A stretch of 64,000 bases of DNA from Metallyticus violacea (Eukaryota > Arthropoda > Insecta > Mantodea > Metallyticidae): positions 305,942,512 through 306,006,511 of the forward strand of contig CM060846.1 in NCBI GenBank assembly GCA_030762175.1. Reading direction: 5' to 3'. Made by a program: the position numbers and the translations under genes. The notes beneath the pieces were generated by a model. It was not told where the DNA came from. It did no database searches and worked only from the letters and a program-made list of their open reading frames with translations. Shown piece by piece: positions 1 through 64,000 of the stretch (within the stretch, counting starts at the first letter, position 1; every line of letters starts with the position of its first letter).

Positions 1-86
1 TTAAAAATATTTGGAACTAACTACTCCATCACAACCAAATTCTCCCCTATATAATCTGCTGAACAGAATATGAATGAAATATTTAC

Positions 87-185
87 CTCCATATGTTTTT
101 CTCCTGCATCTGTCATACACTGTGCTGCAAGTCTTTTTCTTAATTCTCCTAAATCCTTTTCAAGCTTCTCATTTACTTCAACCAA
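87..185 (-). CDS. GRIPAP1: GRIPAP1 coding exon 4
   Basis: This exon has 99 bp, 33 codons, and is phase 0 at both ends. The acceptor is a CTTTTCAG directly before TTG at 185, and the donor is GTAAAT after the GAG codon ending at 87. It encodes LVEVNEKLEKDLGELRKRLA followed by AQCMTDAGEKHME. The first 20 residues are strongly coiled-coil. The next exon lies outside the window. Confidence 0.87.
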
Positions 186-3100
186 CTGAAAAGACAGATT
201 AAATATTAGCACTTTCTTAAATATATTTTAAGCTTGGTGCAAAACATTAAGTTTACAGAGCTAATGCCAACATGTTTGCAACATACTAGCATATAGCAAT
301 AATATGGAATGCATTGAGTAAGAATTGAAACATGATACCGTTTCTGGAAGATGTTTACTCAAGATCCCACATTATTATGAGCATTTTTCTCATCAATTTT
401 TATCACAAACTTCCAAATTACATTAACAATTCAAAGGATATATCTTTTAATAAAGTATTAAAAATGTATTTAATTGACTAACACTCTTACAGGTTAGAAA
501 ATTTAAGAAACTGATTATTAATCATTTTATTTATTGATCATAGGAAATATCTAGAATTACTAATGAAATATTGTTAATTCAACTATATTTTAATCTTCAA
601 TTATGCATACATGATAGTTAAGATTATATTCACAATGCTTAGTATTTGTACTAACGATTCTACAGGCAATAAATTCAATTCAATTCAGTTACCTTGCATA
701 GAGAATGTTGTACTTTACAGTAATTGATTTTTGATTGCTGTTCCTACTATTTCCAGTTTCTGTGCTAAACAATGGCATCTCAATCACTTTTATAATTCTG
801 CTTTTAACTGTATTTATCTGAACTGAATTTCAGCAGAACTGTTTTATTATTCAAGAAATTTTACTCGGCAAGGGCTGTAGGCCCACCTTTTCATAAGCAA
901 TTTTCATGGATACAAAGATGAGTTGTGATATATCTTAAAACAAGGGTAAAAGTGATTAGGTTAATGAGATAAACTGTATGGCAAGCAGATTATAAAGATA
1001 TAACATTGGTAAAACTCAAATATATAATAGGTGGGAAAATTGTGCTAATGGAAAATAAAAAGAAAACTTAAAAAAACTGCATGCAAAGAATATAATGAAT
1101 TCATATGTGAGTGATTTATCAGTGTCATGAAAAATTACTACATGTTGGGTCAAGTGGTTCAGGAATATGCTAAAAAGGTCACTCAAAAACTCAAAGTGTA
1201 AACAGTGTGCAAAAAAACTCTGCTCGAGTTTTGGAAAAACTATAAAAAGTGAGTTATGTAACATTTTTGTGTCCAGTGTAATGTTTGCATGTGTTATATT
1301 ATTATAGTATGATAAAATGAATTATTTTGTTTTTTCTCAAATATGTGCATATTTTGGATTAATTTTTATTGTATGTCTTGGTTATTTGGAAACATTGCTT
1401 TATTGCAAAAATGTTGTAGATTATTGAAATTCCATTTAAGGTACATTTTACTGCATACAGAGTGAACCCGAACTCTACCGACAAACTTTCACAAACTTTT
1501 ATAGTTGTTCAAGGATTGTTTTCTGAGTGTTTTGATAGAAAGGAACCCCATGACCTTCAGTGGCTCATTACTGGGTAATTTAAATGTTTTCTTTTATAAT
1601 AACTCAACCACTTTTATATCTGTTTACTCGGAATATGATTGTTTCCAAACAAAACACAACCTTTGACTGCATGTTTACATTACTGTCTGCCACCAATTAA
1701 TCAACTACTTGTCACCTCCTGACAATTGCAATTATTTATTTTCAAGGATAGACGACCAACCATTACCAAAAATGACATGAAAAAACTAAAATTACACTGT
1801 TTAAAGTATATGTCTAAAATGTTTACTGTCATGATTGCAACAAACTTCACAGCAACACCTCATGGACACCATGCCCTAGCATCCCAGGAGAATGGCACAC
1901 ACTGTCAGTGGCTGCTACAATCCAAGAAACTAGGACCATATTGGTTTGGACAGGAGTGACGTACACTACGCTCTTCATGTGAACCCAAAAGAAGAAGTTT
2001 ATGGGTATTAGATCTGATTATCAGGCTAGCCAAGGGACAGGACCACCATGACCAAACCATCTGTGCCCTAACTGTTCATCAAGGTTTTCCCTAACACTCA
2101 CTGCAAAATGTGCTGGGACATGTTGAAAGAATGTTTTGTAAACTATGCCATTCATTCTGTTGGGTATTACATAAGGCCCAATCACAGAATCATTAACAAT
2201 ATCAGCCTATGCATTTACAGAGAATGCCTGCTGGCAGGCTCAATTCACCACAGCATGACTCCCAGATATGGCAGACTGGTGAACATGCCTTCTCTAGTAA
2301 ACAGTGCCCCGTATGCACAATTTTCCATGGCAGGAAAATGTTGGTTGTCTGCACATCGCTCTAAGAACCAATTAGAAAACTGCACTCTACGTGGAAAGCC
2401 TGCTGGTTGCCATGCCTGGACCCTCTGTGGATGATATGAGTGCAACTGCTCATGTGAGACCCTCAAAACAGTTGGCTGGTTTACATTTACTTCTCATGCA
2501 ATACGATGACTACTGCTTGCAGGATTATCATACACTGCATTTAAAATATCCTCTCAAATTTAGGGGCATTCTGACACTCCACTCAGGGCCAATATGTCAA
2601 TCCTGGTGGTGTAGTGGTTACCATACTTGCCTTCTAAACCCAAGATCACAGGTTCAAACCCGGCCAGAACCAATGGATTTTTTTGGGCATAAAAATCTTA
2701 AGTATGGCTTCCTTCGGAAGGGAAATAAAGCCATGGGTCCCGTGCCATACATTTGCAGCACGATAAAGAACCTCAAGCCGGAAAGAAGAGGCCTCTGAGC
2801 AAAATTTGTCAGCTGTTTCATACCCTGAATTGAATGGGATGCTGGTGAACTGAGATGATAAAGAGCATCCGTAAACAAACCAAATAATAATAACAGCATT
2901 TATCTTGCAGCAAAGGATCCAGTTTCTTGCTGTCACTTGTGTACAACTACAAATGTGGTGTGATGAGTATGCCGTTGGGTTGCTGTCATTGCAGGAATAA
3001 TTCTGCATAGCATCTTTATGCTGCCCTTCCATTGCATTGAGAAACCTTAGACGAGATGCATATCGGCTAATTCTGCATAAGTACAGTTATCCATACCATA

Positions 3101-6100
3101 TCATTAACAATGTACTGCAGGAAACAAATGCTAAGACAGAAATGAGCAGGAATTCAAGCTGGATGATGGACGGCACTGAAAACATGCACTGCTATGCTCT
3201 ACTACAGCAGGGAAAGGTTTTATTTTGTTTGGAAACGAAAGGTTTTATTTTGTTTGGAAACACTTATATTCTGAGTAAACAGATGCAAAGTAATTCATTT
3301 AAACAAAATAAAAGAAATGAAATTATCTGGTAATGAGCCTATGGAGACCATGGGTTCTGTATGTCAGTATACTCAGGAAAGATCCCTGAACTACTTGTGA
3401 AAGTTTTGTCAGTCGAGTTCATATTCATCCTGTATATAGTTGTTTGTACTGTGCCTCCAAGTAAAATGCACTTATGTTCTTCAATTGTTGGAATATTTTA
3501 TTTAAAATTGCACAAATGAATAGGAGTTTCTGGTTCATTTTTGTGTTTTGTTATCCACACAGTGTGCATTCTTATGTTTCTAAGATTCAATTTTGCACAG
3601 GTGTGCAACCAAGCAATTCTGGCCTGAATTTAATTGAAACATTGCTGTGGCTTCTTTCCTTAGTTTTTGACAATTAGTTGCCCAAGTTTTCCAGATGTCT
3701 ATCAATTATTCTCCTTGTGGTTGAATATATTTGTTCAGTATTTGTGTCTCTTTTCTTGATTTGAGATTCACAAAAGAGTTAAAATATCTGTATAGTTTAT
3801 TTTGTTGATAAGAGTTTGATTTTTTCTTCTCTACTGTTTCATTCCCCCATTACCAAAATATGACGATATGCATTGAAAACAAATGTTCTTTTGCACATTT
3901 TCTAATGTTCTGATCAGTTTTTTGATGTCTAGCACTGATTCTGTAGGTGGGCAGTTATTCAATGCTATTAACTGCATTGCTACCTTTGAGTGTACTAAAA
4001 GGAACAGCATTAGTGTGAACGAATATTTATTTTTTCTACATATTACAATTACAGTTTTATAATATATACTGGAGTGCTTGTTAATTCAGGATCCTATAGA
4101 ACTAACACCCTGGTTGTTGTGTATTGGATCCTACATCACTCTAACTATACATATTATTGAGTGAACTTTACAAAATCTTCCCTAAAGGTGATTTCCTTCC
4201 CTCACTTATTACCATTTTCCCTTTTCTCCACAATTTTTCTCTTACTTTCCCCACATAATTTCCAAATTGATTTGAAATCTTTTTTCTGCTAATCCAAAAA
4301 ATCTTTAATGCCAGAATTTATCCCACTTCTTGTTCCATATTTTGTCCCCTCCATATTTTGGTTTAACAGCATTAGTACACATAACATACTGAAAATTCTT
4401 CCTCTGCATGCACATTATGTATATAATATACATAATACAAAATTTAAAGCAAATGTAGTAATCCAACATGTGATTTAATCTTTATCTTTCTTTCTTTGGC
4501 CTCTGTCATTATGCCCTACTGTGGTATGAACCTTTCATGATGATCACAATAACAAATAAAAGGACAATGATCCAGCTAGTGCTCAAACCTTAACTATTTC
4601 ATGCAAATTATTTTCATCAGAATGTAAATGTAATATTTTCAGTTCCTTTCTTAAAACAATAAATAAAAATACAAAATGTTTACGGAATGTCGGAATCCGC
4701 ACAGTGAAACTTTTGTTAATCTTATTTTGATTTAAAGTAAAACACTAAAAATCATGTCGTCACATTAAAACTCTCTTTAAGTTTCACAAACACAATATGT
4801 GTTTGTGTTTGTGAAACTTAAAGAGAGTTTTAATGTGACAACATGATTTTTAGTGTTTTACTTTAAATCAAAATAAGATTAAAAATACAAAAACATCAAT
4901 GAAAGTCAAACCCAGTAGTTTTGTTTAATACATTCATTCAAAGAGAAAAATTGCACCATATTTAAATGAAGCATTTTAAGTGCTGTATTTGACAATTAAG
5001 AACATAGTGCATGACAGGCAAATATTAAAAATTAATGCATTAATGCTGTAAAATGACAATATTTTAGGATTATCCAATGACTTTTCCTCTACAAAACTCA
5101 TGCTCAAGTCATTCTGCTTCCAAGATTAAGATTCTGGCTAGAGAAAGAAAACAATGTATATATTCCTAACATATTGCTATACAATCTTAGAGCAAACAGT
5201 AAGAACAAAACTGGAATAAAGAGAATAAGGGGCAACCTATGAGAAGGGTAAGAAGAAAATGTGAAATAAAGCAAGAAATAATAGGGTAAAAATGGAAAAT
5301 TGGAAAATAGGCTTAAGAGTTGAAAGCAAATGCAGAAATAGAAGAGATGATGCTGTATTTGTGTATGATTATGTACTATACAATGACTCAAAATAGCTAA
5401 ATTTTATTTTTTTCATTCATAAATATATGCATGCACACGTATTCATTCACACATAACCACACACATAAAACTTAAGACTGTCTTTTATGATTTATTTGGC
5501 AAAATACTTGGTTTTTGTACATAATGCATAAAATACAGTAAAGGATCACATTTCAAGACTAAGTAATGCATACAGCACATTGCTATATTTTTTATTTATT
5601 TATTCTTATCCGCAAAGTCTTACCGAAGAAAATTCTTGCAGCAAAGTCCGGTTTTGTAAACGAAACTCATCTTCTTGAGCTTCAAGTTTTACCTGCAGGT
5701 TCTCATTTTCATTTAATAGTAGGTCAATATCTTTGGCTTTTTTGCTCCTATTTATAGTTTTCTGAAGCTTTTGGTATTCTCTTTCCAATCCACTAATGTT
5801 TTTAATGAGACTCTCATTTTCTGGAAACATGATAAACAATGTGAAAATATGTACTATTAGCAATCATAAGATATTATAAGAACCTTCATTTAATTCAGCT
5901 GTCCTTGCAATTAATAGCTATTTGTATAGGTACCTAACCCTTTGATTGAACATATTTCAAATTCTCAATATTAATTAAATTTGGAAACTAACACAGTGAA
6001 GCACACATCTCTTTTGAGTTGAACTATTTAAACACACTCTTTTTAACTTATATGTATAATTCTTGAAGCTATTTACAGTGAAGTCACCATATTTAAAATG

Positions 6101-9100
6101 ATACATTATGGGTAACTTATTTACACACTTCACTCACTATATATTCCTAAGTTGGAACAATGTTTCGGGAACCAGCATTCCTATCCTCAGCCGTTGACCC
6201 AGTGGTTTCTGATGCTCACGTTGGTCCCTTACAAGTTGTTGTGTGAACTGTGGTGTCCTCTGGTGGATCTGAAATGAATCTAGAAAGGTGATTCCATGGC
6301 GGAAGGTCAAAATTCATAGCGATTTTATGATATTTTAAGATGAAAAAATTCTCCCAGGCGGCTAATTCAAATGAGTTCTTTATTTCTTTTAAAAGTTTTA
6401 TCTGTGGGTTTATTTCATGATTTTGGATCCAATAATGATGTGCCACTGCCGATTTTTCCATCTGTTGTTTCTTCTGGATTGTCAGATTTTTCTTGGTTTT
6501 TCCTATGTATTTCAATTTACAGTCTAAACATTGTATATAAACCGCCATGGGTGGCCGAGGTCGTTAAGGCACAGACTCGTGAGTGGGAGGTCTGCGGTTC
6601 GAATCCCGCCAGGGCCGTCCTCCCTGACTGGGGTTTTTTCCAGGTTTTCCTCAGTCTTCATAACTGGCAAATGCCGGGGAGGTACCTAAACTTAGGCCTG
6701 GAACGCTTCCTTCCTTAAAAAAAAAATATCCTTTCCCAATTTATCATTTCATCTCATGTATCATCAGTGTCCACCACCTGTGGTGCCTCAGTAGTGAAAA
6801 CGGGCATTAAACACTACTCAAAAAAAAAAAAAAACAAAAAAAAACATTGTATGGCATATATTCCTGATTTCTTTTCTATGGGTATCTTGTCTTTTAATTT
6901 TGAGCTTAAGAGGTTCTTGATATTGTATCTGTTGATTGGGGCTAGCTTTATAATGAATTTTTTGAAAACCTTTTAGAATTTGTAGTGCAGTTGTGGGTTA
7001 TACGTGAATTTGTAATATCTTTAATTACTTCTAGAGTCAATGTCTCTCTTATAATTTTCTCGAGTTTGTATTTGTTGATCCTTTTTATTATGGTTGAAAT
7101 GTTAAATCCATTGTTTATGGCTGTGTTCATCATGTATTCAAACTCATTCTTGTATTCTGTGGCATTGAGCAGAATGTTGACCAGTCTAAACGTAAAACTA
7201 TTGAATACTGCATATTGGTGTGGTACTGGGTTGAATCCATTCATTTTTATGTAATTATCTGTATGTGTCGGACTACGATATATTCCAAACTGTATATTAT
7301 TCTCTTTTCTGATTAGTTTTAAATCTAAGAATGGAAGCCATCCATCTTTCTCGATTTCTATAGTGAATTTAACAGATTTGTCTTGTAAGTTGAGTAGTTT
7401 GAAGGAATCACCTTTCTTCGGTACCATACAAATATGTCGTCTACGTATCTATGCCAGGTTTTGAATATCCAAGGAAAGGCTTTGGAGATATGTGTTTGAA
7501 ATAATCCCATGTATAATTCTGTTAATGTTGGTGATAATGGGTTTCCCATTGCTAGACCAGTGATTTGTTAGTATATTTTACTATTGAAACTGAAGGCGCT
7601 CTGTTGGATACATAGGTTCGTCAATTTAATAAGGTTTTCTGTTTCTTCATTTTGTAAACCAATATTGGTGAGCCAATCGAGAAAGATGGATGGCTTCCAT
7701 TCATAGATTTAAAACTAATCAGAAAAGAGAATAATATACAGTTTGGAATATATCATAGCCCGACACATACAGATAACTACATAAAAAGAATGGATTCAAC
7801 CCAGTATCACACCAATATGCAGTATTCAACAGTTTGACGTTTAGACTGGTCAACATCCCGCTCAATGCTACAGAATACAAGATTGAGTTTGAATACATCA
7901 TGAACACGGCCATAAACAATGGATTTAACACCTCAAACATAATAAAAAGGATCAACAAATACAAACTCGAGAAAATCATAAGAGAGACATCGACTCTAGA
8001 AGTAATTAAAGACATTACAAAATATTGCAAATTCATGTATAACCCACAACTGCATTACAAATTCGAAAAGGTTTTCAAAAAATTCACTATAAAGCTAGCC
8101 CCCAATCAACAGATACAATATCAAGAACTTCCTAAGCTCAAAATTAAAAGACAAGATACCCATAGAAAAGAAATCAGGAATATATGCCATACAATGTTTA
8201 GACTGTAATTTGAAATACATAGGAAAAACCAAGAAAAATCTGACAATCCAGAAGAAAGAACGTTTTAGAAACATCAAATTTAAACAGATGGAAAAATCGG
8301 CAGTGGCACATCATTATTGGAGTCAAAATCATGAAATAAACCCGCAGATAAAACTTTTAAAAGAAATAAAGAACCCATTTGAATTAGCTTCCTGGGAGAA
8401 TATTTTCATCTTAAAATATCATAAAATCGCTATGAATTTTGACCTTCCGCCGTGGGATCACCTTTCTAGATTCATTTAGATCCACCAGAGGACACCACAG
8501 TTCACACAACAACTTGTAAGGGACCAACGTGAGCATCAGAAACCACTGGGTCAATGGCTGAGGATGGGAAACCTGGTTCCTGAAAAATTGTTCCAACTTA
8601 GGAATATATAGTGAGTGAAGTGTGTAAATAAGTTACCCATAGTGTATCATTTTAAACGCTCTTTTTAGCTAGAGTTATTTGAGATTTACGTACTGTTGTC
8701 CATATCCTCAGCTGTTAAATGACTGTCAGATCATTGGTTAAAGTTGGTTTGGTAGGTGTGTGGACTCCTGTGGTCTTGCGATAAACTTGAATAAAGATCT
8801 GCCTGCTTCTGGGATGTCAAAATTCATTAAGATTTGCTCATGATTTTCATGTAAATCCTTTGCTATACGTTTAATTCCTTTGGCTGGTGGACTGTTTTTA
8901 ATAGCTTGATGCTTTTTTCTGGGCCTGGAATGTTTAATTTCAATAAATTTTTCACACTTTATCAGATTTGAGGTGCTAATGTGATATTGTACTTCCTAAA
9001 AACGTTTTGAAATAACTTACTGGCTACTGGGTGGTATGTGAACTTTTGAACATCTTTTTTCCCCCTAAATCTTTCACAGTTGTGATTTGTTTAGTTCTTA

Positions 9101-12100
9101 GCATCTTTGAGTGATTTAGGAGGGAAAAAAATGTTTAAAAAATTCACGTACCACCAGCAGCCAATAAGAAATTTAAAAAAATTTCAAGCTGTGCAACATT
9201 ATCTTAATACCTCAAAACCAATGTGAAATATTTATTGAAATTAAATAAAACAGATTGTTATATGGAAACAATCCAGAATTTACCAGATTAATTGTCAGGA
9301 TTGCAAAAAATGTACTAGGGGAAAAACAAAGAGAAATATAGGCATAAGGTTAAAGGAACATTGAAGAAACATCCATAACAAGCAATAGGAAAATCAGCAG
9401 TGGCATTACATTTTTGGAATAAATACCATGAGAAAACAGTTCAACAACCAAAGGAATTAAACATATCAGAAAGGTAAATATAAAATTTAATTTTGTGTCA
9501 GAACCAATACAGTGAAGTAACTAATATACTCTTAATTATCTAGTGAGTAGATTTGACAGTTAAGAATATAAAAATTATGAGCAAAATATAATGAATTTTG
9601 ATATCCAAGAAGCAGACAGCTCTTTATTCAAGTTAATCATAAGATCACCAAAGTCAACCTACACATCTATCACCCCAACTTCAACTAATGATCTGACAGT
9701 TGTTTAACAGCTCAGGATATGGATGAGGGCCCATGAAACATGTCAGTAAATCTCTAGTAAGGGAAGCTAAAACGATTGTTTTAATTAGTTCAACTCAGAA
9801 GAGATTATTTTGGAACATCTCTTTTGTTAATTATGAAAATATTAATTTCTTAAATATATACTGCCTCTGTGCACCAGAATATTCTAAAACTGCACAGATT
9901 CCCCATATAACAATTTTAAGAATTTGAAATTGAAAACCTGTAGTAGTTAAGTTCATGCCCCAATTACACAATGATGAAAAATGTATACCATCAAATGCAA
10001 ACTATGGTGGTGGGTTGACCATAAGACATCTGATTACATCAACATGTGTAAATAATCATACAGATGAAGTATTTCATTGATTATGTTAGCATTCTCCAAC
10101 TCATGAAATACATTGTCTCTAAATTTTGATAAAACAAAATTAGATTAATTACCTGAGATATTCCTGGGTCTTAAAATATATAACTCCTATTGACTGTAAA
10201 GCTCATCAGCTACACGTAAACATACATTTTAGGATAGTTCTGTAAAAATATTGTTTTTTATATTATAAAAAACAAAAAAAGTTATTTGAGTGAAAAATGG
10301 TGTAGTTATCAGATGTATATAAAAGGCATTATTTAAAAACTTAAAAGATATTAAGCTCTTCTTCGGAAATATATATTTTTCTTTTGGTAATGTACTTAAA
10401 TAAAAAGACAAATTCATTATCTCACTAATTCATTATAATGCTAGAATAAAAATCTTACACAGACCTGCTTCAATACTTCGCTTCCAAAAGGGAGTTTTTA
10501 TAAATAAATGAAAACCATAAAATCTCATCCACTATTATTCTTTGAGACTATTCATTATATTAATTTTTATGAAATAGAGCACTGCAAATACTGATAAATA
10601 ACGATCTAGAAATTCCTGAGGTACTTTATCTTATCTTATAATCTTATGATAAGTTTCTTAACTGCAATAGGTTTAAAGATACTGTAGTTGATACTGGAAA
10701 ACAATGTAAAGAAGGGAGCTTACAGTAAACCAGTAAGACCAAGATTACGGAGCTTAAAAATGGTAAGAAATTTAGAAGGTATGAAAATGATCAATGTCAG
10801 GCAATGAAATTCAGATTATTGATGATTTTATCTGGTAATTAAATAGCAGCACAAGTAGTTGGCAAGAGATAAAAAGTTAGCAAGGGAAGGATGGAAATTA
10901 AATTGGTTAAGAAGTGCATTTGCAATGGATGCACTGTGGTTTGAAAGAGTAAAACTGTGCTACAGGAATCAAAATTGGCTTTTGGATAAAAATTTTGGAG
11001 ATAGAAGACGTTGGGAGAAAATAGATATTAACAACTTTTGATACATAATACTGGGTATGTGCTAGAAAATGGTAGATCTTTTAGATCTTTGTTGAAACTA
11101 GATATTTTTAAGTGAGAAAAACACTAAGGGGAAAAGTTTTGAAGTATTCATTTTAACAGAATATTTGGAATGACAAGAAAAATATGTTTCAGTTTACTTA
11201 GATAAAGCGCATTAAGAAATGAAGAAAAATGGCCCAGGAGAAGCATTGGTGTCAAGTATTATTGTGATAAAGAGATTTTGGCAGATATTAGATCTAGGCT
11301 TGAGAATGTGGTTATACAGGTAGTTACACAGGCAGGCTTCTTTTATACTAGTTTTTCTGTAACATTAAACTACCCTATTTGCCAAGCTTTGACATTGCAA
11401 ACAACACACTGAAAATGGATAAATTGTAACTGACAATTTATGGTTCTTTAGTCACTAAATTCACAGAAATATCTGAAAATAAATGAACCATTGTTCTGAA
11501 GAAAACTCTAAAGACCAGATATACATAAAGAAGATTAGGGCAGATTTTATGGAGAATTAAAATGAAATGTAAGTAGTCTATATATAGGATAGGGTACTTG
11601 GAAATGCATGGTAGAGGGAGGGTAAGAACAGCAGTGCTTTTGGTAAGCCAGACACAAAAGTTCTAGTAATATGTTAGCTGAGGGTGGTGTTTGATGTCAT
11701 CCGAATATCTGGGGTGACAATATCACATTCAAGAGAAAGGGAAATTAATTACTGTTAATCATTTTAGTATTTCTTTTATGTAACATTGAATTGTACCTTT
11801 ATATGGTTTGGCACAGAGTTGCTTTGTTATTAATTTAGCACAAATACATTATTAACACTAGAAAGACAAGCAGTAACTATCTTTTTCACCATGCTTTGAC
11901 ATTACAAATAATGCATTGAACATGGACAAATCATAAATGATAACTTATTGTCCTTTGATCACTAACTTAGTACAGTTAAAAAGATTTTTAAAATATTTGT
12001 TTTTACAAATCATAAGAATAGGTGACGGAGTTTGAAGGGTAAACACATGCACATAAAAGAGGTGGAAAACCCACATTATTGACGACAGAATGAAAGATGC

Positions 12101-15100
12101 AGGTACATTACAAGTGAATAAAAGCTACTTCCCTACAATTGTCTTTGAATAACTGTAAACCAGTTGAAATTGCATTATTCCGTTTGTGGTCTAACCACTG
12201 CTATAAATTTTGGAAATATCTATTAACCAGCATAGATTTTAATTCAGAAATAAATAGTACTTTTTAAATAAATAATACGTACCTTTGTATTATCAAAATA
12301 AAATATTTGAATATTCAAACAAAATCGGAATTTTTACATTGTTTACATGAGAAATTTCAAGGGGTGAGTACGCATCTGTTTGAATTATACAATACATTTA
12401 AATTATTTATGTTTGAATTAAAAAGACTCCACTGTATTTTAAAGAGATAACTTATTTTAATTTAGGGAGAAAGCAATAAATACAGAGGGTGCCAAAAAAA
12501 TGTATACACACTTCACGCAAAAAATAACTATGTTACCATTACAAAACTGAATTCACACAAACAGACAATGATGAACACTAATCATCTTAGATTTTTGCAG
12601 TAACAACAGTTGCTCACAATGCCCACCATCAGCATTGATACATTCTGAGTACATTGAACTACTGATGGAGCAACATTTGCAAAATTGTCCCCAGTGGTTG
12701 CAGCACATACCGTTTCAATTTCTTTCCAAAGTGCTGCCAGTATAGCAGCACATCATACGGTATACAACATCCTTAAGGGTTCCCCATAGGTAGAAGTTCA
12801 ATGGAGTTAGATCCAGAGAATGCGGTGAAAAAATTGAACCTCTTCGTCCTATCCAGTGCCTTGGAAGATTGTCATCCAGGTACGCATTTACATCTTGGTG
12901 GTAATGTGGTGGTGCATACACTACATTGTGAACATTGCATAGGATACCAAGAGTCTCAAATTTGTCTCACATGCATGCAGTTGTTACTCGCATTGGGTTT
13001 CTGTTCTGTACACACGTCCCCATTGCCAATGAACTTCAACAACATTCTTGGTTCTCCAATAACACTTCAAAATTGCTTTTCTCTGTTCAAACGATAATCT
13101 TAGCTCCATTTTGTTGTAGCAATGCTAGCATAAGACTTTTTTTAATTTTCTTTATTTAGGGAGTGAAATGACCAACAATTTTGTTCAGAGGCCTCTTTTT
13201 TCAGGCATGAGGTTCTTCATTGTGCTGTAAATGTATGACATGGGACCCACGGCTTTACTTTCCTTCAGAAGGAAGCCATACTTAGGATTATAGACTGGAA
13301 AAAATCCATTGGTCCTGGCTGGGATCGCACCCCCAATCTTGGGTTTACGAGGCAATATAATGTAATGTGAATCACATCTGTTCACAGAACATCATACTAT
13401 ACATTACTGTTGTTTTTATGTTCAACTTTGAAATATATTAAATAGATATCTACTGAGAAAGTGTGTACACATTTTTTGGCACCCTCAGTATATTGTTTTT
13501 ATTTAAGTGAACATTGTTATATAAAAGATGCATTTATTCCAAATTTTATTTCTGTTACTGAATAATATTTCCTTCTCTGTATTAAACATTCAATCTCCTT
13601 GTTTATTACATAACTAAATTTGAAAGATTTATGACTATGAGTTTCAATAAAATTGCATTAATAATTTTAAAATGCCACAATATATGCAAAGCTTTATGTC
13701 ATATCTGTCAGTTTATACCACCTCTATGGCTAGGCACCGACACGGGTGGCCGAGGTCGTTAAGGCATGGACTCGTGAGCGGGAGGTCTGGGTTTGAATAC
13801 CGCCAGGCCGTCCTCCTTGACTGAGGTTTTTTCCAGGTTTTCCTCAGTCCTCATAAATGGCAAATGCCGGGGAGGTACCCTAAACTTAGGCCCGGAACGT
13901 TTCCTTCCTTAAAAAAAAATCCTTTCCCAATATATCATTTCATCTCATGTATCATCAGTGTCCATCACCTGTGGTGCCTCTGTAGCAAAAACAGGTGTTA
14001 AACATTATTAAAAAAAATCTATGGCTAGGAGCAGGAACATTAGGTGCCACTAAGCCCAAGCCTGGAACAGCATGGATATCTGCCTGTTCTTCTATAGGCT
14101 CTGCATCCCTTACTTTATTTTCAATATTCGCCAATTCTAACCCATTCACTTACTTTAGATATTAAAGGGAGATATTCAGCATCAAGTTGTCAGTTTTCTC
14201 ATCAAAATCAAAAACATCCTTTCTGACTCGCCCTATGGTAAACTATTGAAATAATTAAACAATTCAAATTTTGAAAGATAACATGAATGGTCATGATGAT
14301 GAGAAAAGGCAAGTTTCAGTTAGGCCTACAAAGAGCAGTGTATTAACTAGTTGTACTAAGAGTACATCTACTCTCACACTACGTAACGTGTAATCTGAGA
14401 AAAAACACAGGGAATGTGATTCTAAAGATGACTCAAAAGTCAGTAGTCATGTGTAAAAAATACTGCTGCAGGTTTAAATATGACATACTCAAAATATTTG
14501 CAGTGGTCAAAATGTAAAAATGCTTATAACACTCATAATTATTTCACAGAGATATGAATTATTTAAAGGAACTACAATTGATAAAATTCAGTATTGAAAT
14601 ATATGGGTAAAATAAATCCTGCATGATTTTAATGAATATTATGATGATAAAAGCATTAGAAAGAATAAATTCCCAAGAAAACATTAGAGCAACTCACAAT
14701 TTTTCTTTAAGGAATCTTGGATTTCTTTTCTAATATTCTATAAACTTCTACACTGTTAACTGATGTAGGAAAAAATGGAAAAATTACTTATTTAGTTGAA
14801 ACAATGGTAACAGAATTTAAATCAGGTTACCTTTATTTTGCTTTATTAGCCAGAAGGAACTAACAAGAGAGAGCATTCACTATGAAAATTGGGAGAGACA
14901 GAAAGTTGACTTACCAATTTTATATTTCTTGCATTGCTCCTCCAAACTATAATTGACAGTTCTAAGTTCAATAAGCTGTGCCTGAAATAAAAAAAATTCA
15001 TATTACTTGATTTTATGTTGCATAAATTAGGAACATATCCATATTATCACTGATAATTAAGGCCTGAGTGCTTATGAAAATTTATGTTTTTTTTCCTTTG

Positions 15101-18100
15101 TCTTATTTCTGATACAAATTTAAAACAAAAATATTTGTGACCTCAATTCCTGATCATTGTTGCTCATCGACTGAACTTCAGGACAGCTTTGCTCACATAC
15201 ACCATTTAGTGGCTTTATTTGAAAGTATATTCTATATGCTTTCAATCATAATCTTAGATTTTTGTGTTACTCTTGTTCACAAGAAAAAAAAATAGTTCTC
15301 ATGACATATGACTTATCCCTCATATATAGTTTCAAAAATTTTTAAACATAATGACTAGCTCATGTTTCCTGATTTTTAATGCATTTTTTATCTCTTTTCA
15401 AAATCATTTACTCATTCTTTCCCTCTCGTACCATTTTGATCCCATGCAAACTTCTAGTAGAATATTTTGGATTTTATATATCCGAGATTTTTTCCCCCAT
15501 AATTCTTTCTTGTGACACCAAATGCTGTTTTATAATATTCTCCTCTTCTAGCATCCCTAATCTATACCAATATTTCAGTACTTTTTCCATTACCTTGCTT
15601 TTGTTGCCTAGTCTTCTTAATTCCCTTTTAGCAATCTCATTTGGCAAAGATCTAGGTAAACCTAGGACAAATCTATAAAATAATCTATTTAGCGCATGTA
15701 TTGCTTCCTATCCTTTATCTGGCCCCAAATTTCTATTCCATATATCATTGTGCTCTACACTATTGCACTATATACTCTTTCTAACCATTTTATTTGCATA
15801 TTTGGTATTTTATTTACACAAGTCTAATTACACTCATTGCCATTTTTCCTTCTGCTAATACTTTCCTTTTTTGATTGCTCCATTTGCCATTGCTAGACAA
15901 TTTAATCCCAATATAATCAGCATTCTTGACAATCTTAATTTCTTTGCCTTTCCACCATCATTTCACCTTTTGTTTTAATTCATTACCATAATCTTAAATT
16001 TAGTTTTATTTATCTAGATCCCATTCTCTATAGAATGCACCTATAACTACTAGTGATTGTTTTAATCCTATACTCATTAGTGAACCGGCTACCAGATCAT
16101 CTCCAAAGTGTAAATCTGGCGTATCTCTGTTGCTTATGGTTGGCAAATGTACATTATTTTTACTAATTTCATCTAAAATATCATCAATAGATTAAAGAGC
16201 ACTGGGCTTATTTACATCTTTGTCTGAGATCTACAGTGTTTGCTATTTTATGTTACCCTTCCCCTTTCATATGTTATATAAAATTCATTTTCATTGTAAA
16301 TATTTTGAATTACCATTATAAAATTCTAACTTCTTTTTTCCACAGTTTGATCTAAAGTGCTTTCATAGAAATTTTAACTCCAAACACAATAAATATAGTC
16401 TACCTCTTTAGTTACTAAGGTATTTATCTACTAATGTTCTAATTATACAAATATTACCAACTGTTCTTTTGCCTTTCCTAAAGCCTGATTGAAATAAAGA
16501 AACTTTTCTTTCTTTTTCAGCCCATTCTTGTAACCGTTTTGCTATCATGCCAGTGAGGACTTCCCCAATTATTGAAAGTAAATACATCTATAATTTACTG
16601 GGTTTCTACTATCTCCATTACCCTTATATATTGATATTAATATTTCCAATCTTCACTTTTGGTATTTCATCTTCTTCAAAGATTAAATTCAGTAAATGCA
16701 CCAATATCTTTTTAGGTCTTCTACCCAAGCTTTCCAACATTCTCCTAGAAATCCATTTATTCCACATGCCTTGTAAGTTTTAGCTTCTTGATTTGTTACT
16801 ATACTTCATTTGAAGTAAATCTGCTGTCCTACATATCTATTTTCCATGGATTGTTGTTAATCAAATTGTCTTGTTCGTATTAGTTTTTACTCCAAAAGTC
16901 CCTGAAAAAACTTACACCACATTATTGGTAATACAACAATATCCCCTGAATTTCTTATGTACCTTTTGCCTACCATTGTCCAACTTGTCTTATTTTCATT
17001 CTTTTTGCTGCCTTGTTTAGCTTCTGGCCAAGCTTATCTCTTCACAATTTCTTTTTTGCATCTTATAAACACCTTAATTCCCAACTTTCTACAAAGTAAT
17101 TACCTGTATCTAATTCCTTCCCCATTTATCTGCAATATTTTAACTCTATCTATACCCTTCTTTTTGTTGCTAATCATTCCTGATCATACCAGCTGCCATT
17201 TGCTCTGAGCCTCCTCCCAGTAACTTTCATTTAATTTCCTGCTATTTTAACAGCTTCCTCTATATTAGAAATACTTTATTCAATATTCCTATCCTCCATG
17301 ATTTTGTAAAATTGCTTTCCTCCATTTCACTTTTTGATTTAATTTCATATAAAACAATTCAGCTAGATCATTCTTCCATTTGTAAAGTTCTAATTGGATA
17401 CCACACCCAGAATCTTTCTCCCTATTACTATCCTGTAACATTTTGATTTCCATTTTTAATGGAAAATTATTGCTTATACATATCTTATCTCTAATCACAG
17501 AGTCTAATATATATATATATATATCTAAGCTTAAAGAGTATAACATATATCTATGACAATTTGGCCATTTTTATTTGCGCTTGCACACGCACACACACAT
17601 TGCATTCACCTTATCCATTTATTTCTTTGCACATCAAAATATTATTTTATTCAAAGAACTCTTATTAGATTTTTTCAGTCATTATTGCAAATTTTATTTT
17701 TACTACAATGCTTTTCTGGGTCTACGTCTTTTGGACCAAAGCCATTAAAATCTACTCTAATCTGCTCTTCTCCTACTCATTCACATCCTCTACAGGCATT
17801 AATTCTATACCTGTATATTTGTCCTTTAGATCTTTGATATTTTGCTTCAGCTTAATGAACTTGAGTCATAAAGAACTGGGTTGGTTATAAACAATGTCTT
17901 AATACATTTGTATACTTCTTCCAAATAGATCACTAAATATGCACCACAACACTTTGTCACTTTCTAAATCTTTTTCCATGTTGATTTTAAAGTTTTATCT
18001 TATTTTACAAATAACCCTAACTCACCAGACATACGACCTTTTGCTATGATCTTTACTCCTTCATTCTCAAAATAATCATACCTGGTGATACTGAAAACAG

Positions 18101-21100
18101 AACCTTTTAATTGATAACCAAATTGTCACCACTATATGTGCCCACTTGGTTATCTGATAAATGTCCCCATTATGTATTTTGCAAATAATCCTTCTATATT
18201 CTAGCATACTATAGAAAAGGAACTTATTTCTATTCTGAAACCATTCTCTCATATCTAAAATGCTCCAACTTTGCTTTGCTTCTTGTCAATATCACCCCTT
18301 TATTTGAAGCATTCCTTTCCTCTTCTACTTGTATAATTTCACCCAAGAAAGGAGGCTACGCTTAATCCTGACTCATAGTTCCTATGAGTTTCTTACAATT
18401 GATTATATCTTCTACCACTAGTCCCAAAATCTCTTGTGATCGGCTCCTCTATCGAATTATTAAAATTTTTAAAGTCTGGCACACTTTTATTACTTGTTTG
18501 TATTTGTTCTGAATTTAATAAATTTTGTTTTATCATATTTTAACATTGATTTGTTAGCTTAAAGCAATGCATTTAGTTCTTCAAATGCCCTAAATACTGT
18601 ATTTAACAAAGCTCTGATCTTTCCTCAGATATAAATAAATTAGTATTATTTGCAAAATGTATTGCTTTAGAGTTCTTGCCAAAACTGTATGATAAGTCAT
18701 TATTGAAAATTAGGAAGAGCAAGGGACCCAATGTTAATCCTATAGAACTCTGTTTTATGATACTTGGTATTGATTCATGGTAGTTAATTATTGCCTTTTG
18801 GGTTCTTTTTGTTATAAAGGAGATAAGTAAATTTAATTAAAGTTTATCTAGGCCAGAGAACTTTATAACTTTTGCAGCAGAATTTCATGGTTTATACTAT
18901 CAAATGCTCTTGGAAAATCACTAATGTTAGTTCTCTATTACTTAGAGAAAATAACTCTTCAGAAGTTAGTTTAGATGTAGCATTGATAAACGACATTCCT
19001 GTTCAGAAGCCAAAATGAGATGGAGCTAAGATAATTTATATTGTTGTTATATATTGCCTTTTCAAAGACCTTTGAGATTGAGGTTAAAAGGGAAATGGGC
19101 CTAAATTTGAAATCAAAATTCTATAACCACTGTTCTCAAGCAGCTTAAATGTAACTTATTTCAGTCTTTCACGAAAATACCTGCTGTAAACAAGTGGTTT
19201 ATTACATGGCTAATCAATTCACTTATTTCAAATGAGCGCATTTTAATAATTTGCTGGGTATTTCACCCCATCAATTTGTTCAATTTCGGCAAAGAAGAAG
19301 AAGAAGAAGAAGAAGAAGAAGAAGAAAAGGAAGAAGAAGTGGCAGGGTGATGGCGGGGTGATGATAATATACGTAAAGCAGTACTTTTTTATACCTGTTG
19401 GAACCAAGGTTTGTTCTTTAGTTTGCCAGATGTAGATAGGAGGATCGCATTAAATGGTATTAATAAAGTACTAAAAAAAATTAAAGTTATCATTTATATG
19501 CATGCAGTAATAAACAGCATCTCAATTTTCATTTTTAAGACTTTGGAGTATTTTACAATATGTATGTTTTTAATGCAATTTATGATTTCAATCGTTACTT
19601 ATACAATATTAAGATATACTTTTTTTCAGTAGCACAAGACATTTTTATAGCTCTTGTTAATCAAGTTTTATTCTTTAGTTTAAAAGATGTTAATTATTTT
19701 TAATGGAAAAAATTCCATAAACGGCACTAATACAGTAATAATAAATATTTTTAACTTATCATTCACATGCATGCAAGAATAAACAGAATCCCAATTTTCA
19801 TTTTTAAGAACTTGCTCGAGTTCACTAATTTGTGCATTATTCATCATTCTAATTATTCTTTTATGATTTATTTTATTGTCTGGTATATTCACTAGGGCAT
19901 TGAGTTACACAGTTGGGCACCATGATCTGAGAGGCCATATATAATAGGAGAGGCCTTATAGTGACAATTGTTTACCATCAAAATAGAAGCCTAACTTTTT
20001 CCTCCAAGATTCTGCAAAAAGTAGTGTTTGATTGCCTTCTTAATTACTTAGGTATAAGCAATATTTTAATCCAACTTAAAATACCTTTAGAAGAATTATA
20101 TAAACTAGCAATGCCAAATACAAACTTACCATGGTATAACTGCACTAAATAAAAAAGATTTTGGATTAGAATTTTCTATGACTTAGCAAAGATATTGACA
20201 CAGTTAACCCATAAACTTCTCTTAAAAAATTAACCCCTTCGTGGTGTAGAAACTTCCTCAATAACTTAGATTGAATCATATTTAACAGACAGAACCCAAA
20301 AGACTGAGTTAAACAGTGTATGTCAGAAATAGGTATCATTAAGTGTGGCATTCCACAGGGATCAGTGATGGGTCCCGTTTTCTTTTTCTGATATATATAA
20401 ATGACTTGCCTGGCAGTCTCAATACCAATGTGAGAGTGATACTCTTCGCTGGTGATACAAGTGCAATCATTTTGGGAAATTCACTGCAACAATTGCAAGT
20501 TAAGGCAGACAACATATTCGAGGAATTTAACTTGTTGTTTAAAGCTAACAAATTGTTTGTAAACTGTGATAAAACAAACTTTATACACTTCAGAATTAAA
20601 AGCAAGAATGTAGTTGAGATGTAGCATAGAACCTGAATTTAGTATTCATTACCAAATATTTACCATTACTGAAGTTTAGCATAACAAATTTTTATGATTA
20701 TAAATTGATCACAAGTACAGTCAAGATGTTTAGGCATTAAAAAGGTATAAAATGGCAGGCAACAACACTTAAAACATGTAATATAGGCAATGACAAAAGG
20801 CATTTATATTTTAAAGTAACAACATTATTTACAAAAAAAATCACAAAAATAATAGACTCATCCTGTTAATGCTGTTTATCATTAGTTCCACTTAACTATA
20901 AAGTGCTTCTTCAAATTACCAATAATGAAATTTTGTCATTTGTTGGATATATTTTTCAGAACAGAAAGAGAAAGTTTTTTATTTCTGCTGTGGTAATTTG
21001 AGCACACTTGAAATAAGTAAAAGTAAATGGAGCCATGATCTGCATTTTTATCATTGAGAATCTTACCTGTACCTTTTATTGTTTCTACATTGGATTGCCA

Positions 21101-24100
21101 GACATTACTCTATTGCATTTACTTGTTCAGTTTGGTACTTAAATGCTCACTTGTTTTAGCATTGTGTAAAATTGTGAACTGATATTTAACTGCAAGCATT
21201 TACTAACAACTAACTTAATGGGTACAGAAAAAGAAGAAATGATCAGTTTCAAACAGGGTTCAGAGCAGGAAGAAAAATATCTGACATGTTGATAATAAAG
21301 ATAATTGTGGATAAATATTTAACCAATAAAGGGAAAGGGTTTACATTGTATTTATAGACTTTGAGAAGGCATTTGATACCATAAATAGAGATGCAATGGG
21401 TTAAAATTTAAAAGGAAAGGAATAAGCAATACTCATTTAAGAACTTTTGAAAAATAAGAATTTTTTTTAAAAATTCTGACAAATCTGTTGTCTAACACAC
21501 TTTTATGCTTCACTTACTTTTAAATATGGTGGGACCGGTTTTGAAGAGACATCCTCTCCCTCTTCAACCAACTTGAAAACTGGTAGGAGAAACTAACATC
21601 TATCAGGACCTGTGGCTCCACCCTGGTGGTGTTTTCTTTATAAACTGGAAATTTGTATTACATTCTCCTGTAATGTCAAAATTCATATGATGATCCCTAT
21701 ATATATGAATGTAAATCTTTCATGTGTCCAATTCTGTACGTCCATGTGCTTCTTTAAGTAATTTTATTTCTCTTTTTATGTGGTGATTATCTTTCCAAAA
21801 ATAGTGTGCCACTACTGACCTATTTATCTGTTTGTACTTAATGTTCCTGAGACATTCCTTTAACCATGTAACATCTCAAGAATGTTAAGTACAAACAGAT
21901 AGATAGGTCAGCTGTGGCACATAATTTTTGGGAAGATAATCACGACATAAAAAGAGAAATAAAGTTACTTAAAGAAGCACACGGACATACAGAATTGGTC
22001 ACATGGGAAAAAACTTACATTCATAAACATAGGGATCATCTTATGAATTTTGATGTTCCTTTAACCATGTAACATCTCATTAACGTTAAGTACAAACAGA
22101 TAGATAGGTCAGCAGTGGCACACTATTTTTGGCAAGATAATCGTGACATAAAAAGAGAAATAAAGTTATTGAAAGAAGCACACGGATGTACAGAATGGGA
22201 CACATGGGAGAAGATTTACTCATAAACATAGGGATCATCTTATAAATTTCAAGATTACAGAAGAATGTAATACAAATTTCAGTTTATAAAGAAAACACAA
22301 CTATGGCGGAGCTACAGGTCCTGATAGATGTTAGTTTCTCCTACCAGTCGTCAAGTTGGTTGAAGATGGAGAGGATGTTTCTTCGAAACCAGTCCCTCCA
22401 TATTTAAAAGTAAGTGAAGCATAAGAATGTGTCAGATGACAGATTAATTAGAAATTACAATAAGCAATATGTTTATAAAATTATTACAAAAGATAATATG
22501 AGAACTTTGTGTGAAATTTTCAGGTAATAAATTAATGGATTATATCCAGAGTAAAACAGGAGTAAGACAGGACTGTATATAAGTCCAATACTATTCAGTC
22601 AACATATTGATGACATTCTGGATGAGACTCATAGAGAAAAGATATAAATACCAGGGTTTCACAGATGGCTTAGTAATTGCAACTACATCTAGTTGAGGAT
22701 TGAGAAGGGCAATTAAAGTAGTGAATATGTTTTGCTATGAATGGGGATTGAAAGTAAATGAAAAGAAATCAAAGATTTCTTTTAAAAGAGGTTATAAATT
22801 GGGAAAGGATGAGAAATGGCAGTTAAATGGGAGAGAAATAGAGATGGTAAGGAAATTTAATTATCTAGGGTTAAGATTAAGCTCTAATGTACGTTGGAAT
22901 GAACAGAAAAAAATGGCAATAGCAAAATGAAAAGCAGCTGTGAGTATTATAAGAGCATATTTAAGAAAAACTCCAGGTACAAGAGTAAATTAGATGGAAA
23001 GAATTTACACAGATACAGTAGAAGAAAAAATGTTAAATGGGGAAGAAAGATGTTGATAAAATAAAGTTTTTGTAAACAGATCTTAGGTCTTCCAATAGCA
23101 TCATCAAATGGTGTAGCACAACTAGAATTATGTAGGCATTCCACCGAGATAAAAATTATTACAAGAATTATGAAATGCATCTGTAGAATTACCACAATGG
23201 AAGAGAGCAATATTATTAAAGAATGTTTCAATATCCAAGAGAAATATAAATGGAAAGTATTGTGGTATTCTCAAAATGCAGGAAATTTTGCAATAGATAA
23301 GTATGGGAAACACAGATAAATAGGGAATCAAAAAGAGGACTCTGGGAAAAATAAATCTAAGATTAGAAAATATTGAAAGACAAGAAATGTTTGGTATTAT
23401 GAGAGAAAAGAAATCATTGAGATTGTATGGAGAAATAAAAAATAGTATGGGGTAGGGAAAATACCTATAGAACAATGTAATAAGGCAGACTGGGAAGGAT
23501 TTGTATGTGCTAGAACTGGAATTATGAATTTAAAAGGGTTAAGATGTGATAAAGATGTAGCAAAATGCCTAATATGTGGGGAAACAAATATGAATGTTTA
23601 CTATTTATTATACTGCAGGCAACAGTTATGGAGAGAACAGGCTTGGCAACAAAAATGAAAGAATTTAGATGTGGAAATATTAATTACAAAGATTCTAACT
23701 GTAAAAGGAGAGAAGAATATGAAAGTGATTGGGAACTATTTGGGCAAAGTTAGAGAGAAATGGATAAGAACGATTAAGATGAAGATACAGAGAAATGTAA
23801 CTTTATAAGTACAATAAGTCATATAAGTATATAAAATGATAGCATAATATGGTTATACATATGATGGTCACCAAAACACTAATAACCTGAAGTTGTGTGA
23901 ATTGGGATCAAAATGTTAGCAAGCAACTATAAGAAGAAAATATCGAGAGTAGATAAACAAGTGTTATTCACTTTATTTGTAGATCTTATTTTGTAATTTT
24001 TTTAATAGTGTTTAATACCTGTTTTTACTACTGAGGCACCACAGGTGTGAAAACTGATGCTACATGACATGAACATATATTGGGAAAGGAATTTTTTTTA

Positions 24101-27100
24101 AGGAAACAGGCCTAAGGGTACCTCCCTGGCATTTGCCATTCATGAGGATGGGAAAAACTTGGAAAAAACCTCAGTCAGGGAGGACGATCCGGGTGGAATT
24201 CGAATCCCAGACCTCCCGCTCACAAGTGTGCACCTTAATGACCTCAGCCACCTGTGGTGGTTTATTTTGTAATGAATTAATAAAGTATATATATTTCAGT
24301 GTAGTATACATGTAGTCTGTTGAGATATATTTGCAATAAATTTCAATACAATAATTGAACCCAAGTCTTCCACATATTTCTGTAGGAAACTGCTGATGAG
24401 CCAAAGACAAGGGTACAGTAATTAGTTAAATAAGCAGATTAAATGATAATGTGTTGAAAACGTATAATTTCTTAATTAAGGTAATTTATGAAATTAATGG
24501 AACTAGCTACAAAGGAACGCAGGAAAAATGTACAATTAATTGTAATGTTATTAACTGAAAAATTTCAATAACACTTTTCTTCTTATTATTTGTATTAACT
24601 ATCAGCATATTGTGAAATGAGAGCCTATCCCTTGTCAGATTTAACAAAGACTGCTGGCAGAAATTCCTCAATAACTCTTTAAATCAGTATTTTAATGAAA
24701 ACTCTTGACAATCATGTAGTAATCCACATAAACTTGAACACATTGTTAGCATGTTTTCTTTATAAAATGAAATTTGCTGAAAAACATTCTTTGAACAGCT
24801 ACTTAGAAGAAACAATTACTTCTTATCCCCAACACTGAAACACTAAACCAAAATAATGGGAAGGGGGGAAGGAATAGGCAGAATAGTCTGAAATAGGCAA
24901 AAAATATAAAAATTTGCAAAAATAAAACCTTTTCATATTGTTTGATAGTTCATAAATTTCATTTCCATGCACTTAGATCTTTTCTGACAGTTATCAATTA
25001 AAAAAAAAAAAAAGGGCATTTTACCATAAATTCAGGATCTAATCATAAGTTAAACTGGAATAGGCATACAGATATTACAGTTTCCAAGCTCAGCTAAATC
25101 TGTTTTGCCTTAAGAAGCCTGAGAAATCTTCTGAAAAAAAAAATAATTGTGTACTGTTCACTTTGCTTACTTTCACTCAATTCTCAGATATGGGGTAATT
25201 TAGTATATCATAAAAGAGCATTTATTCTGCTTAATAGAGCACTAAGAATCATATGTGGCATTGCAGCTAAACAGCCCTCTTCAAGAATCTTAAAGTCTTT
25301 ACTCTTACTGGTAAATATATTTATTTATGTACAGGACTTTCATGTAAAAACTATCCCACAAGTGCCATGTTGATTCTCGGTGACTGGGCATGTCACACTG
25401 CTCACCACCAATGGAATTCAAAACACTGTACATGAAATATAGATTTTACATGAAAGTCCAGTACTATCTAACCATTATCTTTTACGATTTTAAATGTAGG
25501 TTTGCTGTTCATCATTATAACACCAGAGATGGGAATGATATGCATCAACTAGCAAACTTGCTGATGTGTTACTGTGCTGTCCAAATATATAAATATATTT
25601 TCAAAGTTTTTCAAATCTCTGGACAATCATGCTAAGTGCAAAGATTTTAAGAAAAACTCAAAACAATTCTTAAGCACTAATACTTATTTTAATATAGAAA
25701 AATACTTTAGCAGTTCAACAGGCTGAGTTATATATGCATTGTGTTTTGCCATATGCCATTTGTTGCTTAAATATGTAATGTAATATTTTTCATTTATTAC
25801 AGTCATGGGTCATGGACAGAATGAGGGGTGTGTGAAAGTAAAGTTGTTATAGGTGGTAATTGCAGTGTTTTATCTCTATATATCTTGTTGTGTAGATCCT
25901 GCAAGAGCTCAAATTTACATTCTCCAATAGAATTTATTTTTTATTCATGTTGTATATCAGTTGTGCATTGTTTTTAAGGCAATTTTTTTTCATTTATATT
26001 GTTTCATTGTATTCAATTACAGCACAACCAATGCAGGATTTGTTTTACCTGTGATATGTGTGAACTATGTATCCCATTTATCTATAGTATAAAATGTTGT
26101 TTTTGACTTGTTCCATATCCTACAAGCTTATGCTCATTATAGAATCTACAGAGCAACAACTAATGAACCAACTAACTACCTAACTTACACTCTAGCAGGA
26201 TCCTCTGTTTTTCTATAATACATTGATGGATGGCTGTTACAGTACTCTTCGTTATTTTAGTTGAAAATTATACTATACATAGTAAATTAAACGTACTTAG
26301 TTAGGAGGTATGCTTAGTTTTTATTTCATTACCTTTCAGAGTGTCTACATTACAACTACCACATACTACGAAATTAATGCTAATCTTTTACAAATCTGTA
26401 ATTACTTTTTATAAATTCTTAACGAAATAGTTAAACTTTCATGTTAGAGTTCCATATATAGCTAAAATAACAAAAAGATTGCTATTGCATTCAACCTGTG
26501 CTACATAGCATTCAAAATGTTCTCTACAGCAGATGCAGAGATCGATATTCATGCATAAATTACCATTTTTTATGAAAATACATACACATTTTGTAACTCA
26601 TCTACAGAAAATAGAAAATAATAAAAACTGTTTATATTTACACATTTTAGCTCAGCTAACATAAGTGGTACTCTGTCATAATGTTTAATGGTTTGTAAAA
26701 AAATTTCTATATAATTTTTTTATTTATTAAGGTTCTTATATTTTGACGAAAAAGTGTGAAATAACATTGTGCTAAAAAGGAAGCTCATAATGATTTTTTT
26801 CTGCCATGTAGAACTTAATTCTGGAACCCTTCTCTTTGACTTCCTAAAAAAATATACTTAGCGCCCAAAATAATAGGTCACCTCAGCTTGTTTTGCCTCA
26901 AATGATCTGAGAACCCTTCTAAATCATAAAGAGTTATGCACTATATACTTTGTTTCTTTTACTCCATACTGAGAAAGGGGATAATTTTCTGGGATAATTT
27001 AGTACAATGTAAAAGTATGTTCTGTCCATAAAAAAGAGCAATAAGAATTTACAATCTTAAAGACCTTCTATTTAAGTATCTTAAAGTCCTTACTTTCACC

Positions 27101-27834
27101 AGTGAATACCTATATTTCCTTACGTATTACCTAGCTGATAATTTTAACTGTTTTAAATGTAGTTTTACAGTATATACTAACACCAGATGTAGAAATGAAT
27201 TGATTTCCCTGGCTAACTCACTGAAACTTTTTAAAAAGGGTAGCTTTATTTCTCTGTTGTTCAAATATATAATATAATTTCAAAATCTATGAAAAATTTA
27301 GGCAAAAATGTAGAAAGCAAAATCTTTAAGAAAAACTTAGAACATTTCCTAACCTCCAACATTTTTTTACAATATAGAGGAATAATTTAGCAGATCAAAA
27401 GTTTGAGCTTTAACACTTGTTGTGTAACCGTGTTGTATTTAATTGCAGCACATGTTATGTATCTTCTTTAATTTACTTGACTTGCTTGTTGTGTATCTTA
27501 TTTTGTTTTATTTGATGGTAGCACTTATCATATACAATGTTATATTTGACACGATTCATATCCTGGAGCATTTGCTAATTATGGGATCTATGGAGCAACA
27601 ACTACTACACTTTATATAGCGTTCCTGCTTAAAACTCCGGAATTCAGCTCCCAGTTTCATCATATTGCATTATATGGGAAAACATAACCTAAATAATGTT
27701 TGAAATGGTGTGTGCGGTGACACAATTATTTAAATAAATATACCCACAAACTAGCAATTGAATTATTTTTATTCCATGTTACAACATATTACCTGCAATC
27801 TTTCGAAATCTTCATTTGACAGATGCGAAGCCAT
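87..27834 (-). CDS. GRIPAP1: GRIPAP1 (GRASP-1) orthologue, N-terminal 135 codons, four exons, 3' part outside window
   Basis: The product is a long coiled-coil protein. In mammals GRASP-1 is a Rab4 effector that organises recycling endosomes and binds the scaffold GRIP1. Exons of 42, 67, 197 and 99 bp join with compatible phases (0, 1, 0) into one open frame of 135 codons. The start reads MASHLSNEDFERLQ and continues AQLIELRTVNY, close to the family N-terminus. Further matches are SKKAKDIDLLLNENENLQ and EDEFRLQNRTLLQEFS. The chain is rich in E, K, L and Q with heptad-like spacing. All three introns have GT donors and AG acceptors preceded by pyrimidine tracts. The introns are about 12.8, 9.1 and 5.4 kb and contain nearly all the transposon relics of this half. 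The reading frame is intact and the gene looks functional. The remaining exons lie left of position 87. Assignment rests on remembered family sequence, not on a search. Confidence 0.88.
186..1457. other. intron 3, left part, nothing recognised
   Basis: AT-rich intronic sequence between exon 4 and the mariner-like relic. I found no coding relic, SINE head or clear repeat. Short open frames here lack any recognisable motif. Confidence 0.5.
1900..3060 (-). pseudogene. mariner-like transposase pseudogene (DUF4817-type helix-turn-helix plus DDE catalytic region)
   Basis: Read on the minus strand, three blocks of one transposase appear in order. Near 3030-2900 a frameshifted N-terminal DNA-binding segment shows YAELF, QQPNG and SKKLDPL. 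Near 2466-2300 comes LHSYHPQRVQAWQPAGFPRR followed by VQFSNWFLERC, the block that normally precedes the first catalytic aspartate. Near 2140-1930 comes ENLDEQLGHRWFGHGGPVPW and, after two stops, SDLIPINFFFWVHMKS, which corresponds to the region around the last catalytic aspartate. Stops, frameshifts and the SINE insertion show the gene is dead. The family is common in arthropod genomes; the exact clade is uncertain. Confidence 0.78.
2602..2893 (+). mobile_element. SINE-2 copy (tRNA-derived)
   Basis: The head resembles a tRNA gene with an A-box-like block (GGTGTAGTGGTTACC) and a B box (GGTTCAAACCC). The body is shared with copies at about 13.14, 30.72, 30.94 and 31.23 kb, including CTTCCTTCGGAAGGGAA and the tail block GAGCATCCGTAAA. 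The tail ends in an AAT-rich stretch. The insertion is inside the mariner relic. Confidence 0.85.
3433..4717. other. intron 3, middle part, nothing recognised
   Basis: AT-rich intronic DNA. No transposase, reverse transcriptase or tRNA-like block was recognised. Confidence 0.45.
4718..4880. repeat. near-perfect inverted repeat (hairpin), arms of about 77 bp
   Basis: The left arm beginning AATCTTATTTTGATTTAAAG is mirrored by the right arm ending in its reverse complement. I see one clear mismatch in the arms (GTCGTCAC against GTGACAAC) and a loop of only a few bases around position 4798. It lies in GRIPAP1 intron 3. Confidence 0.93.
4881..5623. other. intron 3, right part, nothing recognised
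   Basis: AT-rich sequence up to the exon 3 donor. No recognisable element. Open frames here show no family motif. Confidence 0.45.
5624..5820 (-). CDS. GRIPAP1: GRIPAP1 coding exon 3
   Basis: This exon has 197 bp. It opens with the last two bases of a split Glu codon (the G is supplied by exon 2) after the acceptor TTTCCAG, and ends at TCG before the donor GTAAGA. It encodes ENESLIKNISGLEREYQKLQ, then SKKAKDIDLLLNENENLQ and EDEFRLQNRTLLQEFSS. Leucines recur at heptad-like spacing. This is the longest exon in the window and the strongest evidence for the GRIPAP1 call. Confidence 0.9.
6216..7680 (-). pseudogene. PLE polyprotein fragment: reverse transcriptase C-terminal part and GIY-YIG endonuclease
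   Basis: In minus-strand order, the block near 7549-7358 reads MGNPLSPTLTELYMGLF followed by the RT catalytic box YVDDIF. After a frameshift, 7427-6948 shows FLDLKLIRKENNIQFGIYR and SPTHTDNYIK, typical of PLE RT-thumb sequence. A SINE interrupts the copy at 6537-6841. The last block (6548-6216) reads QCLDCKLKYIGKTKKNL, HHYWIQNHEINPQ and NFDLPPWNHL, the GIY-YIG endonuclease end. PLEs use the RT and the GIY-YIG nuclease for target-primed retrotransposition. The copy is 5' truncated, frameshifted and interrupted. Confidence 0.9.
6537..6841 (+). mobile_element. SINE-1 copy (tRNA Ser/Leu-like) with target duplication
   Basis: The head has an A-box block GTGGCCGAGGTCGTTAAGGC and a B box GGTTCGAATCCC. 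The body contains GGCAAATGCCGGGGAGGTAC, and the tail reads GGGCATTAAACACTACT followed by an A-rich run. An 11-bp duplication AAACATTGTAT flanks it at 6526-6536 and 6842-6852. The interrupted PLE frame resumes on the far side, which proves the insertion came after the PLE. Confidence 0.95.
7681..8479 (+). pseudogene. PLE fragment, plus-strand partner: RT tail and GIY-YIG endonuclease
   Basis: This copy starts inside the RT thumb (near 7690: WLPFIDLKLIRKENNIQF in a broken frame). It continues through FRLVNIPLNATEYKIEFEYI (7834 onward) to KYIGKTKKNLTIQKK, then HHYWSQNHEINPQ and NFDLPPWDHLSRFI. Relative to the left copy it keeps a few additional residues after the KKNL block and lacks the SINE. 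It is 5' truncated at the palindrome centre and contains frameshifts. Confidence 0.88.
8680..9760. mobile_element. Inverted pair of decayed Penelope-like elements (PLE palindrome 2)
   Basis: The left minus-strand end (about 8690-8960) and the right plus-strand end (about 9540-9745) are inverted repeats, for example GATCATTGGTTAAAGTTGG against CCAACTTCAACTAATGATC. The plus copy near 9290-9740 shows decayed GIY-YIG sequence (CQDCKK, GKTKRNIG, EKSAVALHFWNKYHEKTVQ) and NFDIQEADSSLFKLIIRSP. The minus copy encodes a matching MNFDIPEAGRSLFKF end. This is a different, older subfamily from palindrome 1. Confidence 0.75.
9761..12482. other. intron 2, no recognised element except a weak direct repeat
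   Basis: AT-rich intronic sequence. Two direct copies of a block of about 80 bp occur at 11385-11465 and 11885-11965, sharing TTGACATT and similar downstream sequence. The second is preceded by TTAACACTAGAAAGAC, which faintly resembles a piggyBac-type end after a TTAA target, but no partner end was found. An open frame at 10859-11041 shows no family motif. Confidence 0.35.
12715..12921 (-). pseudogene. mariner-like transposase C-terminal fragment
   Basis: The fragment reads YAPPHYHQDVNAYLDDNLPR and HWIGRRGSIFSPHSLDLTP, followed by FYLWGTLKDVVY. The SLDLTP hexapeptide matches the SPDLTP catalytic-region signature. Further upstream pieces are missing or scrambled, so it is a relic. Confidence 0.8.
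13143..13360 (-). mobile_element. SINE-2 copy inside the second mariner
   Basis: Reverse orientation of the family described at 2.6 kb. The shared blocks ACATGGGACCCACGGCTTTA and CTTCAGAAGGAAGCCATACT are present, and the tRNA-like head (CCCAAGATTGGGGG-type, decayed) ends near 13355. The tail lies near 13150 (TTTATTTAGG). The SINE is younger than its host transposon. Confidence 0.82.
13735..14017 (+). mobile_element. SINE-1 copy with 12-bp target duplication
   Basis: The head GGGTGGCCGAGGTCGTTAAG, the body with TGCCGGGGAGGTACC and the tail GTGTTAAACATTATT match the family. The duplication TCTATGGCTAGG occurs at 13723-13734 and again at 14018-14029. The B box is slightly decayed (GGTTTGAATACC). 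Confidence 0.95.
14030..14914. other. intron 2, right end, nothing recognised
   Basis: AT-rich intronic DNA between the SINE and the exon 2 donor; no element recognised. Confidence 0.45.
14915..14981 (-). CDS. GRIPAP1: GRIPAP1 coding exon 2
   Basis: This exon has 67 bp. The acceptor is TTTATTTCAG before GCA at 14981; the donor is GTAAGT after the G at 14915. It encodes AQLIELRTVNYSLEEQCKK then YKI and the first base of a Glu codon completed by exon 3. The AQLxELRTxNY block is characteristic of the GRASP-1 N-terminus. It is too short to be found without splicing logic. Confidence 0.9.
15379..18360 (-). mobile_element. LINE-A: non-LTR retrotransposon relic with AP endonuclease and reverse transcriptase
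   Basis: In minus-strand order: near 18060-18000 an endonuclease segment GRMSGELGLFVK; near 17470 the end of the endonuclease, SNNFPLKMEI, a decayed form of the usual SDHxPL; near 16560-16390 RT text (SIIGEVLTGMIAKRLQEWAE, SLFQSGFRKGKRT); near 16115-16096 the RT catalytic box as FGDDLV in place of FADDLV; and near 15650-15400 the C-terminal LGLPRSLPNEIAKREL and VLKYWYRLGM. Many stops and frameshifts are present. It lies in GRIPAP1 intron 1 in the same orientation as the gene. Related copies occur at 21.2-23.8 and 37.6-39.1 kb. Confidence 0.82.
18540..19900 (-). mobile_element. LINE-B: jockey/CR1-like non-LTR relic
   Basis: The minus strand at 19892-19680 encodes the pre-RT segment NNAQISELEQVLKNENWDSV followed by NDKLKIFIITVLVPF. 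A second, diverged direct copy of this segment lies at about 19560-19408 (KPWFQQ near its end). Further along, about 18930-18600, decayed RT text includes DFPRAFDSINHEILLQKL and LALPNFQ, with the usual SKAFDSINHEILL motif visible. Stops are frequent. A GAA microsatellite interrupts it at about 19293-19325. Confidence 0.72.
19293..19325. repeat. (GAA)n microsatellite
   Basis: About eleven GAA units followed by an imperfect AGGAAGAAGAAG extension. Confidence 0.95.
20150..20625 (+). mobile_element. LINE-B reverse transcriptase fragment, opposite orientation
   Basis: The plus strand encodes FLIYINDLPGSLNTNVRVIL then FAGDTSAIILGNSLQQL, an RT palm region in which the catalytic FADDTS appears as FAGDTS. 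This is followed by NCDKTNFIHFR. The preceding GIPQGSV motif is present in another frame (GGCATTCCACAGGGATCAGT). The second catalytic aspartate is lost and the frame is broken. Confidence 0.82.
20626..21229. other. intron 1 segment, nothing recognised
   Basis: AT-rich sequence without a recognisable element. Confidence 0.4.
21470..22450. mobile_element. Inverted PLE pair 3, inside LINE-A
   Basis: The left minus copy (about 21490-21860) and the right plus copy (about 21880-22440) are joined head to head. Both encode the PLE tail: RSVVAHYFWKDNHHIKREIK on the left, QIDRSAVAHYFWQDNRDIKR and LLKEAHG on the right. The right copy contains a tandem duplication of about 180 bp (21880-22060 and 22065-22240). 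The outer ends match: AACACACTTTTATGCTTCAC near 21495 against GTGAAGCATAAGAATGTGT near 22415. Hammerhead-like folds lie near both outer ends. Confidence 0.85.
22352..22402 (+). ncRNA. hammerhead ribozyme-like relic (core position 3 is U)
   Basis: The order is a short stem I strand, UUGAAGA at the CUGANGA position, a stem-loop ending in UUC, then GAAAC, a two-base loop and GUC. It therefore keeps G12-A13-A14 and a GUC cleavage triplet but has U instead of C3. It lies at the outward 3' end of the PLE copy, where PLE hammerheads are known to occur. Confidence 0.5.
23998..24261 (-). mobile_element. SINE-1 copy with 12-bp target duplication
   Basis: Reverse orientation. The tail block GTGTTTAATACC lies on the left, the central CCTCCCTGGCATTTGCC is conserved, and the tRNA-like head (CCTCAGCCACCTGTGGTGG) lies on the right. 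The duplication TTATTTTGTAAT is at 23986-23997 and 24262-24273. Confidence 0.94.
24274..25079. other. intron 1 segment, nothing recognised
   Basis: AT-rich sequence; only short A and G runs stand out. Confidence 0.4.
25080..26190 (+). mobile_element. LINE-B 3' end, copy 1
   Basis: The RT C-terminus reads SLNSQIWGNLVYHKRAFILL then NRALRIICGI, followed by AVHHYNTRDGNDMHQLANLL near 25500, a familiar end of jockey/CR1-like polyproteins. The 3' untranslated part contains TATGCTCATTATAGAATCTA and GAGCAACAACTAATG, shared with the copy at 26880-27610. The copy is 5' truncated, as expected from incomplete reverse transcription. Confidence 0.8.
26880..27610 (+). mobile_element. LINE-B 3' end, copy 2
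   Basis: Collinear with the preceding copy: it begins at the same CTCAGCTTGTTTTGCC-like block, passes through FKYLKVLTFTSEYLYFL and YTNTRCRNELISLANSLKLF, and ends with the shared GAGCAACAACTACTAC block. It lacks most of the longer 3' untranslated sequence of copy 1. It ends only about 180 bp downstream of GRIPAP1 exon 1. Confidence 0.78.
27793..27834 (-). CDS. GRIPAP1: GRIPAP1 coding exon 1 with start codon
   Basis: The ATG at 27834-27832 lies in a good context (A at -3, G at +4) and opens a 14-codon exon, MASHLSNEDFERLQ, ending at CAG before the donor GTAATA. The short acidic N-terminus followed by a glutamine at the splice junction fits the family start. An in-frame TAA lies two codons before the ATG, so this is the true start of the frame. 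Confidence 0.88.
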
Positions 27835-27990
27835 GTTAGCTGTCAATGAAGGTCATAGATGGATAACGACTACGCTGCTGTTCACTGGTATACCTGAGGA
27901 TAGATTGTGGGGGAAATTTTAACTTTGCTCCTCCCCCACACTAGTAATTTTTCCGAGAGAGAGAGAGAGAGAGAGAAGGTACTTTACACA
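27835..27990 (-). promoter_or_regulatory. GRIPAP1 5' UTR and promoter-proximal region with GAGA tract
   Basis: Reading toward the gene, a CT run (GA on the plus strand, 27956-27976) is followed by a G-rich segment and about 100 bp of leader to the ATG. I see no TATA box at a fixed distance. GA/CT repeats are bound by GAGA-factor-type proteins in insect promoters; that role here is inferred. The transcription start site is not determined. Confidence 0.45.
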
Positions 27991-28016
27991 CTTCCACATG
28001 TAAAGGATAAGAAGCA

Positions 28017-28017
<1 letters not shown>

Positions 28018-28095
<78 letters not shown>

Positions 28096-28121
28096 GTTGT
28101 TGTTGTTGTTGTTGTTGTTGT
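28018..28121. repeat. (ATT)n followed by (GTT)n microsatellite
   Basis: About 25 ATT units run into nine GTT units with no break in the period. It lies about 185 bp upstream of the GRIPAP1 start codon. The isoleucine/valine open frame across it is a repeat artefact. Confidence 0.97.
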
Positions 28122-29215
28122 TAATGTTTTATTTTTTAATTTAACCAATTTTGTTTATATGCATAAAACAATCCACAAAAACATTTTTATTTCCTATCCC
28201 TCACAATATCCTCAACAACAATAGTTATGTACCTTACGAAAGTGTGTGCTTGTCGATGCTTGTTAACTGTGTTAGAAATTCTAAACGCATGACAATGAAA
28301 ATGCTCGCTTTTAAACTGAGGAATTTGGGAATAGGGGGTTATGGTGATGCGAAGGTACTCGTTTTAATATTTTAAATATAATTTTGGGGTGGTTTTGTTT
28401 GTTTAATTGTATTTCACGGACATTTAATAAAGGTTGAGATAATTTGTTTACAAAAGGGGTAAGAGAATTTTTCCGACGGTTGCTTGTGAGATTCAAGTAA
28501 CAAGATGACGCAAGGACAGTTCTTGGTCCTCCCGATTTGCATAAATTTTAAAATACATGAAGTGTAGAAAATGTGCTGCGAGAAACGAATTTTATGTGTT
28601 GCCACTTTCTAAAATGTTCTGATTGTGACATTAATGAAGGGAGATATTATGGGTACGAATTGTATCGTATCATATGCATCAGTTTAATTTTTTTACGCTG
28701 TTTGAAATGATACCTCAAAGTTCATTTCTCCTCGACGCACGAACCGTTTCGCCGAATATTTCCGAGTAGGGTTCTTTGGGAAATTGCACTCGGAATTCCG
28801 AGAGGATGGAACTTTTTCTAAAACAACTTGAAACTTAATCAAAGCCATTATCATATAAAGAACAATGATCACAATTAGAGTTCCCAAATGGACGGTTATA
28901 ATTAACCAAGTTTTATTCTCAGGCCAGTGTTCGGTCGGTAGGAAAATTAAAAATTACAGCCGAAAGTGGTATTTTAAATGCAGGGTAGATGTTTGATAGA
29001 ATGGTTTTTTTTTCTTCTTCTTTAGCCGCAGGAAATTTTTCATAGAAGAATGTTTTTGTTGGTTGTGGAAAATTCTTCTTTGCAAGGTGCGAATAATAGA
29101 CAGAACTAATGTGAATGTGGCGTATCGTATATTTCAACTTATCGAAGCCGCCCTAAACATAAAAAATTAACGCTAATTGTTAAAATAAGTTTGTTAAGCC
29201 TATTTCAACTCAAAA
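28122..29215. other. low-copy-looking sequence upstream of GRIPAP1; unassigned open frames
   Basis: This stretch is less AT-rich than the flanks and resembles none of the repeats in the window. On the minus strand 28887-28693 can encode 64 residues beginning MGTLIVIIVLYMIMALIKF, a single hydrophobic segment followed by a basic tail. 29137-28919 can encode 72 residues without a motif. On the plus strand a divergent frame (MTMKMLAFKLRNLGIGGYGD) runs to AAG|GTACTC at 28352. None matches a family I recognise; they may be a gene fragment, 5' exons or chance. Confidence 0.3.
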
Positions 29216-29219
29216 AATG

Positions 29220-29440
29220 GCCACGGGTGGCCGAGGCCTGATTGACTGAGGCATTTTCCAGGTTTTTCTCAGTCCTCATAAATGGCAAGTGCCGGGGAGG
29301 TGCCCTAAAATTAGACCTGGAACGCTCCCTGTCTTAAAAAAAAATATCCTTTCCCGGTTTATTATTTCATCTCATATATCATCAGTGTCCATCGCCTGTG
29401 AAGCCTCAGTAGTTAAAACGGGCGTTAAACACTATTCTGT
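29220..29440 (+). mobile_element. SINE-1 copy with deleted tRNA-like middle
   Basis: It begins CCACGGGTGGCCGAGG and jumps directly to TTGACTGAGGCATTTTCCAG, so about 60 bp including the B box are missing. The body (GCCGGGGAGGTGCC) and tail (GGGCGTTAAACACTATT) are intact. No clear target duplication was found. Confidence 0.88.
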
Positions 29441-30714
29441 TTTAGCGAAAATTAGTTAATTAAGCTGAGGTGACCGGACTTCCCGTATTAGCCAGGACAG
29501 TCCCCCGCCCCTTTAATCTCCGATCCGTCTATTTTTAAATGTAAAATGGGAAGTCAAAATCTTCCCTTTTTATAGTAATAATACTTACCAGCATAAAATG
29601 TCATTAACAATAATTCTCATACTGTACTCTTTAGCATTAAAATCATGAAAAAATTAAAAATTACTGACAACTCAAAGGGCTGTTTTTATTATCGGTATGC
29701 ACTTGCAACAATGTGGGGGCTTCACTTGGATAAGTCAGTAAACAATTGATGTAGCCGACAATTGAACTGCGCCAACTAACCAATTGTAATCACTCTGTTT
29801 TATATGAATGCCAACAACATTGAAAACTGCAAACCATATGCTTCAGTCGAAAGAAATTAATTACAGTTGTGACTCTGGTAGATAACAGTATTGTGTTCTG
29901 AATTTATGAAATTCTAAAACATAGTTTACTTTAGTAAACTGCGAGTGCTAAAACCCTTGAAAATAATGTCTCAGCCGAAAAGGAAGTGTGTTTTAATAGT
30001 GCTATACTGAAGGAATGTGTGCATCTACTTTCAGTATAATCCATGCGGGGGGAGGGCGATCGGAAATATCACAGCATATAGACAGTTAAAAAAATAGTGC
30101 GCGGAAGTGCATCTTCTAGCAATTGACTAATTTTTTTAAAAGTGCAAGTTTTGGTGAAAAAGAAACGGAATTAGTAGCTGGTGCAGGAGCATTCGCTTAT
30201 CGCCATGTTCAGCACAACGAATCTTTCGGATACATGGACTGTACTTCTAAACTTGTCCGATGTACTTTTGAATCAAAGTTTACGTGAGGCCGTAGTAAAG
30301 TCGGCAATTGTACCCTATTTGCCATTTCAGAGCTAGAATTTGATTTACAGAAAGATAATTTTATTTTAATAATGACGGATGCATTGATCCATAAGTGCGT
30401 ACAAATATTCAAGTTAAAATGTTGGATCTTAAATCTTTGCCTGAAAAAAACTACGGAACCCCTTGCTATTTTTTTGAGCCAGTGTTTGGCAAATACTAAC
30501 TTAAAAGAAAAACAGCTGCTCTTTGTGCAGATAATACGACCTGCAATTTAAGAGCTGCATCTGGAAAGGTGGCCAACAAAGTCTTCACTAAACTGAAAGG
30601 AAATTTAGAGCATAATTCACTTGGGGTTGGGTGTTCTGCCCTTATAATTCACAGTACCATCCAAATGCCTATTGATGCACTTCCTATTGATATTGAAGAA
30701 ATTGTATCTTATCT

Positions 30715-30935
30715 TTTTTTTTTCTTTTTTGATTTCATTTATTTATGGACGCCTTTAACACCTCAGTGTCCCATTCAAATCAGAGCTTGAAACGGCCAAC
30801 AAATTTTTTTCACATGCCCCTTTTTTCAGCCTTGAGCTTCTTTATTATGCCGTAAATCTACGACGGGACCCACGGCTTTACTTCCCTTCGTTAGCAAGCC
30901 ATACTTAGGGTTTTACGCCCAAAAAAATCCAGTCG
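30715..30935 (-). mobile_element. SINE-2 copy
   Basis: Reverse orientation: the tail TTTATTTATGGACGCC is at about 30740 and the body block GACGGGACCCACGGCTTTAC near 30870. The tRNA-like head is missing or merges with the next copy at about 30935. It interrupts the hAT pseudogene. Confidence 0.85.
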
Positions 30936-31228
30936 GTACTGGTGGTGTAATGGTTACCATAATTGCCTCCTAAACCCAAGATCGCGGGTTCGAACCCGGC
31001 CAGGACCGATGGATTTTATCGGGGCATAAAAATCCTAAGTATGGCTTCCTTCGGAAGGGAAGTAAGGCCGTGGGTCCCGTGTCGTACATTTACGGCACGA
31101 AAAAGAACCTCAAGCTTGAAAGAGAGGCCTCTGAGCAAAATTTGTCGGCCGTTTCACGCCCTGAGTTGAATGGGACGCTGATGACCTGAGATGTTAAAGA
31201 GCGTCCATAAATAAATCATTAAAAAAAA
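30936..31228 (+). mobile_element. SINE-2 copy, near full length
   Basis: The head GGTGGTGTAATGGTTACC, B box GGTTCGAACCC, body CTTCCTTCGGAAGGGAA and tail GAGCGTCCATAAATAAAT are all present. This is the best-preserved SINE-2 in the window. It abuts an inverted copy on each side. Confidence 0.92.
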
Positions 31229-31232
31229 ATTC

Positions 31233-31310
31233 ATTCGAAAAAATCCATCAGTCCTGGCCGGGATCCACGATCTTGGGCTTAGGAGACAAGTATGGTTACC
31301 ACCACGACCG
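31233..31310 (-). mobile_element. SINE-2 head fragment
   Basis: Only the tRNA-like head in reverse orientation is present: CCATCAGTCCTGGCCGGGAT on the left through GTATGGTTACCACCACGACC on the right. It is probably the other part of the interrupted minus copy at 30715-30935, split by the plus copy between them. Confidence 0.75.
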
Positions 31311-31649
31311 CATTGTTTCTAAAATATATTCTTCTACGTGTATTCTATAAGGGTTGAAGGTCTTAACATTTTTGTGAATTTATAGACCAGGAGTATAAAC
31401 AAGTTTTAGGGTATAGCAGCAAATGGTGGCTTTTTACTCCCTGCGGTCGAACGTCTTCTGACTATACTTGTTCCTCTGAAATCATATTTTGAAAATCAAA
31501 ATAAATTACTATTTCTTATTACTTCATCCTTTGAAAATGCTTTATCAGAAGCATGGCTGCACTTTCTTCACAAATAAGCATCAACTTTTCACTCTGCAGT
31601 TCAAAGAGTAGAGGGTCAAAAAATTACAGAATTTGAGAAAAATTCCGTT

Positions 31650-31928
31650 TTTTTTAATAGTGTTTAACGCCCACTTTTATTACTCAGGTACCACAGGCGA
31701 TGGACAATGATGATACATGGAATGATATATTGAGAAAGGATTTTTTTTTAAGGAAGGAAACATTCCAGACCTAAGTTTAGGATATCTACCCGGCATTTGC
31801 CAGTTATGAGGACTGAGGAAAACCTGTAAAACCCCAGTCAGGGAGGACGGGTCTGGCGGGATTCGAACCCCAGGCCTCCCGCTCACGAGTCCGCGCCTTA
31901 ACGACCTCGGCCACCCGTGGCGGTACGC
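31650..31928 (-). mobile_element. SINE-1 copy inside the hAT pseudogene
   Basis: Reverse orientation, with tail TAGTGTTTAACGCCCAC on the left and the tRNA-like head CCTTAACGACCTCGGCCACC on the right. B box and A box are well preserved. The flanks AAAATTCCGT and ACAATTTCCGT suggest an imperfect target duplication. Confidence 0.92.
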
Positions 31929-32973
31929 ACACAACAATTTCCGTGTTGAATGATTTAAAACTAATGTAGTTTCCAAGGGTGAAGTTTGCTTCACAACATC
32001 AGCTACCAGATCAAATCTTGGTAAATTCGAAAGGGGGGTTTTATCATCACAGATTGAAACATTTAAACGGCATGTTCATACATTTAATTAAACTGCAGCT
32101 GAATATTTAAATACATTGATTGCATCCATTGAGAGTTTGCGGGACCACAGATGAGTCACATTTAAGGCAGGGAGACCTCATGGAAAGATATACAAAAGAA
32201 TGAGTATTTCATTCGTGAAATGGTCATTTTATCTATAATCTATTATATCCATCTGTATGATGAGCGTGTAAAAATAAAACACAAATAACAAAAAATATTA
32301 GAAAAAAGAAAGCTGGAAAGGTTATCACTTAGCGACTGTTCTATAAAAATTATTCCACCTTTTAATATGAATAATGTGCCTTCTTCCAATTTTCTGAAAA
32401 TATTTCTTCTTTGTTCACCTTGAAGTAACGTCTACTGAATAGGTGTTTTCTTACAGTGGACAAATGAAAAGAACGTATTTTAGTACAAAATTTAAAAGCT
32501 ATGTTGATTAATAAAGCAAACTTTAATTATACTTATGTAAATTTTTGCAAAACACTGTGTGATAAAGAGGACTTCCTAAAGAAGATCCATTGGTCAGCAA
32601 GATATCGATGAATGCTGCACTAATAATTCTAAAGGATTGTTTGGCTGCAGTGAATTCAATACTACTACATCTTGTAAATCACATAGTAATTCTTTATTTA
32701 TATATTGTGATAATACAGGAAATAATTCGTCAGGGATCAGTGCATCATTCAGCTACTTGTAGATGCAATCATCCTTGACATTTTTATTTTGCACACGGAA
32801 TACAGGAAGAGAGGTTGATTTACCAAAAAAACAAAAACAAAACAAAAAAACGTTTACGTGGTTAGGAAATGAGTTAGAGAGTGAGAGGTAAAGGGAAGGT
32901 GATTGACAACAGTTTGTCATGTGAAAGGAAGTTCTGTTTTTGTTGAGAAGGAAACGGTTGTGTGAGTCTCAAC

Positions 32974-35900
32974 TTGCCCTTACAAGCTGGACGGAAATCG
33001 CTTACCTTATCTCACATACCTTATCTTTGGTTGCTGGCTGCTAGCGCAAATCTTGCGGCTTTCGAGCGACAGCAGAGAGAACCGAACTCCTCTGTCCCGA
33101 AAAAGAGAATGGAATGGGAACGCACATTTTGCGGTTTCCTTTAAGTCGTACGGTGCGAATGAATGTAATATTGCGTGCAATGTGAATGAATATAATAATG
33201 CGTGCATCAAAACAGCTCGTATACCTGGAATGTGGGAAGGAGTATAATTACAATAAAAATCTAAGACAGCATGTTTCTTTAGTACACCCGGAAGAATGGA
33301 AGGTCATCGCGCCTGTTGTGAAAAGATAGCAGTCGAGTGCTTAAAACAGTTCATATGCCTGAAATGTGAGAAGGAGTATGACTGCAATAGCCAGGAATCT
33401 AATACAACATAATTCTACAGAACACTTGGAAAAGCTGAAGGTTATTGCGTCTATTCTAAAAAGAAAGCAATCGTGCGCCTATCACTGTAAAATGTACAAA
33501 AAAATTTTCAATTATACATCCATCTTCAAAGCCATCAGCGATTTTACAATGGCGAGGGTTCAGCTACAAAAAAATCAATGATCTGCAGCTTATGTAGTCA
33601 TGAAGCAACACCATAACTTCTTTTATTTGAACATTTAAAATCAGTACATGAAATAAAAGTAAAATCGGAAGAACTCAGTTCTTATCCTTTGACGATTAAA
33701 AAACTGTAAGCAAGAAATTAAAGGAACAACAGGATCGATGTTTGTAAAATGTGCTGGTTCTCACACTTCTTCTGACAATATTGTAAGACATTATTACGCT
33801 TGCCATCGTTCAGGCTATTTTGTTTCTGAATGTAAAGGTATCAGACACTTAAAATTCAAGGAAGCAATAAAATCGGCGGCGTATGTCCTGCAAAGATACG
33901 AGACAGGCAAGCCAAGGAATGAAAATGCCTGTCACATTTATCTCAACTTATGTTGGTCATCAACATGGCTTACGTCAGACAGTTGAGACTGTAAAAATAA
34001 ATAAATAAATAAATAATAAAGGTGCAATATAGCTGCAGATATTACAAGCAAAATTCCTTTTCAACCATACTGGACAAAATTAGATATTCTGTGGCAGATG
34101 GAAAACTACAAAGAAGTTATGTACTAACCAAACATGATTTATATAATATTGAACGAAGCTATAATTTGTGTCCCTCACTCGTCAGGCATCAAAGCAATGG
34201 GACTAGTGTTGAGGTATGAATATTTAAAATGAAATTGAGTAACAGCCCCCGTGTGTGGTTTTATAATCTATAAGACACTGTCAGTGACTCCCACCCGGAA
34301 ATAAAAACACTGATTTTGTATTAGTTATAATGAACAGCGCACAGAGCGAACTATTAAAAAAGTATGAAAACGACTGAGTATATATTGACGGAACACATGA
34401 ACTAAGCCATGCTTTCGAACTCGTAATGCTACTACTAATTTATTTCATTCGTCTTTCTTATATGTAACAGTAGTGATTTTCAGGTGCTGTCCATATTTTT
34501 CCAGTGCATAAAGTAAGTTGTTGGATATATTTCACCCCCTAAAGTTTTTATGTCATATTTAGCAAAGTCCTTCTATAATGCTTGGATTTCTATAAGGGAA
34601 GCGCCAACAACGAGACTCATTGTGAAATGTACGTAGATAGAGCCTGGAGAAAAAAATATAAAGATAGTCAAAGACCAAGAGAAACAAGCAGATGTTTACA
34701 GGATTGTAAGAACATTGCTGGAAGAGAGAGATGCCACCGCATTTAAAATAATGCTTACTACTGCAATAGGTAAGTTGAAATGCGACCCTGACAATCTTCC
34801 TTTTGCTTCATACTTCCAGGAAAACCATGCGAGTAATGTAGAATGTAGAATGCTGGATTTACGGTTGCACGCTGGATTAAATACCAACATGCATATCGGG
34901 CAGATGCACCACACACTTAAATATATGATCTGCATGGAAAACATGTCAAACGTCTGGATAAAGCAATATATACTATAATGTCCTTTGTTAAAGACGAGCT
35001 GTTCGGCAGGCTCATTGTGCTTACCAAAGGAAAGCTGATCAACTGAAATACATTCGTAGTGGGCACAAAGCAGGCTTGGAAATAAGCAAGGACAGCATTA
35101 TTAAGGAAGAAAATGGTCGGAAGGTCCCATCCTCATCGACAGCTGCCGAAATATATTTTGTGCAAGATAATGGTATGATAAACGTAATACATGCATACAC
35201 AGATACTCTTGCACGTGTGTTGATTTCAGCATTAAATGGAACAAGTGTAAACACATACACAACATATGTCAATTTCAGATCCGCAATGAACACCCTATAG
35301 GATATGCTGAAGTAACTAATGGCCTTATAATAAACACTGAAGATGTTTCTGTTCCCAATGAAAAGGAGGAAATACTAGCTCAAGTAAGCAAACAAGAAAG
35401 TCCCAACTGTTCTATGTCCTTGTCGGAAAACTTGCTAGTGAGTTGTTTCATACCATTAAGGGGGTTTCCATATAAAGAGAAAACGAAATTGCTAAGTGAG
35501 TCGGGGCATCCTAATGCCTAAGGGCATCATTAGGTGCAGTTCGCAACCAAAAAGAACAAATATTCATGTCCAACACTAAAGAAATGTACCAAAAGGGGAA
35601 CATTTTTCCACAGAAAATTCTCTGCTTTAAAAAAAAATCTCATCCCATTCGCCTTGCAAAACCCTGATACAACGGATGTCATACAACATCTGATCGCATT
35701 TCCCTTGCAAAATGTGATACAACGTACCCTAGTCCCACCTCAAATTAAGAAATATTTCCCTTATACAGTTCGGAACGCATGCAAAAGTTATTCTGTTCAA
35801 CGAGCATGCACTTTCCTATTTATTTATCATTTCCTTTACGTGTTACATTGCTACTTTACAGTTACCCATTTCCTGCCTTTTTCCGTTTAATTACCTTTAC

Positions 35901-36104
35901 GTGTTACATTGCTCCTTTACAGTTATCCATTTCCTTTCGTGATGAAGTACGAGCATGCTTCCTACTGAGTCACGTGGAGTATGAAACAAGTTCGGCTCTC
36001 TCCGTTGTCGCTCAAGCCAGTAGCGAGAGTTGCGATAGCAGCCAGCAGCCAAAGGTAAGGTAAGTGGATAGGGTAAGTGATTTCCATTCAGTCTGTAAGG
36101 GCAA
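32974..36104 (+). mobile_element. Mutator-like (MULE) DNA transposon relic with 119-bp TIRs
   Basis: The left inverted repeat (32974-33092) begins TTGCCCTTACA and contains CGCTTACCTTAT and GGTTGCTGGCTGCTA. The right one (35986-36104) is its reverse complement with roughly 75-80 percent identity by eye, ending TGTAAGGGCAA. Between them lies a decayed plus-strand gene with C2H2 and SWIM zinc-finger remnants. Long inverted repeats with a SWIM-bearing transposase are typical of MULEs. No convincing 8-10 bp target duplication could be read from the flanks. Confidence 0.75.
33215..35560 (+). pseudogene. MULE-type transposase pseudogene with C2H2 and SWIM zinc fingers
   Basis: Near 33217 a C2H2 finger relic reads ECGKEYNYNKNLRQHVSLVH. 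Similar units follow near 33355 (CLKCEKEYDCNS) and near 33580 (CSLCSHEA). Around 34715-34978 comes MLEERDATAFKIML through MHIGQMHHTLKYMICMENMS, the segment before the SWIM domain. Near 35192-35275 the SWIM finger itself is clear: CIHRYSCTCVDFSIKWNKCK then HIHNICQFQ, preserving the CxC...CxH pattern. Stops and frameshifts separate all blocks, so no transposase is made. Confidence 0.75.
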
Positions 36105-36774
36105 AGAAAGTCAGTCAGGGAAGAGAAAGCGTCCAGGCTATAGCTACCCAGGGTGCATCTGTCTACGACTAGTAGAACGTAAAAGGTATAGTAACTATAT
36201 CTGTGTAAATATTATTAGGTTATTTTTAAATTCTGAGGTTATCACTGATTATACCCCTTCATCTTCCTAATCCCCAAGTCCCCTTTTGAATTTTAATCGA
36301 TTTTTATATTGGTGATGTTGCTTGATAATGAACTAGGGACGTCACATGATGGCGGATCTGCCGGGATTTTGAGCCCGGGGGGTCACATGATGGAGTCTTT
36401 ACATGATGATGGAGAAGTCAAGAAGCCGTCACTATGTTTCATAATAGGTTTCCAAGCTGAAGTATTTATGACAAAACAAATTTCAGCTTCCACTTTTGTC
36501 CCTTTTTTTTTTCCATTGAGACAAATGTTATAATGTCCCATTTTCTTGTTTTAAAAATATGGTCACCTTAAAATAAGCATGTCCTATTACAGTAAAAAAT
36601 CATACGAATAATCGCTGGTACACATCACAAATATTCAGGCAGATACCTCTTTAGTCAAGTGGAAAATTTAACTGTTCCATGTAAATGTGTATTATTCCTC
36701 ATGAACTTTCATATAAGAAATAAAGAAAAAATGTTCAAAATCAAAATATACATGACAAAAATACTATACAGAAA
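36105..36774. other. no recognised element
   Basis: Flank of the MULE relic. Two short tandem-like segments containing TCACATGATGG occur at 36341-36353 and 36382-36394; nothing else stands out. Confidence 0.4.
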
Positions 36775-36969
36775 TTAATCTAGATAGGCCAGTTTCAACA
36801 CTCTCCTGCAATCCAAAAAGAGTTTATTACAAGTGCATTTTAATAGAAACGCTCTTCCTCCTAGACTAAAAGCCTTATTAACAATGGGAAATCCTTCACA
36901 CCTGTTCTTAAACATACTGGTGTAAAAAGGTCTATTATTACGTAAAGGTATATATGAGTTACAATACAT
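36775..36969 (-). pseudogene. possible non-LTR retrotransposon C-terminal fragment
   Basis: The minus strand encodes SYIPLRNNRPFYTSMFKNRC followed by NKAFSLGGRAFLLK. Its pattern of basic and aromatic residues resembles the extreme C-terminus of jockey/L1-like polyproteins. There is no catalytic motif, so the call is tentative. Confidence 0.3.
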
Positions 36970-37599
36970 TATATTGATTCAAAAACACTGTAATGATTTT
37001 TACAAATGTATGTGTATAGCAAATTTTGTATGATTATTTGAGTGTTTTGTCTGTTTCTGTCTCTCTAGTTCTTGCTGTTTTCGCTAAATCGTTCTAAGGT
37101 TTACTTTATTTTTATTTTTTATTTTAAACATGTATATGGATAATTTTTTTAATAAATGTAGAAGAATGTGTAATATTGTTATCATTGTAAACGACAAATT
37201 TTAAGTTCACAAGTTTTTATGATTGATTTGCGAACTTACGAAATACACGTTTCCATTAGAGATTACGGTGCATAGCATGGGTAGCAGTTGTTCTAGAGCC
37301 AATGAATGAATAATTGAATGAATTTATTTGCAACAAACAGCAATATTACAATTAAAATGTATACATTTCCATTATTTCAAAAATAACCAAATACTACTAT
37401 TAATTTTGAATCCTCGCTCACGGTTCGTCAATAGTAGCGTACTGGAATATACAAGGGACAAGGCTCCATTGCTAACCAACACTATATATACAAAATAACA
37501 ATAAACTAAAAACTATCTGATATAAACTAACATCTAGTTATATTACAAATAAAGTCATGATTTCAAATTTAACTCACACTTATAAGTTTCTAACTACCC

Positions 37600-39130
37600 C
37601 GGTGGGCCGAAAACTTTTACATTGTGGCTAATCCGTTACCGGGACCACTTTGTACGTGAACTTATATCCTTTCCATTTATATTTTGAATTAATTACCTAT
37701 AAGCACTGTTTTCTCACTTTATTTACATCCTTCCACCATTTACTTTTTTCTTTACCTAAATAATCACCAATCTCCATTATAATATACTGATTTCATATTC
37801 AACAACTTTTTTCCCAATATTTCTGTTGGTAGATTAACCCATTTCTCCACCATTTATTTCTCTCTCGTTATTTAATTTCTTAATATTAGAAGATAGTATA
37901 CCAAACTGTCGACAATACCCCAATTTTCTATTCCTCGACTACTGCCGAGTATATTCTCTCCAGTCACTTTATGTGCATTCCTGAGATTTTATGACTGCAA
38001 ACATTCATATCTTACAAATTCCTTCCTTTAAACATCTTTTTCTTTTGTTCACTGCAGCTACCATTGCTATTAAGTCTGATATCTAAATAGTACCATATAT
38101 TAAGCACATTAATTTATGTTCGTTCTCAACACCAATTTCCATTGTTCCATAACTTACTTCCTTTCTCGAATACCATGGTTTTTTAATTTCGCAATATTCA
38201 TTTTTAGGCCACACGTTTCTCACAAAATTTAGACAATGCTTTCATTACTTTCTTTAACTTAAACATTAGTTACTGACCTAACTACTAGCTCATTTGCAAT
38301 TTGTAAGCAAGGAATCTCGATATTCTTAATTGCTGGTTTATGACTGTTAACTTTACAGATTACTTGTAAAATATTAAAATACCAATGAAATATTATTGAA
38401 ATTAGCTGGTACCTTATCCAAGACCTATTGTGTTCGGATTATTTGCAGTCAATGTATCGTGTGCAATATTGATACAATATTCATTATCAAAATGTAAATA
38501 TTGCGATACTTATATGAACTTGTCACTTATTCCTTTTCTATTCAATTTAGCCCACAATACGAGAGGTTGTATCAAATGCATTTTCGTAATCCACAAAAAG
38601 TATTTATATATAACCTATTTTATGCCCTAAACATTTATCTATCGTTGCAGTTATTATAAAAATGGTAGTCCACCAATCTATTTCTTTTAAAGTCTGCTTG
38701 AAATTCTGAAACTTTATTTAAATATACTGCCCATTTTTGTAGCAATTATACCTATATGCCAGTATATAACTATCCTAGCACATACAATATACTAATTCCT
38801 CTATAGTTTACTGAATTATTTATATCACCGTTCCGCAAAAATTTTGGCACTATAGTCGCTGTCCTCTATTCTTTGGGAACCTTACCTTCTTCAAATATTG
38901 AATTGAATTACTGTACCAATGCCCTATATTTTCCTCTAGGCCCCAAGCCTTCCAAAATTTTCCTGATAAACCATAAATACCACAGGTTTTATTCCTTTTT
39001 AAATTTTTAATTTTCCCCTTTATTTCACTTAACTCTATCTGTCTATTTATATATTCAACAATTAATGATTTCTGACTGGTAACATATCTTGGAAAAGTTC
39101 CCCTCCTATCCCTAAAAAATCTCTAAGTTT
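37600..39130 (-). mobile_element. LINE-A relic, third copy
   Basis: Minus-strand pieces in order: near 38620-38560 the RT palm segment FLWITKMHLIQ, a decayed form of VDYENAFDT; near 38215-38160 CGLKMNIAKLKNHG, matching WGLKVNEKKSK of the other copies; and near 37870-37680 a C-terminal stretch rich in W and K (NKWWRNGLIYQQKYWEKS). It is diverged more than the copies at 15.4 and 21.2 kb. Confidence 0.6.
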
Positions 39131-39189
39131 ACTTAGAACCAATAATATTTTTGACTGCTTACCCTTTGTACTTATGTACATACTCTGAG

Positions 39190-39900
39190 TTATTGATGCT
39201 ATTGTTTTGCTTTCATATAGCCTACTTGAATTTTTCTGATTCTGAGAAACGAAGTGGGAGCAACATTTTTGTTTTCGATCTGCAACAAATACTCACTATT
39301 GGTAGAGATTGTATTTGTTACAGATCTGTCTGTGCTTACTACTGTGAGTAGATTTCATTGTACAGCTTTAATGTGACAGATACAAATGGTAAAGACCCTA
39401 CATGTTACTTGTGGACTGAAAAGGGTACTTGGAGAGGGGCTGAAGATGTTGGTTCGGCTGTTACAGATTTTCTTAATAAATCAGAATTAAAAAGATAAAC
39501 CGCTGAAGTAGGGTTGTTCGCAGATGGATGCAGGGACCAAATAAAAACCAAAATATTATACATGCTTTGTCTTTCTGGTTGCTGAAGCATTTACCAAGGT
39601 ATATAACGAACTTGGTCGATTTTTATGCAGTTCGTCTGCATTCATTTTGCACGCAGATAAGGTTTTTGGGCGAGATTAAAAAAATCGTTAAATTCCAGAA
39701 ATTCTGTTTCCAACCCAGTATGTGAATCTGCACAGAGAGGTGAGAGAGGTAACAGTTTTGGGAGTGCACTGTACCTTAAGAATTACATGTAACTTACAGG
39801 AAAATTGAAAAACTTGATGGTTTTAGTGATATGAAAAGAATTTACTCATGAAAAACTGGACCAGGAGAAACTGTCGATGTTAAATAAAGACTAAAACACT
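39190..39900 (+). pseudogene. DUF7869-type transposon protein relic
   Basis: The plus strand reads NIFVFDLQQILTIGRDCICY, then YSFNVTDTNGKDPTCYLWTE, KGTWRGAEDVGSAVTDFL and FADGCRDQIKTKILYML. The order FDLQQ...WTE...RGAxEVxS...DxCxxQ matches a widespread transposon-encoded protein with a DDE-like fold that I know as DUF7869. The later part is frameshifted. A piece of the preceding region of the same family occurs on the minus strand at 49980-50232. Confidence 0.6.
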
Positions 39901-41215
39901 TATCGCTCTTGCGATCCCTCAAATAAATTTATATCAATGGCTAAAAGGGGCAAAAATTTCAACGTACTCTAGGGACAGACAAGATAAACTTTTGGTCAAG
40001 AAGAAGGAAACTGTGAGGATGCTGTTAACAGTGAAGAAGGATTTAAAGGGGAGGGTGGGAATTGGGCTCTATAGTAGCTGCGTTAATTAATTTAAGCCCG
40101 CCGATCGCAGATTTCGCCACGGCTGCTGCAGACCACCAACTCTGCTTCCATGAGACTCTCTCTCTAGGGCTTTCCGTTGGTTTATGGCAACTGTAAGATA
40201 GCCAAGGCTGAGAGAATTAGAATTTGATATGAATTGCGCCGATATATAACGCCTCGTGGTTTAATTGCAGAGGTTATTTATTCTCCCAAACATGAATAAT
40301 TAGATGAACTCACGTCTCACGGCGAACCACTGTCAAGGTAAAGTAGGCAAAAGTGCAAATTTGGTTGCGTTAACCCAAATGCTGCCCAATATGAAGAAAG
40401 TGCTGCTTCAATGGAATTTAACGCAGCACAATGGTGCTTTATGTAGCTTCCGCGTTGAGTGGTTATCGAGCATCATTGATGCCGTTTCTTGTATCTAGGA
40501 ATTGAAACGTTCTTCCTCTAACTGCCTGGGCGACGCAGTAGCACTATCTTGGCTAGGAGAATTCTCAAACTTCCCCCCTTAATGCCGGATATTAAACCTC
40601 GGACCTTGGTCGTTCTTTCTCTAACTGCCGGGCGCCGCAGCAACACTATCTTAGCCCGGTGAATTCTTAGACTGCCCATTTTTAAGTTAAAATCTATTTC
40701 TTATATACCCTAGAAAAGCAGAGAATCTCTCCCTTAAAACGACGCGAAATATTCCCCTTGGTTTTGTTTTCACCATGCTCATAGGTCAAATGCTGACATC
40801 ATTGAAATTTATTTCTATTTGCTGGATAAATTTTGGCAGATCACGGGTTACTTTATTCGTCAATCAGCTCACTTCAAACAAATTTTATACGTTATGTCAA
40901 TGACCGTGACTTCCCGAGTGAAAATAGCTGGATTCCATGCCCTGTTCGCTCGCCGCAATCCTGAAGGGATTAGTTTCTATTGTGTGACTTTTGCCAAGGC
41001 TTACTCTGTTCGGAGAAAGACTTGAGTTGTTCCTTACTTTGATATAATGTTACTAAAATTGCACATTGTAGACATAATGCTTAATCTTAAAAACTATACC
41101 ATCTTAATTATACATACGTGACTTTTGTTATCGAAGTTTCCCTTATATAGTAGCGCCACATACCTGTAAGATCACAGCATCTATGATTTAAAATTACAAA
41201 TATTTATTATCTCAA
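39901..41215. other. unassigned; includes a short tandem duplication at 40512-40672
   Basis: Two copies of a block of about 60 bp, 100 bp apart, share CTCTAACTGCC, GCAGCAACACTATCTTAG-like sequence and GAATTCT. An open frame at 40819-41025 has no motif I recognise. The local composition is richer in GC than the flanks, as in some LTR or promoter sequences, but no second LTR was found. Confidence 0.35.
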
Positions 41216-44200
41216 TTACTCCGTTATAGATGGCGAGCCAGGAACAGCTTCAACATCAAGGTACGAGGAAAGTTGAAACGATATGGATGATTTTTTTACC
41301 TCTAAAGAATGTGTCAGTGATTCAATCACTACAGAGGAAATAGATGAAATCGTAACGTGTGGTTGTCTGCAAGAAGAATTTTCTCTTGAAAAAAAATGCT
41401 CAAATACGTATATGTGCAACTTGTTGGAATTGGAATTTTCATATTAATTTATTTTGCAGGATTCACAATGATTTTAGAGCAACTATGCGTTTTTGTGTTA
41501 CATTTTCAGCTTGTAACAAATAAAAAAAAAACAATTATGAATTTATGCGTGGGACTCAGAACAAATTGAAAAAATGTTGTACCGTGTGTGTAGTATTTGT
41601 GTCACCTATTTATATTTTATTCTCATGTAAAGTGAGAGAAGAATGTGCATTTGACAGAATTCTATAATGTGTATTTTGTACAAATTTACGTATGGCTACA
41701 AATTAAATCTACAGGCGAGTGCTGAATTTGTTTGTTTGTTTGTTTTTTTGTTTGTTTGTAGGGCTCAAATATATATAGTCAAATCAAATGCAATTGGGTC
41801 CATAGAATTTCTTAAAACACAAAATGTCTCTTAGTGAATAATTGTTATAGCATTTACACTTCTAATGATACTTTTTATTGTGAACTAGGTATTAATTACA
41901 ACAATTAATTCTGCAAACTCAATGGATTGAGATTTTTTATCTCAGATAATTAAGAAATAACGCATTTTTGCATTTTCTGAAATGTTTGTTTTATGTGACA
42001 TTTTGCGTTTTGATAAGTAGCTCCTCATCTGAAATTGGTATACCTTCCACAATTTATTTTGATAAGATTACCAATGCCTAAGTTAATGACCCCGAACTGC
42101 ATAATATAAGTGATTCACTAACATTTCTCTCCTAATGGATTAAAACTATCACGTGACACTTCCTTAGGTGAATCAACTCCAGAATGACCAGGATTCCTGT
42201 ATTTTCTAGACATATCCTACATTTCGACCGCATTTCTGAGTATCCGAGAAACGTACCTAAATATCCTAAATTTGAAGATATCTTATTTAAGTTACTTTTA
42301 AAATGAAATTATTCATTAATAAAGAGAACATTTACGAAATTTTGCCCAAAATATCATGTTGCTGCTATCTCTGTGGCACTGGGTTAGCATCAGAATATAG
42401 TAAATTAGGGAATGATTCAAATACTGTGTTTGTTGTCCTGTCATCTACAATTGTAACTTGGCATGGCTTGTTAGCTTTGACATCATAATATAGTGCTAGC
42501 TCTAGCCACAATTTGCTAAATTTGGGAGATTTTAAACCCGTTTGACTCTAAAATGTTCTCAAAAAAAGAAAAAAAAAAAAGAAAAAAAAATGCGAATACC
42601 TTTTCAAGAATTTTCAACATTTATGTAGCGACGATTCTGAAGAATTTTGAGCTTGCTTACTTTTGGTTAAAGAAGGTACTTCTTTAGATTACCATAGGGG
42701 TTGATTTCTTATTAAAATATTGGGGGTCCATCTCAACCTCCGTCCGAAACTTGGAAATTCATTCATCATCGACATAAATTCCGAAGTTGAACATTTTGAT
42801 GCGATAATAATTAATTGAAAAGTATATATTCCAATTGTTTAACATTAAATTAAAATAAATTAAAATTTTTTGAATATGTAGTAAACTGAAATCAGATATA
42901 TGAATTTGACTCATAAATCCAATATTAGATTTTGTTATAAAGATATAAATTGAAAACATGCAAACTAGTGTAAAAGTCGTTCAAGAAATAACGCATTAAA
43001 AACTAATTACCAACCTTGAGGAAAGTCTGACGATGCAATCTATTTCTTCAGATGAACTGATCGATTATATCCATTGAGATCGAAAGTGTTCGTGATATTT
43101 CAGTGCCAACTCAATATAGCTATTGAATTAAGACTGTTCTGCTCAATTGATGATCTAAAAAAGCATGCAGCCGTCGGAAACTCTATAAAAATCTTAAGTT
43201 GATGTAGGTTTTACCGGTTCAGGTAAAACAAGTTGCAATATTTTAGTTAATTCTGGAGGCATTTCCGACACACATTTTTCACATTTCAGTAACTGTACAA
43301 ACGAATGCAATGTCAGTCTGTCAGGATTAATGTCATCTAAATGAAAAAAAATGTATATAATATAATGAAAAAAGGAATTTCTGTAATACTGTAACTTCTA
43401 TTTGTGAAGAATTTTAAATTGTTCACCATAAAACTTGAAGAAGGACCTTAAAATCTAGTAGCAAGACATTGAAGGAAGATATTTATTAATTAAGAAACTT
43501 TGGATGGTAGATATTTTAAGGGCTGACAAAACTTGAGGAAATAATATTTTCGGAGATTGTTTGGCGTGGTAGCTCCGGTTCTTTAAGGTGAAGGTATTGT
43601 GTATTATTGAATCCCAAAATGTGTCATGTGTGAGGGAAACTGCAAAGCGCCGAACGATAGAATGTGCTTGATGCAAACTCAATATTTTCTTCTATGTTAA
43701 CAGCATCAATGTAGTAAAATATGTTATATTGCAAAACAACACAAATACAAATATAAATTAAATTACTACATTTCAGTAAAAAATTCCACTTTTTTCAAAC
43801 CTACATTGATGGGTCTGTGACAACTCTTCAAGAATCTTCTTCATTTGTTAATAATTGGAATGAAACGATGGCAATGATAAGAAGCGAACCACCTATCTAG
43901 CTAGACAGAATGGTCGTATGTTGACTGCATCATCGCCTTGTAACTGCCTGGAGAGTGAAAGTGTTTTGAGCGAATTTCTCACAAACACAATTATGTATTT
44001 TATTAATTTCAGCACATCCCTACTCCCAGAAATATTCTTAACAATGCCTTGAAAAACAGGATTAAGTGGGTAAGCGAAACAGTGCTAGGAGTTATTTTTC
44101 TGACAGTCTTGCCTGAACTCTTAAGTACTAGCTTGCCATGTTCGATGCGCCTTATAAGTACTGGCCAATGCATTTATTTATGTCACGAGCAAATCGTGTA

Positions 44201-44790
44201 ATAACATCATTAATAATTGGAAAAAATCATTCCGGCATCTGTCTTGGACGTTTCGTAGAATCCTACAAAATGTTCTTATGCTTCACGATATATGTAACTG
44301 TTCTAAAGCACAATGACACCTGATTCTTTACATAAATATTGGACCTTTCAGTGAACATTATAGAGTATTTTTTTTTATTTTAACACTATTTATAGTATAT
44401 TCTTAGTGCGCAATGACTCAAAATTGCAGTATTTCGTTATATATGTCGTAAGAATACCATTTATATGAATAGTGATCCGTTCACTATAGTCATCATTTGC
44501 ACTTCTAATTCGCAACTGGTTAATTAAATTACTCATATCATCCGTGTGGCCTCTTATAGCGATACTCTGCATAACTAGATACTATAAAATATGATACTAT
44601 CTTCAATAATGCCACCCGAGATTTTTTCATCTGTAGTTCCTTTGCGGTATAAATTTGCCCGAACATATTCACACCTAAATTGACATTAGTTACAGCTAAA
44701 ACTCTTTCGCCTAAGCAATCAGCCTTTTCATGTACCCGAAACTTCTGCAGCATTTCTTCCAGTTTTTGAAACCAATATTTATAAATGTCA
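41216..44790. other. unassigned intergenic sequence
   Basis: AT-rich. A short plus-strand frame near 41240-41445 (SRYEES, then NDMDDFFTSKECVSDSITTE) is acidic and looks protein-like but has no family match I can name. Minus-strand frames near 43690-43455 and 44330-44040 show protein-like text without a recognisable motif. Confidence 0.3.
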
Positions 44791-45111
<321 letters not shown>

Positions 45112-45204
45112 GTGGTGGTGGACCTATTCGATTCTAATGACGGTTCATAAACACCAAGAGCAACCCCATTAGCTTTACAATTTCAATCATCACCATCACT
45201 AAAA

Positions 45205-45892
45205 TAACGTTAGTAGTAATAGCCCTTTCCCGGTGAAGTTTATTGCAGGTAGCTCCATTATAGGCCATTATGGGTGGGGTCGGCAACACGCGACTGAATT
45301 ACCGACATGGATAGCTGCATTACCAACATGATTACCGACCTTTGGAGGTATGCTTTCCTGCGACAAAGACAGCCGGAGGAGGGTATATTATTTATCTATT
45401 ATCTGATTTTTGGGGGGTGTGTTGAAAGGTTCCATTTTTTTTTACTTCCAGAGTTTTATTTATTGTCCGGTGAGGTGGGTGTTTTTTTTAACTTTGGCAA
45501 AGCTTTTTTCTCTTTGGTGGGGTGGGCATTTTTACCCTGCTGGAAAAAATATATCGCTTTCGCTTTTAATATGAAAAGAATTACTAACTATACTAAAATT
45601 ATTATAATTATGCGAGAGCACACTTAAAGTGCAAATAAAATTTTTTCAACGGAAAAACACTTTTTAGACGCAAAATATTTTACAAATACGAAATCCTATT
45701 TTTAAACGCGAATGACATTCTTAAAATGGAAGACACTTTTTAAATGTGAAAACGTTTATTTAAACGCAAGCACATTATTAAAATACGAATTTGTTTTTAA
45801 ACGCGAATGACATTCTTAAAAAGGCAAAATATATTTTTTAAATGTTAAAACATTTTAAACACAAAAACCTTCTTAAAATTCAAAAAAAAAAT
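45205..45892 (+). repeat. left terminal inverted repeat
   Basis: Matches the reverse complement of about 47715-48323 with small indels, including a shorter A/T run on this side. The open frame 45307-45627 lies within it and has a counterpart in the right repeat, so it is repeat sequence and not an independent gene. Confidence 0.85.
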
Positions 45893-47714
45893 TAATTGAT
45901 TAATTCTTTCATCATTCAGTCATTAATTTCAAAACCATTGTTGAAAACTTATTTTTAAACAGATAGGAAATTAAAACAGAAAATGGTTCTGTAACCAAAA
46001 GAGTAAGTGGGTCCTCCCGTGTTATTAAAATGTTTACACAAAATATATAAAATTAAAGCATATATTTTTATACAAAAACTAAATTTTTTGTGACAAATAT
46101 GTATTAAAACCCAAAAACATTGTTGAAACCCCCACATACAACACATTTTTAAAAATAATTATTATTTTGGAGAAATTAAACATACTGTGCTAGTATATAC
46201 ATTTCATTAAAAATCTTATTTTGCGGAAATGATATAACAACATATCGAAAATTAAAAGAAGAAATTACGATGGATACACTTGCACACGTGGTTATGTATA
46301 TTTAGAAATGGCGATGTAGTATTACACAGGTTACAAGTATGGAGTGCTTGACATTACAAACATTTGGGATAAAAAAGCTGGGTTTTTGTAGAACAACTGT
46401 ACAGGGTTATTTCTTTCCGACATAATGTTTCTACATTCTATATCTTCAAGAATAAAGTGCACAAATTTATCGTTGGGGAAAAAGCTTCCACAAAGAAGTA
46501 TAAAAATGTGAATTTTCACTAAAATAATTTTTACACATTACTTTGAAGTGTGTTTGACATTGGTTTTAATTAAAAATCCCTCGAGGACACTTGTTAGTTG
46601 ACTTGCATGGACTTGGATAGTTTACAAGTACGTAGAATCTGGTAAAGGAATATATCTATTAAACTTTTTGCTATGGTTTCCAAATATAGCTCACCCTGTG
46701 AACTTCAGTATACCTATAACTGTCACAATACTTGCTAAACTTATTTATGCATCTCTTCACTGATTTGAGAATACTAAAGGTTTACTTCACTGAAAAGACC
46801 GGTGTAATAAGTATTTCAACCACCAGGTACCTATTTGATAAATCCTGATTTACTTTTATATACTAACACTTGACGAAATCTACGATTCAGTTACATGTGC
46901 AGCACTTCAGGCAATGAGAATTGGTTTTCTGCTCTGCATGCCCCGCTCTACTTGATTTTCAACTAATGAGATTGTTTTTCCGCATTTCCTTATCCTAAGA
47001 AAGAGAGAAATTCTGATAAATATGGAAAAACTCTTTTAGAATATCGTGACAATATAATACACCCGGCCATAAACGCACAACAAAAAAATCCCTTTAAGAC
47101 TGGAATTCGTAAATGGTTTTAAGAGGGGAAACAATAAAATATACCTGGTTTAAAAACGAACAACAGAACACCCGTTAAGACCGGAATTCCTAAACAAAGG
47201 GAATGCTTTGAATAGAAGAAACAACACCAGTACCCTAAATTTCGACCATTTTAATGCAGGAACTCACAAACAAAGGTAATGCATTTCACTGGTGAAACAA
47301 TGAAAATTCCTAGGGTGAAAGCTTTCAGACAGGTTGAAACATGATTGCGGAGAAAAACATATACCAGCATAACTTTTCACCTACGCTCAGTAAGTCGACG
47401 GAGTCGTAGGTGGAAGCACGCAGTTGGCCAAAGGTATGCTATCTTTTCATGACACATGAGACCTATTTTTCGCATCGTAGCTATATTTTATCAATTTCGG
47501 TTGCTTTTAGCTGTGACATTTGCATTTTAAGGCATAAATACGATGTCAATCGTATTTTAATAATATAATTTACATTTTATTGGTGTAATTTATATTTTAT
47601 CAACGTTAATTGTGTAATTCGCATTTTAACAAAGTTTTTGCATCATTACAACATCCATTGCATTTAAACATATTTTATTGCATTTTCAGAACGTCATTGG
47701 GGATTAAAAAATGT

Positions 47715-48323
47715 TTTCGAATTATAAGAACCTTTTTGTGCTTAAAAGATTTAACGTTTAAAAAATATATTTTGCATTTTTAAGAATGTCAATTTCATAT
47801 TTTAAGAATGTGTTTCCATTTAAATAAACGTTTTCACATTTAAAAAAGCTATCTTCCATTTTAAGAATATCATTCGCGTTTAAAAATAGGATTTCGTATT
47901 TTTAAAATATTTGCGTTTAAAAAATGTAATTTGTATTTTAAGGGTGTTCTCGCATAATTTTAGCATAATTAGTAATTCTTTGCATATTAAAAGTCGAACG
48001 CGATATATTTTTTCCAGCAGAGTAAAAATGCCCACCCCACCAAGGGAAAAAAACACCCACCTCATTGGACAATAAATAAAACTCTGAAAGTAAAAAAAAA
48101 AAAAAAAAAAAAAACTGGAACCTTTCAACACATCCCCAAAATGCAGATAATACATAAATAATATACCTTCTTCGCCTGTATTTGTCACAGGAATGCATAC
48201 CTCTAAAGGTCGGTAAACATGTCGGTAATGCAGGCACGTGTTGCCGACGTAATTCATAATATTCTGTAATGCAGTTACCTGCAATAAACTTCACCGGGAA
48301 AGGGATATACACTACTAACGTTA
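47715..48323 (-). repeat. right terminal inverted repeat
   Basis: Counterpart of the left repeat. It includes an A-run of more than 20 bases near 48092 that is short in the left copy, and CGTTTTCACATTTAAA, which mirrors the left copy's TTTAAATGTGAAAACG. Confidence 0.85.
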
Positions 48324-49469
48324 GTTGATGTATCACTTGAATTACCAAATGTTGATTTTTTATAACATATTGGTCCATATTATGCGCAAAGTAAGTACTG
48401 TGACACTACCGTATTTTAACCACTGAACTGGACGATAGTGCCACGAGTCACTCACTTAGATAAGTCTTACAACATATAAGTTCATCTTCCATTCATACAT
48501 GTAAATGCCATGATTAGTAAATGCATAGAGACACAACTACATTGAATCACGTGCCCACAGGCACAACGCTAACGAGGGATGAAATAAGAATTCGGACATT
48601 CATGACTTTCATAATTCATGCCGTCCTCACCTAAACGTCTAGAATTAAATGCTTTAAACACATGGAATGATATGACTCGTGGTAGGAATATAACTATGTC
48701 ATACACGGCAAGCGGGAATTCGCCGAATGAAACAGTCAATACACATGCATCAGCGGGGAGGTTGCACTTTCAGCACAAATACAAGAAACTCGGTTGTACC
48801 AACAAAACGTGTACGTTAGTAGTTCAAATGAGCGTTAAACACCATTAAAATAATATGATGTGATTTATGTGAGAATAAGTGATTACACAACCTGCTGCTT
48901 TTCTATATGCAAGCAGCATTCATCTACAACAGTAAACCATCATCTAAGTCCACTCTTTTTACATGGAAACAAGATCTAATAGTTTGCTGACCATTTTCAC
49001 AATTGTCACATTAATCAATATGTTAACAGAAAATATTTCTTTGAAATTATTGCATAATTTTTGATAACTCAACAGTGATGCTTCCAAACTTTACTACCAA
49101 TGCAGTCTAATATTTGTACACTATGCATGTTTTAGACTGTAAATTTGTGATAACTTTTTAATTATTATACTACTTTCTTCAGGGAAATAAATCCTATAAT
49201 AGCAATTAATGGCTATCTATATAAGCCCGAAGGTCTGTTGTTTGAAAGGAAACTGTCCAATAACAAGAAAATAATGCTTGATTTTCTTTAAACTCTCGGT
49301 GTAAGTCATAGTTAGACAGAAACGAACCATTACATGGTCTCACTGGTACAACCATTAGTAAAAAGATGCAGCTCAGTCACATTTTCTGGTATTTATTTTT
49401 TGTTTCATTGCCAGCCCATTGACTGATATTTCCCCTCTTGGCATGGCAGTATTGTAGTGGATTTCTGAA
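48324..49469. other. unassigned intergenic sequence
   Basis: No element recognised. The segment near 48825-48845 ends GAGCGTTAAACACCATT, resembling only the 3' tail of SINE-1; the rest of the SINE is not visible. Confidence 0.35.
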
Positions 49470-49755
49470 GCTGTGATGCCCATAGGGCACCGCTATGTTG
49501 TTCCACTGGAGAGGATGGTGATGGTCCTGTGACAATGGTGCACAAGGGGATTTCGAAATCTATGGGCGAATGAAATTAATCATGATACAAATGAACTCAA
49601 GTTCTTGGTGCCTTAAAGCTATCTGGAATTCACTTTCTCAGGGTAAGGAAAAACTCTGAAAAAATCTTACCCAGTAAGGTTGACCTGACCAGGAATCAAA
49701 CTTAGTACCTCCATATTAGTAGTCACAAATGCTACCACTATACTATGGAGGTGAT
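49470..49755 (-). mobile_element. SINE-4 (tRNA-derived) copy
   Basis: Read on the minus strand, the head is CCTCCATAGTATAGTGGTAG followed by a B-box-like TTTGATTCCTGG, as in a tRNA-derived SINE. The body runs on as TTTTTCCTTACCCTGAGAAA. The family is not shared with SINE-1, -2 or -3, and only one copy was found here. Confidence 0.65.
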
Positions 49756-49979
49756 TAATTTTCTGGGATACATTTCTGAATATAATGGTTTATGAAGGAG
49801 CATGCATAATTATCCCCCTTTTTTTGCCTCACCCTCATGATACACATAATAAGAGTACTTGTTTTAAGATCATGTATACAAAATACATTAATCTGAGTTG
49901 ATGCAAGTAGAAAATATTCTGAATAGGGGTGTTATGTAAGGGTTAATTTTTCACATAGTCAAATGTTAAACTTATTGTA

Positions 49980-50232
49980 CTTTATTTTTTCCTGCAGCAA
50001 TCTGAAATTTCTTCTATTTTCGCATAACATTTCTTTGACCTCCTATGATGCACCATTAGTTCTGCAACTGCAGTTCTTTTGATAGCTTTGGAAATGTGTG
50101 AACTATGTATCTTTGCTGACAATTCTTCACATTTAAAACAAGTATCAATTTGGGTCATTCTCAATTTAAAATTCTCATTGTAATTCTTTAAACAGAACTT
50201 GTAATTGGCATTATCCTCAGGGTATTGTTTTG
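49980..50232 (-). pseudogene. fragment of a DUF7869-type transposon protein (region before the DDE-like domain)
   Basis: The minus strand encodes YKFCLKNYNENFKLRMTQID then TCFKCEELSAKIHS and TAVAELMVHHRRSKKCYAKI. The CxxCEEL element followed by a basic helical segment is typical of the part preceding DUF7869. The copy stops at a SINE boundary at its 5' side. Confidence 0.55.
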
Positions 50233-50235
50233 GGA

Positions 50236-50645
50236 AAGACTGCCTCCTTGATCTAGTGGTTAGCATTGCCGACTGCTGGAAAGGAGGTCCTGGATTTGAT
50301 CCCTGGTACCTACTTATGACTTGTTCTAGGTTTTAGAGGTCTGGAATGGGGTCCACCCAGCCTCATGAGGATAATTGGGAAGCTGTCTAATAGAGAGATG
50401 GTGTCCTTTGAACTAGAAAGCTGCATGATAGGTGACCGGTGGGGTACAGACCTGCTGTTCATATGCCCCCCTGTAATGCTGCACTCTATCAGTGATTTGC
50501 AAGATTGAGGTAGAGGATGCAGCGCATCTGTGCACTGTTTTGTCATAGAGGAGAATTGTTTTAATAGCATTAGGTGCATTTTCTGAACATCAAATCTACC
50601 ATCCAAATTATGTAGTTCCCTCCCCAAGAGAGAAAGAAAAAAAAT
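50236..50645 (+). mobile_element. SINE-3 (tRNA-derived) copy
   Basis: The head CTAGTGGTTAGCATTGCC is followed by a B-box-like GGATTTGATCCCTGG. The body is about 350 bp, containing GGTCCACCCAGCCTCATGAG and GGTGACCGGTGGGGTACAGA, and ends in a purine-rich GAGAGAAAGAAAAAAAAT tail. It is inserted directly 5' of the transposon-protein fragment. Only one copy was seen. Confidence 0.7.
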
Positions 50646-51740
50646 AGTTCACATGACCTTTCTGCAATGACCCATTTAATTAGGGATATAATATTTACTC
50701 AAATTTAACTTTTGACTTTTCAGGAGTATCATTCAAGTATTTCAAGAGTAATTTTTAATAATTGATTGTGATTTATTCAATAAACGTCAGCAAACTTAAA
50801 TAACTGCTTAAGAGAATAAAATAAAATGAAAATTTGGAAGGCTCTGCTAAAAAAATTGAAAGTGATACCAATTATAAATTATTTGCTCATTAAGTGCAAT
50901 ATTCCAGCAATTATATGCCTTTAGTACAGTACTTGTTCATTTAGGCTGAAAACATTCCTAAACTTTGTGACCTATTGGTACAAAGACAGCTTGTCATGGC
51001 TTCACTTTAAGCACTGTTGTAATAAACTGTGATACTTTATTATAAACACCACCACTTTACAGAAAATGAACTGCAACTGCCACTTAGAGTCAGGTCAAAA
51101 TTCGGCATCATGAAGCAAAGAACGAACATAAGTTAAATCAAGAATGGTGACATGTGCTTTGCTAAGATAGCAGCTGTTTTCATACCTTGTACAAAACAGG
51201 ATGAATGATTAGGTAAAAGTTTATTTTTATATCTGAAAAGTAAACTGATGTTACATGATATGAAACTCTAACCACATGAAGCAATGACAGTAAATATTGT
51301 TTGCTAATAAAAGGTGCACTGTGTTTGTACCTTGCAGAGGCTGTGAGGCACAAAATATATTGCATCACTTATGTTCTTTAATTTACATTACAGTAATGCT
51401 TTCAATTAAGATATAAGAGACTGAAAGAATAATTGCTGAGGATTATTTTTTCATAATAGTTTTATGCATTTTTATGTAAATATTTGAAAATCTATGTTCA
51501 TAAATGTTTTACAAACTTACATTTATAAGGGACAAAATTTAAAATATAAGCCGAGATGACCATACCCAAAACTTAAATTCATTTTGAGTTTCTCTTGCAA
51601 TATATATTCAGCCTTGAGATTTTAAATCTGAAGGTCATGAACCAAAATCAGCTTATTTCTCTGCTCTCCCTTCTTGTGAGGGTAAAATACAGTCCAGGGG
51701 AAGTTTTACTCCTTGCCAGCATTTTCTGTTGGGTATATTT
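50646..51740. other. unassigned intergenic sequence
   Basis: AT-rich with no recognisable element. Confidence 0.4.
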
Positions 51741-51800
51741 AAACATTTTAAAAAAAATTGAGTTGAGATGGCAACATACACACCACTAAAATTCAATAAA

Positions 51801-51846
51801 AAGGAAGACTAGTTTCAGGAGCCATTGCTCCTATCGTCAGTTCCTG
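51801..51846 (-). ncRNA. type I hammerhead ribozyme motif, copy 1, conserved core intact
   Basis: On the minus strand: stem I strand AGGAA, core CUGACGA, one extra U, stem II AGGAGC/GCUCCU closed by AAUG, core GAAAC, a two-base loop UA giving the palindrome ACUAGU for stem III, cleavage triplet GUC, then UUCCU pairing fully with AGGAA. All invariant core bases (C3 U4 G5 A6 . G8 A9, G12 A13 A14, U16.1, H17) are present. A very short stem III with a palindrome is known for PLE hammerheads. Activity is inferred, not shown. Confidence 0.75.
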
Positions 51847-51882
51847 GAGATTGTAACATACACACCACTAAAATTCAATAAA

Positions 51883-51928
51883 AAGGAAGACTAGTTTCAG
51901 GAGCCAACACTCCTATCGTCAGTTCCTG
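51883..51928 (-). ncRNA. type I hammerhead ribozyme motif, copy 2, conserved core intact
   Basis: Same layout as copy 1 with the identical core, stem I, stem III and GUC triplet. Stem II is AGGAG/CUCCU with a changed loop (UGUUGG). The core is unchanged while the loop varies. Confidence 0.72.
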
Positions 51929-52070
51929 GTCGACATACACACCACTAAAATTCAATAAAAAGGAAGACTAGTTTCAGGAGCCATTGCTGCTGAAACTAGT
52001 CTTCCTTTTTATTGAATTTTAGTGGTGTGTATGTTACAATCTCGACTCATTTTTTTTTTAAAATGTTAAT

Positions 52071-52589
52071 ATTTGACATCACTGTTACAAAAGTTCACTA
52101 TATTTTATACAAATATTTAAACAGTTCACTAAGTACCAAGATGGACACTGATATAATCTATCAGGACAGAAACTAAATGGTGAAATATTGAAAGTGGAAG
52201 AACTGACATTTTAAGTACTTATTAGTGAACAGTGCTTTAATTCCTCATTGTTGCTACTTTTTTATAACTTAAATCTTAGGTCAAGACCTACCAATCTGTA
52301 GTTAATTGTTGAAGTCATTCTATAGTACTACATGATTAATGTAGTCAAATAATTGTATGGACAACAAGAATAAATTATTGAGAGCATTAATAATTCTTAA
52401 TATTTTGCAGTTTAATGTTGTGAGTTTGGAAAGCTGTCATTAGTGTAGTCATGTCTTGAAAAAAAGAACTCATACTTGAGGAAAAATGTTATAACACATT
52501 TTAGACATCATTCCAGTCCTGCATTACTTTCTTATGTTGGGCATAAAAAGTCATTTTCAATAAATATATCATCAGTTGTTGACTGATTA
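52071..52589. other. unassigned intergenic sequence
   Basis: AT-rich with no recognisable element. Confidence 0.4.
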
Positions 52590-53850
52590 CTTGAAGTGAT
52601 GACTGGATTCCAAGATGCATCATTTGTGGAGGTATCTTATGGTTTGAATAGGAACTTAAGTAGATAGCTGTATTGGATTAAGAAATTCTAAAAGTCAACT
52701 GCCACTGCTGATTTATCAATTTGTTTAAAATTTATAAATTTGTTTAAAATTGATAAATTCCTAAAGTTTCCTTTCTTCAAATTTCTCTTTATTTTTTCAA
52801 TGTATTTTGATTACAATCTGTACATTCATTTTCATAAATTTCTGATTTCTTTCCTGTTGGTATATGATTACATTTATTCTTTGGTGTTAACTTTATACTA
52901 TGTTCTTTGAATATCTTACTGAATTTACTGTGTTAAGTCAAATGGTATCACTAATTTTTAAAAAATGGTGCAGGTATGTAGATGATATATTTGGGGGGGG
53001 AAAAAAAATCAAGGAAGTATAGAAAAATGGGGGCTCCCATTCCTGTATTTAAAAATTATAAGAAATGCAGACAGGTTCAACTTTGGAATTTATAGAAAAG
53101 AAACACATGCAGAACATTACATAAACAAATAACTGCCATAACACCATCCCACACAAATATGCTGTATTCAACAGCTTGGCACACTGACAGAATCAGAGTA
53201 CAAAATAGAAAACCAACAGATAAACATAGCAATTATCAATTGTTTCAACTAAGACAAAAATTCTATAAAAGAGGTTTCCACACTGGAGGAGGTCAAGGAA
53301 AGTAGCAAATTCAAAATGTTCACATATCATTCAGCATATTCAAAGAACATGGCATAAAGTTAGCGCCAAAGAACAAATATAATATAAAACGTTTACTAGG
53401 TTTCACAGTAAAAGATACCATACAAACAGAGCAGAAATCAGGAATTGATGAAATTTAATGTGCAGAATGTTATCAAAAATACATTAATAAAATAAAGAGA
53501 AATTTAGAAATTCTGAGAAAGGAACAAATTAGGAATATTTGTTATCAACAAATAGATAAATTGGTGGTAGCAACTCACTTTTGGGCCCAAAGACACAAAA
53601 TTAAAGCATAGGCTTGTCTGCTGAAAAGCTTCACAACCCAATAGAGCCACTGTTTGGGGAAAAAAAATGCTCATCCTGAAAAATACAGGAAAAGTAATTA
53701 ATTTTCCACCTGTGGACGAAGTCAGCAAGTACCTATTTGAACCATCAGATGTCCTCACAGAAGTGCTTACAATCCAGTCACCACAATCAGAAGTCTGTTA
53801 ACAGTTGATAATATGACAGATAACCCCCAAAACGTTCAAATAAGTGGAAT
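52590..53850. mobile_element. Inverted pair of Penelope-like elements (PLE pair 4)
   Basis: The minus copy (about 52920-52590) encodes KEHSIKLTPKNKCNHIPTGK and SEIYENECTDCNQ. The plus copy (about 52960-53830) begins with the RT box YVDDIFGG near 52977, then HKYAVFNSLAH, EHGIKLAPKNKYNIK-like text, and the nuclease segment ECYQKYINKIKRNLEILRK with LVVATHFWAQRHKIKA. Both copies share TTTGAATATCTT/AGCATATTCAAAGAA blocks in inverted order. Both are frameshifted. As in pairs 1-3, the endonuclease ends face outward. Confidence 0.78.
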
Positions 53851-55370
53851 AGTATTAGCCTATTTAATAAATTCTATAGAATATATTACCACTCTAATAG
53901 CTGTCTAAGTAAAATTAAAATAATCTGGGATATATTAAACAATACAGCACATATTTCATTCTGCAGAGCATTTTGCATTTATTTATTCTGAATTATAAAC
54001 ATATGTTAGTGAAACAACTTTTAAATTAAGTTTTAAGTGTTTCTCCTTGCATATTCTTTTTTGCAAATGTGGAAAACTTTCATAAAAATAATGGTGAAAT
54101 TTAAGAAAAACAAATTATGCTTTACATGGAAAATGTGGAAATGTTTAGACCATTACTGTACAAAATAATTTCACTATTAAGGCTATTTTTAATTCCACAT
54201 TTTAGGATGTTTAATAGCATATTTTTAGTACTTCTCATTAGAACTAAATGACAATCTTTATGGTAGAGTAAGTGCCTTTAGTGCAATAAGCTTAAGTCTA
54301 AGACACTTATTATGTTGTCCTCTTATTTCTTTCCTTTTACTGCAAATTTTCTAAGTCACTCCATTTCATGCATAAACAATGTTATATACATTTTCACGTA
54401 TTTGAGCATACAATCATATTGCAATGTTTTTCCTTTTAATAGCATAGGAGTTGTATGAAAAGTTCATATCTACATATAAAATGAGAACACATTCACACAT
54501 GTTTGCAGGACATTAAAACAGTAGTAAACATGATCTGAAATTCTAGTCTTATTTCCAAACATTTACAATTTCAAATACCTTCACAATTATGTCCAGATTT
54601 TCCCCCATAACTATTAACACTCAGGGATAAATATAGTTTCAACAAGAAACCCAAGCTATACATACATGTATACATGTATATATTAATAAAGAAATATGCT
54701 GCTGTAGATAGTAAACAAATTACGAGGTAACACAGTTAGCCTTTTGCTGGTTTATGTCACATATCAATTTCATATCACAAAAATCTAACAATAATTTCTC
54801 TATTACTCAACAAATAATACATTTATCTGTATAATAGAAAACTTAAACTAAATATAGCACATTAATTTTTATAAACTAATTCCTTAATACCACAAATATA
54901 CAATATAATTCTTTGTAAGGTGAACACATGTTCATGCATAACATGCAATATGGGTTAACATCCCTGTTTGACTAGATCAATGTTATTAATTTTTAAACTC
55001 TCTATTTCAAGCACAATTTATTTACCTTTGGTCTTGTGTTTATAGAGTTGAAATAAAACTTACAGTTATAAAACAATTGTGAAAATAATGAATATTCATA
55101 GAACATTTTTGCACACAGCATTTCTGACCACCTGATTCCCAATTTACACATACCAAGTAATGAATGCAATTTTTAGTCCTTAATACAATAACAACATTTA
55201 TGAAGAGGCCTCAATTTCTTAAATATTTATTAATTACCAATTCATGTTTATTTCTAATAGATAAAACATTTAAAATGTTAAAAATATTCTTGTGGCTTCA
55301 TTTCCAAGGAATAAAGGAGAGCAAGTTAAAACATTTAAAATATTAAAAACACTCTTCATGATTGAAAGAA
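53851..55370. other. unassigned intergenic sequence
   Basis: Very AT-rich; no element recognised. A short palindromic ACATGTATACATGTATAT block lies near 54664. Confidence 0.4.
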
Positions 55371-55640
55371 CACTAGAAATATTCATTATAAACAGATAGA
55401 AAAATTGCCCATAGCAGCACATTTCTGGGAGGGGGAAAGATTTTTATAAGGAAATATGAACATAAACTCATGAATTTTGATGTTCCAGAAGCAGACAATA
55501 TTTTGTATAAGTTCATCAATGGACTACCAGAGCCGTCATGGTTACTACTTTTCCAAACTAGTATGATCTGTCCATCATTTACAGTTGATGATGTGAACAA
55601 GAGCTTCACGAAACATGTCCTGAATTTTAAAAATTTTGAG
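55371..55640 (+). mobile_element. PLE 3' end fragment with hammerhead-like relic
   Basis: The plus strand reads RKIAHSSTFLGGGKIFI then YEHKLMNFDVPEADNILYKF, the end of a PLE nuclease frame. It is followed at 55578-55628 by UUGAUGA, a stem GUGAA/UUCAC, GAAAC, AU and GUC with CUG pairing to CAG in stem I. Core position 3 is U instead of C. Confidence 0.7.
55578..55628 (+). ncRNA. hammerhead ribozyme-like relic (core position 3 is U)
   Basis: UUGAUGA, stem II GUGAA/UUCAC, GAAAC, the palindrome ACAUGU for stem III and a GUC triplet are present. A C3-to-U change should weaken the C3-G8 pair, so activity is doubtful. Confidence 0.5.
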
Positions 55641-56087
55641 AGTTAAATATCAAGAATGTTTCAATATTTAAAATGTTTTATCTCCTTGGGAGTGAAGCCA
55701 AAAGAGTGTATTTAACATTTTAAATGTTTTATCTACTATAGATTTAACCTTGTTTCACTGTATTGATTCCTGAATATATTCAAATTGAAATCATGTTTAT
55801 TTGCTTAAATTGCTACAATAAAATGCAGTGCTGAATCCAAGGAAGGTACCAGGAGGGGGGTTATTCCTGGTGCAGTATGTTATTCCTGTTAAAATTCCAT
55901 AATTACATTACCTTATATGAAGTTACACAGAATTGTACTTATCATGAATTGTATTCACCATATTGTAAGAGAACAATGTATTTTGCTTTACTTGTGCCAT
56001 TTTAAATACAATGGAGCAGTTGGTATTGTAATTAAAAAAAATACATTCTTTTATAACAGTTAAAAGTAATTATAGAAATTTTGTGCA

Positions 56088-56600
56088 ATGTTGAAAACAA
56101 AGAAGAAACAAAAGTGCATTTCAAGTTCTTTCTGTAACATACATATTGCACAAAACTATCAAAACGATGCAAGTAATACAGTGACTGAAAATAGTGTCTG
56201 GGAGAGTAGGATCAGTTATAAGTTCAAAAGAAAAAAGTGATGTGTCTATTGGTAGCATTTCTGTTTGCAATGATGTAACCAATGAGTCAGTACTCAATAC
56301 AAATAAATGTATTGGAGAATAGGAAAAAGGTAACTGTAAAGTACAATAGGGACTGGGAGACTAAATATGACAATCAAGGTGGTGCATTCTGTAAGTACTG
56401 TACAAACTTTTTAAAAAATAATGACAATGCTTTACAAAAGACCTGTGGAAAATTTAACATGATACCATATATAAATTATAGAAAGGCAATGGGAAAACTG
56501 GCAAGTTGGAGAAACATGTCAGCTCTCAGTATTATGCACAAAATCTTTCAATGGAAAAATTCACTTACAAAACATTAACCCTTTAAAGGCTGAGATCATG
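56088..56600 (+). pseudogene. hAT-like protein relic with TTF-type zinc-finger segment
   Basis: From the ATG at 56088 the text MLKTKKKQKCISSSFCN leads into 56282-56578, which shows VKYNRDWETKYDNQGGAFCK and YCTNFLKNNDNALQKTCGKF then NMIPYINYRKAMGKLASWRN. The WxxxY...GGAFCKYC...W block is the TTF-type zinc finger found at the N-terminus of hAT-derived proteins. The expected histidine-containing end is degraded and the frame stops at 56576. Later decayed text may continue to about 57170. Confidence 0.6.
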
Positions 56601-57175
56601 TTAACTTGGTCCAACATTTGCACTACTGTGGTGCTAAAATTAAGTGTACTTGAATATAAAAAAGTGCATAAATTTAAATGCTTATCTTCAGAATTGCTTA
56701 TTATAAAGCCTTCATTTTGATCTGACTTACAATGCCATTTCTTAGCTACAGAGTTCAGTTAGAATATAGTATCCAGTCTTGGATGACATCTGCAGAAATA
56801 TTTGTGAACCTATGCACTGACTGACTTGTTAAATGTGGAAGTATTGCATGCCAATATAATCTGAAATTACACCTTTTAGTTTGCTTAACATGCTTACAGA
56901 AGACAAGCTTTTAAATTATTTTACATCACTGGAGTCAGATGAGGAGTTTAATTTAATAACTGGTGAATCAAAAACTGACAGTAAAAATGAAATAAGTTTC
57001 AATAAAAATTATGTTGACAGTGCTGGTCCTTCTCATTCCAGATAAAAATGTTTGCCAACAGTTTCTTTCCTTGTTTCATTGTAAATATGATTATGTACAG
57101 CAAGATCAAACATTACATTAAGGATGGAAATGTTAGTAAGAACAGTTTCAATATTAATGGCACTTGTATATGATT

Positions 57176-57256
57176 GTAAATTATATCTAATCTGTTATCT
57201 AACACACTCTTATGCTTCACTTGAGTGTGTTAGATGACAGATTAGATATAATTTAC
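57176..57256. repeat. PLE-end hairpin, arms of about 32 bp
   Basis: GTAAATTATATCTAATCTG on the left is mirrored at 57238-57256, with AACACACTC/GAGTGTGTT next to a loop TTATGCTTCACTT. One region of mismatch (GTTATC against GATGAC). The sequence equals the outermost ends of PLE pair 3. Confidence 0.88.
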
Positions 57257-57790
57257 ATTTAACATGTGAGTTCCAACAGAATTTTTTAAAAATGTATTAT
57301 TTTTCAAAAGTTCTTAAATGAATTGCATATGATTGTTATTTTGGTTTGGTGCTACTGTTACTTGCAACAAGTGGCATGCAGGAAAAAGCAATAATATTGA
57401 AAATTGATCTATTTTACAAAGAAAGGAACAAAAATAATCCATATACAGACTTTTAAAATCAATAAGCTTTTATTAAAGATCATTATTTATGGAGGGGAGT
57501 ATACTGTTCCCATATTCTGCTATGCAAACTGGAGTTTGTATACCCTATTGGAAACTAACTGACCTTCAGTGGATGGTAAGATTGGAGTTGAAGTTCTGTT
57601 GATGTAGGCAATTCAACTTGCTCAGTAATAGAAGTAGTCCGAGTTAAAAATATTTAAAATATTGTAACAATGATATAGCACTCTTAACATTTCACTCCCA
57701 AAATTAATATTTTTCAGGACATGTTTTGTGAGACCTTTGCTCACATTGTCAACTATTAAACCAAAGATTTTTATCATTTTGTTTTCGTCA
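57257..57790 (-). mobile_element. PLE end fragments
   Basis: The segment near 57280-57330 is the reverse complement of the sequence flanking PLE pair 3 near 21425-21480 (AAGAACTTTTGAAAAATAA). Near 57790-57715 the minus strand shows a more decayed hammerhead-like block ending ACAUGUCCUG, matching the fragment at 55.6 kb. Together they suggest a disrupted PLE pair spanning 55.4-57.8 kb with hAT-like sequence between. Confidence 0.5.
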
Positions 57791-58045
57791 TTATATCAAT
57801 ATTTTTAATGTCTTTAATTCAGACTGATTCTGTGCTCATTGGAAGTGAAGCCACAGAAATATTTTTTAGCATTTTAAAACAATTTATCTACTGGAGATCT
57901 TACACTAGTTTTCACTGTGTTGATTCCTAAATATATTAAAATTAAAATTGTTCAGTCATGTTTATCATGCCAATTGTTTTAGTTGTATTTCTATAGGAAG
58001 TGCATGCTAGACTTTCTACTTTGTATTTGTGTATTAAGGAGTACA

Positions 58046-58106
<61 letters not shown>

Positions 58107-58411
58107 TAGAACAAAGAATATTTACTTATGATTGTTATTGACAGAAGAAATCATACAAGTACTGCAGGAGAAAATTTCATGCTAAATTTCTAAGAGTAAC
58201 ATTTGCATTTGGAAATGCAATTTTCAGATTGGTGAACAAAATTTGAACTCATGGTGTTTCAACCCAGATCAGAAAACTGTGTTTTAACAGAAGAGAAAGC
58301 TTAATGGAATGGGTTATTGTTGAAGTCTAACATGATTTGCTCCGTGAATTGATGTATCTTTTGCAGAGTATATAAAGCACTTATTTGCTGTATCTTCATC
58401 CATATAAAATT
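57791..58411. other. unassigned, with an (AT)n run at about 58049-58104
   Basis: The dinucleotide run has about 28 AT units. Nothing else recognised. Confidence 0.6.
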
Positions 58412-58517
58412 ATGGCTGTATCTGAAATAAATGGAGAAACCAAATATCTGGGAGGCAATTTACAATATTTTGAGGAAGAATTGTGGCAAGTGTCAAAATC
58501 CTTTGAAAAGGATTCAG
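58412..58517 (+). other. possible orphan exon or transposon fragment
   Basis: An open frame MAVSEINGETKYLGGNLQYF then EEELWQVSKSFEKDS ends at CAG|GTATGT, an excellent donor. A TTTTGCAG lies upstream at about 58366. I do not recognise the product and found no partner exon; it could equally be a transposon-derived fragment. Confidence 0.22.
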
Positions 58518-58649
58518 GTATGTCTCACAGCAGAGGACAGGTACTTCAAGCATCTACTATAATAGTACACTATTAATAAGTTGGCACCTAAGTTACCATT
58601 ATTTGGGTTTCCCATCTAAGGGAAAATTGGGGGGGGGGGGGGGAAAGAA

Positions 58650-58770
58650 AGAAAAAAAAAAGAAATCTGCACCAAGGCATTTTGACCTAAATAGGATTTG
58701 AAACTGCATTCTCTGCTTTTCCAGCTGATAGGGTACTGCTGCCCTAGCCAACTGAGGCACAGAAGTGGCA
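58650..58770 (-). mobile_element. SINE-5-like tRNA-derived head
   Basis: The minus strand reads GCCTCAGTTGGCTAGGGCAG with a later B-box-like AGTTTCAAATCC, resembling the first part of a tRNA-derived SINE. A poly-G and purine-rich tract (58629-58661) lies at its other end. The body is not well defined. Confidence 0.5.
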
Positions 58771-59483
58771 TGATGATGCCCACAACCCTGATATTATACC
58801 CATCTTCTTAACTTATGTGATACATGAGAACAGCTTTTACCATGCTCCTGCATTTAACTGAATGCAAAATAATGCCATTAATATTAATACTACATTGTAC
58901 AGCCAGTTCTCAAGGAGAGTAATGTCAAGGTCATCATTATCTACTCCTAGTCTGAAAGCATCACATACAGTATTTATAGTCAGGGAACCATGCTGAAAAA
59001 TGCCTAATATCATTTTGGTTAATTTTACTCCCTCCTGAAATAAAAAATTGAACTACTCAATAATTTACTTGTTTTTAAATTAGTTTCAATAACAAATTAT
59101 TATACTTTATACTTCTGTAATCATTTTGTACTGCAACTATTTTCAACCATAAATATTTTCTACAGTTTTGTAAAAATGTGATTACTTTCATCTCTGAACA
59201 AAATCTTCACATATATTCTGCAGCCCAATGAATTGTCTGTGAACAGATGGCCCAAACAGCCACCTGTCGCATGCATGGGAGATAGTTGACTGGAAAGCAT
59301 GGTATTTAACAACAAAGTTCCCAAAACAATAATTATGCACTATTACCTGTATTATAACACCTTAAAATAATTAAATAAAGTAACATAAATTGATTAAATT
59401 GTTGATAAGTTTAATCCATTAAATCAAAGTTTGATAATACAACTTGATTAAAAAGATTATCTTTTAATTTATATCATTTAAAT
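58771..59483. other. unassigned intergenic sequence
   Basis: AT-rich with no recognisable element. Any 3' UTR of the TMEM8/PGAP6 gene would extend toward this side; no clear minus-strand polyadenylation signal was picked out. Confidence 0.35.
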
Positions 59484-59610
59484 TCAGTTGATCTACATAC
59501 TCTTAATGCTTCACACATGTATAAGTGTGTAGTTCAATTGAATCATACAATGATATCAATTATACAATTAGCTTCACTGTGCAAGTTCCAATTTACATTT
59601 TAATTAAGCT
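59484..59610. repeat. PLE-end sequence, partly inverted
   Basis: ACTCTTAATGCTTCACAC, then TGTGTAGTTCAATTGAATCA and GCTTCACTGTGCAAGTTCCA are shared with 63.13-63.34 kb. The hairpin arms are shorter here, centred near 59515. Confidence 0.7.
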
Positions 59611-59888
59611 TATCTTTGTTCATTATTTATACTGGAACCATACATACAGTATAGTTGTGCACAGCAGCATAATAAAAGTAGATGAACTCTATAAAATACA
59701 AAATATACTATGTGCTAAGTCTTATAAATGGCACTATATATGAAGATGTTAAGACCCCGAGAGCTTGGAGCATGAACATGCCTCAACTTACATGGCAATT
59801 CAATCTACACAAACATTCAACATGTTATTAACAATGAGGTAATAAAATTATGCATAATAAAAACAAAAATGTTATGCTTACACCAGTC

Positions 59889-60086
59889 TCATGACTGAGT
59901 GGTTAATAAATTATCGAGATCTGAAGTTACAATAAACACAGGACTGGCTGAGTAGTAGTCATTGACATCAAACAGCTCTGCTTCATTTGAGCTTTGGCAT
60001 GGCCCATTTTGCTTCTTGCTGCATTTCTTTGGTAAAAGAAACACAAGAGACAGAGCAATGACAATGTGCCATGCACTGTGAACATA
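59889..60086 (-). CDS. TMEM8/PGAP6-family membrane protein, terminal coding exon
   Basis: The acceptor TTGTGTTTCAG precedes TAT at 60086, and the frame runs 65 residues to TGA at 59891-59889. It opens YVHSAWHIVIALSLVFLLPK, the last transmembrane helix of the TMEM8/PGAP6/TMEM8B family (CREST superfamily). It keeps the HSxWH histidines, which belong to the putative metal-dependent hydrolase site; the vertebrate member PGAP6 is a GPI-specific phospholipase A2. A polar tail of about 45 residues follows (SSNEAELFDVNDYYSAS, VTSDLDNL), probably cytosolic. The frame is intact with no decay, unlike all surrounding coding relics. Upstream exons were not found between 60087 and 64000, so they are expected beyond the right edge. 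Which paralogue it is cannot be decided from one exon. Confidence 0.8.
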   Translation of the reverse strand, partial: YVHSAWHIVIALSLVFLLPKKCSKKQNGPCQSSNEAELFDVNDYYSASPVFIVTSDLDNLLTTQS

Positions 60087-60254
60087 CTGAAACACAAATG
60101 ACAAAACATAAACATTAGAACATTCATTTTTCAAACAGGCAATAATTAAAGATAAAGACAATATACTTGAAGATATTCATTGTTAAATTACTATCCTTTG
60201 TTAAACTACTGGACATTCATACATTTCTGCTAATTATTGAGGATACATTAATAT

Positions 60255-60395
60255 TTTTTTCATTCTTAATTAGCTAGTGAGTTGATTTAATATTCTTATG
60301 CTCTATTTACCATTGAATTATAAAGAACATGTTTCACAGACCTTTGCCTGCATCATCAATTGTGAGTCATTAGCTAATTAAGAATAAATTAATTG
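60255..60395 (-). repeat. PLE-end palindrome with hammerhead-like relic
   Basis: TTCTTAATTAGCTAGTGAG on the left is mirrored by ATTAGCTAATTAAGAAT on the right. Inside, the minus strand at 60360-60325 reads UUGAUGA, a six-pair stem GCAGGC/GUCUGU closed by AAAG, GAAAC and ACAUGU. Core position 3 is U. Confidence 0.6.
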
Positions 60396-60399
60396 CTTC

Positions 60400-61987
60400 A
60401 CTGTATTAGTTGTGACACAAAATGAATTTTAAATTTAATATATTAATATTATGTATTACAATCCACTGTCTAGAGTTTCAAATTCAGCATTCAGCAAAAG
60501 AGCAAGAACACATGACCTCCAGGACATATTACTTTTTTTTGAAATTTGAAACACATCAGGGATAACAGCCTTGGAGGAATTAACAGTGACAATAGACAAC
60601 TCACAGTGTAATTAATCTTGACAATTTTTATGTTTTATACTAATTATACTGAGCATTTTATTTGCTAGTTTTCCCCTTATTTTTCTTCATAACTTCAAGA
60701 TAATAGCATAATACAGTGAAATTTGACAATAACATATTTTGGTGCACAAGAAACCTGGATGTAGAAGAAAGCAAATGGCAGAACTACTCTCTATTCCATG
60801 TGGCATGCAGGCTTGTACATTCACTGTCCTTGGAAGAAGTGTAATGCATCAGACTGTGTTGTTTTTATGCATTCATAAAGTCATTGAAGCTTTTCTGTTA
60901 TGAGCAGCAATACAATAAATATAGTACAACATATTGGTGCACAATGGAACAGCTGTCTTTATTGTCTACACTACTGGATAAAGAAATGTCAAAAACAATT
61001 TACTGTGCAGTTTGGGGTTGGAAACAAGTGAAAAAATTCTCCATTCAATATCTGTTAAAGATGCTGAAAATTGTAGGAATATTGTTAAATGTCCATGGAA
61101 GAGAATGTCTGAAACTACCAGAAGCAATGGTACAGGAAGTGAAAAATGAATGCTGGTCTCTCTAGAGAAGCCTTTGGTAACTGTCACAGGAGATGGGGAT
61201 TTCCTCAAGTACATGTGAACAAGCTGAGTAAAAAGCAAAGCTGAATGCATATAGTTTTATTGCTGTGCAAGATTTGAAACCTCCCAATGGACAAAAAAAC
61301 TCAATATTTATTACTGTCATTGATTCCAAATGCTTGTCAATACAATTCAGGAATACTAGAGATAATCAACCCAATTGCCAATGAGTTGTTGATGTGGAAT
61401 ATTTGCTGATGCATTAAAAATAAATTCTGAATGTTCAGTACTATATTTTATCAATGGATCTGATACCATGCCAAGTATTATCAGCAAGAGTACATTTGTA
61501 AAAACAGCAGCAATAGAGAGAAATCATTTATTAATGTTACTCAAGTTAGGGGATCAAAGGATTGTCCTGTAAATCAATTAAAATGAAAAGAAGTTCTATG
61601 AATGACTTTTTAATATACATGAATTATTTTATTTCTGTGTTCAGCTGATAAATTAACTTATATATTATACTTATATTTGAGTAAAATTTTAATAGAAGTG
61701 CATTTATATATTACCACACTTGCAAAATAATGTGGTTAATGGTTAACAAATGGACTTTGAAGACTAGTAAATTATGACCTCCAGTGATTCCTCCTTTATG
61801 CTCAGCTTTATTCCTATCACAATTACAGTACTTTCTCATTTACTGATAATTTACATGATGTAGAAAGTTATTTCAGATGGCTAACATAATTTTCTTGACA
61901 AACCTGAGAAATGGCTGTTGTTCACCAACCTTGAATTAAATGGTGGAATTGATTAAATTGATTATAACTTGAATCTTTTCTACCATT
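60400..61987. other. unassigned; decayed protein-like text at about 60870-61560
   Basis: The plus strand near 60884-61165 reads VWGWKQVKKFSIQYLLKMLK and PEAMVQEVKNECWSL, then stop-broken text with PPNGQKNSIFITVIDSK near 61285. It resembles transposon-derived coding sequence by its codon texture, but I cannot assign a family. Confidence 0.3.
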
Positions 61988-61989
61988 CA

Positions 61990-62048
<59 letters not shown>
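61988..62048. repeat. (AAT)n microsatellite
   Basis: About twenty uninterrupted AAT units. Confidence 0.97.
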
Positions 62049-62049
<1 letters not shown>

Positions 62050-63110
62050 CACACACATAAAAGTTCACATCTAGAGAAAGACTACTTGCTTCAATGAATA
62101 CCTCATATTCTTTGTGTACTACCAGCTATCAATTTGCAAAGCATAAATTTACAGCAGTTCATTTGTGCATGTTTTTTTTACATGAGCCAAGGTGCACCAT
62201 ATCTGAAGCAATGGTTAGTATTTTGCTAGTCAGTCTTTTAATTGGGATACATTTATAACTTATCTTTCACAAGAGTTACATGGTCAACATGTGGTTAAAA
62301 CAGCCATTATTCATGCAGCAAGTATATTAATAGCCTACCACCATATTTTAAACAAGCAGCTTTAAACTAAAATTAACTATCTGCTTATGATTCAAACACA
62401 TTTATTGTTTAATAAGACACTAACAGTCTTAGAGAATATAACATATATAATGAACAAAATATAAAATTGTTCAAAATAAATAAGTTGGATGTAAGTGAAG
62501 ATATACTGTAGCAATCGATTTCCAACATATAAAGTTCTGAGAACATTAATATTAAAATTGTCTTTAAATTTGTGTAGAACATTCTGAAAAAACATTTTAG
62601 TACTATGAATTATTTAAAATGCTGAAAACAGGTAGTTAAACTGCATATGCTCTACATCAACTTAAATATAATGTAACTACCACTTTCCACACAAATACTA
62701 CAAGAAAAAATTATACAGCAATTCAGTAAGTACGTCATCTTTTTCCTCCTCATTCTCTTCCTCATCATAATTATAACCACCAACTTTAATAATGAAAGAA
62801 GGCTATAAGAAATGTCATTGAAATTCGTAAACAAATTGAACACAGCATCCTCGGCTTGTTTATATGTAAAAAAAAAAAAATGGCAATCTTAAAAATTTAT
62901 AACTACTTATTAAAATTCATAAAACAAGATTTAATACATCTTTTAAATATAATAATATAAATATATAGATAATAATACTTTGTCACAGTTTCTGACAAGT
63001 TCTTTACTGCTTGACTCGTCCAAATAACTGAACCTAGAACAAGCAAGTTTTAGCAAGTTTACAGGCAGATTATGTTGAAACCATATTGTACAGTAAACAC
63101 TGAATTAACA
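62049..63110. other. unassigned sequence
   Basis: AT-rich, probably within or downstream of an intron of the TMEM8/PGAP6 gene. No exon or mobile element recognised. Confidence 0.35.
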
Positions 63111-63289
63111 TAATTGATATTATTGTATGATTTAGTTGAACTACACACTCTTAATGCTTCACTTTTACTTATCATAATATATAGAACCGGTTTTGAGAAC
63201 ATTTCCTTCTTGAAACGGTTCTACATATTATGACAAGTGAAGCATTAAGAGTGTATAGTTCAACTAAATAATACAATAATATCAATTAT
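63111..63289. repeat. PLE-end hairpin with arms of about 80 bp
   Basis: TAATTGATATTATTGTAT on the left is mirrored at the right end, and AACTACACACTCTTAATGC is mirrored as GCATTAAGAGTGTATAGTT. The arms meet near 63200 around ACCGGTTTTGAGAACATTTC, a decayed hammerhead-like block with the palindrome ACCGGT. The following GTTTCACTGTGCAAGTTCC is shared with 59.57 kb. Confidence 0.9.
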
Positions 63290-63409
63290 ATGATTGGTTT
63301 CACTGTGCAAGTTCCAATTTACATTTTAATAATTAATTAATATGTAATGATAGTGTACTTGAGAATTCTAAATGAGGCTCCAAACAGTTGGTTGAGAAAT
63401 ACTAGTGGT

Positions 63410-63485
63410 TTCTTTGTTTATTAAAAAGTTAAAATAATCAACACTCATGAGTGTTGATTATTTTAACTTTTTAATAAACAAAGAA
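63410..63485. repeat. perfect 76-bp palindrome without loop
   Basis: Thirty-eight bases on each side of 63447/63448 are exact reverse complements; the centre reads ACACTCATGAGTGT and the left arm begins TTCTTTGTTTATTAAAAAG. Confidence 0.97.
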
Positions 63486-63829
63486 GTTATATTTTCGTTT
63501 TACTGTGTGGATTCCTTCAAAGGTATAAATTAATACTAGTGGTGTTTAGAGGGAACAAAGCAAGTCACATATTGGAAAGTTTCATTTTGGATGACAAGTT
63601 GCATTATCCAACAATAAACATGCCAGTTTTTATTCTGCCCTTTAAATTCATTAACCATTCTTCCATGATATGTGTTGTCATTGAAGTCTTTTTGTTGAAT
63701 CTGCACTCAATGAGAAATTTGTTTATATCAATGTTCTAGAAGAATTGTGGCTGTGCTGCATTGCCGATCACTAAGGGGTTTTCCATTTCATCTGATATAA
63801 AACCACACAGAAAAAAAGTAAGAATATTA

Positions 63830-63960
63830 AATATAAAATTTAATTTCATGTTGGAACCAATAAAGTGAAGCAAATAATATATTCTTTGAGGATGCAGGAA
63901 AAAGCCTGGGAAACTAGTTTTGCATAATTCAACAGTAAGTGAAGCATAAGATTATCAAAC
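63830..63960 (+). mobile_element. PLE 3' end fragment with hammerhead-like relic
   Basis: Contains UUGAGGA at 63887-63893, a stem CAGG/CCUG, GAAAC, the palindrome ACUAGU and then GUGAAGCAUAAGAUUAUC, the terminal block seen in the other PLE ends. Core position 3 is U. Confidence 0.55.
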
Positions 63961-64000
63961 CAACTCACTAGATAATTAAGAAGGATACTAACTTAGGACA

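What the first reader, a model, noticed from the sequence alone, without database searches (positions are those of the whole stretch)
51745..52070. Tandem and inverted array of hammerhead ribozyme motifs with intact cores
Two consecutive 80-bp units encode type I hammerheads on the minus strand with every invariant core base present, five perfect stem I pairs and a palindromic two-pair stem III. The loop of stem II differs between copies while the core does not. A third unit breaks exactly inside stem II and turns into an inverted copy. PLE pLTRs are known to carry minimal hammerheads, and retrozymes move as tandem hammerhead RNAs. An 80-bp tandem period is shorter than usual for either. It could be a minimal non-autonomous retrozyme-like unit or a recombination product of PLE ends.
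Basis: partly seen in the sequence, partly recalled or inferred. Interest (0 to 1): 0.78.

Follow-up and report, generated by a model that had tools for sequence, protein, structure and literature searches.

The report
Penelope-element ends carrying hammerhead ribozymes
The small ribozyme array is most likely the scar of one jump of a common Penelope-type retrotransposon, which pasted several copies of its short ribozyme-bearing end into the genome without its genes; it is an uncommon shape of a known kind of element, and it records how that element copies itself.

Summary
In detail: two 82-bp minus-strand units and a third that breaks in stem II and turns into an inverted copy; each full unit carries a minimal type I hammerhead (strict descriptor: 2 sites in the window, 0 in 150 shuffled windows). 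It is not a free-standing retrozyme satellite. The host genome (2.32 Gb) shows what it is: the unit is the pseudo-LTR (pLTR) of a Penelope-like element (PLE), with 1,737 exact matches to a strict hammerhead pattern. Linked copies carry reverse-transcriptase and GIY-YIG domains. The true insertion is 51746-52112 (367 bp), flanked by an 11-bp target-site duplication, with the PLE 'tail' at its right end only. Strict tandem joints of this kind are rare (12 at 10 places) and all but one pair differ, so the array fits a one-off template-jumping product better than copying of an RNA circle. In relatives sampled by their tail, the 5' ends of insertions pile up just upstream of the ribozyme, with no excess at its cut site: the copied RNA was mostly uncut. 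In open copies the ORF ends inside the ribozyme. Cleavage is untested, and no core-specific conservation is visible among copies.

The parts
51735..51745 (.). left target-site duplication ATATTTAAACA
   Evidence: exact 11-bp match to 52113-52123 at the ends of the element; matches of 10 bp or more occur in 19 of 27 own flank pairs and 0 of 702 cross pairs
51746..52112 (.). whole insertion: pLTR-only Penelope-like insertion, 367 bp
   Evidence: ends fixed by comparison with 39 other genome places and by the duplication
51746..51764 (-). 3' end of the pLTR (ACTCA + T-run + AAAA), tail-less end of the insertion
   Evidence: a 102-nt query that includes this end matches to position 92-102 in most terminal units
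51765..51846 (-). pLTR unit 1, 82 bp, with hammerhead
51802..51845 (-). hammerhead of unit 1: CUGACGA 51840-51834, GAAA 51816-51813, predicted cut between 51807 and 51806
   Evidence: descriptor
51847..51928 (-). pLTR unit 2, 82 bp, with hammerhead; stem II loop differs from unit 1
51884..51927 (-). hammerhead of unit 2: CUGACGA 51922-51916, predicted cut between 51889 and 51888
   Evidence: descriptor
51929..51934 (-). GTCGAC, the recurrent 5' end of pLTR insertions, at the joint of units 3 and 2
   Evidence: the same six bases or a one-base variant precede CAGGAAC in many copies
51935..51981 (-). unit 3, cut off inside stem II
51982..51985 (.). inversion centre, in the loop of hammerhead stem II
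   Evidence: inverted repeat I3
51986..52060 (+). inverted pLTR unit (stem II 3' side to T-run)
52061..52112 (+). PLE tail AAAATGTTAATATTTGACATCACTGTTACAAAAGTTCACTATATTTTATAC(AA), right end only
   Evidence: 33 of 40 places of the first sample hold exactly one such tail and 7 none in the stretch fetched
52113..52123 (.). right target-site duplication ATATTTAAACA

Best explanation
The array is one retrotransposition scar of a Penelope-like element (RT + GIY-YIG endonuclease) whose roughly 105-bp pLTR contains a minimal type I hammerhead. SHOWN: the units are that element's pLTR; the insertion has an 11-bp target-site duplication; the arms are head to head; only one end has the extra tail. INFERRED mechanism: the RT starts inside the RNA at the tail, as described for the anole PLE, here in the 5' leader of the element's own RNA. 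It copies through the uncut hammerhead to the RNA 5' end at about (A)GTCGAC, and so makes a leader-only cDNA. It jumps to further leader RNAs at varying internal points, giving direct units of 82 and 77 bp. A cDNA from the other cut target strand, started at the other of two sites, meets it head to head; here the joint is the self-complementary stem II hairpin. The hammerhead belongs to the parent element; it was not cut in the template and did not build the array.
For: Genome: 1,737 exact matches to a strict hammerhead pattern, reversed-pattern control 0. In the first sample (39 other places plus the window) opposed arms are head to head; 18 of 40 places have a PLE-protein match in the stretch, some away from the unit. 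RVT_1 (40.1 bits, cutoff 29.6) in L093; GIY-YIG in L091 (26.5) and L093 (24.3), cutoff 22.6. Flanking duplications of 10 bp or more in 19 of 27 testable places, window 11 bp, against 0 of 702 cross pairs; 8 bp or more in 24 of 27 against 43 of 702. Tails: one in 33 of 40 places, none in 7; in 54 places with a tail and an inverted arm, no inverted arm reaches into the tail. 5' ends in the tail-query sample (39 places, window left out): of 25 that fall within -30..90 of the unit, 12 lie at -15..-1 (3.1 expected if even, P 1.4e-5) and 2 within four bases of the cut (1.9 expected). Of 26 arms from both samples starting at -16..3, 25 could be mapped finely: 13 begin 6-8 nt upstream of CAGGAAC, including L029 and L086, which have no inverted partner. 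All eight direct-tandem joints stop at different points (q45-q86) and restart at q1-q3. Internal RT initiation, both-strand priming, tail = sequence between two RT start sites, ribozyme mutants still inserting: PMC11167929 (main-text section read). Inverted pLTR, one optional tail, self-priming at palindromes: PMC3846280 (passages).
Against: The RNA 5' end is inferred from DNA breakpoints; no RNA data. GTCGAC is itself a palindrome, so part of the pile-up may come from cDNA-cDNA joining or from alignments running into the inverted arm. Other tail-bearing arms start at scattered points (17 to 71 in 11 of 39) or further upstream (14 of 39 above -30). In the tail sample two places (L054, L078) hold two tails, and L060, L078 and L085 have a minus arm downstream of a tail; I take these for neighbouring insertions but did not resolve them. 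[quoted passage not shown] L090 shows two identical 70-bp joints, which a pure jumping model does not predict. No complete element with a 5' pLTR was examined. Both samples hold only the best-scoring places (40 of 1,664 and 40 of 964 candidates).
Confidence: 0.83

Rival explanations
1. Minimal retrozyme: tandem hammerhead RNA is cut into monomers of about 80 nt, circularised by a ligase, and reverse transcribed round the circle into tandem DNA.
For: Tandem hammerheads with a palindromic stem III, the arrangement said to be needed for dimer cleavage (PMC6466107, passages); PLEs are proposed helpers of animal retrozymes (PMC7229834, Results parts 1-2 of 3 and Discussion read). L090 has three identical 70-bp units.
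Against: Circle copying predicts equal units and one repeated joint; the window's two joints differ (82 and 77 bp) and so do the six others of the first sample. Strict tandem joints with periods of 58-88 bp occur at 10 places only. The ends are PLE ends, with tail and target-site duplication. Reported animal repeats are 150-450 bp.
Confidence: 0.07
2. One pLTR insertion was later rearranged at DNA level (replication slippage plus fold-back) into direct and inverted copies.
For: Differing joints and short shared words (GTCGAC at the unit start, TCGAC near its end) would also suit DNA template switching.
Against: The head-to-head plan with one tail and a flanking duplication recurs at many independent places, so it is how the element inserts; later rearrangement is not needed, though it could still have added the direct units here.
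Confidence: 0.07
3. Chance hammerhead-like sequence in an unrelated repeat, without catalytic meaning.
For: No Rfam hit at gathering threshold; extra U next to the core; core and stem II decay at about the same rate among copies.
Against: Strict descriptor 0 in 150 shuffles. Five diverged PLE families of the window keep the fold: stem II has 23 of 25 standard cells and two-sided changes in 5 of 5 pairs, reached by 0.8% of re-dealt 3' halves (one hammerhead per family, the second copy of family A left out). PLE hammerheads are a known feature.
Confidence: 0.03

Closest known systems
Poseidon element of Anolis carolinensis (PAc), PMC11167929
   Same: RT + GIY-YIG; hammerhead in the pLTR overlapping the ORF; AT-rich target; tail between two internal RT start sites; ribozyme cleavage not needed for insertion in vitro.
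   Different: In PAc the ORF start lies in the hammerhead; here the ORF end (stop UAG in stem III) does. Here 26 of 39 tail-sampled insertions lack the ORF in their tail-bearing arm.
Penelope families of Adineta vaga, PMC3846280
   Same: Direct plus inverted pLTRs, one optional tail of about 31 bp, target-site duplications of 8-10 bp in some copies, palindromes at inverted joints, solo pLTRs.
   Different: pLTRs there are about 180-220 bp and the word hammerhead does not occur in its main text; here the pLTR is about 105 bp and more than a third of it is ribozyme.
Minimal PLE hammerheads of Cervera and de la Pena 2014 and of Lunse, Weinberg and Breaker 2017 (neither held here; known from citing papers and recall)
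   Same: Type I, diminished palindromic stem III, no evident loop-loop contact, associated with PLEs, thought to cleave as dimers.
   Different: One unpaired U between A9 and stem II in this family; whether that is usual for PLE hammerheads I could not check.
Metazoan non-LTR retrozymes, PMC7229834
   Same: Small type I hammerhead repeats in tandem, in genomes that also hold PLEs.
   Different: 150-450-bp units in multi-copy arrays with circular RNAs; here 77-82 bp, two full units and a part, unequal joints, rare, and bounded by PLE ends.

Membership tests
Penelope-like element (Penelope/Poseidon type) | Reverse transcriptase and C-terminal GIY-YIG endonuclease in linked copies | tested here: met
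   RVT_1 in L093, GIY-YIG in L091 and L093 above Pfam cutoffs; L092 just below (22.2 against 22.6); the short L095 piece had neither. Weak best PDB matches to telomerase RT, E 0.009. The window insertion itself has no ORF, and two ORF pieces of PLE A in the window gave no Pfam hit at 1e-3.
Penelope-like element (Penelope/Poseidon type) | Direct and inverted pLTRs, optional single tail, target-site duplication | tested here: met
   Window and most relatives; two tail-sample places with two tails left unresolved.
Type I hammerhead ribozyme | CUGANGA and GAA core, three helices, NUH cleavage site, open stem I | tested here: met
   Two units in the window; 47 of 62 near-full units in the first sample keep the strict core, the 2 that did not parse counted as not. 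An unpaired U next to A9 departs from the usual form.
Type I hammerhead ribozyme | Covariance-model match at Rfam's threshold | tested here: not met
   No gathering hit in the window; 15.3 bits to Hammerhead_II, gathering 37.
Type I hammerhead ribozyme | Self-cleavage | not testable with these tools
   Needs an assay. In the model fold a double hammerhead (-24.8 kcal/mol) and two monomers without stem III (-23.2) are close, and both lie above the MFE of -39.1.
Retrozyme | Uniform tandem units with one repeated joint, as from a circular RNA | tested here: not met
   Units of 82 and 77 bp with different joints; tandem form rare. L090 is the exception. Circular RNA itself not testable here.

The most novel reading that the evidence does not exclude
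In this element one 44-nt stretch does several jobs: it codes the end of the ORF, folds as the hammerhead, and lies at the very 5' end of the RNA. Because the RT starts at a tail about 150 nt downstream of that end, it mobilises the leader alone, so most new insertions are ORF-less ribozyme modules. Their breakpoints are a genome-wide record that the template RNA was not cut by its ribozyme, so cleavage acts elsewhere, for example to end productive templates or to remove the cap and leader. The palindromes of stems II and III may also serve as joining points between the two cDNAs.
Probability: 0.35. Interest if true: 0.62.

Novelty: new member of a known kind. Interest (0 to 1): 0.43.

Why it matters
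What the hammerhead does in Penelope-like elements is described as unknown (PMC7761336, passages). Leader-only insertions end where the copied RNA ended, so their breakpoints tell whether the RNA was cut. In the 39-place sample they pile up upstream of the ribozyme and show no excess at the cut site. With well over a thousand copies in one genome this becomes a measurable test, and it agrees with the in vitro result for the anole element.

Tried and rejected
Rejected: retrozyme array (unequal joints, rarity). Rejected: array as part of the old PLE relic next to it (52566-53814): that relic's arms are about 77% alike over 145 bp, while the array's inner arms are 98% alike and it has its own target-site duplication. 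Rejected, my own first idea: that the unit is homologous end to end with the pLTR of the PLE at 6092-8656. The whole alignment beats all 2000 shuffles (52 against a maximum of 46), but the part downstream of the hammerhead does not (24; 480 of 2000 shuffles reach it), so only the ribozyme is recognisably shared between those families. An early guess of a 6-bp duplication inside the tail was replaced by the 11-bp one once the tail was known. Rejected as weak: 'core conserved, loop variable' from two units. Genome test of that idea, counted by eye from the listings, which show the first 100 places, all on contig C1: with the core intact, 17 of 100 have at least one of 11 fixed sites around stem II changed (2,070 places in all); with those sites intact, 7 of 100 have CUGANGA changed over 6 sites (2,099 in all); about 1.5% and 1.2% per site. 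Also dropped: an argument that tandem joints should lie at the cut site; circle copying does not require that (and the joints of L044 and L090 lie 4-5 nt past it). No full-length element was sought, and a tandem search for periods of 89-119 bp did not complete. One scan of viral contigs gave nothing; two 19-base matches in archaeal contigs are about the 1.9 that chance gives in 257 Gb (my arithmetic).

Full report
What was claimed and what is there. The window holds two full 82-bp units (51765-51846, 51847-51928; 94% alike), a third that stops in the loop of hammerhead stem II, and an inverted copy from that point (arms 98% complementary). On the minus strand each full unit has all fixed core bases, five stem I pairs, a 5-6 bp stem II and a two-pair stem III made of the palindrome ACUAGU. 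A strict descriptor finds these two sites and no other in the window, and none in 150 dinucleotide-shuffled windows. Rfam has no hit at its thresholds; in a 143-base stretch Hammerhead_II comes up at 15.3 bits, threaded across two units. An extra base at this place is known from a viroid hammerhead (recalled, no call).

Neighbours in the window. Pieces of several Penelope-like elements lie in the same 64 kb: A 6092-8656, B 8699-9723, C 21606-22249, D 52566-53814, E from 55375. A relaxed descriptor (one core mismatch, at least two stem I pairs) finds six sites against a mean of 0.64 (maximum 3) in 100 shuffles: two in the array, three at or just after PLE relics A, C and E, and one (15050) that looks like chance. 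B's hammerhead was read by eye and misses the descriptor through its stem I. Taking one hammerhead per family (array, A, B, C, E; the second copy of A left out), stem II has 23 of 25 standard cells and two-sided changes in all five pairs; 0.8% of re-dealt 3' halves do as well. With five families this is modest support for the fold. Outside the hammerhead the array and element A are not detectably alike.

The host genome decides the question. After many unanswered tries the genome search ran (2,322,072,525 bases, 310 contigs). A query of two units gave 63 matches in 40 scored of 1,664 candidates. A strict hammerhead pattern has 866 + 871 exact matches and a reversed control of 0, and 3,131 matches with up to two mismatches. 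I fetched the 39 other places. Terminal units match almost to the end of a query that includes the T-run, and in this sample opposed arms are head to head, ends outward. Beyond the T-run one end has a fixed extension ending in TTTTATAC: 33 of 40 places have one, 7 none in the stretch fetched. This is the Penelope 'tail'. With the ends known, the window insertion is 51746-52112 with ATATTTAAACA on both sides. Of 27 testable places 19 have a flanking match of 10 bp or more, against 0 of 702 cross pairs of flanks; for 8 bp or more it is 24 of 27 against 43 of 702. One of the long ones, L048, is an AT repeat.

It is a Penelope element. 18 of the 40 places have a PLE-protein match in the fetched stretch, some of them away from the unit. 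Longer stretches beside units gave RVT_1 (40.1 bits; cutoff 29.6) and GIY-YIG (26.5 and 24.3; cutoff 22.6), with a third GIY-YIG at 22.2, just under, and none in a fourth short piece. The ORF runs into the hammerhead...NSEAGSR-PGTDDRS(N/D)GSRN-stop, with CUGANGA inside the codons for T-D-D and the stop UAG in stem III; 15 of 74 distinct units have at least 60 open codons upstream in that frame, and several stop two codons earlier through the C/T variant at position 30. The common variants at N7 and at position 20 are silent in this frame. In the anole PLE it is the ORF start that lies in the hammerhead. One literature search on this overlap (listing only) showed no title or abstract on a PLE stop codon in the ribozyme; most subscription papers are not in that library.

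How the array arose. A second sample was drawn by the tail alone (40 scored of 964 candidates, all 40 held), so it does not favour any 5' end. With the window left out (39), the tail-bearing arm reaches above -30 in 14 and starts within -30..90 of the unit in 25. Of these 25, 12 start at -15..-1 (3.1 expected if even, P 1.4e-5) and 2 within four bases of the ribozyme cut (1.9 expected); eleven of the 39 start at scattered points from 17 to 71, those two among them. Of 26 arms from both samples that start at -16..3, 25 could be mapped finely, and 13 begin 6-8 bases before CAGGAAC, at (A)GTCGAC; L029 and L086 end there without any inverted partner, and L029 has a matching flank repeat by eye. 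By its tail-bearing arm 26 of the 39 have no ORF (start at or after -60); one of these, L071, has a long opposite arm. In 54 places with a tail and an inverted arm none of the inverted arms carries the tail. Not everything is tidy: L054 and L078 hold two tails, and L060, L078 and L085 have a minus arm downstream of a tail; I take them for neighbouring insertions. The eight direct-tandem joints of the first sample stop at eight different points, q45 to q86, and restart at q1-q3. I read this as RT starting at the tail in the RNA leader, running off the RNA 5' end, jumping to another leader, and joining head to head with a cDNA started on the other target strand. Internal starts, both-strand priming and the tail between two start sites come from PMC11167929 (main-text section read), which, however, saw no difference in start site between strands; head-to-head pLTRs, the optional tail and palindromes at joints from PMC3846280 (passages). 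The transcript start is inferred, not shown.

Against the retrozyme reading. Circle copying should give equal units with one repeated joint. Strict tandem joints with periods of 58-88 bp exist at 12 sites in 10 places (found periods 59-82), and only L090 repeats a joint: three identical 70-bp units whose linker is a foreign hairpin, next to an antisense tRNA-like stretch. That place remains open.

What does not support a special status. Among genome copies, core and stem II decay at about the same rate (first 100 listed places each, counted by eye), as expected of dead copies. The MFE of the two-unit RNA keeps stems I and II but pairs part of the core. Mean pairing probability over 50 genome units is 0.33 for stem I and 0.72 for stem II. 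Catalysis is unproven.

Verdict. A real but ordinary kind of thing (a PLE insertion) in an uncommon shape, with useful evidence on how PLEs copy their RNA and on the unsolved role of their hammerhead.

Noticed in passing
L090:846-1056 (C1:91504545-91504755): Three 100%-identical 70-bp hammerhead units with a foreign hairpin linker (GTAGACCGACTGCCGGTCTACGAG), ending in a normal pLTR and tail, beside an antisense tRNA-like stretch; the only place found with a repeated identical joint.
   Followed up: partly
window 6092-8656, 8699-9723, 21606-22249, 52566-53814, 55375-55620: Five diverged Penelope-like relics, several head to head, most with hammerhead remnants after the endonuclease end. GAAACNNGTC has 8 matches in the window against 1.0 expected: 4 in the array, 3 after relics B, C and E, 1 elsewhere (56511).
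   Followed up: partly
L091:106-999, L093:83-727, L095:2422-2769: The PLE ORF ends inside the hammerhead; the stop codon UAG, where not preceded by an earlier stop, is part of stem III (ACUAGU).
   Followed up: partly
L054, L078: Two tails in one stretch, either neighbouring or nested insertions, or an exception to the one-tail rule.
   Followed up: no
window 6541-6826, 13736-14017, 23989-24265, 29243-29437, 31648-31924: Dispersed repeat of about 200-290 bp, 79-90% alike; the copy at 6541-6826 sits inside PLE A. It looks like a tRNA-derived SINE (by eye).
   Followed up: no
window 44792-45111: Long TAA microsatellite, about 107 units.
   Followed up: no
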